Positions 1-35,039 of a stretch of DNA of 35,039 bases are shown piece by piece. Location: positions 1 through 35,039 of the IMG/VR virus record IMGVR_UViG_3300025913_000079, one strand, 5' to 3'. Position 1 is the stretch's first letter; the number at the start of each line of letters is the position of its first letter. This DNA is from a virus. The position numbers were made by a program, and so were the translations under genes. The notes beneath the pieces are model-generated. The model made no database searches. It saw only the letters and a program-made list of their open reading frames with translations, and was not told where the DNA came from.

Positions 1-704
1 TTTTTATAAGCTACGTCAATTCCTTGAAACGCGTCGACAAGTTCTTGTCCACGTTCTTGGAAGTCAGGGTAACGCTCCTGGGCGGGACCTAGCTTCTGTT
101 CCCATGACTTTGCGAGTTCAGTCTTGGCAGTCTCCTGCTGGCGCTGAGCCTCGGCTTCTGCGTCCTGTCGCTTAGCTGCTTCCCTCTCTTGGTTGAGAGT
201 AAAGCGCGTCAGGTCGCGGATGTACTGAGGATCGAACTCACCAAGCGGATACTTCTCAGAACCGTCTTCGTTTGTGTCGTCAGGGGTTGGGCCTACCGGC
301 TCTTCGACTACCGTCGGAGTTGCGGGTGTTGGCTCGGCTTTCTGTTCGAGCTTCGTAAGGGCGATATTGAGGAGACGTTCGGTCTCTCGATACTTCTTAT
401 TAAGCTCTTCGATACGTTCCTGGGCTCGATTACGACGAGGCTTCTTGTCTGGTTCGGGATCGGAGTCGTTGCCGTCCTCTCCTTCACCGTCCTCGGCGTC
501 GTCTTCGTCGGTCTCAGTATCGAGGGTATCGCTATCCTCGGGATGAGTATCTTTTTCTTCTTTGGCGTCGTGGTCTTCTGTCTCGCCTTCGTCCTTTGCT
601 TCGGTGCTGGCCTGCTCCGGAGCGGCTTTGTTCTGGCCAAAGAACTCTGCGCTGAAGGTATCGAGGTCTACGTCAGACTCGGCGGATTGGTTTTCCGTAC
701 TCAT
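1..704 (-). CDS. Scaffold-like head assembly protein, C-terminus outside window
   Basis: Open from an ATG at 704 to the window edge, so only the first 234 residues are seen. The protein is strongly hydrophilic. Residues ~1-85 are very acidic, with runs of Asp and Glu. A basic patch (KKPRRNRAQ) and a charged, probably coiled-coil helix with few hydrophobics follow (~85-120), then a Pro-rich linker and a long Glu/Gln/Ala-rich helix (~175-215). No enzyme motif is visible. The composition and the place directly downstream of the portal (22-bp gap) fit the scaffolding protein of P22-, N4- or T7-like heads, which chaperones capsid assembly and then leaves or is degraded. The role is inferred from position and composition, not from a motif. 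The ribosome site upstream of the ATG is weak, so translation may depend on the portal gene. Confidence 0.65.
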   Translation of the reverse strand, partial: MSTENQSAESDVDLDTFSAEFFGQNKAAPEQASTEAKDEGETEDHDAKEEKDTHPEDSDTLDTETDEDDAEDGEGEDGNDSDPEPDKKPRRNRAQERIEELNKKYRETERLLNIALTKLEQKAEPTPATPTVVEEPVGPTPDDTNEDGSEKYPLGEFDPQYIRDLTRFTLNQEREAAKRQDAEAEAQRQQETAKTELAKSWEQKLGPAQERYPDFQERGQELVDAFQGIDVAYK

Positions 705-725
705 ATATAAGGTTTGATCGGTCCT

Positions 726-2879
726 TTAACCGTTTGCCGTCTTTCGTTGCGATGAATTCCCTTGACCAGACGTGCTTGTAGTCTTGGGCATCGATTTCTT
801 AATCTTCAGGTCTTCTACAGCCATCGAGCGTGCATGGTGGTCGTTTTCACGCTGCATGTCGTGCTCGTCTAGCTTGGCAGACCCGTCGATAATCATTTTA
901 ATCGCATCCATTTCCATCTGGTTGCCGTCGACTTGGTTGTCGGACAACGCACGGATGCGTTGAGTCTCAGAGTCATAACGCTTGATTGAAAGCTCGTCTT
1001 CGCGGTTCTTCGCTTCGAGCTTAAGCATCATGTTCTCAGACTGTAGTTTTTGTAGGTTTTGCTGGAGTTGCTGGAACTCTTGCGGATCAACCTGCGACAT
1101 CTGCATCTGCATCGCCTGGGCGAGACGTTCAGCAATCTTGTCGGCTCCTGGCCAATCCTGAGCCTTGGCGATGAGATCGCCCGCCACCTGCATCAACTGC
1201 GGGAAGACCTGGACTGCATCCATCATGGACTGTGCGGCTTCGACGCGACGAGTCATATAGGAAGTACCAGTCGTCAAAGCGACGTCGTACTCTCCGACAG
1301 ACAGATCGATTGAGTCGGGATGCATCGGATCGTTGATCCGGGCAAACTTCATCGACTCGTCTTCACCGATAATCCTGATGGTACGAGTACCGTCATAGAT
1401 TTGCGGGATAAGCTGATTGATTACGTCACCGGCCTCTAGGACGGCCGCGTCTGCGTTGTCGTAGAAGGTCAGGCTTGCGATGTCGCCTTCACGCTGTCTC
1501 GCCTGGATGGCTCGGCCTGACGTCTCGTTGGACCTGATGCCAAGAGAGGCGTCGTGGATGCCGGTGACATCCTTCATGTCCTGTGCGTTGACCTGCGCCT
1601 CGTTGAGGAGGGCAGCCTGCGGGGCAGGAGGATCGAGACGTTGGATATTCTGCCCGATCACTGCCTCGTCATTCACGACAAGGAGGGGATCACGCGAGAG
1701 GTGGGCTTTACGGAGGGCGTCTTCACGTCCCTCGACGGCGGACTCGGTGGCGATCCACTGAGCCTTCGGGGCATATCCAAGCTGCTCGGCAGCGATTGAC
1801 CGCCAGAAGTTCTTGAGGCGGCAGGGGTCCTTCATGAACCTTACGAGACCGTAGCGGACGCGACGGCCACCGACGTTGACGACACGACCGGACATCCGGA
1901 TGATCGGCAGACGATTCAATTTGTATTCATAAGGACCAGAAAGGATGGCGAACCCAGTCACTAGGTGCATCTGGGCGTAGGTACACCACGCAAGACGCTG
2001 ACGGACTGGTTGCCCGTACTGGTACGTCAGTTCCTTCTGGTTCTCGGCAGTGATCTCAAAGACCTTACCGTTACTGAACAGACCCATCAGACGCTGACGT
2101 TCGATCAGCCTCCAATATTCGGTGACACGATAGGAGTGGTCATCAACCCAGCCAGCAAGGCTGATACGATCGATGGGGCGATCGATGAGGTTGTCGGGCG
2201 AAGCCTTCGGCCATTTCGTGTGGAACTCGTCTTTCGGGATACGGTCGTCTACGAAGACCCGCTTGGCGTCACGGCCTGTCGGATCGACTGAGAACCTGTC
2301 CCAGACACAGGAGAGAGCATCCTCGATCGGACGGATAAAGATATCCTGATCGAAGACGTCGTCTCTGGCGTACTCGACGGCGACACGGAATGCACCGTCT
2401 CCGCATTGGACGAGAGACTCGAAGGCCGAGTCATACGTCCGTTCGGCACGAGACTGCATCTCGATAGCACGAATGAGGTCACCACGGACAGACGCGACGT
2501 CGGTATCCTCGTCGTTAGACGGGATGACCTTGATACCTTTTCGGTCCTCGCGCCAGTCTCCTACGAGCTGGGCCGTGAACTGCGGGATTTGATTGATGAC
2601 GAGGTTCGGGAGACCCTTCCTCTGTTGGAGGACTACCGGGTCCCACTGCTCGCCTGCCGAGAACCGCTTGTCGTCGAGAGCCTCGTCACGATTGATGCGA
2701 TCGAAGGTGAGATCGGCTTCGTACTGCTTCCTCATGTCAGAGAGGAATTCTTCTTGTGAGTCGAAGCCTTCCGGGACGTACTTGGGATCAACCGTCCCTT
2801 CGATGGGGAGAGTGTCGACGAGCGTACCGTCTTTCTTCTTTTCAGGCTTTTTCGACTTCTGCTCGGCGTAGTCTGCCAT
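726..2879 (-). CDS. Portal protein, P22-like
   Basis: 717 residues, close to the 725 of P22 gp1. Recognisable features are the N-terminal helix-rich part (EADLTFDRINRDEALDDKRF, then GEQWD), the segment GLPNLVINQIPQFTAQLVGDWR, a central wing/stem with KDPCRLKNFWRSIAAEQLGY, and the conserved ETSGRAIQARQREGD followed by a helical crown. The last ~130 residues are Gln-rich, coiled-coil-like and charged, as in P22-type portals with a C-terminal barrel. It forms the dodecameric ring at one head vertex through which DNA is packaged and ejected. An upstream ATG at 2891 is possible, but the ATG at 2879 has an AAGGATGG ribosome site at proper distance and overlaps the terL stop by one base (TAATG), so I chose it. 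It is co-transcribed with both terminase genes. Confidence 0.9.
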   Translation of the reverse strand: MADYAEQKSKKPEKKKDGTLVDTLPIEGTVDPKYVPEGFDSQEEFLSDMRKQYEADLTFDRINRDEALDDKRFSAGEQWDPVVLQQRKGLPNLVINQIPQFTAQLVGDWREDRKGIKVIPSNDEDTDVASVRGDLIRAIEMQSRAERTYDSAFESLVQCGDGAFRVAVEYARDDVFDQDIFIRPIEDALSCVWDRFSVDPTGRDAKRVFVDDRIPKDEFHTKWPKASPDNLIDRPIDRISLAGWVDDHSYRVTEYWRLIERQRLMGLFSNGKVFEITAENQKELTYQYGQPVRQRLAWCTYAQMHLVTGFAILSGPYEYKLNRLPIIRMSGRVVNVGGRRVRYGLVRFMKDPCRLKNFWRSIAAEQLGYAPKAQWIATESAVEGREDALRKAHLSRDPLLVVNDEAVIGQNIQRLDPPAPQAALLNEAQVNAQDMKDVTGIHDASLGIRSNETSGRAIQARQREGDIASLTFYDNADAAVLEAGDVINQLIPQIYDGTRTIRIIGEDESMKFARINDPMHPDSIDLSVGEYDVALTTGTSYMTRRVEAAQSMMDAVQVFPQLMQVAGDLIAKAQDWPGADKIAERLAQAMQMQMSQVDPQEFQQLQQNLQKLQSENMMLKLEAKNREDELSIKRYDSETQRIRALSDNQVDGNQMEMDAIKMIIDGSAKLDEHDMQRENDHHARSMAVEDLKIKKSMPKTTSTSGQGNSSQRKTANG

Positions 2880-4291
2880 TATGCCATCCATCCTTGTGGG
2901 TTGTCTTGGTAATACTGTGAGGGATCATAGCCAGGCGTGAAACCTTTGTTCGGTTCGACGATTGAGACTAACTTATCGACCTTCCGGCGACCCGCAATCT
3001 TCTCGAAAATCTCCGTCATTCCCCACACGAGGGCGTCGACACGGTCGGGTGATCCGGTGTTTTCGTTCCGGATGTTGTCGACCGAGAACATGCACATCTG
3101 GTCTTCGAGGAGGTCGAACTGACCGACGTGGTGGATACGGTGCTGTTCGTAGAGGGCTGAGATAGGCTCGGCACGGACGACCTTACCACGCGTCGCATGG
3201 ACGAGCTTGACAGGGACGGCACGATCGACAGTCCTGATGACCGTCTCAACCATCTCACCGCCGTTGTTCTTCTCGGCTACGATCTTGTCTGCCTGCCACT
3301 TCCGGTACATCCGGACGGCTACGCGAGCCCATTCCTCGGGTGATCCACGGAGTGACGCATCCTCAAGGACATAACCTCTCGCGTATCCATCTCGGTCACG
3401 CGCGAGACCAACGACGACAATCCCGTTTTCGTCAGACCCCTCGTTTGAGGAGGCTGCGGGATCGACGGCGACGATGACTCGTTCGAGGTCTTCTGGTGTG
3501 TCATAGACTCTGCCGGTATCGATGTCTTCTCGTCTGAAGAGTGCTCCGGGGATGTCACTGAGGATTTCTCCTTCAAGCTCTTGACGGCCTAGCCGGGTTC
3601 CGCTATACCGGTCTTCGAGGACTCGGAGTGTCGAGGAGGCGAGGTTGGCTTTGTTGTCGAATGTAGAACCACGGGTGACGAACGTCCGCTTGTCTTCCAT
3701 CAGTTTCTTGATGAGAGGGAGTGGTCGGGGTGTCGTCGTAATCATGATCTGTGGGTGGATGCCAAGCCGCATACCGAATGCTAGCTGGTCCCACGCCTCG
3801 TTCATGTAGCGGAACTTGGCAAGCTCGTCGACCCATCCGAAGTGGTGCTGAGGACCACGGAGCTGGTCGGGTTCGGTCCCGTTATACACCCAAGCCTGTG
3901 AGCCGTTCGGCCACGTCAGACGGCGGTTGGTGGGAGACCACGAATCCTCGGTGAGGTTAGGGTCGATTGCGATGAGACCGGAGTCACCAAGGATCATGAC
4001 GTCTCTGGCGTCGGCGGCTGTCTCGGCTACGAGAGCGATACGACAGCCAGGATACTGCTCGGCTTTCAGCCTGATCCATTCAGAACCAGTCCTCGTCTTG
4101 CCCCACCCACGACCGGACAGGATCATCCAGTTATCCCAGTCGCCTTCGGGAGGTAGCTGGTCGGGACGAGCCCAGAAGGCCCAGTCGTACTTAAGACTTG
4201 CGATCGCTTGCGGGGTCAGGGAACTGAGTAATGCCTCCCTCTCCGCCTCTGGAAGCGATGCTAGCAATTCGGCCTTTGAAGTCTTCGACAT
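2879..4291 (-). CDS. terL: Terminase large subunit
   Basis: 470 residues, a normal length. The N-terminal ATPase has Walker A GRGWGKT (residues 60-66), adenine-contact context before it, Walker B GWVDELAK (152-159; D155, E156) and the coupling motif ITTTPRP (184-190). The C-terminal RNase H-fold nuclease has probable metal ligands D277 (VAVDPAAS), E340 (IVAEKNNGG) and D419 (PDRVDALVW). It pumps DNA through the portal and cuts concatemers. The sequence style (GRGWGKT with the VAVDPA nuclease start) is that of the broad terminase family shared with gene transfer agents. Its start lies 101 bp inside the small-subunit gene. No later Met precedes the Walker A motif except one at residue 56, so the long overlap is real. 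Confidence 0.95.
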   Translation of the reverse strand: MSKTSKAELLASLPEAEREALLSSLTPQAIASLKYDWAFWARPDQLPPEGDWDNWMILSGRGWGKTRTGSEWIRLKAEQYPGCRIALVAETAADARDVMILGDSGLIAIDPNLTEDSWSPTNRRLTWPNGSQAWVYNGTEPDQLRGPQHHFGWVDELAKFRYMNEAWDQLAFGMRLGIHPQIMITTTPRPLPLIKKLMEDKRTFVTRGSTFDNKANLASSTLRVLEDRYSGTRLGRQELEGEILSDIPGALFRREDIDTGRVYDTPEDLERVIVAVDPAASSNEGSDENGIVVVGLARDRDGYARGYVLEDASLRGSPEEWARVAVRMYRKWQADKIVAEKNNGGEMVETVIRTVDRAVPVKLVHATRGKVVRAEPISALYEQHRIHHVGQFDLLEDQMCMFSVDNIRNENTGSPDRVDALVWGMTEIFEKIAGRRKVDKLVSIVEPNKGFTPGYDPSQYYQDNPQGWMA

Positions 4292-4712
4292 CTTTTTGTG
4301 TTCTCTGCTCGACTTCGATCGCCTGGCCGTCAGGACCAGAAATCTCCTGCCGCTCTTTCCAGAGGGCGATGGATTTACCCGCCAATTCGATGGCTCGGAG
4401 GGCTGCCTGGGGGTTGTCGTCCTCAGTCGCCTCGATGATTTTGATGAGTTTATTGATGAGGTACTCGGCTCGGACCTCTGAGTTCTGTTGTTTCTTCTCC
4501 ATCCTACGATCTATCTCTTTCTTGATGAGAGGATGGTTGAGAAGCTCTGTCGCCCGCCTGTTTGGGTTCTGAGTCTTGAAGCCAGCCCTTGCGACAGCGG
4601 CTGAGCCATTCATGTCGACCATAAACTCGTCGACAAACCGGATCATTCTGTGTGAAAGCTTGGCTCCCTTCCCGCTAGTCGGGATAGGATCGCCGTCTTT
4701 TAGGTATGCCAA
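4191..4712 (-). CDS. terS: Terminase small subunit
   Basis: 173 residues. The N-terminal half carries the helix-turn-helix-like segment of the Terminase_2 type (FVDEFMVDMNGSAAVARAGF, residues ~27-46, then RRATELLNHPLIKKEIDRR). A helical oligomerisation region follows (~80-120), then a flexible charged tail. It recognises the packaging site and loads the large subunit. The start is TTG at 4712, preceded by AGAGGA with 7-bp spacing. It is the first gene of the leftward operon, about 20 bp downstream of the predicted start point of the consensus promoter at 4740-4768. Its 3' end overlaps the terL start by 101 bp in a different frame. Confidence 0.88.
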   Translation of the reverse strand: MAYLKDGDPIPTSGKGAKLSHRMIRFVDEFMVDMNGSAAVARAGFKTQNPNRRATELLNHPLIKKEIDRRMEKKQQNSEVRAEYLINKLIKIIEATEDDNPQAALRAIELAGKSIALWKERQEISGPDGQAIEVEQRTQKDVEDFKGRIASIASRGGEGGITQFPDPASDRKS

Positions 4713-4739
4713 TGTAGAATCCTCTTCCCCTTTACACCT

Positions 4740-4768
4740 ATTATACTACTTTTTGTGTCAAAAGTCAA
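4740..4768 (-). promoter_or_regulatory. Leftward sigma-70 promoter of the terminase-portal operon
   Basis: Read on the minus strand: -35 TTGACT (4768-4763), 17-bp spacer, -10 TATAAT (4745-4740). The bases after the -10 read AGGTGTAAAGGGG, nearly the same as at the two rightward promoters at 20070 and 25382. The predicted start point is near 4733, giving a ~20-nt leader to the TTG start of terS. Confidence 0.85.
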
Positions 4769-4821
4769 GACAAATCGACATCATATGTGAATTTTTGTTA
4801 TTTTTGGTAGTTTTTAGGGCC

Positions 4822-4868
4822 GCCCCCAGGGCTGGGGCTTATTTCGGCTTTCAAGCCTCAATTTTTTA
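4822..4868 (+). terminator. Possible terminator hairpins between the divergent promoters
   Basis: Two overlapping stem options: GCCCC (4822-4826) with GGGGC (4834-4838), and GGGGCTT (4834-4840) with AAGCCTC (4853-4859, one G-T pair). A T-rich tract at 4860-4870 follows. In plus orientation this looks like an intrinsic terminator ending exactly at the -35 box of the rightward promoter. No plus-strand gene lies directly upstream in the window, so it may act as an insulator. Alternatively the AT-rich tract is an UP element. Confidence 0.4.
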
Positions 4869-4897
4869 TTGACAAAAGGAGATTTCTGGTATATAAT
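4869..4897 (+). promoter_or_regulatory. Rightward consensus sigma-70 promoter
   Basis: TTGACA (4869-4874), 17-bp spacer, TATAAT (4892-4897): a perfect consensus with ideal spacing. It is the leftmost rightward promoter and points into the gene-free repeat region and then the 5.5-20 kb genes. Unlike the other strong promoters here, it lacks the GGTGTA-AGGG motif after the -10, so it may be controlled differently, for example as the early promoter. Confidence 0.85.
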
Positions 4898-4911
4898 ATA
4901 TATTAATATAA

Positions 4912-5008
4912 TACTAAGATATATACTAGAGTATGTACTAAGATAGATACAAGAAGGATTAATAAGATATATACTAACGTTTAGTACTAGAATATCTAGT
5001 AAAGATAG
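4912..5008. repeat. Four degenerate ~24-bp AT-rich tandem repeats (iteron-like)
   Basis: The core TACTAAGAT occurs at 4912 and 4936, TAATAAGAT at 4960 and TACTAGAAT at 4985, giving spacings of 24, 24 and 25 bp. The second half of each unit is looser (ATATACTA in copies 1 and 3, AGATACAA in copy 2, ATCTAGTA in copy 4). The array starts about 8 bp beyond the likely start point of the 4869 promoter. A strong promoter followed by an AT-rich tract with phased repeats is what a phage replication origin or a repressor array can look like. No protein that binds it can be named. Confidence 0.6.
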
Positions 5009-5466
5009 TTAGGGGGCGTGCTAGGGTGGGGGCCGACGGTAGGAGGCCCTTCTTCTTGTCAATATTCTTCGATATTAGGTAGGCTACAGCGCGAAGACGG
5101 GTCTGGAGGCTACATGGGTAGCGGAAAGAGAGGAAATCGTCTGTAACATGCCTTAAAATCGATTTTAGAGATATGCTGATTTTTTTATCTAGTCAAGGAG
5201 GCCACCCAGACTCGCCTACACACACGCGCGGGGTCCACCCCCCCCCCCGGTCCCCCTCCGGAACAAAAGGAGAACGGCTGGCCCCCTCGGCAGGGGAGAA
5301 CAGAAGGAGAACATGCATGGATGTGCGACGAACCGTGCATAAATAGCGATGAGTCGATGGTGTCACTTAACCTATGTTAGCGACGCGGCGGCAAAGGCGG
5401 CGCATAAGGGGTCATCGAACGGGAAGCGGTCGCTTTTGGCGGTAACTCACCCGGACGAAGGCTGAC
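5009..5466. other. Gene-free leader and control region
   Basis: No convincing gene is seen. It contains a 14-bp perfect palindrome TAAAATCGATTTTA (5154-5167), a T7 run near 5180, an 11-C homopolymer (5238-5248), a small hairpin CCCCT/AGGGG with a CGGC loop (5283-5296), and three copies of GGAGAAC (5269, 5295, 5306). Two tiny ORFs have good ribosome sites: 5114-5146 (10 codons, GGAGG upstream) and 5313-5342 (9 codons, AAGGAGAAC directly upstream). These could be leader peptides or chance. The GC-rich right half contrasts sharply with the AT-rich repeats to its left. Confidence 0.5.
5313..5342 (+). CDS. Possible 9-residue leader peptide
   Basis: Sequence MHGCATNRA, with AAGGAGAAC immediately before the ATG. 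It is too short to judge as a protein. It is listed because the ribosome site is perfect and tripled (GGAGAAC repeats at 5269, 5295, 5306), in a long leader between the 4869 promoter and the first real gene. Confidence 0.2.
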   Translation: MHGCATNRA

Positions 5467-5505
5467 TTGACATTGCTTTGCACTGTCTTTAGGCCGCTAT
5501 ATATC
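5467..5505 (+). promoter_or_regulatory. Weak candidate promoter before the first rightward gene
   Basis: TTGACA at 5467-5472 and TATATATC around 5498-5505 are too far apart for each other (25 bp). A poorer -35, TTGCAC (5478-5483), lies 16 bp before TATATC (5500-5505). Either could support some transcription of the 5550 gene. This is a weak call. Confidence 0.25.
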
Positions 5506-5549
5506 CACCAGACACGCAACATAGTTGCGGCCGTTTAGGGAGCATGAAA

Positions 5550-5840
5550 ATGACGCGGAACGAGCGTAAACGCAAGGCTAACGCCAAGCGATTGCAGCTA
5601 GAGTTGGCGGTAGCAGCAGCCTTCAAGGCCGCCGCAAAGCCTTCGCAGGCAGTCACCGACGAATATCCGACCGATACATATCGGACGGTTAGACAGAAAG
5701 TGACGGAACGTGTAGGCTATAACGTCCAACGCGGCAAACTCCACGCCGTCACCATCAAACCAGTCGAGCCGTTAAAAGGCCATTGGCAAGATCGTGCTCC
5801 CGTAGGATATTTCGGAGGCAAGCGCTTGACATCTAGATAA
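5550..5840 (+). CDS. Small basic protein of unknown function
   Basis: 96 residues and no recognised domain. The N-terminus is very basic (RNERKRKANAKR) and helical. The middle holds Ala-rich helix AVAAAFKAAA, then TVRQKVTERVGYNV, and the C-terminus ends with YFGGKRLTSR. The charge suggests nucleic-acid or ribosome binding, but this is inference. Two Met codons are possible. I chose 5550 because AGGGAG (5537-5542) is 7 bases upstream, while the Met at 5544 is only one base away. First gene after the divergent region, so probably expressed early. Confidence 0.65.
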   Translation: MTRNERKRKANAKRLQLELAVAAAFKAAAKPSQAVTDEYPTDTYRTVRQKVTERVGYNVQRGKLHAVTIKPVEPLKGHWQDRAPVGYFGGKRLTSR

Positions 5841-6461
5841 GGTGTCACTATCTTGCACTTCATAGTAGCGAGTAGCATCGCTACGAAGCAAAGCAATCGA
5901 CACGCGATGCCGGACGTCGATTGACAGGAGATGCGGTTAACAAGCCCGTCGTCCAAGCCTATGCCTTACGGTTGACGGTTAGGTCGCGACATACAACGGC
6001 TTGCGTATGCTCCACCCGATCCGGGCTGTAAGCGATAAGACGGACTAGGTAGATACTAGACGCATCGGGTTTGCAGCCAAAAGTCTAGCTAGGGCATGAC
6101 AAAGCCCTAGTGCCGTGGGAAGCTGAATAGACATTCAACGGATATGCAACAGACGGTCTACGCTTCGTACCATTTTGGGAGCGCCCGTCCGTCAAGTCTG
6201 GCTGGCTTGACGTTAAAACCTAGCATGGCACGGTCTCAATGGACTGTAACAGGACAGAACCTCGCTAATGGGTAGCGGCTCGCAAGAGTGCCCGATAATA
6301 CGCAAATGGCGAGTTAAGGCGGGATTTGTCCTCCGCCTAGCGTATCTGGAGACGTCCGAACGCGAATGTCACAGTCCTTTCAGGCCGTGCCGCGCTAGAT
6401 TAGACGCTAGGGCATAGTGATAACCTTAGACGCCGTCTACGGATGGCAGGAGGACAACGCT
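5841..6461. other. Gene-free spacer with serial stem-loops
   Basis: No coding signal on either strand. Perfect hairpins: GTAGCGA/TCGCTAC (5865-5884, 6-nt loop), CTAGGGC/GCCCTAG (6089-6110, 8-nt loop), CGTCAAG/CTTGACG (6190-6212, 9-nt loop), AGGCGG/CCGCCT (6317-6338, 10-nt loop). The 10-mer GCTAGGGCAT occurs twice (6088-6097 and 6406-6415). None has a terminator T-run. No tRNA or known riboswitch can be recognised. The spacing suggests a structured RNA, a set of processing sites or a decayed gene region. Confidence 0.45.
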
Positions 6462-6680
6462 ATGTCTATTGTAAGCGACAGGCGGCATACGTCGCCCCAT
6501 ATTCCCAAAATTAAACTGGGAGAGAAGAAGCCATTCGCTTCGCCTCCTCAACTCAAAAAGATGCAACTCGCTACGAACGCCTTAAACGAGGCGGCGAAAG
6601 CGAGTGACGAAATCAAATTCCGCTTCTCTCTGTCCGAAGCATATCGCCTCATCCGCGACCTGAACCGCGAGACCATTTGA
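6462..6680 (+). CDS. Small protein of unknown function
   Basis: 72 residues, no recognised family. A basic, Pro-containing N-terminus (RRHTSPHIPKIKLGEKKPF) is followed by two amphipathic helices (QLKKMQLATNALNEAAKAS and SEAYRLIRDLNRE). The ATG at 6462 follows AGGAGG with 8-base spacing, far better than a GTG start 45 bases upstream. A spacer with CTAGCG-type repeats separates it from the next gene. Confidence 0.7.
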   Translation: MSIVSDRRHTSPHIPKIKLGEKKPFASPPQLKKMQLATNALNEAAKASDEIKFRFSLSEAYRLIRDLNRETI

Positions 6681-6760
6681 AACCTGCCCTAGCGTCTAAC
6701 CTAGCGTGTCTTATGCTAGGCCATCAATAGTATGGATGACTTCAAATGGAGATAACCATC

Positions 6761-7399
6761 ATGACGACTCAGAAGCAACACGGTAAGCAGATTGATGATC
6801 AAATCGCAGTCCTGACGACTGATCGCGACAAGCTTCGCGACCATGCCCAGAAGATTGCGCTTATGATCTACTATCATGCCGCGCCGAAGGAAGTTTCAAG
6901 CGAAGCGTTCGGCTTCGGTGATTGCACCCGTGCCATCAAACTTCTTGACGTCCTGCCCCGCTCGTGGGCGGATGCCATGAAGACTTGGTTTCAGTTGTAT
7001 TCGCCAATCCGCGTTTCGACTGACGGGAAGATGACGGGCTTCGATAAGAAGTATACCGCCAAAAACCCGGACGGCTCGCCCAAGCTCACGAAGGAAGAAA
7101 AACTTTCGTGGTGGAAAGTCGACGACGCAGTCGCCAATCGTTTCGACACCGTCGATCCGAAGGGCGCAACCGGCGTCACCATCCTTAGCTTGGATGACAT
7201 TTTCAAGATGGCCGCACAGCTTGGTAAGCGTATTACCAAGATTGTCGAAGACGAAGACGACCGGCGTTCGATCAAGCCCGAGGATCGCGAGACCGCCAAG
7301 GCTTTCGCGAATATGCTCAACGGCTTGAAAATCGAGCGGGTCAAGGCTGAACCGCCTGCCAACTCGAACGAAGATCAGCTTGAGGAACAAGCCGCCTAA
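6761..7399 (+). CDS. Unknown phage protein, 212 residues
   Basis: A helical N-terminal segment (residues ~8-45, IDDQIAVLTTDRDKLRDHAQK) is followed by a compact middle (RSWADAMKTWFQLYSPIRV, WWKVDDAVANRFD), a helical part (LDDIFKMAAQLGKRITKI) and an acidic C-terminus. No catalytic motif and no membrane segment. The ATG at 6761 has GGAG 9 bases upstream; an ATG five codons earlier has none. The stop codon lies in a 9-bp hairpin (AAGCCGCCT 7389-7397 with AGGCGGCTT 7408-7416). Similar abundant early proteins in phages are often uncharacterised. I cannot assign a role. Confidence 0.8.
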   Translation: MTTQKQHGKQIDDQIAVLTTDRDKLRDHAQKIALMIYYHAAPKEVSSEAFGFGDCTRAIKLLDVLPRSWADAMKTWFQLYSPIRVSTDGKMTGFDKKYTAKNPDGSPKLTKEEKLSWWKVDDAVANRFDTVDPKGATGVTILSLDDIFKMAAQLGKRITKIVEDEDDRRSIKPEDRETAKAFANMLNGLKIERVKAEPPANSNEDQLEEQAA

Positions 7400-7687
7400 C
7401 GCCCCCAAGGCGGCTTCTGGACGCGGGAAACGCCCCCTCTCGCGTCCCTACCTAGGCATGTAGTAAAACTGCCTCTTTAAGCTACCGCTTGTCGGTAGTG
7501 CCTTATCCATATGTGAAATGGATAGTGCTTGTGTCTACTATGGGAAAGCACTATCCTTTCCACCTATGGACCTAAGCGTAACGCGAAAAGGTGGGAAACA
7601 GGAGAAAACATAATGTTTCAAGGGCATTAACTCTCCCGTCTCATCCGAGCGGGAGGGCTTATCATCTCTAACTCGGAAGGTTAAATA
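7400..7687. other. Gene-free spacer with five stem-loops and a 5-codon leader ORF
   Basis: Hairpins in order: 7389-7416 (9 bp, spanning the upstream stop codon), AGGCA/TGCCT 7454-7474, CTACCG/CGGTAG 7482-7498 (5-nt loop), GGATAGTGCTT/AAGCACTATCC 7520-7556 (11 bp perfect, 15-nt loop), CTCCCG/CGGGAG 7633-7655. A mini-ORF at 7613-7630 (MFQGH) has AGGAG 8 bases upstream and ends just before the last hairpin, a layout like a translated leader with attenuator. There is no T-run, so factor-independent termination is not obvious. Confidence 0.45.
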
Positions 7688-7882
7688 ATGGGTTACTATA
7701 GACCTATAGATCAGGGCGTGGTCGCCACCCTTGATCGCACGAAGAAGCGAATCGGCGTAGCTCTTGATGAATACAAGAATCAGGGCACGTCTCTCCACGC
7801 CGTCGAGTTAAATATTCGACAGTCTATCATGGCACTCAAGGAGGTGCGGAAGCTAATCCTACACGGAGGTTATTATGGTTGA
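7688..7882 (+). CDS. Small protein of unknown function
   Basis: 64 residues, mostly helical (LDRTKKRIGVALDEYKNQG, then HAVELNIRQSIMALKEVRKL), ending with an aromatic Gly-Tyr-Tyr-Gly. The ribosome site is GGAAGG before the ATG. The stop overlaps the start of the WYL-like gene by 8 bases, so the two are translationally coupled and may act together. Confidence 0.7.
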   Translation: MGYYRPIDQGVVATLDRTKKRIGVALDEYKNQGTSLHAVELNIRQSIMALKEVRKLILHGGYYG

Positions 7883-8240
7883 CCTGAATATGGATGCAAT
7901 CCCTATCCATGACAAGCATGTCATTGAGATAGCTGAGATAGCTATGAAGACGGGCCGACCGATCGACTTCCAGTACGAAGGGAAGACAAGACTGGTTGAG
8001 GTCCACGCCGTAGGCATCTCTACGGCTGGAAATCCCGTCCTACGCGGATATCAGATAGGCGGACAATCCGAGACGGGCGTCGTCCCGATCTGGCGGCTGT
8101 TCACGATTAAGAAAATCTTCGACTTCCCGGCGATCGTCGATATGAAGGCTGAGGCTCCACGGCCCGGCTACAAACTCGGCGACAAAGGCATGTCCGAGAT
8201 ATTCTTCGAATTTCCAACACCCGGAGAAGCGGGCGAATGA
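7875..8240 (+). CDS. WYL-domain-like protein
   Basis: 121 residues. The core resembles the WYL ligand/nucleic-acid sensing fold: RPIDFQYEGKTRLVEVHAVG (residues ~29-48), LRGYQIGG (~57-64), IWRLFTIKKI (~74-83), then APRPGYKLGDKGM. In bacteria WYL domains sit in transcription regulators and in defence-system regulators, where they sense nucleic acid or other ligands. Here the domain stands alone with no HTH, as in other phage versions. It could modulate host transcription or a host defence regulator; that is inference. GGAGG lies before the ATG, and the gene is coupled to the upstream gene and to the next (4-base ATGA overlap). Confidence 0.65.
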   Translation: MVDLNMDAIPIHDKHVIEIAEIAMKTGRPIDFQYEGKTRLVEVHAVGISTAGNPVLRGYQIGGQSETGVVPIWRLFTIKKIFDFPAIVDMKAEAPRPGYKLGDKGMSEIFFEFPTPGEAGE

Positions 8241-8428
8241 TATGGGATATAAGTAAGATGGCTATGTGCTGTGCGCCGATACCCGCTCGCCCCCACGAGA
8301 CGGTCGGAGATTGCCCCAGTTGCGGGATGCCAGTTGATATAGACGGAGACTCGACAGACGAAGGGTGTGAATACTCGGATGACGACTGCGACGTCTGTCA
8401 TCGTCGGCCCTGTGATCTAGCTTGTTAA
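8237..8428 (+). CDS. Small Cys-rich, probably zinc-binding protein
   Basis: 63 residues with eight or more Cys: MCC near the start, CPSCGMPVD (residues ~27-35), then a CDVCHRRPCDLAC end. The pairs could form one or two zinc ribbons. The centre is acidic (DIDGDSTDEG). Start overlaps the upstream stop (ATGA). Small zinc ribbons in phages often bind nucleic acid or proteins, but no family is recognised. Confidence 0.6.
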   Translation: MIWDISKMAMCCAPIPARPHETVGDCPSCGMPVDIDGDSTDEGCEYSDDDCDVCHRRPCDLAC

Positions 8429-8439
8429 CGGAGGGTAAG

Positions 8440-8628
8440 ATGCGTTTAGCTCATGAAGATTTATTCGACGGCGCTCCTCTCGCGCATGTCGCGGCGTATT
8501 ACGACAGGATGCGCTTGAAGCAAATCAAGGCGCGTAACTCGCGGATTTTGCAGGATAAATCTCGTCAAGAACTTTCTTCACGAGGTAGCGGGAGGGGTGG
8601 GCGAAGGCTTCTCCGAATTGTATCCTAG
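8440..8628 (+). CDS. Small basic protein of unknown function
   Basis: 62 residues. The helix RLAHEDLFDGAPLAHVAAYYDRMRLKQIKARNSR is followed by a Gly/Arg-rich basic tail (SSRGSGRGGRRLLR). ATG at 8440 follows GGAGG closely. A TTG six codons earlier lacks a ribosome site. Confidence 0.6.
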   Translation: MRLAHEDLFDGAPLAHVAAYYDRMRLKQIKARNSRILQDKSRQELSSRGSGRGGRRLLRIVS

Positions 8629-8663
8629 AGGAACTCGAATTCATGGTGAGAGCGGAGGGTGTC

Positions 8664-8963
8664 ATGGCTAATGTAATGAAGTCCTATCGTCAATTCCGTG
8701 CAGCGACGATTTATTTCTTGACGGCGATGTCTGTAGCTCTGTTAGGCGGTATCGCCTTGTCGCCACCACTTTCACCGCCGAATGTCGGGTCAATCGAGTT
8801 CGACGACTATTCCGTCGCGAGTGGCGACGAGCGTGACATGCCGCCACGGCTGATCGGGCTTGGCTGCAAGGGGGCCGGAGGGCCCTTGTGGGCGGACGAA
8901 GAGGATGAATTTCCTCGTCCCTGCAAGGAAATCCATGTCATACCGTTATATGGAGGGCCGTGA
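8664..8963 (+). CDS. Small membrane-anchored or exported protein
   Basis: 99 residues with one hydrophobic segment (~residues 15-33, TIYFLTAMSVALLGGIALS) after a short basic N-terminus, then an acidic, Pro-rich outer part with two Cys. This could be a type II membrane anchor or an uncleaved signal. The ATG at 8664 has GGAGGG upstream; an in-frame ATG at 8643 is worse. It is followed by a second tiny membrane protein (TGATG overlap). The pair could act at the cell envelope, but no spanin or holin family can be claimed. Confidence 0.6.
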   Translation: MANVMKSYRQFRAATIYFLTAMSVALLGGIALSPPLSPPNVGSIEFDDYSVASGDERDMPPRLIGLGCKGAGGPLWADEEDEFPRPCKEIHVIPLYGGP

Positions 8964-9064
8964 TGGTTATGTCAAACATCGGCTGGGCGTATATGCTCGG
9001 CACCTTCTCAATCGCGACTATCTTAGCGTTGATAGGTTCGCGTGAGCCGGGAGACCCGACATGA
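8963..9064 (+). CDS. 33-residue single-span membrane protein
   Basis: Sequence begins MVMSNIGWAYMLGTFSIAT. A hydrophobic helix spans residues ~6-25, then a charged tail SREPGDPT. It has a strong ribosome site (GGAGG, 6 bases before ATG) and overlaps both neighbours (TGATG upstream, ATGA downstream), which is the pattern of a real gene in a packed operon. Confidence 0.6.
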   Translation: MVMSNIGWAYMLGTFSIATILALIGSREPGDPT

Positions 9065-9294
9065 CTGACGTCACGAATGATATCCAAGTCGGCGACACAA
9101 TTGTCTGTGACTGTGTCGGCTGCCTGACACAGGCGATTCAGCCTGTCTTCGTGGTTGAGTCGATCGACGGCGGTAATTTCTACGCCGAAAACGGCGCCAT
9201 GATTTTATCTGAGAAGGCCCGGAAGCTTCCCGTCTTTGCCGAGAAGGACGAAAAACCCGAGCCGGATGCGGACGACATCGAGATCTTCAGTTAA
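9061..9294 (+). CDS. Small acidic protein of unknown function
   Basis: 77 residues. The segment IQVGDTIVCDCVGCL, then VFVVESIDGGNFYAENGAMIL, suggests a small beta-barrel. The tail is acidic (DEKPEPDADDIEIF). GGGAG lies 8 bases before the ATG. Last gene before a ~400-bp gene-free spacer. Confidence 0.65.
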   Translation: MTDVTNDIQVGDTIVCDCVGCLTQAIQPVFVVESIDGGNFYAENGAMILSEKARKLPVFAEKDEKPEPDADDIEIFS

Positions 9295-9689
9295 AGATAG
9301 TGGTGCCAGTAACCTGCTCTGGTTAAATGACAGTGAGATACAGCCACAACGCTGCACGGCTCCTGTGTGGGTAAAATGACAGGCTATGTGATGGCGCATA
9401 GGCAAAGCAAGGTCCAAAACTAAATCCTTGCCGAGCAAGCCGGGGAGGCTGCAATATCCTCCCGATATCTAGTAGAATTAGTCCAAGAGTTGGCGGAGTC
9501 CCACACGGAGGATGATATATAGGGCTTAGGCTACTAATATCGTCTGGCAAGGGTTACGTCATGAGGGCGACGGTTACGAAAATATCACCAGCCCTTTAGG
9601 TGCTCACACGAGCGACGGGCAGGCAGCCATCAACTTTCACTTCGTAACGATGTCTCGTTACTAACTTCAACCTCCAATAGGAGAATACA
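9295..9689. other. Gene-free spacer with direct repeat and stem-loops
   Basis: No gene seen. Direct repeat GGTTAAATGACAG (9321-9333) and GGTAAAATGACAG (9370-9382), 49 bp apart. Hairpins: GCAAGG/CCTTGC (9407-9431), GGGAGG/CCTCCC (9443-9463), and GTAACGA/TCGTTAC with a 4-nt loop (9644-9661), the last 28 bp before the next start codon. No T-run follows any stem. Confidence 0.4.
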
Positions 9690-9872
9690 ATGCGTATCGT
9701 CAAAGGTCGGGGTAATTCGCGTCAGATTTTGCTTGACATTCCGGATTCGTCTGTCGTCCGGCGTTCGTCGCAGGCCGAACAGCGTCAGGTGACTGAGCTT
9801 GTTTGCTCTTTTGCTGGGATCGAGGTCACGAAGACAGCCGCAATCGCGGCGATAGTGGGCGAAGCGGCATGA
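9690..9872 (+). CDS. Small protein of unknown function
   Basis: 60 residues. N-terminal basic beta-like part (RIVKGRGNSRQILLDIPDSS), then a helix with Ala-rich end (TKTAAIAAIVGEAA). AGGAG ribosome site. Stop overlaps the next start (ATGA). The 7-bp hairpin at 9644-9661 lies in its leader and could affect translation. Confidence 0.6.
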   Translation: MRIVKGRGNSRQILLDIPDSSVVRRSSQAEQRQVTELVCSFAGIEVTKTAAIAAIVGEAA

Positions 9873-10201
9873 CGTGCGGGAACTTCATATTCATCATCGT
9901 CTTGTTCATGCTCTGCGTCTCAATCGGCTTTGCCGTCGGGGCTGTGACGGGACATTTCACGTCTAAACCGAAGCCGTCACCAGACGAGATTGAGCAGCAG
10001 CGAACGCTCAGGGCGGCGGCTGTCCGAAAGGCGTGGGACGATTTTACCGTTCAATGTCAACTGTTTGACGGAAGTATACAACTCTTTCAGTCAACACAGG
10101 ACTATCACTCAACCATAAACCTTGTCGATCGCGGTAAGAAGTCCGACCCTTCGCCGTCACTTTTTATTTCTCACAAATCGTCGTCATCCAAAGAATATTG
10201 A
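9869..10201 (+). CDS. Small membrane protein of unknown function
   Basis: 110 residues. One strong N-terminal membrane helix (residues ~5-29, FIFIIVLFMLCVSIGFAVGA) is followed by a Lys/Pro linker, a charged helix (SPDEIEQQRTLRAAAVRKAWDDF) and a Ser-rich tail. Likely anchored in the inner membrane with the rest on one side. It resembles i-spanin topology, but there is no adjacent endolysin or o-spanin, so I do not call it one. Confidence 0.6.
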   Translation: MTCGNFIFIIVLFMLCVSIGFAVGAVTGHFTSKPKPSPDEIEQQRTLRAAAVRKAWDDFTVQCQLFDGSIQLFQSTQDYHSTINLVDRGKKSDPSPSLFISHKSSSSKEY

Positions 10202-10210
10202 GGGGATTGT

Positions 10211-10558
10211 ATGAAAAACCCAAGAATGCCTAAGCCTGAGGCGTCTAAAATAGGCCACAACTCCATCCAAATCCCACACAACGGCAGGCTTGTCGACTCC
10301 GGCATCGCCTTCGAGTCCCGTCACGGTTATTACCGGATGATGGACGCCCGTCTTAACGCCCACAAGGAGATGGCTTGGCGTCTTGCGGCCCGTGAGAACG
10401 GTCGTCGCGAACGTATCCGCTATTGTAAGACAGGCCGCATCAAGCCGGTCGAGTACGTCGGGAAGGGTGTCTATTTTCAGGCACCGACCGTCCTTTATCG
10501 TAACCCCGACGCCAAGAATGGTTGGTCGACGTTTAATCCTGAGGAGGTAAGCTCTTGA
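10211..10558 (+). CDS. Unknown protein with N-terminal IGHNS motif
   Basis: 115 residues. The segment SKIGHNSIQIP near residue 12 matches a short N-terminal motif often seen in proteins of alphaproteobacterial phages. That is a recollection and hints at the host. The rest is basic (AARENGRRERIRYCKTGRI), with YVGKGVYFQAPTVLYRN near the end. GAGGGG ribosome site. Overlaps the next gene (TTGA). Confidence 0.65.
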   Translation: MKNPRMPKPEASKIGHNSIQIPHNGRLVDSGIAFESRHGYYRMMDARLNAHKEMAWRLAARENGRRERIRYCKTGRIKPVEYVGKGVYFQAPTVLYRNPDAKNGWSTFNPEEVSS

Positions 10559-10764
10559 AAAGACACAAGACAGGTCCCACGTGGTTCGGCAAGCGCCTTG
10601 AACAAGGCGAGGTTCGGACGGTCGCTACTGTCGTCGTTAAAAGCGATAGGCCGTGGTCGGCGGACGAAATTGAAGGCTGCCTGTGGGATGGCCATCACGG
10701 CAAAGAGGCAACCAAGACTGGCTTTCATGTGGAAGTCGACTCATCGTGGGGACCAACCAAATGA
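10555..10764 (+). CDS. Small protein of unknown function
   Basis: 69 residues, starting with TTG preceded by GAGGAGGT. Basic N-terminus (KRHKTGPTWFGKR), then VRTVATVVVKSDRPWSADEIEGCLWDG. No family recognised. Its stop overlaps the start of the cyclotransferase-like gene (ATGA), so it may be the first gene of that cassette or simply a neighbour. Confidence 0.6.
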   Translation: MKRHKTGPTWFGKRLEQGEVRTVATVVVKSDRPWSADEIEGCLWDGHHGKEATKTGFHVEVDSSWGPTK

Positions 10765-11141
10765 AGAAACACAAATTGTACGTCTATGGGACGTTGATGA
10801 CGGGTGAAGGTGAGCGGGTCAAAATCCCCGGTCTCCTCTATGATCTCGGCTGGTTTCCCGGCGCGAAGATCAGCACCCCCGAGTGCGGGCGCGAGTTCGT
10901 CGCTGAAATCCGTGAGGTGACGGACGGCGAGCTGAAGAGCATTGATCGGTACGAAGGATATTATGAGGACGCACCCGACGCGTCTCTCTACATCCGGAAG
11001 CCGTATCTCGACGGCTGGATTTATGAGTACAACCGGACGCCGTCGCCTGACCGGCTGATCGAGTCGGGAGACTGGCTTCAACACAAGTCGGACAAGAAGG
11101 CTGGGTGCGATCCCCGGTCGTTGCAGGAGGTTCAGGCATGA
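10761..11141 (+). CDS. Gamma-glutamylcyclotransferase-like (GGCT/AIG2 fold) protein
   Basis: 126 residues. It shows the substrate loop VYGTLMTGEG (residues 8-17) and the DRYEGYYED segment, where E65 is the expected catalytic Glu. YVYGTL at the N-terminus and a D-x-YEG motif about 50 residues later are the family signature. GGCT-type enzymes release gamma-glutamyl groups as 5-oxoproline, or from gamma-glutamyl-amine bonds. Short phage versions may act on an isopeptide. It sits upstream of the amidotransferase and ligase genes, which fits removal or trimming of a gamma-glutamyl group added by the cassette. Translation is coupled on both sides (ATGA overlaps). Confidence 0.85.
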   Translation: MKKHKLYVYGTLMTGEGERVKIPGLLYDLGWFPGAKISTPECGREFVAEIREVTDGELKSIDRYEGYYEDAPDASLYIRKPYLDGWIYEYNRTPSPDRLIESGDWLQHKSDKKAGCDPRSLQEVQA

Positions 11142-11392
11142 CCGAGTACAAATTCGAAGACGGTAAGGCCATAGAGGATTTGCGGCTGGCGGTTAACTCA
11201 GCCAACACCATCCTGATTCGGATACGAACGCTTGAGTCCGCCTTAGAGAAGGCTCGGTCTTCTATGCGGACTTTGGCAGACGGCATCTCTCCTAACGCAT
11301 ATAGGATGGCCTATAATCACGCTAAAGCAGAGAAGTATACCGACTTTGCGGCGAAGGCGGTCCAAGAGATCACGGAGGTACTCGGACGATGA
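11138..11392 (+). CDS. Small helical protein of unknown function
   Basis: 84 residues, nearly all helix. Heptad-like pattern LAVNSANTILIRIRTLESALEKARSSMRTL suggests a coiled coil, followed by a second helix (AYNHAKAEKYTDFAAKAVQEITEVL). GGAGG ribosome site. Overlaps both neighbours by 4 bases. Possibly a partner of the adjacent enzymes; no function can be named. Confidence 0.7.
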   Translation: MTEYKFEDGKAIEDLRLAVNSANTILIRIRTLESALEKARSSMRTLADGISPNAYRMAYNHAKAEKYTDFAAKAVQEITEVLGR

Positions 11393-11874
11393 GATTGGCA
11401 TTTCATGGCGGCATGTGCTGCGGGATTAAGACGATCTACGAGCTGGGTTTCCCGAACGATACCTCCCCTCCCCTTACGAAGAAAGACAAGGACAACTCCG
11501 ACGTCGGGTACAGCGCCGTCAAACCGACTCACAGCTTCTTCACGGACGCAGCCCCGAAGGAGACGAACCTCGAACGTCTCGATCGGTATATCGCGTTCTG
11601 CAAGACTAATCGACCTGCCCATATCATCGAGGTGGCATTGGCAGACCACCCTGCCAACAACTATAAGGCCGGCTCCGTGTCGTGCTATCCGTACCAGACT
11701 AAGCTATGGGGTCAGATACTGACCGACCGTGGTTTCAAAAAGGTAACGGAGTCGAAGAACAGCAATTCCGGCAACGTCGTCTCGATATGGCATCTGACGT
11801 ATGACCTGACGGCGACGGGCAAGAAGGAAGAGGCGGTGGCTTACGAGCCGGACGGCGTGGAGGAGGTGTCGTAA
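11389..11874 (+). CDS. Unknown protein with N-terminal GGMCCGI motif
   Basis: 161 residues. The start FHGGMCCGIKTIYELGF is distinctive, and the C-terminal half has LWGQILTDRGFKKVTESKNS, then GNVVSIWHL. The protein at 12422 has a comparable plan (GGYWGCCAVCIIQNF at the start, KWLEILKEEGFEFIRTTDNS later), so the two look like distant paralogues. The conserved adjacent Cys pair near the N-terminus could be catalytic or metal-binding. Located inside the amidotransferase-ligase cassette. Confidence 0.7.
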   Translation: MRLAFHGGMCCGIKTIYELGFPNDTSPPLTKKDKDNSDVGYSAVKPTHSFFTDAAPKETNLERLDRYIAFCKTNRPAHIIEVALADHPANNYKAGSVSCYPYQTKLWGQILTDRGFKKVTESKNSNSGNVVSIWHLTYDLTATGKKEEAVAYEPDGVEEVS

Positions 11875-12104
11875 TGGCTGCTGATACGGTTACTGCTTGG
11901 CCCATGTGCTCCGACGAAACCTTGGCGCGTCTTTATCGACAATATACGGATAATGCCGACGCCATCCGAAACGAGCTTATTTCTCGTGGCTTCCGTAAGG
12001 AAGTCAAGTACAGCGGTGTCTATTATACCGCGACAGCCATCGGTCCAGAGGATTGGAGGTGGGTCAAGCCGCCCGTCACCGTACCAGAAAAGGTGTTGAG
12101 ATGA
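11874..12104 (+). CDS. Small protein of unknown function
   Basis: 76 residues: helical ETLARLYRQYTDNADAIRNELISRGF, then GVYYTATAIGPEDWRWVKPP. Start overlaps the upstream stop (TAATG) with GGAGG 7 bases upstream. Stop overlaps the next gene (ATGA). No family recognised. Confidence 0.65.
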   Translation: MAADTVTAWPMCSDETLARLYRQYTDNADAIRNELISRGFRKEVKYSGVYYTATAIGPEDWRWVKPPVTVPEKVLR

Positions 12105-12226
12105 GCAGTCTCGTTCGTCGCATCCAGAAGAAAGGAGCGTGGGTAGGTATGCCTACCAAGCCTCAACCAAAGCGGGAAGGCCCGCCTCGTGGCCGTCGTC
12201 GCGGTAAACGAAAGGAGAAGTCGTGA
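12101..12226 (+). CDS. 41-residue highly basic peptide
   Basis: MSSLVRRIQKKGAWVGMPTK at the start, then a Pro/Gly/Arg/Lys-rich tail (REGPPRGRRRGKRKEKS). It overlaps both neighbours (ATGA upstream, TGATG downstream), as expected for a translated gene. It could bind RNA or DNA, or be a peptide substrate of the nearby ligases. Both are guesses. Confidence 0.5.
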   Translation: MSSLVRRIQKKGAWVGMPTKPQPKREGPPRGRRRGKRKEKS

Positions 12227-12363
12227 TGAAACGTAAGCCTGCCCCGAAGGGCTCGGAGCATATCCCGGACGTCGAAAGACGTGGCTATCTCTCCGGACGG
12301 ACGTCTCGCAAGGGCTTGACGTCTCACCACGCATCGGTCTGCCGTGGTGGAAATCTCCGTTAA
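12226..12363 (+). CDS. 45-residue basic peptide
   Basis: Sequence starts MKRKPAPKGSEHIPDVERRG and ends with ASVCRGGNLR, with one Cys. Upstream GGAGAAG gives a ribosome site, and it overlaps both neighbours by 1-2 bases (TGATG, TAATG). Part of a chain of three tiny coupled ORFs before the 12422 gene. Confidence 0.5.
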   Translation: MKRKPAPKGSEHIPDVERRGYLSGRTSRKGLTSHHASVCRGGNLR

Positions 12364-12419
12364 TGAAAGCTGAAAGGCTAAAAAAGGCGGCTACCATGCG
12401 TATTGTGAAGGAGAAGTAA
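12363..12419 (+). CDS. 18-residue coupled mini-ORF
   Basis: MKAERLKKAATMRIVKEK. It starts inside the previous stop (TAATG) and ends 2 bases before the next ATG. It may be a coupling ORF only, needed to carry ribosomes to the 12422 start, or a tiny peptide. Confidence 0.3.
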   Translation: MKAERLKKAATMRIVKEK

Positions 12420-12421
12420 GA

Positions 12422-13198
12422 ATGGAATTTCTTCGTTTTGGTTCGTCTATCCCCGGCGGGTATTGGGGATGCTGTGCAGTCTGCATCATTCAGAATTTCA
12501 AGGTCGATCCCGACCAGAAGGCAAGCATCCAGCTAGTCTCTGGTGACAGCGGGACTCCCGTCATGAAGGGGAGTGACTTCCTGTTCGTCGGTCCAACCTA
12601 TCGTGACATATTCAAGGAGCGTATCCGTATCGGTACGTTCTCCTCGACCGACATGCCAAACCACGCGTTTTTCGCCGTCCTGACGGAAAGCCAGATCGCG
12701 GGGGGCGTCGGCCGGAAGTGGCTCGAAATCCTCAAGGAAGAAGGCTTCGAGTTCATCCGGACGACTGACAACTCCGTCTATACCGGCCATCAACTGACAG
12801 GCCAGTCCAGCCCGCATCCGAACTATATTTTCGGGCTCTTCCGGAACATCAGCGGCAGTCGCATCAAGGACCCGTTCACGCCCCCTAAGGCGTGGACTGA
12901 CCTCAATCGTGTCGTGCCCGAGGCGTGGGAGGCTATGTCTCCGTCTGATCGTCTCGTCATGGCGGAGCAACAGACGGCCGTTCACACGCAGATGTGGAAA
13001 GACCACGGTGCGACGAAGTTTATGACCGAGGCGGAGCTTGTTGAGGCAGGTGCTCCCGTCATCTACGCAGGTTTACGGTCGAAATATCCCCCGCAGTCGA
13101 AAGACGCGAGGGAGAAGTTGATCGCTGCTGAGAAGGCGGTGAAGCCCGCCACCGCCTCGGCGTTCCCTGCCACGGTCGCTGTCTCGACAGCCGCCTAG
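12422..13198 (+). CDS. Unknown protein related to the 11389 gene product
   Basis: 258 residues. N-terminal FGSSIPGGYWGCCAVCIIQNF, a middle part with KWLEILKEEGFEFIRTTDNS and NYIFGLFRNI, then a helical C-terminal extension ending in Ala-rich low complexity. The first ~145 residues follow the plan of the 161-residue protein at 11389, and the C-terminal ~110 residues are extra. Adjacent Cys residues near the start are again present. AAGGAGA ribosome site. A gene-free spacer follows, so it may end a transcription segment. Function unknown. Confidence 0.7.
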   Translation: MEFLRFGSSIPGGYWGCCAVCIIQNFKVDPDQKASIQLVSGDSGTPVMKGSDFLFVGPTYRDIFKERIRIGTFSSTDMPNHAFFAVLTESQIAGGVGRKWLEILKEEGFEFIRTTDNSVYTGHQLTGQSSPHPNYIFGLFRNISGSRIKDPFTPPKAWTDLNRVVPEAWEAMSPSDRLVMAEQQTAVHTQMWKDHGATKFMTEAELVEAGAPVIYAGLRSKYPPQSKDAREKLIAAEKAVKPATASAFPATVAVSTAA

Positions 13199-13469
13199 GC
13201 AGGCTTGATGGCCACCACCGCACAAGGTCCTTTGAAGTGAACGAGTTCGACTCTCGACGCCTCTAGACCATATCATTGGTAATAACTGCGAGTGTCTGGC
13301 AACGCATCAGGCGTCGTCTAAGACTTAATGGGAGGCTGACAGCCTCTCTCCTGTATCAGCCGTCCGACCCGCACGTAGAACGTCTGAGGCTGCATCTACC
13401 AAGGTGCGGCCTCTCTCCGTAAAGCGTAGAGGTGGAGGCGAGTGGTGGCCATCAACTATAGAGGTTTCT
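13199..13469. other. Gene-free spacer with hairpins
   Basis: No gene. Hairpin GAGGCT/AGCCTC with a 3-nt loop near 13334-13348, and a stronger one GAGGCTGCA/TGCGGCCTC (13386-13413, one G-T pair, 10-nt loop). A tRNA T-arm look-alike at 13242-13256 has no matching acceptor or anticodon arm. The second hairpin is ~55 bp before the next start codon. Confidence 0.35.
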
Positions 13470-13679
13470 ATGCGAAATGATGAACAAAGATACCTCCTTG
13501 CCGAGGCTCTCATGTATTGGAAGTTCGGCTGGTACTTCGAGGCATATGACTGCCTTCGGGACGTTGCTAAATCAATTGATGCGCCGTTGGATGAGGTTTC
13601 TACCTCTAATCGGCGTCAACCCAAACGAAGAAAGGAGTTCACAGGTGACGCCAAGGCGCAACAACAACTTTATGAATGA
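13470..13679 (+). CDS. Small protein of unknown function
   Basis: 69 residues: helical YLLAEALMYWKFGWYFEAYD, then CLRDVAKSIDAPLDEVS and a basic tail. It reads like a small TPR-like helical hairpin. The ATG at 13470 follows GAGG. Its 3' end overlaps the amidotransferase gene start by 35 bp. Confidence 0.55.
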   Translation: MRNDEQRYLLAEALMYWKFGWYFEAYDCLRDVAKSIDAPLDEVSTSNRRQPKRRKEFTGDAKAQQQLYE

Positions 13680-14454
13680 GAGGAAGGTGACGGTCGTTCG
13701 AGATACAAATCTCGTCTTCCCGGAACTCTTCATGGAGGTATATGTCGAGGGAGACTCCTTAGAGCAGAAGGCGTTTGCCGAGATGTTCATCCGTGGTCGC
13801 TGCACGAAGGCTGACTCGCCCGAGGGAGCGGATCTCGTCGTATTTACAGGGGGTGTCGACGTCGATCCTCAGTTATATGGCGAGACGAAACATCCTGCGA
13901 CTTTGTTCAACGCTGAACGCGACAAGCGTGACATGGAGCTGTACAAGTATTGCTACGACAACGGCGTCCCGATGTTCGGTGTCTGTCGTGGTGCCCAGTT
14001 TCTCCACGTCATGAACGGCGGCAAGCTTTGGCAGGATATCGACAACCACGTCGGTGACCACGCGATTTATGACGTCAAGGCGAAGCGGACACTGCAGACG
14101 GTGTCGTCGGTCCATCATCAGGCGTGCATCTCCAACAAAGCTAACGGTATGGAGGTCATTGCTGTCTCTCATATCGCCCGCAATCGCTGGCAAAACGAGC
14201 GGATCAAGGTGCCGGGTCAGATGGAGGATATCGAGGCGTTCTGGTATCCAGACACGGTATGCTTCGGCGTCCAAGGCCATCCCGAGTATCGGGGGTATTA
14301 TCAGTACCTCCAATGGACACTCGAAAAACTCAAGGAATTGATGGTCGAGAATCCTTATCTCACCCTCCAAGGGAGGTGTCGTCGTCTCCGGCCTGACCTC
14401 ATCGCTGAGCGCGAGAAGATGAAGAAAGACGCGAGAGAGAAGGAGTTGAATTGA
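13645..14454 (+). CDS. Class I glutamine amidotransferase, peptidase C26 type
   Basis: 269 residues. Signature FTGGVDVDPQLYGE (residues ~67-80), nucleophile elbow FGVCRGAQFLHVMNGG with C114, SSVHHQA (~154-160) and the catalytic dyad partner GVQGHPEYR with H212 and E214. This pattern is that of gamma-glutamyl-GABA hydrolase PuuD and gamma-glutamyl hydrolases, which cleave gamma-glutamyl amide bonds. It could release ammonia from glutamine or hydrolyse a gamma-glutamyl product. I chose GTG at 13645 (AAGGAG, 7 bases upstream) rather than a Met 9 codons later without a ribosome site. Upstream in-frame codons read through the previous gene in another frame and are not likely coding. Member of the ligase cassette. 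Confidence 0.9.
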   Translation: MTPRRNNNFMNERKVTVVRDTNLVFPELFMEVYVEGDSLEQKAFAEMFIRGRCTKADSPEGADLVVFTGGVDVDPQLYGETKHPATLFNAERDKRDMELYKYCYDNGVPMFGVCRGAQFLHVMNGGKLWQDIDNHVGDHAIYDVKAKRTLQTVSSVHHQACISNKANGMEVIAVSHIARNRWQNERIKVPGQMEDIEAFWYPDTVCFGVQGHPEYRGYYQYLQWTLEKLKELMVENPYLTLQGRCRRLRPDLIAEREKMKKDAREKELN

Positions 14455-14666
14455 TGGGCTACCAAGAGTTCAAAGAGACTGAGTGTTTAGTACGCGAAGG
14501 TTGTGGACTCGCCCCTCCTCGTAAGTTCGACTCGTATACCGAGGCTTATCGTTACGCAGTTAAAACCTCCAAAGAGCCTCATTATCTAGGAGGTACAACG
14601 CCTGTCCAACTAGTGGTGCGAGAAATACGTAGTACCGTCCGGACGTTCAAAAACGGAGAGTTTTGA
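14454..14666 (+). CDS. Small protein of unknown function
   Basis: 70 residues: ECLVREGCGLAPPRKFDSYT, then EAYRYAVKTSKEP, then VQLVVREIRSTVRTF. Alternating beta/alpha pattern. Overlaps the amidotransferase stop (TGATG) and the next start (TGATG). Unrecognised; coupled to cassette genes. Confidence 0.6.
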   Translation: MGYQEFKETECLVREGCGLAPPRKFDSYTEAYRYAVKTSKEPHYLGGTTPVQLVVREIRSTVRTFKNGEF

Positions 14667-14866
14667 TGTATCACGTAACCTTCCGAGGAGGGAAGATTCA
14701 TCCTCCGTCGTTTAACACGGATCGTTGGACTAGGGACGAGATCGTCGAAAAAATTCGATCTTCGATAGGCACGAAGTTACCAGACGGACACGTCGTCACA
14801 ATCGATGATTACGGAGTCTTCGAGCTGGTGCCTCGTAAAATCTCGATGAAGGTGGAGCTAAGCTGA
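14666..14866 (+). CDS. Small protein of unknown function
   Basis: 66 residues: YHVTFRGGKIHPPSF, then RDEIVEKIRSSIGTKLPDGH, then VVTIDDYGVFELVPRK. A beta-alpha-beta-beta pattern is likely. Start and stop overlap neighbours by 1-4 bases. Confidence 0.6.
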   Translation: MYHVTFRGGKIHPPSFNTDRWTRDEIVEKIRSSIGTKLPDGHVVTIDDYGVFELVPRKISMKVELS

Positions 14867-15057
14867 TGCCTATCGTTTATTTCGTCGTCTTTCTGTTCTA
14901 TGTCTTTTGTCTTGTCCATGTCCTGAAGTTCGGTCTGGACCTTACACAAGACAACGACGACAAATGGTATGGTGGTGTGGCGATGTGGTTCGTCTGGTGT
15001 ATTGGTTGGTTATTTGGGCCGCCTCTCGTGCTGGTCTATATTTGCGGAGTTTTGTGA
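14866..15057 (+). CDS. Small two-span membrane protein
   Basis: 63 residues, with hydrophobic segments at ~2-24 (PIVYFVVFLFYVFCLVHVL) and ~38-62 (VAMWFVWCIGWLFGPPLVLV) joined by a polar loop (DLTQDNDDKW). It lies directly before the class II amidotransferase gene (stop and next ATG abut). A membrane protein inside the cassette could tether the ligases or export the product. That is inference. Confidence 0.65.
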   Translation: MPIVYFVVFLFYVFCLVHVLKFGLDLTQDNDDKWYGGVAMWFVWCIGWLFGPPLVLVYICGVL

Positions 15058-16236
15058 ATGTGTGGTCACGTCGGTATCGCGGGTAAGCTCGAAAACAAAG
15101 ACGAGCAGACAATGAAGCGATTGCTTCTCTTCGATTATTTCCGAGGTCCGGACAGCACCGGCTTCGCAGCCCTTCGGTCAACCCCGAAAGGTGAGGCGCA
15201 TCTCTGCAAGATTGCAAGCAACCCTCTCGATCTGTTTGACATGAAGAAGTTCGGCACGGCGCTCAATGCCTTCAACAGCACCGTCTTCCTCGGTCATAAC
15301 CGTCTCGCGACGAAGGGTGTCGTCAACAACTATAACGCCCATCCCTATCTCTTCGAGAAGGAGGGTGGAGTGATTGTCGGTGCCCATAACGGGACGCTCG
15401 ACAAGTCGTCTTGGGATGCCATCGAAGACAAGCTCGGTGAGAAGTTTCCGGTCGACAGCATGGCGGTCGTCGCTGCGATTGCAAAGCTTGGCATCGAAGC
15501 CACCGTCCCGCTTCTCCAAGGCGCATGGGCGCTTGTCTGGTTCGACACGTCGGACAACACCCTGAACTTCCTCCGAAACAAGGAGCGTCCGTTCTGGTAT
15601 GCCTATACCGAGAACTTCGATCATATGATCTGGGCGAGTGAGTTTCCGACGATCCGGGCTGCCCTCGACTTGTCTGCCAATCCGTACAAGCTGTACAAGA
15701 CGGCAGAAGGGTATTCCTACTTCGCGACGAAGGAGGATTGGTGGTATAAGATCGATCTCGATAAGCTCAAGGCGGGTGCGACTGAGCGTCCTAAACCACG
15801 TGTCAAGGAGTTGAAGGGAAAGGAGCCGGCCCCGGCGCAGAACTATGCCTGCGGAGGGTACACCCCTTTCAAGAGACAAACACAGGGGATGTCACAAACG
15901 AGTTCGACGACGACATCCCATGGGGCTGGTTCGGGGGTGGGTACATCTACCAGTAACGTCACCGTCCTGCCCGGCCTACCCGGCCCGAAGAAGGACGTCA
16001 CAATCCCCGTCCTGCATCTGACTACGACGGGTGCTCAGCCGTTTGCTGAGTTCTTGACTGAGGAGGAATTCAAAGCGATATCCAAGTATGGGTGTTCGTG
16101 GTGTCAGGCGGATGTCTCATATGACGAGCCGGGTGTCCAAGTCTATGTCAATCATGACATGATTCTCTGTCCGTCTTGTGCGGATGAGAATGAGACAAAC
16201 AGGGTGTACGTCGATGCCTCCCGTCTTGTATGTTAA
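15058..16236 (+). CDS. Class II (Ntn) glutamine amidotransferase with C-terminal zinc-ribbon-like tail
   Basis: 392 residues. MCGHVGIAG gives the N-terminal Cys nucleophile (C2 after Met removal). Other conserved elements are GHNRLATKG (79-87, glutamine-binding R82), GAHNGTL (108-114, oxyanion-hole N and G) and PVDSMAV (131-137). The family frees ammonia from glutamine and passes it to a partner synthetase. No sugar-isomerase or asparagine-synthetase domain follows, so the acceptor enzyme must be separate, and the two adjacent amidoligases are obvious candidates. Residues ~265-330 are Gly/Ser/Thr/Pro-rich linker. The end has CSWC and CPSC pairs about 17 residues apart, a likely zinc ribbon that may dock a partner or substrate. 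Followed 52 bases later by the COOH-NH2 ligase. Confidence 0.9.
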   Translation: MCGHVGIAGKLENKDEQTMKRLLLFDYFRGPDSTGFAALRSTPKGEAHLCKIASNPLDLFDMKKFGTALNAFNSTVFLGHNRLATKGVVNNYNAHPYLFEKEGGVIVGAHNGTLDKSSWDAIEDKLGEKFPVDSMAVVAAIAKLGIEATVPLLQGAWALVWFDTSDNTLNFLRNKERPFWYAYTENFDHMIWASEFPTIRAALDLSANPYKLYKTAEGYSYFATKEDWWYKIDLDKLKAGATERPKPRVKELKGKEPAPAQNYACGGYTPFKRQTQGMSQTSSTTTSHGAGSGVGTSTSNVTVLPGLPGPKKDVTIPVLHLTTTGAQPFAEFLTEEEFKAISKYGCSWCQADVSYDEPGVQVYVNHDMILCPSCADENETNRVYVDASRLVC

Positions 16237-16288
16237 TAATACTACCCGATATGTAAACGGAAGATACTATTACTTAAGGAGTTCTGAA

Positions 16289-17125
16289 ATGCAGGTTGCC
16301 AAGCCCGCGATTGACGGGTTTAAGTTCGGGTGTGACCCCGAGTTGTTTGTCCTCGATGCGGACGGCGAGCCCGTCTCAGCCGAGGGTCTTATCCCCGGAA
16401 CGAAAGAGGAGCCGTACAAGGTCGAGCATGGTGCAGTCCAAGTCGACGGGATGGCTGCCGAGTTCAACATCGACCCGGCGAGTTCTTTCGAGGAGTTCAA
16501 CGGAAACATCGTCGCCGTCCTGAAGCAGTTGAAAGGCATGCTTCCGACCGGGTATAAACTCCGAGCCGTACCATCCATGGTCTTCTCCGAGAAGATATGG
16601 GACGCCACCCCTGACATCGCAAAGGCCCTTGGCTGCACGCCGGACTATGACGCATGGACTGGCGAGGTCAACCCTCCTCCGGAGGATCTCGTCAACCCAC
16701 GGATGAGGTGTGCAGGCGGCCATATCCACATCGGCTGGACGGAAGGCGAGGAGTTGTCGGATATCCAGCATATCATGAACTGTCGCGATCTCATCCGACA
16801 GCTCGACTGGTATCTCGGTGGTTGGTCGGTCCGTGTCGACCCAGATCCTACCCGTCGTCGTTTGTACGGAAGAGCAGGAGCCTGCCGATATAAGCCGTAT
16901 GGCGTCGAGTACAGGGTCCTTTCGAACTTCTGGGTAGCCGAGAAGGAGGCTCGCCTAACCGTCTGGAATCGCCTCCAGGCCGCGATTGAGGGCATGCGTA
17001 AGGAGTTCTATCCTGACCTGGCAAGGAAAGATACCCAGCTCTTGATTGAACGGATCAACAACTCAGAGAGGGACGGACTGTTCGAGCGGAAGTTCCATTT
17101 CCCGCTCATTTCCGTCAATAAATAG
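16289..17125 (+). CDS. COOH-NH2 ligase (amidoligase), phiEco32-like type 2
   Basis: 278 residues of the glutamine-synthetase-like fold. Motifs: FGCDPELFVLDADG (13-26; E18), QVDGMAAEFNIDP (51-63; E58), GGHIHIGW (143-150; H145, H147) and GVEYRVLSNFW (205-215; E207, R209). These Glu, His and Arg residues are the expected metal- and ATP-binding set. The family is predicted to join a carboxylate to an amine using ATP, via an acyl phosphate. The phage form is named after phiEco32. I took ATG 16289 (AAGGAG upstream); the reading frame before it overlaps the amidotransferase gene. With the class II amidotransferase next door, ammonia is a plausible amine donor, so it could amidate a carboxylate. Confidence 0.88.
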   Translation: MQVAKPAIDGFKFGCDPELFVLDADGEPVSAEGLIPGTKEEPYKVEHGAVQVDGMAAEFNIDPASSFEEFNGNIVAVLKQLKGMLPTGYKLRAVPSMVFSEKIWDATPDIAKALGCTPDYDAWTGEVNPPPEDLVNPRMRCAGGHIHIGWTEGEELSDIQHIMNCRDLIRQLDWYLGGWSVRVDPDPTRRRLYGRAGACRYKPYGVEYRVLSNFWVAEKEARLTVWNRLQAAIEGMRKEFYPDLARKDTQLLIERINNSERDGLFERKFHFPLISVNK

Positions 17126-17133
17126 GAGCTTGT

Positions 17134-17901
17134 ATGGCTGCCGTTTCGAAGGAATATACGAACTTCTACGAGAACATAAAAGAAGCCATGATGCGGCTTC
17201 AACATACCGTCGTGATGTATGACGGCTTTCCTTACTATGTCCTGACGATCGATTCGCACAAGCCGGACGGTATCTTCCGTGTCTATATGGAACCACTAGG
17301 AGCCAAGCGAGGGTCTGTCATCGGCCGTGGTCTGTCGGTGCCTTATGACGGCCCTGACGGCTATCGTGGTCCTGAGATGGATAAATGGCTGGATGCGAAC
17401 AAAGACTCAGGCGTCATCCGGAAGCAGATGAACTCGCCTCTCTTCAATAAGTTCCGTCCGTTCGATCTCGGTATGTGCAACATCGACGGTAACGTCGTCT
17501 ATACCGAGCGTCAGCCCCAGCGTCAGACCTACCAAGGTTTGACACAACAGATGGTCTATCAGTTGCCTGTCTCATTGGGGCCAAGACTGTCTGTCACTAA
17601 GAATGCGCTGGTCGGGATACAGCACCCGGCATTCAAGGCGTGTGTCCTAGCGGAGCATCCGTCCTACGACGAGTGTATCAAGAACCTACTAGACCCGGAG
17701 ATTTCGAATGAAGGTGTCGCTTTTAGCCGCCATTTCGCCTTGGTTAGGGGTCCTGTTGATACTCTGTTTCTCGCCTACAAGTCCGATATTGTCGGCGCTG
17801 TCACGGATGGTTCGAAGACTCTTCGGCTCTCCAAGAGCCATCGTCATACGAGAGAGGTTATCGAAGAGTTGGGTGTCTTTTCGGAAATCAAAATCGCATA
17901 A
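17134..17901 (+). CDS. Unknown protein between the two amidoligases
   Basis: 255 residues, mixed alpha/beta, no membrane segment. Notable segments are YYVLTIDSHKPDGIFRVYME, IRKQMNSPLFNKFRPFDLGM (~residues 95-115) and AFKACVLAEHPSYDECIKNLL. No catalytic motif is recognised. AGGAG ribosome site; 8 bases after the first amidoligase and 10 before the second, so it is almost certainly part of the same unit and may be a substrate-binding or structural component. The PLFNKFRPF segment would be a good search seed. Confidence 0.75.
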   Translation: MAAVSKEYTNFYENIKEAMMRLQHTVVMYDGFPYYVLTIDSHKPDGIFRVYMEPLGAKRGSVIGRGLSVPYDGPDGYRGPEMDKWLDANKDSGVIRKQMNSPLFNKFRPFDLGMCNIDGNVVYTERQPQRQTYQGLTQQMVYQLPVSLGPRLSVTKNALVGIQHPAFKACVLAEHPSYDECIKNLLDPEISNEGVAFSRHFALVRGPVDTLFLAYKSDIVGAVTDGSKTLRLSKSHRHTREVIEELGVFSEIKIA

Positions 17902-17911
17902 GGAGAAAGAA

Positions 17912-19081
17912 GTGGATACCGTTTTTGTTGCTCGACGTAACAGCAAGACACCCGGCTTCAACATCGCGTCTATCTTTGATAAGAAGATGGTGACTGGCGA
18001 AGTCGGGTTGGAGATCGAAGTCGAGGGTAATAAGTTTCCGAAGAATGAAACGATCGGGAGCGCCATCCCGCTTCCTTGGGTCTATCACAAAGACGGCAGC
18101 CTTCGTGGGCAGGACAACGCCGAGTATGTACTCAAGGCGCCGATTAAGTTTGACGCCGTTCCTGACGCGATCAAGATCCTGTGGGACCTGTTCGCGGCGT
18201 ATGGAAGCAAGCTCGACGTCAGCAACAGGACGTCGGTCCATGTCCATTTGAACGCCCAGAAGTTCCACCTCAATAGGCTGGCGGCGTTCCTCGGTATGTA
18301 CTTCTCCGTCGAGGAGATGCTCACGGAGTGGTGCGGCGACCATAGGGTTGGCAATCTATTCTGTCTCCGAGCGAAGGACGCGACGGCCATTGTGACTCAT
18401 TTGAAGAAATTCATTCAGGCGGATGGTTCGTATGAGCTTAGGGAGGGTCTGCACTATGCCGGGTTGAACGCCCACGCGCTCTATAAGTTCGGCTCGATCG
18501 AGATCCGGTCGTTGCGGGGATGCACCGAACCCCAAACCATACTTGACTGGGTTGCTATCCTCCGCCGTATCTATGAGAAGTCGGCAGACTTTCCCGATCC
18601 TCGTCTGATCCCTGACAGCCTGTCATCTGACGGACCGATGGCATATTTGGACATGGTGCTCGGAGAGCATCGCTCGACGGTGATTAACGGGATCGGATGG
18701 ACGATCGATAAGGTACGGGGCAGCTTGTATGAAGGCATCAGGCTTGCTCAAGACATCTGCTATTGCAGGGACTGGTCGTTGTACTCTCCGGTGGAGATGA
18801 AGTCCGACCCTTTTGGTAGGCCCGCCAAGAAGGTGGCATCGAGTCTTTCTCATCTGGCACAAGCTCTGGTGCAGAACCAAGCCTCATTCAATATGGCCAA
18901 CCAAATAGGTGACCAAATCTATCAGGTCAATATAAGCACGCCCCCCCCTCCGACCCCTGTTGGGTGGTCTCTCCCCCATGAGACGATAGACGGTGAACAG
19001 GTCTGGGTTAATGAAGAGGTCCCGGAGATGGAGGAAGGGGACGAGGCAGAGGACATGGACGGGGACGAGCAAGCGGAGTGA
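17912..19081 (+). CDS. Amidoligase_2-type ligase, second glutamine-synthetase-fold enzyme
   Basis: 389 residues. Motifs of the putative amidoligase family: GEVGLEIEVEG (29-39; E34, E36), YHKDGSLRGQDNAEYVLKAP (58-77; D61, E71), TSVHVHLNA (107-115; H110, H112) and GSIEIRSLRG (194-203; E197, R199). It probably ligates an amine to a Glu or peptide carboxylate with ATP. The last ~60 residues are Pro-rich, then highly acidic (EEGDEAEDMDGDEQAE), an unusual tail that could recruit a basic partner or substrate. I chose GTG 17912 (AAGGAGA upstream). An ATG 68 codons earlier lies in the overlapping frame of the previous gene and gives a hydrophobic, unrelated extension. Confidence 0.85.
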   Translation: MDTVFVARRNSKTPGFNIASIFDKKMVTGEVGLEIEVEGNKFPKNETIGSAIPLPWVYHKDGSLRGQDNAEYVLKAPIKFDAVPDAIKILWDLFAAYGSKLDVSNRTSVHVHLNAQKFHLNRLAAFLGMYFSVEEMLTEWCGDHRVGNLFCLRAKDATAIVTHLKKFIQADGSYELREGLHYAGLNAHALYKFGSIEIRSLRGCTEPQTILDWVAILRRIYEKSADFPDPRLIPDSLSSDGPMAYLDMVLGEHRSTVINGIGWTIDKVRGSLYEGIRLAQDICYCRDWSLYSPVEMKSDPFGRPAKKVASSLSHLAQALVQNQASFNMANQIGDQIYQVNISTPPPPTPVGWSLPHETIDGEQVWVNEEVPEMEEGDEAEDMDGDEQAE

Positions 19082-19103
19082 TCTGCGACCACAAGGAGTA
19101 CTT

Positions 19104-19880
19104 ATGAGATTTCGTGTACTACCATACAAACAAGGAAGTAAGAGTGCGAAGGCTCTCGCCGATGCGCTGGGAGGTAAGGTCCTCAAGCTTGAGGGCAGCA
19201 AGTACCAATATAAAGATGGAGACGTCTTGATTAATTGGGGCAATACCAAAGAGGCAGCAGACTTAGATGACGGTCTATTGCCGTGGTTTAACTTCCCCGA
19301 GGCAATTAAGCCGGCTTCCAATAAACTGTTGTTCTTCAACAAGTTAAAAGAAGTCAAGCCTGAAATTATCCCTAAGTTCTGGACGAAGAAGGAGGATATT
19401 CCTGATGCTGCCTTTCCAATCGTTTGTCGTACTGTCCTTGCTGGTCATAGCGGTGCTGGCATCGTTATCGCTGATAATCGTAATGCGCTGGTAGACGCAC
19501 CGCTCTACGTCCAGTACAAGAAGAAGAAGGATGAATATCGTGTCCATGTCGGACGAAAGCAGAGTGGCGACGGCGCTGGAGAGAGCGTGGTCATCGCGGT
19601 TCAGCGAAAAGCCAGACGTAACGGTGCGGAGACTGTCAACTGGCAAGTACGTAATCTCGCTGGAGGTTTCGTCTTTGTGCGGGGTGGCGTTTCTCCTCCA
19701 GCATCTGTCACATCCTCTGCCGTGGAAGCTCTGGCAGCGTCTGGCCTCGACTTCGGGGCCGTCGACGTAATCTATAACGAACACGAAGGGAAAGCGTATG
19801 TCCTCGAAATCAACACAGCCCCCGGCCTCGAAGGCCAAACCATCGCCGATTATGCAAGCTTCTTTAAGGAGATGGGTTGA
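19104..19880 (+). CDS. ATP-grasp ligase
   Basis: 258 residues, short for the fold. N-terminal pre-ATP domain (LPYKQGSKSAKALADALGG, VLINWGNT), then the glycine-rich nucleotide loop VLAGHSGAGIVI (111-122), EYRVHV (144-149), FGAVDVIYN (218-225; D221) and the metal-binding VLEINTAPGLEG (233-244; E235, N237). This is the RimK-like / peptide-ligase type, which activates a carboxylate as acyl phosphate and couples it to an amine. The fourth bond-making or amide-handling enzyme type in the cassette. AAGGAG before ATG. A small ORF begins inside its 3' end. Confidence 0.88.
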   Translation: MRFRVLPYKQGSKSAKALADALGGKVLKLEGSKYQYKDGDVLINWGNTKEAADLDDGLLPWFNFPEAIKPASNKLLFFNKLKEVKPEIIPKFWTKKEDIPDAAFPIVCRTVLAGHSGAGIVIADNRNALVDAPLYVQYKKKKDEYRVHVGRKQSGDGAGESVVIAVQRKARRNGAETVNWQVRNLAGGFVFVRGGVSPPASVTSSAVEALAASGLDFGAVDVIYNEHEGKAYVLEINTAPGLEGQTIADYASFFKEMG

Positions 19881-19977
19881 GGGGCGAGATAAAGCTCTGA
19901 CGGCCGGAGAACGTGCCGCTTTTTACGCTGGATGGGATGCTCGAAAAGAACAGGAATATGGAGGTTTCTACCGATGA
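19798..19977 (+). CDS. 59-residue protein with AFYAGWDA motif
   Basis: Starts MSSKSTQPPASKAKPSPIMQ (Ser/Pro/Lys-rich), then a helix GRDKALTAGERAAFYAGWDARKEQEYG. The A-F-Y-A-G-W-D motif recurs in small phage proteins of unknown role. Its start lies 83 bases inside the ATP-grasp gene in another frame, with GAAGGGA before the ATG. An internal ATG at 19852 is a weaker alternative. Stop overlaps the next start (ATGA). Confidence 0.5.
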   Translation: MSSKSTQPPASKAKPSPIMQASLRRWVEGRDKALTAGERAAFYAGWDARKEQEYGGFYR

Positions 19978-20066
19978 CTAATCTTACAGTGACACGTTTC
20001 TTCTGGATCAGCACGGCCCTTCTCTACCTCTGGGTCCTCGCCTTGACGGTCCTGCTGGTGAAATAA
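19974..20066 (+). CDS. 30-residue single-span membrane peptide
   Basis: MTNLTVTRFFWISTALLYLW, followed by VLALTVLLVK. Almost all of it is one hydrophobic helix. GGAGG lies 10 bases before the ATG. Last gene of the cassette segment; the next promoter begins 4 bases after its stop. Confidence 0.5.
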   Translation: MTNLTVTRFFWISTALLYLWVLALTVLLVK

Positions 20067-20069
20067 TCC

Positions 20070-20098
20070 TTGACAAACGGGACAGGATAGGGTATAAT
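20070..20098 (+). promoter_or_regulatory. Rightward consensus sigma-70 promoter of the replication block
   Basis: TTGACA (20070-20075), 17-bp spacer, TATAAT (20093-20098): perfect consensus. Then CGGTGTATAGGGT, matching the bases after the -10 at 25404 and at the leftward promoter. The leader to the first ATG (20247) is ~140 nt and rich in pyrimidine tracts (near 20127-20150 and 20200-20220). Confidence 0.9.
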
Positions 20099-20246
20099 CG
20101 GTGTATAGGGTGCAGGTAGTCACCTCGCCCTCCTTTTCTTTCTTGTCTTTGTTCAATCACGCAGGACGTGGTTCTCCCAGAAACTATGGGGGTAGGGGGC
20201 TTCTTTCTCTTCTTTCTTTGAAGAACATAATAATAAGGTGTTATCT

Positions 20247-20480
20247 ATGAAGTGTCATATCTGTGACCGGGACTTATCAGACAAAGAAACTATCTACAAC
20301 GAGGACCTCCAAGCCTACGAGCCTTGTACCACCTGTCTCGATATAGCTCTCGATGCCGCCTATTGCAACGGCTTCTCGATTGAGCATGACGAAATCCCCA
20401 CCCTCGATGCAGACTTCGATACCCGTGTCGAGTATACGGAGTTTCCTCTGTCTGGCGGATTGTATGAGCCGTATGAGTAA
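20247..20480 (+). CDS. Small zinc-ribbon-like acidic protein
   Basis: 77 residues. MKCHICDRDL and CTTCLDIALDAAYC give two CxxC pairs, probably one zinc site. The rest is acidic (HDEIPTLDADFDTRVEYTEF). AAGGTG ribosome site. First gene after the 20070 promoter. Confidence 0.65.
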   Translation: MKCHICDRDLSDKETIYNEDLQAYEPCTTCLDIALDAAYCNGFSIEHDEIPTLDADFDTRVEYTEFPLSGGLYEPYE

Positions 20481-20640
20481 TCTTCGTCTCAAGCGCCTGC
20501 TATGGTTGGCGTACAACTGTGGTAACTGCAAGGCGTTCTACTCCAAATACTGTCAACTTCCGTCTGAGTACGGATCGTGGCAGCTAGGTCATTACTGGTT
20601 GTCTAACGAGGGTATTCGAAAACTTCAGGAGCTGTCATGA
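20464..20640 (+). CDS. Small Cys-containing protein of unknown function
   Basis: 58 residues: MSRMSNLRLKRLLWLAYNCG, then NCKAFYSKYC, then GSWQLGHYWLSNEGIRKL. The CxxC plus a downstream Cys suggests a metal site. Overlaps the upstream gene by 17 bases and the next by 4. The start could also be the Met at 20473. Confidence 0.5.
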   Translation: MSRMSNLRLKRLLWLAYNCGNCKAFYSKYCQLPSEYGSWQLGHYWLSNEGIRKLQELS

Positions 20641-21179
20641 ATGGAAGAACCTGGGTCTATGCCGACCCGCATTTCTATCATAAGAACATCTGTAAGTTCA
20701 CGAACTACGACGGCTCACCCCTCCGACCTTGGGATGACGTCGAACAGATGAATGAGGATATGATCGGATGGTACAACGAACTTGTAGACGCAGGGGACCG
20801 TGTGTATATCCTAGGCGACGTCGCCTTCTCGAAAAAAGATATGTGGAATAGCGTTGGTCGGTTGAAGGGACGGAAATGTCTTATCCCCGGCAACCACGAT
20901 CCAAAGAGTTTGAAGACATACATCGATGTATTCGATGACGTCCGAGGCTACGTCCAGCGTTCTGGCTTTATCATGTCTCATATACCTATCCATCCGGGCA
21001 GTATGGGCCGATGGAAGGTGAACATCCATGGTCATCTTCATAACAACTTCGTCGAAGATACGCGGCTTGATCTTGCACCAAGAACGCCCGACCACCGCTA
21101 TTTCTGTGCGTCGGTCGAACGGACGAACTTCCGTCCGATACTCCTCGACAAGATACTGGAACAGGTCGGACTGAAATGA
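20637..21179 (+). CDS. Calcineurin-like metallophosphoesterase
   Basis: 180 residues with the full set of metal ligands: ADPHFYH (D10, H12), ILGDVAF (D61), PGNHD (N86, H87), MSHIPIHP (H115) and NIHGHLH (H131, H133). Family members hydrolyse phosphomono- or diesters, including nucleotides and RNA ends. Short phage versions like this are common, and the substrate is unknown. Sits between small genes upstream of the primase-helicase, so nucleic-acid or nucleotide processing is likely. Confidence 0.9.
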   Translation: MNGRTWVYADPHFYHKNICKFTNYDGSPLRPWDDVEQMNEDMIGWYNELVDAGDRVYILGDVAFSKKDMWNSVGRLKGRKCLIPGNHDPKSLKTYIDVFDDVRGYVQRSGFIMSHIPIHPGSMGRWKVNIHGHLHNNFVEDTRLDLAPRTPDHRYFCASVERTNFRPILLDKILEQVGLK

Positions 21180-21367
21180 GACAAGGAAACGTCTTCTCGC
21201 AATGGGTGAACCGCTATCATGAAATAGCAGACGGTCGGCAAGGTAATAACGACGCCTGGCTGCGGGTTCCGTGGGAGCTTCAAGAAGAATGGTCGAAGTA
21301 TAAGACCGTCGATTGGGTCGATAATCGCGACGGAACCTTTACTCTCATTCCGAAGGAAACGACATGA
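21176..21367 (+). CDS. Small protein of unknown function
   Basis: 63 residues: FSQWVNRYHEIADGRQG, WLRVPWELQEEWSKYK, WVDNRDGTFTLIPKE. Coupled to both neighbours (4-base overlaps). No family recognised. Confidence 0.6.
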   Translation: MRQGNVFSQWVNRYHEIADGRQGNNDAWLRVPWELQEEWSKYKTVDWVDNRDGTFTLIPKETT

Positions 21368-21549
21368 AGACGTACAGAGACGCTATTAATGAGGTAGCAC
21401 GATCGATGTATAATCGATGGATGTCGGGTGCGGACGTGATCTATCCCGAGTCGCATCTCCTCATTGCGTTCATTTACAATAAAAAATCCTCGGATGTTTA
21501 CAACGCTATCATGGATGCGTTTAAGACCAAGAAAGCGAATAGACCATGA
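21364..21549 (+). CDS. Small protein of unknown function
   Basis: 61 residues, helical: YRDAINEVARSMYNRWMSGA, then HLLIAFIYNKKSSDVYNAIM, basic end. Overlaps both neighbours by 4 bases (ATGA). The preceding gene provides coupling. Confidence 0.6.
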   Translation: MKTYRDAINEVARSMYNRWMSGADVIYPESHLLIAFIYNKKSSDVYNAIMDAFKTKKANRP

Positions 21550-21683
21550 ACGCCGTCCTGAAATATATGTGCCTATGCAAGCATTGGTCGGTCACGTGGG
21601 CGGATCACGTCCAACACATGAGAAAATGTAGAACCTGTAAAAGGTCGATGAAGGAGATGGATGAGCAAATTCGTCCGACATGA
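21546..21683 (+). CDS. 45-residue zinc-finger-like peptide
   Basis: MNAVLKYMCLCKHWSVTWAD, then HVQHMRKCRTCKRSMKEMDE. It has CxC, two His and CxxC spaced like a small zinc finger. It ends 23 bases inside the helicase gene. Too short for most gene callers, but it has neat overlaps on both sides. Confidence 0.5.
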   Translation: MNAVLKYMCLCKHWSVTWADHVQHMRKCRTCKRSMKEMDEQIRPT

Positions 21684-23298
21684 CAGCTGTCCGAAGTGTG
21701 GAAGCGAAGACAATCTCGCCGTCTATGACGACCACGAGTACTGCTTCTCGCAAGGCTGCGATTACCGAAAGAACTATAACAAGAAAGGTAACCGAGAAAT
21801 CACCGAAGAAAGAAAAGAAAGTCGACTGACGCCTCTCCCCCTCAAGACAATGCCTGCCTTGAAGAGCCGAGGATTGGATACGGCTTCGATCAATAAGTAC
21901 AAGATTACGGTCAACACCAACCCCGACAGCGACATCGAGTGTGTCTTCCCTCTCTTCGACTGTGAAGGCGAGGGTATGCACATAGCAAACCAGGTACGGC
22001 GAGCCGGTAAAGCTTTCCACACCGAGGGCGATATGTCTCGGGCGGGGTTGTTTGGTCAGAACTTCTTCCCGGCGGGAGGAAAGTCGATCACAGTGACGGA
22101 AGGGTATTATGATGCTGCTTCAGCATTTCAGCTCACCGGCTCGCGCTACCCGAATGTGGGTGTTATGTCTGCCGCTTCCGCGAAGAAAGAGATTGTCCGT
22201 AACTTTGAATATATCGACTCGTTCGAGAAAGTTGTTCTTAACTTTGATAGTGATGATCCTGGACAGAAAGCCGCTAAGGAAGTCGCGCAACTCTTCGCGC
22301 CCGGTAAGGTCACGATCCTCAAGCTTGAGAAGGCAAAGGATGCCAACGACTACCTGAAGAGCGGATGGGCGAAGGAGTATATCAATGAATGGTTTCGCAG
22401 CCCTCCGTACATGCCTGACGGCATCCAGCTTGGCTCTGACCCGGCCCTCATCGAAGAGATTATCAAGTATAAAGAACCCCGCTCCGTACCATATCCGTGG
22501 GATGGCCTCAACCAAAAGACCTACGGAATACGAACTTCTGAATTGGTTCTACTCACGGCTGACACGGGAGTTGGAAAGACCTCTGTTTGCAAAGAGATTG
22601 AATATTCCCTCCTAACCCATCCTGATTTGGTTGCTGAGGGCGCGGGTGTTGGCTTCCTCCATCTCGAAGAACCGAAGCGAGACCTCGCTCTAGGGTTGAT
22701 GTCTGTCCACAACAACAAGCCATACCACTTCCCGGACGTCGAAAGGACAGAAGAGGAGCTACGAGATGCTTATAAAGCAGTCCTTGACACTGACCGTGTC
22801 GTCATATGGGATCATTTTGGTTCTAATGATATCGATGTTGTTCTGGCCAAAATACGCCATATGGCCGCTCTTGGTTGTCGGTACATCTTTCTGGATCACC
22901 TTTCCATTATTGTTAGCGATCAGTCTGGCGATGAACGGAAGCAGTTAGACGAGATTAGTACGAAGATCAAGACACTGACGATGAATTTAGACATCGCAGT
23001 AGTGTGTGTCATTCATATCAATCGTCAAGGTCAGGTCCGTGGTTCTGCCGGTCCCGAGCAGGTGGCGAATATCATTCTTCGTCTCGAACGTGACAAGAAA
23101 GAGTTGAACGAATGGCGACGGAACATCACTAAGATCACCGTCGAGAAGAACCGGAAATTCGGTCGGACAGGCCCGGCCTGTTATTTATACTACAACGAGG
23201 TGACAGGACGACTAGAAGAGTTGTCGAAGGAGCTGGCGTACGAGTATGAGAACGGAAGCACCGGAGCCGGACATGAGTTCGGTGCATACGCCGCATAG
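21661..23298 (+). CDS. T7 gp4-like DNA primase-helicase
   Basis: 545 residues (T7 gp4 is 566). Zinc-binding primase domain C10, C13, C28, C33 (DSCPKCGS ... CFSQGCDY), TOPRIM core VTEGYYDAAS (145-154; E147) and NFDSDDPG (194-201; D196, D198). The DnaB-type helicase has Walker A ADTGVGKTS (300-308), catalytic LHLEE (E336), Walker B YIFLDHLS (408-415), VCVIHINRQG (H3-like) and a finger region NRKFGRTGP (497-505). It unwinds DNA and makes primers for the lagging strand, working with the adjacent polymerase and the SSB-like protein. AAGGAG before the ATG. Zinc and primase elements are intact, so it should be bifunctional. Confidence 0.95.
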   Translation: MSKFVRHDSCPKCGSEDNLAVYDDHEYCFSQGCDYRKNYNKKGNREITEERKESRLTPLPLKTMPALKSRGLDTASINKYKITVNTNPDSDIECVFPLFDCEGEGMHIANQVRRAGKAFHTEGDMSRAGLFGQNFFPAGGKSITVTEGYYDAASAFQLTGSRYPNVGVMSAASAKKEIVRNFEYIDSFEKVVLNFDSDDPGQKAAKEVAQLFAPGKVTILKLEKAKDANDYLKSGWAKEYINEWFRSPPYMPDGIQLGSDPALIEEIIKYKEPRSVPYPWDGLNQKTYGIRTSELVLLTADTGVGKTSVCKEIEYSLLTHPDLVAEGAGVGFLHLEEPKRDLALGLMSVHNNKPYHFPDVERTEEELRDAYKAVLDTDRVVIWDHFGSNDIDVVLAKIRHMAALGCRYIFLDHLSIIVSDQSGDERKQLDEISTKIKTLTMNLDIAVVCVIHINRQGQVRGSAGPEQVANIILRLERDKKELNEWRRNITKITVEKNRKFGRTGPACYLYYNEVTGRLEELSKELAYEYENGSTGAGHEFGAYAA

Positions 23299-23307
23299 GA
23301 GAAATGA

Positions 23308-25128
23308 TTGTATCTTGATTGGCACAACCTCAATAGAGATGCCTACGTAATTGACATAGAGACTGACGGCTTAGACGCGACCCGAATATGGGTTCTATGC
23401 TGGCGAAACGTCAAGACAGGAGAGACAGGTGAATGTAAAAGCATATCTGAGATCAAAAGCTTCTTCGATCAAACGAGTGGCGGACTGTATGTTGGCCACA
23501 ACATTCTTAAGTTCGATGCTCCAACTCTGGTGCATCTCGTGGACGGGGTCAGCCTCGGTGCTGCTAATTGTATTGACACTCTCGTCCTTAGCACTCTTTA
23601 CTCTCCTAGCTTGCCTGGCGGTCATAGCCTTCAATCTTGGGGTGGACGGCTAGGTAAACCTAAGATAGAGTTCGATGACTGGTCGCGCCTGACACCCGAG
23701 ATGGTAGAGTATTGCCATCAAGACGTCGCAATCACTGCCGAACTCTTCGTCAGGCTTATCAAGACGCTGAGGAAGATTGGCTTCTCGGAGAAATCGGTCT
23801 GGATACAACACCACTTCACTGTTCTTCTAGACAGGCAGCATAGGAATGGATTTTATTTTGATGGTCATAGGGCACTGGGATTACTTACGTCTCTGCGTTC
23901 TAGGCAAGCTGAGCTGGAGGAACTGATCCATGTCGCTTTCCCACCGCAACTTGAGGAACTCGCCCACTACAAGCTCGCTCGTAAAAAGAATGGCGAATAC
24001 AGCAGCCAATATCTCCGACACCGTCAGTTGTATGAACTCGTCGAGATTGATCCCGACGGATCGTATCGCGTTTTTGGACGAACTCCTTTCAACATTGGTT
24101 CTCCTAAACAACGAGTTGAGAAACTCAAATCGTTAGGATGGGTCTGCAAAGAGTTCACCGAGAAGGGTGGTGAGACTCCCTTCATAAAAGGGAAGCTCGC
24201 CCCTTCATTAGAGAAGTTCTTAGAGACGCACGACATACCAGAGGTCCATCTCATTGCGAAATGGATGTCGATAGGTGGTCGTGCCAACATGATCGGGACA
24301 TGGTTAGATGCTTGGAACGAAGAAGACTCCTGTATACATGGTAAGCTGTTTGTTGCAGACACCCTTAGGCTTCGACATCAATCTCCTAACACAGCCAACA
24401 TCCCCGCCGTACGGACAGCTAAAGGGGGCGGCGTCCTGCGTGGCGAAGAAGGATATTACACGTATGAAGCTCGTGATTTATGGTGTGCTAGACCTGGACG
24501 AATGCTTGTCGGTACTGATGCGGCAGGTCTTGAGCTACGAATGCTTGCTCATTACCTTAACCGCCCAGATTTCACAGAGCAGGTAGTCAATGGTGATCCC
24601 CATCAGTACAACGCCGATCTTGTTGGTATTACCCGGCCACAAGCCAAGACGCTTATCTATGCCGTGTTATATGGGGCAGCCCCACCTAAGGTTGCAAAGA
24701 CACTCGATATCTCAGTCGGAGAGGCTGCGAATATTAGGACGTTGTTTCTCGAACGTCTGGGTGTCGGAACTCTCATAAATGAGTGTCAGAAGGAGCAGAG
24801 AAATGGAAGAGTCACACTCGTCGACGGCAGTAAGGTGGTATGTCCGAGTCCACACGCTGCACTCAATTATCGACTCCAAGGCGGAGGAGCAAGGGTCATG
24901 GCTCTCGGTGCTATCCTTCTTGAGAGAAGCCTGCGCAAATATGCCCTCGACAGTCTTAAGGTTGGAGATATTCATGACGAGTGGCAATATGACGTCCACC
25001 CTGAACATGCCGATCCACACGGCGAACTCGCTGTCCAAGCTATTAGAGAGGCTGGGAAGAAGCTTGCCCTTAATGTACCGCTCGATGGCGAGTCTAAGAA
25101 AGGACTGACATGGGCGGAGACCCACTAG
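23308..25128 (+). CDS. Family A DNA polymerase (T7 gp5-like)
   Basis: 606 residues. 3'-5' exonuclease motifs VIDIETDG (D16, E18), VGHNILKFD (D70) and YCHQD (Y135, D139) are intact, so proofreading is expected. Polymerase motif A GTDAAGLELRM (D404), motif B RPQAKTLIYAVLYG (R443, K447, Y451, Y455) and motif C IHDEWQYDV (H556, D557, E558). Tyr at the T7 Y526 position predicts poor discrimination against dideoxynucleotides. The usual Gly after that Tyr is Ala (IYA rather than IYG). A T7-type thioredoxin-binding loop cannot be confirmed. Start is TTG with AGGAG 6 bases upstream; no good ATG exists nearby. Follows the helicase gene by 9 bases. Confidence 0.95.
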   Translation: MYLDWHNLNRDAYVIDIETDGLDATRIWVLCWRNVKTGETGECKSISEIKSFFDQTSGGLYVGHNILKFDAPTLVHLVDGVSLGAANCIDTLVLSTLYSPSLPGGHSLQSWGGRLGKPKIEFDDWSRLTPEMVEYCHQDVAITAELFVRLIKTLRKIGFSEKSVWIQHHFTVLLDRQHRNGFYFDGHRALGLLTSLRSRQAELEELIHVAFPPQLEELAHYKLARKKNGEYSSQYLRHRQLYELVEIDPDGSYRVFGRTPFNIGSPKQRVEKLKSLGWVCKEFTEKGGETPFIKGKLAPSLEKFLETHDIPEVHLIAKWMSIGGRANMIGTWLDAWNEEDSCIHGKLFVADTLRLRHQSPNTANIPAVRTAKGGGVLRGEEGYYTYEARDLWCARPGRMLVGTDAAGLELRMLAHYLNRPDFTEQVVNGDPHQYNADLVGITRPQAKTLIYAVLYGAAPPKVAKTLDISVGEAANIRTLFLERLGVGTLINECQKEQRNGRVTLVDGSKVVCPSPHAALNYRLQGGGARVMALGAILLERSLRKYALDSLKVGDIHDEWQYDVHPEHADPHGELAVQAIREAGKKLALNVPLDGESKKGLTWAETH

Positions 25129-25385
25129 ATAAAGTCGACTGGACGCTTCCGGGGATGGAGAAGTTCTCGGAAGCCGATATCCGCTTTCTCAAGAAAACTA
25201 TTACTGATGAAGACCTGGTAAACAGTATTCATTGTCTAGGCTGGGCTCTATGGCCCACGACAAACCGTGGTTATTATAACGAGGATGTCTTGCGTAAACT
25301 CGCAGATTTTATTGAGATTCAGAACAAACCTTTTTGGGACGAATACGATAAACACTGTGAAGAATATTTCAAAAATAATAGTTGA
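25110..25385 (+). CDS. Small acidic protein of unknown function
   Basis: 91 residues. EKFSEADIRFLKKTITDEDL, then CLGWALWPTTNRGYYNEDVL, then a helical acidic end. Overlaps the polymerase by 19 bases. Its last codons contain the -35 region of the 25382 promoter. Confidence 0.65.
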   Translation: MGGDPLDKVDWTLPGMEKFSEADIRFLKKTITDEDLVNSIHCLGWALWPTTNRGYYNEDVLRKLADFIEIQNKPFWDEYDKHCEEYFKNNS

Positions 25386-25409
25386 CATTCTCGTAAAATA
25401 GTGTATAAT
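25382..25409 (+). promoter_or_regulatory. Rightward sigma-70 promoter of the recombination and nucleotide block
   Basis: TTGACA (25382-25387), 16-bp spacer, TATAAT (25404-25409), then AGGTGTATAGGGT. The bases after the -10 are identical to those of the 20070 promoter over GGTGTATAGGGT. Predicted start near 25416, only ~7 bases before an ATG at 25423. Confidence 0.88.
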
Positions 25410-25458
25410 AGGTGTATAGGGTATGGGTGAATACGCAGAATATGCTCTTGAATCTTTT

Positions 25459-25498
25459 ATGAATAGAGGAATGCGTTTTCCCTCTCACTCCTATTCAT
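25459..25498 (+). promoter_or_regulatory. Stem-loop in the leader of the SSB-like gene
   Basis: ATGAATAG (25459-25466) pairs perfectly with CTATTCAT (25491-25498). Inside, GAGGAA can pair with TTCCCTC with one bulge. This places a strong hairpin in the mRNA leader ~33 bases before the SSB start, a possible site for translational autoregulation. Confidence 0.55.
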
Positions 25499-25530
25499 CC
25501 AAGAAAAAGAAAAAGGAAGACCATAAGAAA

Positions 25531-26061
25531 ATGGCTGATCGTGTTACAGTATTCGTTCCGGGCGTCGTGTTCTGGGCGAAGGTTATTGGTGAACCCCGTC
25601 TCAACTACGAGAAGGACGGACGTGAATGGACGTATGACTTTGTCCCTGACGACACGTCATTCCTGAAGGAGCATCGACTCCTCGACCGCCTGAAGGAAGC
25701 CCGTGAGCCTATCCCTGGTCCATATCTCCGGATGCGTAAGTCGGAGCTGACTAAGGACGGTGAGAAGAACGAGCCGATCCGTATCTATGACGCCGACAAT
25801 AACGCATGGGACAACCGCCTCCTCGGTAACGGTACTCGTGTCGTCGCGAAGCTCGCAATCGTCGACTACGGTAAGGGTAAGAAGAAGGGTATCTATACGA
25901 CCGCCCTTCGTGTCGAAGACCTCGTACCGTTCGAGACGAACGAGTTTGGCGGGTATGACGGCGGCAAAGCCGAGCCTGAGGCTAAGGCTAAGCCGAAAGG
26001 CAAACCTCAGACCATCCTCGAAGAACTCGACGAAGGTCTCGACGACGATCTGCCTTTCTAG
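25531..26061 (+). CDS. Single-stranded DNA-binding protein, T7 gp2.5-like role
   Basis: 176 residues. N-terminal beta-rich domain (ADRVTVFVPGVVFWAKVIGE, later GTRVVAKLAIVDYGKG) consistent with an OB fold. A Lys/Glu/Pro-rich linker follows (~140-160), then an acidic C-terminus ending LDDDLPF. The acidic tail with terminal Phe is the hallmark of SSBs that recruit helicase, polymerase and other partners, and the last six residues nearly equal those of bacterial SSB (DDDIPF). An ATG 36 codons upstream is possible, but it would start ~7 bases from the transcript start and would translate the leader hairpin, so I prefer 25531. Placement after the polymerase supports the role. Confidence 0.8.
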   Translation: MADRVTVFVPGVVFWAKVIGEPRLNYEKDGREWTYDFVPDDTSFLKEHRLLDRLKEAREPIPGPYLRMRKSELTKDGEKNEPIRIYDADNNAWDNRLLGNGTRVVAKLAIVDYGKGKKKGIYTTALRVEDLVPFETNEFGGYDGGKAEPEAKAKPKGKPQTILEELDEGLDDDLPF

Positions 26062-26428
26062 TTGAAGAGGTAGACCGGGCTCGCTGCGGTGGTTATATTG
26101 CACCGTAGTATACCCGGCTGATCTGTGGATGAGTGGGCAACCCCCAGTAAGAATAGTCCTGTAAGGAAGACCAAGCCGTTCGAGTCGGCGGGACAAAACG
26201 CCCACACATAATCCCTCGATGAGTAGACGAAAGAGTCTTGCATTGAATGGTAGGATAAGGCTGAACGGATGAGTCAGCGAGGGCCTCCACTTTATGAAGT
26301 CCGTGCCCGTGTTTGTCCGAGCGGGGATAGCTGCAAATCCTTGTTTACTTGGGCTCGCAGGTTCCACATGGTAGTCAGGAGGATGCATACTCCGTTAGCA
26401 GCTACATCGGACTCCATTTTGGATAGCT
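26062..26428. other. Gene-free spacer with elaborate stem-loops
   Basis: Two-tier hairpin right after the SSB stop: CCGGG (26075-26079) with CCCGG (26113-26117), internal loop, then CTGCGGTG (26084-26091) with CACCGTAG (26101-26108, one G-T pair). Further on, GCCG/CGGC with a 7-nt loop (26175-26189) and a long-range pair CCCTCG (26213-26218) with CGAGGG (26278-26283). No gene on either strand, no T-run. A structured RNA or processing signal is possible. Confidence 0.45.
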
Positions 26429-26677
26429 ATGTTCAAACGAAAACCAAAGACATACCTTCTTCGGGCCGTCGTCGCAAGGACCAACCTTGATACGATTGAT
26501 CTGACTGTCCATGCTCCTGACGAGCACACAGCCTATTCGATAGCGAGACAGGTACTCGATAAATTCCCTGAACCACACGGAGAAGACGGCGTCCCGTTCT
26601 GCTTCATCCGTGAAAGAGAATATGGAAGGCCAGAACTCCTGAGCCTCCTAGAACAAGAGGACGAGGGAGCTGCCTAA
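26429..26677 (+). CDS. Small protein of unknown function
   Basis: 82 residues: YLLRAVVARTNLDTIDLTVH, then EHTAYSIARQVLDKFPEP, then an acidic end. Beta-alpha-beta layout. Ribosome site weak. Ends 10 bases before the nuclease start. Confidence 0.55.
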   Translation: MFKRKPKTYLLRAVVARTNLDTIDLTVHAPDEHTAYSIARQVLDKFPEPHGEDGVPFCFIREREYGRPELLSLLEQEDEGAA

Positions 26678-26687
26678 ATTAGAAGAC

Positions 26688-27527
26688 TTGCCGCGCGACA
26701 TCTACGCGCTATTCAACCCGGACGAACACCATGAGTGCAACGAAGAAAACCTCGACGAGTTTGCAGAGAACGTCAAAGGACTCCTACGACAAAGGCTGGC
26801 CCAGCGACCCGATGCCGATCCCGCCCTTCGGTTTTCCAGTCTGGGTAAGCCAGACCGACAACTCTGGTTCGACCTACACCCGGAGCCCGGAACGAAAGAA
26901 AGGCTCCTACCTAAAACCTATCTGAAATTTCTGTATGGAGACTTGATTGAGCAACTCGTCCTTTTCCTCGCAAAAGAGGCTGGCCATTCTGTCGAACGTA
27001 CTCAAGAGGAGATTGAGGTCCTCGGCATCAAGGGTCACATTGATGCTATTATTGATGGGACCGTCGTGGATGTTAAATCCGCAAGCTCTTTCGGCTATAA
27101 GAAATTCGAGGAACGCCGAGTAACGGAAGATGATCCGTTCGGGTATGTCGCCCAGCTCTCGGGCTATGCCGACGTCCTTACTCCCGGACAACCAGCCGCA
27201 TGGGTGGCTAACGACAAGGTAGCAGGAGACATCTGTGTCTCACCACTCTCGTCTATCGTCATCGCTCACCATAAACCTGCCGAGCGCATCGAGCACCTCA
27301 AGAAAGTCATCGACAGTGAAACCCCTCCGCCGCTTTGTTATCAGCCTGTCTCTGACGGTCTTAGCGGTAATCTTAAGCTACCTACTCCTTGCAGTTATTG
27401 CAGTCATAAGCGTAGGTGCCATCCCAATCTACGTGTCTACTCATACTCGACAGGTCCGAGGTTTCTCACTAAAGTTGTTAAGGAGCCTAACGTACCGGAC
27501 ATAACTAAGAGTTTCTGGCTGGAATGA
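26688..27527 (+). CDS. PD-(D/E)XK nuclease, Cas4/RecB-like
   Basis: 279 residues. Catalytic core GDLIEQL (E88), KGHIDAIIDG (D119) and VVDVKSAS (D128, K130), with the C-terminal cluster CSYCSHKRRC. Cas4-type enzymes hold an Fe-S cluster with three C-terminal Cys and one N-terminal Cys. Here the N-terminal SSLGKPDRQLW has Asp where that Cys usually is, so the cluster may be incomplete or absent. It probably degrades DNA ends (the job of T7 gp6) for recombination or host DNA breakdown. Start is TTG with no clear ribosome site; a CTG at 26670 is an alternative. Followed by endonuclease VII (ATGA overlap). Confidence 0.82.
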   Translation: MPRDIYALFNPDEHHECNEENLDEFAENVKGLLRQRLAQRPDADPALRFSSLGKPDRQLWFDLHPEPGTKERLLPKTYLKFLYGDLIEQLVLFLAKEAGHSVERTQEEIEVLGIKGHIDAIIDGTVVDVKSASSFGYKKFEERRVTEDDPFGYVAQLSGYADVLTPGQPAAWVANDKVAGDICVSPLSSIVIAHHKPAERIEHLKKVIDSETPPPLCYQPVSDGLSGNLKLPTPCSYCSHKRRCHPNLRVYSYSTGPRFLTKVVKEPNVPDITKSFWLE

Positions 27528-27853
27528 CCCCTCAGGAAAAATCGAGAGCAAATCACCTAAGGAGTAAGTATGGGATTACCCTTGAGCAGTACAACCACCT
27601 CTTTCAAAAACAAGACGGATGCTGCGCGATTTGTTCACAACACCATTCTCAATTCAAGACCAGACTCGCAGTGGACCATAACCACGTCACAGGAGAAATC
27701 AGAGGACTCCTCTGTAATTACTGTAACCATAGAGTTGTTGGGCGTCATAGAGACCCAATTCTTCTTCGGCGGCTTGCCGACTACGTCGAGCAAGGGACAG
27801 GATGGTTCGTCCCAAAGCGAAAACGACCAATAAAAAGGAGCAAAAGAAAATGA
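27524..27853 (+). CDS. Endonuclease VII-like Holliday junction resolvase
   Basis: 109 residues. YGITLEQYNHLFQKQDGCCAIC and RLAVDHNHVTGEIRGLLCNYCN carry the zinc ligands C34, C37, C64, C67 and the His-metal finger D51-H52-N53-H54. These are the defining parts of T4 gp49 family enzymes, which cut branched DNA to allow packaging. The C-terminus is very basic (KRKRPIKRSKRK). A free-standing HNH homing enzyme is less likely, given the YGIT motif and context. Overlaps the nuclease gene by 4 bases. Confidence 0.9.
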   Translation: MTPQEKSRANHLRSKYGITLEQYNHLFQKQDGCCAICSQHHSQFKTRLAVDHNHVTGEIRGLLCNYCNHRVVGRHRDPILLRRLADYVEQGTGWFVPKRKRPIKRSKRK

Positions 27854-27912
27854 TAACCCTCCTACCTTACGTGTTCTACACGTTACCCTTTCCATTGCTG
27901 GTGTTTGCTTAA
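27850..27912 (+). CDS. 20-residue hydrophobic mini-ORF
   Basis: MITLLPYVFYTLPFPLLVFA. It begins in the resolvase stop (ATGA) and ends in the next start (TAATG), with AAAGGAG upstream. Either a small membrane peptide or a coupling ORF for the exonuclease. Confidence 0.35.
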   Translation: MITLLPYVFYTLPFPLLVFA

Positions 27913-28625
27913 TGGCAGATCGTAAGATACTCGTTCTCGACATTGAGACGAAGCCAGCAACCGCCTACGTCTGGCGTGCCTATGACGAGAATATCGGCTA
28001 TGAGCAAGTCCTTGATCCGGGTGGGATGATCTGTTTCGCTGCTAAGTTTGTCGGCAAGCCTGAGGTTCACTTCTATTCAGAATGGACTCACTCTCGTTAT
28101 GAGATGGTCAAGGCCGCCCACGATCTCTTGTCAGAAGCAGACGCAGTAGTCACCTATAACGGAGACAAGTTTGATATTCCTAAGCTCCATGGTGAGTTCA
28201 TTCTTACTGGTCTCACTGCTCCTGCTTCTATTACGTCGATTGACGTCGTCAAGACGGTAAGGAAGTTTGGCTTCTTGATGAACCGTCTTGCTTATATCGG
28301 GCCTCTGCTTAAGGTAGGCTCGAAGGTCAAGCACGAAGGCTTCGAATTGTGGGCTAAGGTTATCCAAGGCGACGACCGGGCCCGTAACAAGATGAGGAAG
28401 TATAATGAGCAAGACGTCGTTCTCCTTGAGAAACTCTATCTCAAAATCCTTCCATTCATCCGTAACCATCCCCATCTCGGTACTTCAAAACACGAGTGCG
28501 GGGCGTGTGGAAAGAATAACACCCATAGTCGCGGTTATCGCCGGACAAAACATTATAAGATACAGCGTATCCAGTGCCAAGACTGCGGCTCGTGGAGCGA
28601 CGGAACCAGGACCAAGATTACATAA
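27912..28625 (+). CDS. RNase H-like 3'-5' exonuclease with C-terminal zinc ribbon
   Basis: 237 residues. DnaQ-type motifs VLDIETKP (D10, E12), TYNGDKFDIPKL (D88) and YNEQDVVLLEKLY (Y164, D168), all intact. The C-terminal part has C196-C199 and C222-C225 flanking a basic strand-like segment (HSRGYRRTKHYKIQRIQ), like the zinc ribbons of transposases. Known as the RNase_H_2 / PolB-exo-like family in phages. It probably trims ssDNA or RNA ends during replication or recombination, with the ribbon binding nucleic acid. Coupled to both neighbours. Confidence 0.87.
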   Translation: MADRKILVLDIETKPATAYVWRAYDENIGYEQVLDPGGMICFAAKFVGKPEVHFYSEWTHSRYEMVKAAHDLLSEADAVVTYNGDKFDIPKLHGEFILTGLTAPASITSIDVVKTVRKFGFLMNRLAYIGPLLKVGSKVKHEGFELWAKVIQGDDRARNKMRKYNEQDVVLLEKLYLKILPFIRNHPHLGTSKHECGACGKNNTHSRGYRRTKHYKIQRIQCQDCGSWSDGTRTKIT

Positions 28626-28777
28626 TGGAAGACGTTTACGACTTGCTTGCACGAGACCTGATGAATAACGTCGATCTCGATTACGGTATGGCGCTTCTAG
28701 TCGTGGAGTTCCTGCAAGACAACGACTTCATCGATTATGACACCCTAAAGGAAATCTATCTGTATGGCGAAGACTGA
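28625..28777 (+). CDS. 50-residue acidic protein of unknown function
   Basis: MEDVYDLLARDLMNNVDLDY, then GMALLVVEFLQDNDFIDYDT. Mostly helical and acidic. Start overlaps the exonuclease stop; the end overlaps the diphosphohydrolase by 14 bases. Confidence 0.55.
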   Translation: MEDVYDLLARDLMNNVDLDYGMALLVVEFLQDNDFIDYDTLKEIYLYGED

Positions 28778-29222
28778 GTCAACATTCGCTGGTATTCCTG
28801 TCAGCGACCTTCCTGTCATGGATGTCTACAAAGCTGCTGCTACAGGACAATGGAGTGTAAAATTGAGTAAAGCCGTTGAGGAATACACTAATGACAAGGC
28901 GGAAGACGTCGCGAAGGGTGCCATCAAATATGACGGTGGAAAGGCTCCAGTATTTAGGGGCGCAATCGATTACTTCCCTCGGGCAATTAGCGCAGTTGCC
29001 TCGGTCTCCCTTTTCGGAGCTAATAAATATGCTTGGAAAGGATGGGAGCGAGTTCCAGACGGATACAATCGATACTCTGACGCAATGGTACGACACCTTA
29101 TCTACGAAGGAGAAGGAGAAGTTCTGGACCCTGATAGTGGACTTCTTCATGCTGCACACGCCGCATGGAACGCCCTCGCGCGTCTTGAACTCCTCCTCAA
29201 AGAGCGAGAGTCTCAGGTTTGA
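28764..29222 (+). CDS. dATP/dGTP diphosphohydrolase-like protein (MazZ-like domain)
   Basis: 152 residues. The segment GAIKYDGGKAPVFRGAID (~52-69), SLFGANKYAWKGWERVPDG (~82-100) and YSDAMVRHLIYEGEGEVLDP with LLHAAHAAWNALARLELLL matches the phage dATP/dGTP diphosphohydrolase N-terminal family. Members include MazZ of 2-aminoadenine (Z) phages, which converts dGTP to dGMP for dZ synthesis. The family also occurs in phages without Z. Here it lies in a nucleotide-pool block with ribonucleotide reductase and a MazG-like enzyme. No adenylosuccinate-synthetase-like PurZ is in the window. Confidence 0.8.
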   Translation: MAKTESTFAGIPVSDLPVMDVYKAAATGQWSVKLSKAVEEYTNDKAEDVAKGAIKYDGGKAPVFRGAIDYFPRAISAVASVSLFGANKYAWKGWERVPDGYNRYSDAMVRHLIYEGEGEVLDPDSGLLHAAHAAWNALARLELLLKERESQV

Positions 29223-29234
29223 TAGTGGTTGCTG

Positions 29235-29480
29235 ATGCCATACATTCAGAATAGGTGGGCTCGCTGGGAGTTGGAGGATGAGAACAGTCATCCAAAAACC
29301 CCCGGTGAGTTGAACTACATCTTAACTATGATTATCAACAACTATTGGCAAACAAACGGCGGCTATCGCGCTATTAACGATATTGTTGGGGCCTTGGAGG
29401 GGGCCAAGCTTGAGTTCTATAGACGCGTGGCTGCTCCGTATGAAGACCAGAAAATCAAGGAAAATGGTGATGTTTACTAA
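29235..29480 (+). CDS. Conserved small phage protein ending YEDxKIxxNGDVY
   Basis: 81 residues. MPYIQNRWARWELEDENSHP, TPGELNYILTMIINNYW, GALEGAKLEFYRRVAAPYED and KIKENGDVY follow a pattern I recall from many phage and bacterial proteins of unknown function. The start at 29235 restores the MPYI beginning typical of that group. Function unknown. Overlaps the next gene by 11 bases. Confidence 0.75.
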   Translation: MPYIQNRWARWELEDENSHPKTPGELNYILTMIINNYWQTNGGYRAINDIVGALEGAKLEFYRRVAAPYEDQKIKENGDVY

Positions 29481-29838
29481 GAAAGTCTATATCGCAGGCC
29501 CTATGTCAGGCTACCCGGAGTTCAACTTCCCTGCATTTTTTACTGCGGCTGAGAAGCTGCGTAGCGCTGGATGGTCTGTCTTTAATCCTGCCGAGAAGGA
29601 AGACGAGAAGGGCCTCGACCCGGAGGCGTATAAGACAGGCGATGCGAAAGGTGCCATGCAGGCGGGTTTCAATTTCCGTGAAGTCTATACCTGGGACGTC
29701 AATAAGGTCATTGAAAGTGATGCGATTTACATGCTACCCGGTTGGGAGCAATCCCCCGGAGCGCGTGGGGAACACGCCGTCGCATGTGCGATGCAAAAGC
29801 ATTACCCAGACTATCAAATTATTTATGAGGCAGCCTAA
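29470..29838 (+). CDS. DUF4406 nucleoside 2-deoxyribosyltransferase-like protein
   Basis: 122 residues: KKVYIAGPMSGYPEFNFPAF (4-23), GWSVFNPAE, then SDAIYMLPGWEQSPGARGEH. YIAGPMSG with a later GWxxSxGAxxE is the signature of nucleoside deoxyribosyltransferase-like folds (catalytic Glu in GARGEH). It may transfer or hydrolyse deoxyribosyl groups of nucleotides, which fits the nucleotide-pool setting. Start ATG 29470 (AAGGA upstream) rather than 29464. Confidence 0.85.
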   Translation: MFTKKVYIAGPMSGYPEFNFPAFFTAAEKLRSAGWSVFNPAEKEDEKGLDPEAYKTGDAKGAMQAGFNFREVYTWDVNKVIESDAIYMLPGWEQSPGARGEHAVACAMQKHYPDYQIIYEAA

Positions 29839-29841
29839 GTC

Positions 29842-30120
29842 TTGAAAAGCTTTTGGAAGAAAATAAGAGCGCGTCTAGCGCCTAACATTGAAGAACAGAT
29901 GAAGGTGTGGGACGACGAGGAGTGTCTGATGAACTTCCTCCGTTTCATTCCTCGTATCGGGATTGGTGTCGAGTTTATCCAGAATGATGTCGGTTTCATC
30001 ACCCATCAACTCCTGAAGATACACTGCGGCAATCACGTCTTTGCGTCTCATCCTCGTGAACTCGACTGGCCACTAGAGCCGGTCGCCTTCCCGGAAGAGC
30101 ATGAGGAGAAGCTGCATTGA
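29842..30120 (+). CDS. Small protein of unknown function
   Basis: 92 residues. Basic start KSFWKKIRARLAPNIEEQ, then CLMNFLRFIPRIGIGVEF, then acidic end. Start TTG; GAGG lies 12 bases away, so the site is weak. Overlaps the MazG-like gene by 4 bases. Confidence 0.55.
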   Translation: MKSFWKKIRARLAPNIEEQMKVWDDEECLMNFLRFIPRIGIGVEFIQNDVGFITHQLLKIHCGNHVFASHPRELDWPLEPVAFPEEHEEKLH

Positions 30121-30515
30121 GTATGCCTCCCTATATTACTCGTGAGGACAGAGTGAAGGAGTTCCTGGCTGCTAGCCGGGAGCCCTCCTTTGAGGTTGTC
30201 TGGAACTGCTACACCGAAGAGAACATCGAGATGAAAGAAGCGGCAGAAGAGTTTCATATGACGCTCGTCGATCCTGACGCGACTATCGAAGACAAGGCTG
30301 CCGCCCGTGCCGCCTTCGTCAAGGAAGTAGCTGACGTCCAGTACGTCCTGTCTCAGCTTGCTATCTTCTATGACATCGATCTTCAAACTGCCTTCAATCG
30401 TGTCGCTACTAACAACATGACGAAGGTCCAAGACGGCAAGATCGTCTATCGTGAAACTGACGGTAAAATTCTAAAACCAGAAGGCTACGAAAAGCCCGAC
30501 ATGCGAGGTCTATAG
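30117..30515 (+). CDS. MazG-like nucleotide pyrophosphohydrolase
   Basis: 132 residues, all-alpha. EMKEAAEEFHMTL (~residues 37-49) and FVKEVADVQYVLSQLAIFYDID (~67-88) carry the Glu/Asp set expected for the MazG / phosphoribosyl-ATP pyrophosphatase superfamily. The tail NRVATNNMTKVQDGKIVYRE is typical of phage members. Hydrolyses nucleoside triphosphates to monophosphates, shaping dNTP pools or removing alarmones. Start TTG with AGGAG 8 bases upstream; an ATG two codons later has poor spacing. Confidence 0.82.
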   Translation: MSMPPYITREDRVKEFLAASREPSFEVVWNCYTEENIEMKEAAEEFHMTLVDPDATIEDKAAARAAFVKEVADVQYVLSQLAIFYDIDLQTAFNRVATNNMTKVQDGKIVYRETDGKILKPEGYEKPDMRGL

Positions 30516-30516
30516 T

Positions 30517-32439
30517 TTGAACAATCCTTTCCCGAGCGTCTACGAAGAGTTTATTTATAAGAGCCGCTACGCCCGTTGGTTGGACAAAGAAAATCGGAGA
30601 GAGAATTGGAATGAAACAGTTAATCGTCTTGTTAACTATTATCGGATTTGTTCTGATCTGGTCGGCGTCGATGGAGATTTTGAAAGCATATACGATGCTA
30701 TCTATAATCTTGAGGTAATGCCTAGCATGAGGGCGTTGATGACGGCAGGCCCGGCCCTCGATCGTTGTCACGTCCCGGCTTATAACTGTGCATATCTTCC
30801 TGTCGACTCCCCTCGCTCGTTTGACGAGGCGATGTACATCCTGATGTGTGGGACGGGTGTAGGTTATTCAGTAGAAAGTAAATATGTCGATCAGCTTCCC
30901 CGAATTAGCGAATCTTTTGAAGACACTGATACCGTCATTAGAGTTGCAGATAGTAAGGAAGGATGGGCAAAATCTTTCCGGGAGTTGGTCTCGCTTCTCA
31001 TTGCAGGGCAAATACCACGGTATGATACTTCTGGAGTGCGGCCTGCCGGAGCAAGACTCAAAACATTTGGAGGCAGAGCTTCGGGACCCGCGCCTTTGGA
31101 AGACCTCTTCCAATTTGCTATCAACCTATTTCGGAGTGCCGCTGGTAGGCGTCTTACATCCCTGGAATGTCACGACCTCATGTGCAAAATCGCAGACATC
31201 GTCGTCGTCGGAGGCGTTCGACGTTCTGCAATGATCTCTCTCTTTGATTGTACCGACGACAGGATGGCGACATCCAAGTCCGGTGCATGGTGGGAAGCCA
31301 ATGGTCAGCGTAGGCTGGCGAATAACAGTGCGGTATACGAGAACCGGCGGCCTGACATTGGCTTCTTCATGCGGAAGTGGAAAGAGTTGTATGACAGTAA
31401 ATCGGGAGAACCCGGCTTCTTCAGCAGGTACGCTTGCCAAGGAATTGCTGCCAGAAATGGACGCCGTGATCCATCATATGATTTCGGTACAAACCCTTGT
31501 TCAGAAATCATCCTCCGACCATATCAGTTCTGCAACCTCACGGAGATCGTGGTCCGAGCTACAGACGACCTTGAGAGTCTTAAACGAAAAGCTAAGGTTG
31601 CTGCAATCCTCGGTACAATTCAGTCCACGTTTACCGACTTCAAATACCTAAGGAAGATATGGCGTGATACGTGCAATGAAGAACGTCTTCTCGGGGTTTC
31701 TCTCACAGGCGTTTGTGACAACCTCGCTCTCTTGGGACAGTCTGAAGTCCTCAATGTCCTACGTCAAGAGGTACTCCAAACAAACATCGAATGGGCGGCT
31801 CGTCTCGGGATTAATCCTAGTGCCGCTACTACTTGTGTTAAACCTAGTGGGACTGTCTCTCAGCTTGTTAATTCTGCTTCTGGATTGCATACTCGTCACT
31901 CTCGCTATTATCTTCGAACTGTCCGCGCGGATAACAAAGACCCTCTTACGGTCTTCCTTAAAGACGCTGGTGTATATTGGGAACCAGACGTCATGTCATC
32001 CGGAAACACAAGTGTTTTCTACTTCCCAATCAAAGCCCCCGATGGAGCAGTAACTAGAGATGACCAAGGCCCAATCGAAGCCCTCAATCTTTGGAAGCAT
32101 CTCCAAGAGAATTGGTGTGAGCATAAGCCGAGTGCGACTATCAACGTCAGAGAAGAGGAATGGATGGACGTTGGTTCTTGGGTCTATCGTAATTTCGATC
32201 TTCTCTCAGGAGTTTCCTTCCTACCGCATGACGGAGGTAGTTATAAGCAGGCTCCGTACCAAGAGATAACAAAAGATGAATACGAGAAGTGGCTCAAAGA
32301 CCACCCGACTCCGGATATTGATTGGTCGAGACTTACTGAGTACGAATCATCCGATGGTACAACAGGTTCTCAAGAACTTGCGTGTAGCGGCGGAGTCTGC
32401 GAAATCGTCGAAATAGGGAGACCAAGTTATGACGGATAA
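30517..32439 (+). CDS. nrdJ: Class II (B12-dependent) ribonucleotide reductase, monomeric type
   Basis: 640 residues. Catalytic core NPCSEI (326-331; C328 radical site, E330), redox Cys C91 and C339 (C339 is 11 residues after C328, as C419 is after C408 in Lactobacillus leichmannii), VKPSGTVSQL (441-450) and the C-terminal pair C623 and C628, spaced 5 apart as in that enzyme. It needs adenosylcobalamin, works with or without oxygen, and makes deoxynucleotides for replication. Somewhat shorter than the 739-residue reference. Start TTG with GAGG 8 bases upstream. One base follows the MazG-like stop, and the next gene overlaps by 11 bases. Confidence 0.95.
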   Translation: MNNPFPSVYEEFIYKSRYARWLDKENRRENWNETVNRLVNYYRICSDLVGVDGDFESIYDAIYNLEVMPSMRALMTAGPALDRCHVPAYNCAYLPVDSPRSFDEAMYILMCGTGVGYSVESKYVDQLPRISESFEDTDTVIRVADSKEGWAKSFRELVSLLIAGQIPRYDTSGVRPAGARLKTFGGRASGPAPLEDLFQFAINLFRSAAGRRLTSLECHDLMCKIADIVVVGGVRRSAMISLFDCTDDRMATSKSGAWWEANGQRRLANNSAVYENRRPDIGFFMRKWKELYDSKSGEPGFFSRYACQGIAARNGRRDPSYDFGTNPCSEIILRPYQFCNLTEIVVRATDDLESLKRKAKVAAILGTIQSTFTDFKYLRKIWRDTCNEERLLGVSLTGVCDNLALLGQSEVLNVLRQEVLQTNIEWAARLGINPSAATTCVKPSGTVSQLVNSASGLHTRHSRYYLRTVRADNKDPLTVFLKDAGVYWEPDVMSSGNTSVFYFPIKAPDGAVTRDDQGPIEALNLWKHLQENWCEHKPSATINVREEEWMDVGSWVYRNFDLLSGVSFLPHDGGSYKQAPYQEITKDEYEKWLKDHPTPDIDWSRLTEYESSDGTTGSQELACSGGVCEIVEIGRPSYDG

Positions 32440-32617
32440 TTATATGTATGGTGATATGTCAAAGGAAACGGAGACTGAGGTCACTATTTCAAAAGAACGT
32501 TATGACGAACTGCTAGAGATCGAGCGATGGCAAGAAGCCCTCGACGCGGCAGGCGTTGATTGTTGGACCGGCATCGAGTTCGCCCACGAAATCTTCGATA
32601 CATTCAACAAGGCGTAG
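32429..32617 (+). CDS. Conserved small phage protein, unknown function
   Basis: 62 residues. TISKERYDELLEIERWQEAL followed by DAAGVDCWTGIEFAHEIF matches a small protein I recall from many phages of different groups. Mostly helical, acidic. Overlaps the reductase end by 11 bases. Last rightward gene, followed by the terminator. Confidence 0.7.
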   Translation: MTDNYMYGDMSKETETEVTISKERYDELLEIERWQEALDAAGVDCWTGIEFAHEIFDTFNKA

Positions 32618-32625
32618 GTACTAAA

Positions 32626-32658
32626 AAAGCCCCCTAAGCGTTATGCCTAGGGGGCTTT
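32626..32658. terminator. Bidirectional intrinsic terminator
   Basis: AAAGCCCCCTA (32626-32636) pairs with TAGGGGGCTTT (32648-32658) around an 11-nt loop, an 11-bp perfect stem. A T-rich tract follows on the plus strand (CTTTTTATTT), and on the minus strand the left A-run gives TTTTTTAG. It ends the rightward transcript from 32617 and the leftward one ending at 32663. Confidence 0.9.
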
Positions 32659-32662
32659 CTTT

Positions 32663-33607
32663 TTATTTGGTGATTGTGTTATTCGAGACAGAGATCCCAC
32701 CCGAGTATCGGATGAGTGGATAGCCTCCCGTCCCTTGCTTGATGACGTTATCCGTAATTGAGCCGGTGACGTTATTCAATCCTACGAAGTTCGGATAGTT
32801 CGCCTGGATGTGGGTGTTCCGCCTGACGACGATGTTCGTCTGCGGAGTTACCGCGAAGCCGAAGTTATCGATGCCTTGCGTCGCCCCCTCAATCAGGTTG
32901 TCTTGGATCGTGACGTCCGAATTACCAGACTGTAGCTGGACAAAGTCCGGATGGGCCTTGTACGCGTGCCTGGCGTCATGGACGTGGTTCTTCTCGATCA
33001 AGACATTCGAGCTGTTCCATACCTTCATCGAGTCGGCACCGAGACCGTGGAAGTCTGAGTTCCTCACGACGAGGTTCTTAAAACTCCCGAGAGTCAGGCC
33101 GTCGTAGAGGTTCGCCACCTCGACGCCGTCAAGGACCGTCCCGACATTCGTTCCCGTCTTCGGGTAGACGCCAGTCATTGTCTGATCGATGCCCATGAAG
33201 TGGACACCAATCAGTTTCAGATTGACCGTGTTCTCTGGCTTGAGGAGATAAGTTCCCTGAGCCTGGGCCGCCTTGCCTTTGAAGGTGACTCCCTTGATCG
33301 TCAGGTTGCTGACGTTAGAGACCGAAGCAAAGGCTGAGAAGACAGCCCCCGGCCCACCCTGGAGAGTCACCTCTGAGATGTAGGCTTTGTTAGCCAGCCC
33401 GAGACTATAGTTCCCGTCGGCTAGCTGGAAGACTTCTCCGCCTTTCGCGTTGTTAAGCGCGGCATCCATCTCTGCGTCATTCGCAATCGCGACGACAGAC
33501 GGATTAGGCGTGGTCGGAATGTATGGAGTGCTGCCGTCTCGACAAACGAGTTGGGCAGACGCAGAGACTGACAGAAGACCGATTAATACTGTCAGAAATT
33601 TCCTCAA
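32663..33607 (-). CDS. Secreted right-handed beta-helix protein (pectate-lyase-like)
   Basis: 314 residues. Signal peptide LRKFLTVLIGLLSVSASAQ with an ASA-Q signal-peptidase site (residues ~1-19), then repeated short strands typical of parallel beta-helices: SNLTIKGVTFKG, LKLIGVHFMG, KNLVVRNSDFHG, SNVLIEKNHVHD, SDVTIQDNLIEG, TNIVVRRNTHIQ, GSITDNVI. The N-terminal part has GGEVFQLADGNYSL, a common entry to such folds. Such proteins cleave or bind polysaccharide (pectate lyase, alginate lyase or depolymerase). Specific catalytic residues cannot be placed. Start TTG 33607 (GGGAG 7 bases upstream) gives a classic signal peptide; an ATG at 33628 would add 7 polar residues before it. Coupled to the holin-like gene (TTGA overlap). 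Confidence 0.8.
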   Translation of the reverse strand: MRKFLTVLIGLLSVSASAQLVCRDGSTPYIPTTPNPSVVAIANDAEMDAALNNAKGGEVFQLADGNYSLGLANKAYISEVTLQGGPGAVFSAFASVSNVSNLTIKGVTFKGKAAQAQGTYLLKPENTVNLKLIGVHFMGIDQTMTGVYPKTGTNVGTVLDGVEVANLYDGLTLGSFKNLVVRNSDFHGLGADSMKVWNSSNVLIEKNHVHDARHAYKAHPDFVQLQSGNSDVTIQDNLIEGATQGIDNFGFAVTPQTNIVVRRNTHIQANYPNFVGLNNVTGSITDNVIKQGTGGYPLIRYSGGISVSNNTITK

Positions 33608-33801
33608 TGAGTTACTCCCTTCATCCATTCAATAATCTGGACGATAGTTCCAATTATACCAGTCCCGAGGAGGGCCGAGGCTAGAAGAAAAGCCCCGGTC
33701 CCTTTATTTCTCAGTGCAATCAAGTCATCGAGCTTGTCCTCGATATCTTGGAGACGTTCGAGTTTTGTCTCTACGACAGCAAGACGCTCCTCTACAGTCA
33801 C
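33604..33801 (-). CDS. Holin-like small protein (XhlA-type topology)
   Basis: 65 residues. N-terminal coiled coil VEERLAVVETKLERLQDIED, then LDDLIALRNKG, then one membrane helix (~residues 38-58, AFLLASALLGTGIIGTIVQI) and a short tail. This is the arrangement of XhlA-like phage lysis helpers, though virion-associated roles are known for similar proteins. No endolysin gene is in the window. It overlaps the large upstream gene (ATGA-type) and the beta-helix gene. Confidence 0.6.
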   Translation of the reverse strand: MTVEERLAVVETKLERLQDIEDKLDDLIALRNKGTGAFLLASALLGTGIIGTIVQIIEWMKGVTH

Positions 33802-35039
33802 TTAAACTCCTCCCATGACGGTGTTTCTGCCTGAGTCGTGGCAGCTTCTGGTTGAGGCTCGGCAGCTTTCTTAGGAGTTCTCGGAGCGTTAGGATCATAG
33901 GTCTGCATCGGTATACCGAAGAAACCAGGGACTGACATTTCCGCAGCCTTCCCGAAGTCCTTCTTCTGGTCCTTCCAGACATCATAGAAGTCTTGGAGGA
34001 ACATAGGAGCGAAGCTCCCGATTGCCGACGTGGCCGTCACTGGTTGACCGACGACGTTCTTACCAACCCGTAAATCGATAGCCGTTCCGGGAACCGGGGC
34101 AAGCTTCGTCCTTACGAATGTAGCTAGGGCGTCATAGGCAGTCTCGGCTTTGAAGCCTTTCCCGTACTCGACGACCTTCCCTTTCGAGTTGGTCTTTGCG
34201 TTGGCCACCAGACGAGCCGACAGCACAATCAAAGGATCGAAAGAACCAAGCGTTCCGTACCGGGTGTTACCTACCTTCACCTTCATGAAGAGACGACTTC
34301 GGGTCGGGGTGCTTACCTCCGCCCCCATCATCTTAGCGATGCCTGCGACAGTCAGAGCCATACCACCCATGGTGGCGAAGTTCTTCATGTACTCGGCACG
34401 AACGACAGGGTTGAGGGTCGTGTAGGTGCTAGGCCGCATCCACTGCGTCAAGAGATTGACACGAGAAGCCAGGAGACGAGGCGAGAAGAAGAGGCCACTA
34501 AGCCAAGGCCCAGACTGAGAGAACCGCCCGAGATCACCACGACCTGTCGCGTTGTTGACGTAGGTCGCGATGTCTTTGATGAACTTCTCGTTCTGGAGCT
34601 TTGTCTCGAGACTCATCTTGGGATCAGTCGAGACTACGCCTGCGTCCTGAGACTGCTTAAGCAGACGATCGAAGGTATCAGCCCGGAGCTTGTTGAGGAA
34701 GCCGTTAAAGCCTCGCTCAGACATGGCGACGCCCGGTATCTTCTTACCCCATTCTGACTGAAAAGCTTCTTCTCGGCTGGTCAATTCACTATCGATGTCA
34801 GTCAGACTAAGTCCAGACTTCTCCATCAACTCATATGTCGGGCGTTCTTTGATGCCTGCCATGATGTCTTGATAGACGTCCTCGCTCTTCAGTGATTTGA
34901 ACATCGTACCGAAGCTCCTCCAGAAGCCTTTCGTCCCAATGAGGAACAAGCCCTGGTTGAACGGAGCCGATAGGTCGATAGACGACATCACCGTCCGAGG
35001 AAGATTGAGGAGGTTAGACAACATCCTCATATTCTTCTC
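33798..35039 (-). CDS. C-terminal part of a large virion protein, N-terminus outside window
   Basis: The frame is open to the window edge, so the start lies beyond 35039; the first Met seen is at 35030. At least 413 residues are visible. NLPRTVMSSIDLSAPFNQGLF, a region with ATYVNNATGRGDLG, then SPRLLASRVNLLTQWMR and YTTLNPVVRAEYMKNF, and a hydrophobic stretch (GGMALTVAGIAKMMGA) resemble the C-terminal LPD38-type domain of very large polyvalent phage proteins, injected or internal virion components. An Ala/Pro/Glu-rich tail ends in SWEEFK. It is likely ejected with DNA or sits in the ejection machine; that is inference from the family. Co-transcribed with the downstream holin-like gene. Confidence 0.65.
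   Translation of the reverse strand, partial: EKNMRMLSNLLNLPRTVMSSIDLSAPFNQGLFLIGTKGFWRSFGTMFKSLKSEDVYQDIMAGIKERPTYELMEKSGLSLTDIDSELTSREEAFQSEWGKKIPGVAMSERGFNGFLNKLRADTFDRLLKQSQDAGVVSTDPKMSLETKLQNEKFIKDIATYVNNATGRGDLGRFSQSGPWLSGLFFSPRLLASRVNLLTQWMRPSTYTTLNPVVRAEYMKNFATMGGMALTVAGIAKMMGAEVSTPTRSRLFMKVKVGNTRYGTLGSFDPLIVLSARLVANAKTNSKGKVVEYGKGFKAETAYDALATFVRTKLAPVPGTAIDLRVGKNVVGQPVTATSAIGSFAPMFLQDFYDVWKDQKKDFGKAAEMSVPGFFGIPMQTYDPNAPRTPKKAAEPQPEAATTQAETPSWEEFK

Follow-up and report, generated by a model that had tools for sequence, protein, structure and literature searches.

The viral DNA analysed here (the window, the whole 35,039-nucleotide stretch of IMG/VR record IMGVR_UViG_3300025913_000079) carries six amide-bond enzyme genes, encoding GGCT, C26, GATase-II, COOH-NH2 ligase, Amidoligase_2 and ATP-grasp proteins, in a single (+) run at 10761-19880. 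This raises the question of whether these genes form one pathway and, if so, what that pathway acts on. The relevant features of the region are:

10761-11141, + strand: GGCT-like gamma-glutamyl(amine) cyclotransferase, accessory (PF06094, E = 2e-10)
11389-11874, + strand: conserved protein of the 'GGxCCGIK' type, paralogue of 12422-13198
12422-13198, + strand: conserved protein, paralogue of 11389-11874 (AlphaFold pLDDT 88.8)
13672-14454, + strand: C26 / class I GATase-like hydrolase (PF07722, 3e-24; phrog_7218, 2e-36)
15058-16236, + strand: class II (Ntn) glutamine amidotransferase, core (PF13522, 5e-16; phrog_4736, 1e-60)
16289-17125, + strand: phiEco32-type COOH-NH2 ligase of the GS-like family, core (PF14395, 1e-7; phrog_3815, 2e-79)
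17134-17901, + strand: protein X, core, adjoining Amidoligase_2 (HMM match in 172/178 loci)
17912-19081, + strand: Amidoligase_2 ligase of the GS-like family, core (PF12224, 4e-5; phrog_7469, 9e-55)
19104-19880, + strand: RimK-like ATP-grasp ligase, core (phrog_2599, 6e-72)
20070-20098, + strand: promoter-like site just past the cassette, 12/12 match to the sigma-70 consensus
20247-20480, + strand: small CxxC...CxxC protein with an acidic tail, the usual neighbour downstream of ATP-grasp
21661-25128, + strand: primase/helicase and DNA polymerase A (Pfam; gene order)

Profile searches against Pfam and PHROG bore out the six enzyme identities, of five types, that had been read from the sequence in the original prediction. 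The ATP-grasp assignment came via phrog_2599, where the match is clear, as the protein scores slightly below the Pfam cut-off (RimK PF08443, 20.2 vs 21 bits). The gene list given for 10761-19880 was right for these six enzymes and incomplete in leaving out X and the pair 11389-11874/12422-13198. The paralogy of this pair is seen in alignment A4, and the 11389-11874 family is present in the window's clade (44 loci, with matches shared between the two paralogues); the model of the 12422-13198 protein has a weak, partial GNAT-like resemblance (probability 0.98, but E = 0.018 and TMq 0.20). The likely start codons are 13672 (not 13477) for C26, 16289 for the COOH-NH2 ligase, a GTG at 17912 for Amidoligase_2 and 19104 for ATP-grasp. 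PADLOC returned zero matches among nine cassette proteins, which fit none of its models of known anti-phage defence systems.

The catalytic residues had also been described as intact, and alignments agree: as judged from these, the window proteins keep the strongly conserved residues of all six enzyme families, defined as those kept in at least 90% of 81-196 homologues and numbered from the start codon used in each alignment. The catalytic role of the residues listed here is presumed from knowledge of each family. GGCT retains Y9-G10-L12 and E65 (kept in at least 94% of 81 homologues), C26 retains C105/H203/E205 (99% of homologues), and GATase-II has R82, N111-G112 and D133, with the C2 nucleophile read off the sequence and a CxxC...CxxC motif in the C-terminal part. 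The COOH-NH2 ligase, with 31 invariant columns over 22 sequences, has E19, Q52, D54, E59, H146, H148, R201, K203, E208 and R210; Amidoligase_2, compared with 184 homologues, has E32/E34/E36, E69, H108, H110, R143, E195 and R197; and ATP-grasp has K75, E145, R147, K170, D222, E236 and N238, the last three kept in 96%.

Whether the genes travel together was addressed by comparing 178 related cassette loci with 193 random viral contigs (1.61 Mb). The COOH-NH2 ligase, GATase-II, Amidoligase_2 and ATP-grasp were each absent from at most one of at least 131 loci with enough flank (the latter three each missing in one of 131-160), and X was missing by HMM in 5/170. By contrast, the COOH-NH2 ligase, GATase-II, X, C26 and ATP-grasp were found in 0/193 random contigs, and Amidoligase_2 had a single match, which argues that the cassette is a real unit. 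GGCT was detected in only 68/178 loci, at positions that differ among phages, while C26 matched in 156/178 and was missing in 5/115 with enough flank, which makes both genes optional. Pairwise distances of GATase-II, the COOH-NH2 ligase, X and Amidoligase_2 correlate (r 0.54-0.73; reached in 0/200 permutations each), but those of the primase/helicase correlate with the core genes too (r 0.46-0.54), and the core correlations therefore reflect shared phage ancestry plus linkage. ATP-grasp distances correlate weakly with the other core genes (r 0.18-0.30); the best ATP-grasp match in some loci may be a different ATP-grasp.

The linkage that had been predicted therefore holds in related phages, in the 178 loci and in more than 300 named records. 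tblastn found phage records for the COOH-NH2 ligase (317), ATP-grasp (309) and GATase-II (312) with a near-identical host-group breakdown; carriers include the phiEco32, LUZ24, PA11, CW02 and 7-11 groups and many isolates infecting Pseudomonas, E. coli and Klebsiella. Since more than 300 phage records carry the same set, the cassette itself is not new and is another member of a known phage module; a 2014 paper on UFV-P2 already listed COOH-NH2_lig, Amidoligase, GATase, ATP-grasp and AIG2/GGCT genes (PMC3890496). The enzyme identities and their linkage thus survive from the original prediction, whereas the combination, which it had called notable, is not unusual, being shared by LUZ24-like, phiEco32-like, Zobellviridae and Grimontviridae phages. 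Protein production is shown in a relative, Kuravirus SU10, where MS of a PEG-precipitated lysate identified ATP-grasp, GATase-II and GGCT, which are listed as early products (PMC4281155). A 23-kDa 'gp86' in the SU10 table may be X but was not counted, as GenBank gp86 is the Amidoligase and the gene at the X position is gp87.

Protein X is a newly recognised partner of the cassette, encoded next to Amidoligase_2. Scans with the single protein gave no matches, so the family is tied together only by iterative HMM, gene position and fold. Its AlphaFold model (pLDDT 91.7) had no significant match in the PDB, and the significant BFVD matches were phage proteins only; CW02 gp8 matched the fold with E = 1.7e-12.

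We put the probability at roughly 45% that the cassette is one phiEco32-type multi-enzyme amide-ligation pathway, most likely with an early protein or peptide as substrate. Enzymes of the RimK-type ATP-grasp and GS-like ligase families use carboxylates of proteins or amino acids as substrates. In the pathway that we infer, GATase-II would hydrolyse glutamine to ammonia (and glutamate), the two GS-like ligases would use ATP to activate carboxylates for coupling with ammonia or an amine, and amino acids would be added to the acceptor by the RimK-like ATP-grasp. C26, plus GGCT where present, could trim or remove gamma-glutamyl groups, and X may serve beside Amidoligase_2 as an adaptor or substrate-binding subunit. 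The pathway's substrate would most likely be a host protein or small phage protein present early in infection. We found no biochemistry for any cassette member.

Several small window ORFs were considered as substrate peptides and rejected: no homologue of ORFs 11138, 11874, 13470, 14451, 14663 or 14866 turned up in about 120 related loci, and ORF 10211 has one. The CxxC protein at 20247-20480 has 59 homologues in the searched loci, window included, and its link to the cassette is uncertain; a role as LysW-like carrier was not supported, since despite its frequent presence next to the cassette its C-terminus lacks conservation. The region holds no more promoter-like sites than shuffled sequence does.

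In some cassette phages, a set of small proteins (several, up to 19) ends in a common C-terminal tail that is specific to the phage, such as LENE, LENK, LEND, LEENV, GDTEEDI or EEDIWL; the window ORFs include no such family. Tails were found in 14/178 cassette loci vs 0/193 random contigs (Fisher p = 2.6e-5; p ~0.002 by bases searched), the controls being unmatched contigs of all phage types and the related phages not independent. For these reasons, and because the cassette-free podophages compared were only two, SIO1 and CRP-13, the association is a lead. Two matches of the screen were set aside on inspection by eye, one in L070 as nested/overlapping ORFs and one in random contig L228 as dissimilar ORFs. 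A reading of the tails as mere ribosome-binding sites is partly true (GAG is favoured and there is Shine-Dalgarno-like overlap). However, most positions use several synonymous codons, there are conservative swaps (K/R, D/E, W/Y), large enzymes between the tail-bearing proteins are tail-free, and a few tails have no adjacent start after them, so protein-level constraint appears the better, though unproven, reading.

From one related phage to the next, the tail letters shift together across copies (CVT22 has LENE, Klyazma LENK and Pecta LEND), which is what co-evolution with a reader specific to each phage would produce. This brings up a more specific proposal, which we consider quite improbable as it stands, that the phage uses the cassette to tag proteins. 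In one form of this idea, X and the ligases would read the phage-specific tail of many small early proteins that otherwise differ and attach something to it or join the tail to targets, and tail-free phages such as the window would use another recognition feature.

Modification of the cell envelope is possible though on balance unlikely: the ligases would add amide groups to, or lengthen, peptidoglycan stem peptides or a surface polymer and so block a second phage. PMC10580990 attributes this cell-wall/superinfection idea, which the original prediction also raised, for phiEco32 to Iyer et al. 2009, and the named carriers infect many Gram-negative host groups. However, the carriers span very different surfaces, the cassette contains no recognisable Mur-ligase-like or transport gene (a Pfam scan of its proteins found no Mur ligase domain, which MurT/GatD-type amidation would pair with a class I GATase), and neither phage nor bacterial envelope data turned up.

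We also regard as unlikely a small-molecule pathway in which gamma-glutamyl protection, like that of PuuA/PuuD or BtrJ/BtrG, makes or detoxifies an amine or dipeptide metabolite. Both pairs are represented, and nicotinate phosphoribosyltransferase and PRPP synthetase are encoded nearby in LAh_9 and Slicky01, but the dispensability of GGCT and C26 speaks against it, as does the fact that the cassettes examined showed neither an amine oxidase nor any other enzyme of small-molecule tailoring; X, which is nearly always present and falls into no recognised enzyme family, suits a macromolecular substrate better.

Addition of amino acids or amines to a modified DNA base is very improbable. Amino-acid-bearing bases exist in phages, and the cassette lies directly before replication genes, but the window proteins scanned include no base hydroxylase, no thymidylate-synthase-like hydroxymethylase and no 7-deazaguanine gene product, and phage tf, a carrier, has DNA that HaeIII cut and that was sequenced (PMC3517423). 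That unrelated accessory genes share the early region by chance, as differing ATP-grasp and GGCT positions might suggest, is scarcely credible given near-perfect co-occurrence, mostly in fixed order, in 178 loci and in several phage families.

A module that hundreds of phages retain as one unit must do something important. New here are X as a near-universal component and the shared-tail small proteins of some cassette phages, possible substrates or partners, with which the 2009 prediction becomes specifically testable.

Among known systems, PuuA/PuuD (a GS-like ligase plus C26) and BtrJ/BtrG (ATP-grasp plus GGCT) serve as leads only: the window has a ligase with C26, but it combines three ligases, GATase-II and X, and no oxidative partner gene (oxidase or dehydrogenase) was seen among the proteins scanned. 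The Pup ligase PafA/Dop, a GS-related carboxylate-amine ligase next to glutamine chemistry, is likewise a lead only; in contrast to pupylation, the window showed neither a proteasome gene nor a Pup-like protein, and none of its main ORFs that were read ends in a Pup-like GGE/GGQ. The phiEco32/LUZ24 module is closer: it shares the core enzymes as well as the gene lying between the two GS-like ligases, and likewise precedes the primase/helicase. As in phiEco32, a PF14395 ligase, Amidoligase_2, class II GATase and RimK-like ATP-grasp occur together in the early region, ligase activity being predicted; the window differs in having C26, GATase-II upstream of the ligases, GGCT far upstream and a longer X (255 aa vs about 190-205 aa). 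As a separate observation, Amidoligase_2 is shorter in tail-bearing phages (median 272 vs 335 aa, a difference that includes any effect of relatedness). Compared with Zobellviridae, the window has no tail-sharing small proteins, an extra paralogous pair (11389/12422) and a longer Amidoligase_2 (389 aa vs 266-268 aa in CW02/CVT22). Its gene order, C26-GATII-COOHNH2-X-Amidoligase-ATP-grasp-primase, is the same as in the Zobellviridae PA11, CW02, CVT22, Klyazma and Pecta, and in most relatives the genes for primase/helicase and DNA polymerase A come next after the cassette.

Profile searches confirmed all six amide-bond enzymes that had been named from sequence in the original prediction (a GGCT-like cyclotransferase, C26 and class II glutamine amidotransferases (GATase-II), a COOH-NH2 ligase, an Amidoligase_2 enzyme and a RimK-like ATP-grasp ligase). 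The catalytic residues, described there as intact, are likewise in place: the positions kept in at least 90% of homologues are present, including those to which we assigned a catalytic role. Several of these genes abut or overlap and most starts follow a purine-rich stretch, a spacing that appears operon-like. The C-terminal extensions of GATase-II are long and very unequal (510-846 aa proteins in related loci L023, L024, L028, L031 and L032; 392 in the window), and many carry CxxC...CxxC motifs. Between the two GS-like ligases lies a further gene, whose product we call X:

17134-17901, plus strand: protein X

The minus strand of the window encodes the large and small terminases and a P22-like portal, while the plus strand encodes a primase/helicase, DNA polymerase A, nucleases and a B12-dependent type ribonucleotide reductase. 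The window makes up one entire IMG/VR virus record of 35,039 bases. Because its first and last ORFs extend past the record ends and lengths of 47-52 kb are frequent among related contigs, the genome is probably incomplete; contig L111 (23,670 bases, belonging to a different record) has a terminase 100% identical to that of the window over 470 aa. A perfect TTGACA-N17-TATAAT promoter-like site (20070-20098) separates the cassette from the replication genes, and a small protein with a CxxC...CxxC motif and a strongly acidic C-terminal part (20247-20480; 59 homologues across the loci searched, window counted) usually directly follows the ATP-grasp. A dATP/dGTP diphosphohydrolase N-terminal domain (PF18909; 28764-29222) lies near a DUF4406 protein, and the two may be nucleotide-pool genes. 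Paralogous proteins at 11389 and 12422 are confined to the window's clade; the latter is modelled with fair confidence (pLDDT 88.8) and shows weak resemblance to part of GNAT-like folds.

The cassette is a real unit. Relatives were gathered by COOH-NH2 ligase search, and a gene-neighbourhood survey of 178 loci by iterative HMM found the amide-bond genes together. Of these loci, 170 carry GATase-II, 171 Amidoligase_2, 168 ATP-grasp, 156 C26 and 68 GGCT. Contig ends account for most absences; where flank was sufficient, GATase-II, Amidoligase_2 and ATP-grasp were each absent once (131-160 loci) and C26 in 5 of 115. The commonest order, C26-GATII-COOHNH2-X-Amidoligase-ATP-grasp-primase-polymerase, occurs in 67 loci, with GGCT ahead in 41 more. 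Two arbitrary DNA words were used to pick 193 control contigs; none of them carries COOH-NH2 ligase, GATase-II, X, C26 or ATP-grasp, and one gives an Amidoligase match. The COOH-NH2 ligase family looks phage-restricted, since ~85,000 prokaryote genomes gave only 12 loci, every one from a metagenome-assembled genome and several lying on contigs about as long as a phage genome.

X is a core component of this cassette that the original prediction missed, matched by HMM in 172/178 loci and 10/11 named phages. The LUZ24 gene at this position shares phrog_4877 with that of phiEco32, X still adjoins Amidoligase in three loci with rearranged order, and the X-Amidoligase distance correlation (r=0.73) is the highest of all pairs. 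Its AlphaFold model is confident (pLDDT 91.7, pTM 0.87). X is a phage-specific family, as it falls in no Pfam family and searches of the PDB gave neither a significant sequence relative nor a significant fold match (best fold E=0.12), its named fold matches coming from a viral library (including CW02 gp8, with TM 0.80 when scaled to the target's length, and a protein of Vp_R1).

Together, the enzymes could hydrolyse glutamine, carry out three carboxylate ligations at the expense of ATP and cleave gamma-glutamyl/amide bonds in two ways. Judged from gene content, the cassette would modify a protein or peptide early in infection, a reading to which we commit because RimK-type ATP-grasp enzymes act on proteins or peptides, because X looks partner-like, without a recognised enzyme family, and could serve as an adaptor, and because no small-molecule tailoring enzyme was seen in the cassettes examined. 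That last point bears on a small-molecule or metabolite pathway, which we regard as unlikely. Envelope modification, including the cell-wall modification blocking superinfection that PMC10580990 credits to Iyer et al. 2009, is likewise unlikely. DNA modification is very improbable.

Amid the cassette genes of some phages, many small proteins (mostly 60-120 aa) share their last few residues.

Shared C-terminal tails by phage
CVT22 (L149): LENE, 19 proteins
Klyazma (L426): LENK, 12 proteins
Pecta (L427): LEND, 16 proteins
CW02 (L150): LEEN[VILAK], 9 proteins
RHph_N3_13 (L029): GDT[ED][ED]DI, 15 proteins
Environmental contigs: EEDIWL, LEDWM/L, FKGN, ENE, VERLV, KEDWL

Besides the five named phages, arrays were recorded in L073, L345-L348, L389, L392, L394, L400 and L102. 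The last letter varies between related phages (E, K, D), and two to five synonymous codons are used at most tail positions, with GAG, which doubles as a Shine-Dalgarno element, strongly favoured. Some tail-bearing proteins are clearly related (e.g. KOW-like), so gene duplication accounts for part of the sharing. Arrays occur in 14/178 cassette loci versus 0/193 random ones (p=2.6e-5 in a Fisher test, or about 0.002 when reckoned by bases), a comparison in which the random loci were of unmatched phage type, relatives were each counted and only two cassette-free similar podophages were scanned; the association is only a lead. The CVT22 and CW02 cassette enzymes lack tails, and tails cannot be the sole substrate, being absent from the window and the phiEco32, LUZ24, PA11 and VPp1 stretches. 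One narrow combined literature query, a weak test, returned no match on tail arrays.

By tblastn, 317 phage records carry the COOH-NH2 ligase, 309 the ATP-grasp and 312 GATase-II, and the counts per host group are almost identical for the three genes. Genes for PRPP synthetase and nicotinate phosphoribosyltransferase lie near the cassette in Aeromonas phage LAh_9 (L031:9696-12834) and Pseudoalteromonas phage Slicky01 (L033:13630-15911), and Klyazma orf027 (L426:374-853), beyond the cassette, is annotated, by annotation only, as a 'putative proteasome beta subunit'. A lysate of Kuravirus SU10 yielded 6 peptides of ATP-grasp, 9 of GATase-II and 2 of GGCT (PMC4281155); as it was PEG-concentrated without CsCl purification, these proteins are made during infection and are not necessarily virion parts. 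The enzyme set is present in the annotated genomes of phiEco32, LUZ24, CW02, PA11, CVT22, 7-11, LAh_9, Privateer and others, and was named by the UFV-P2 authors in 2014 (PMC3890496). The cassette belongs to a known, unexplained kind; the original interpretation, though plausible, is not new, and X and, as a lead, the tail arrays are the additions that raise interest in it.
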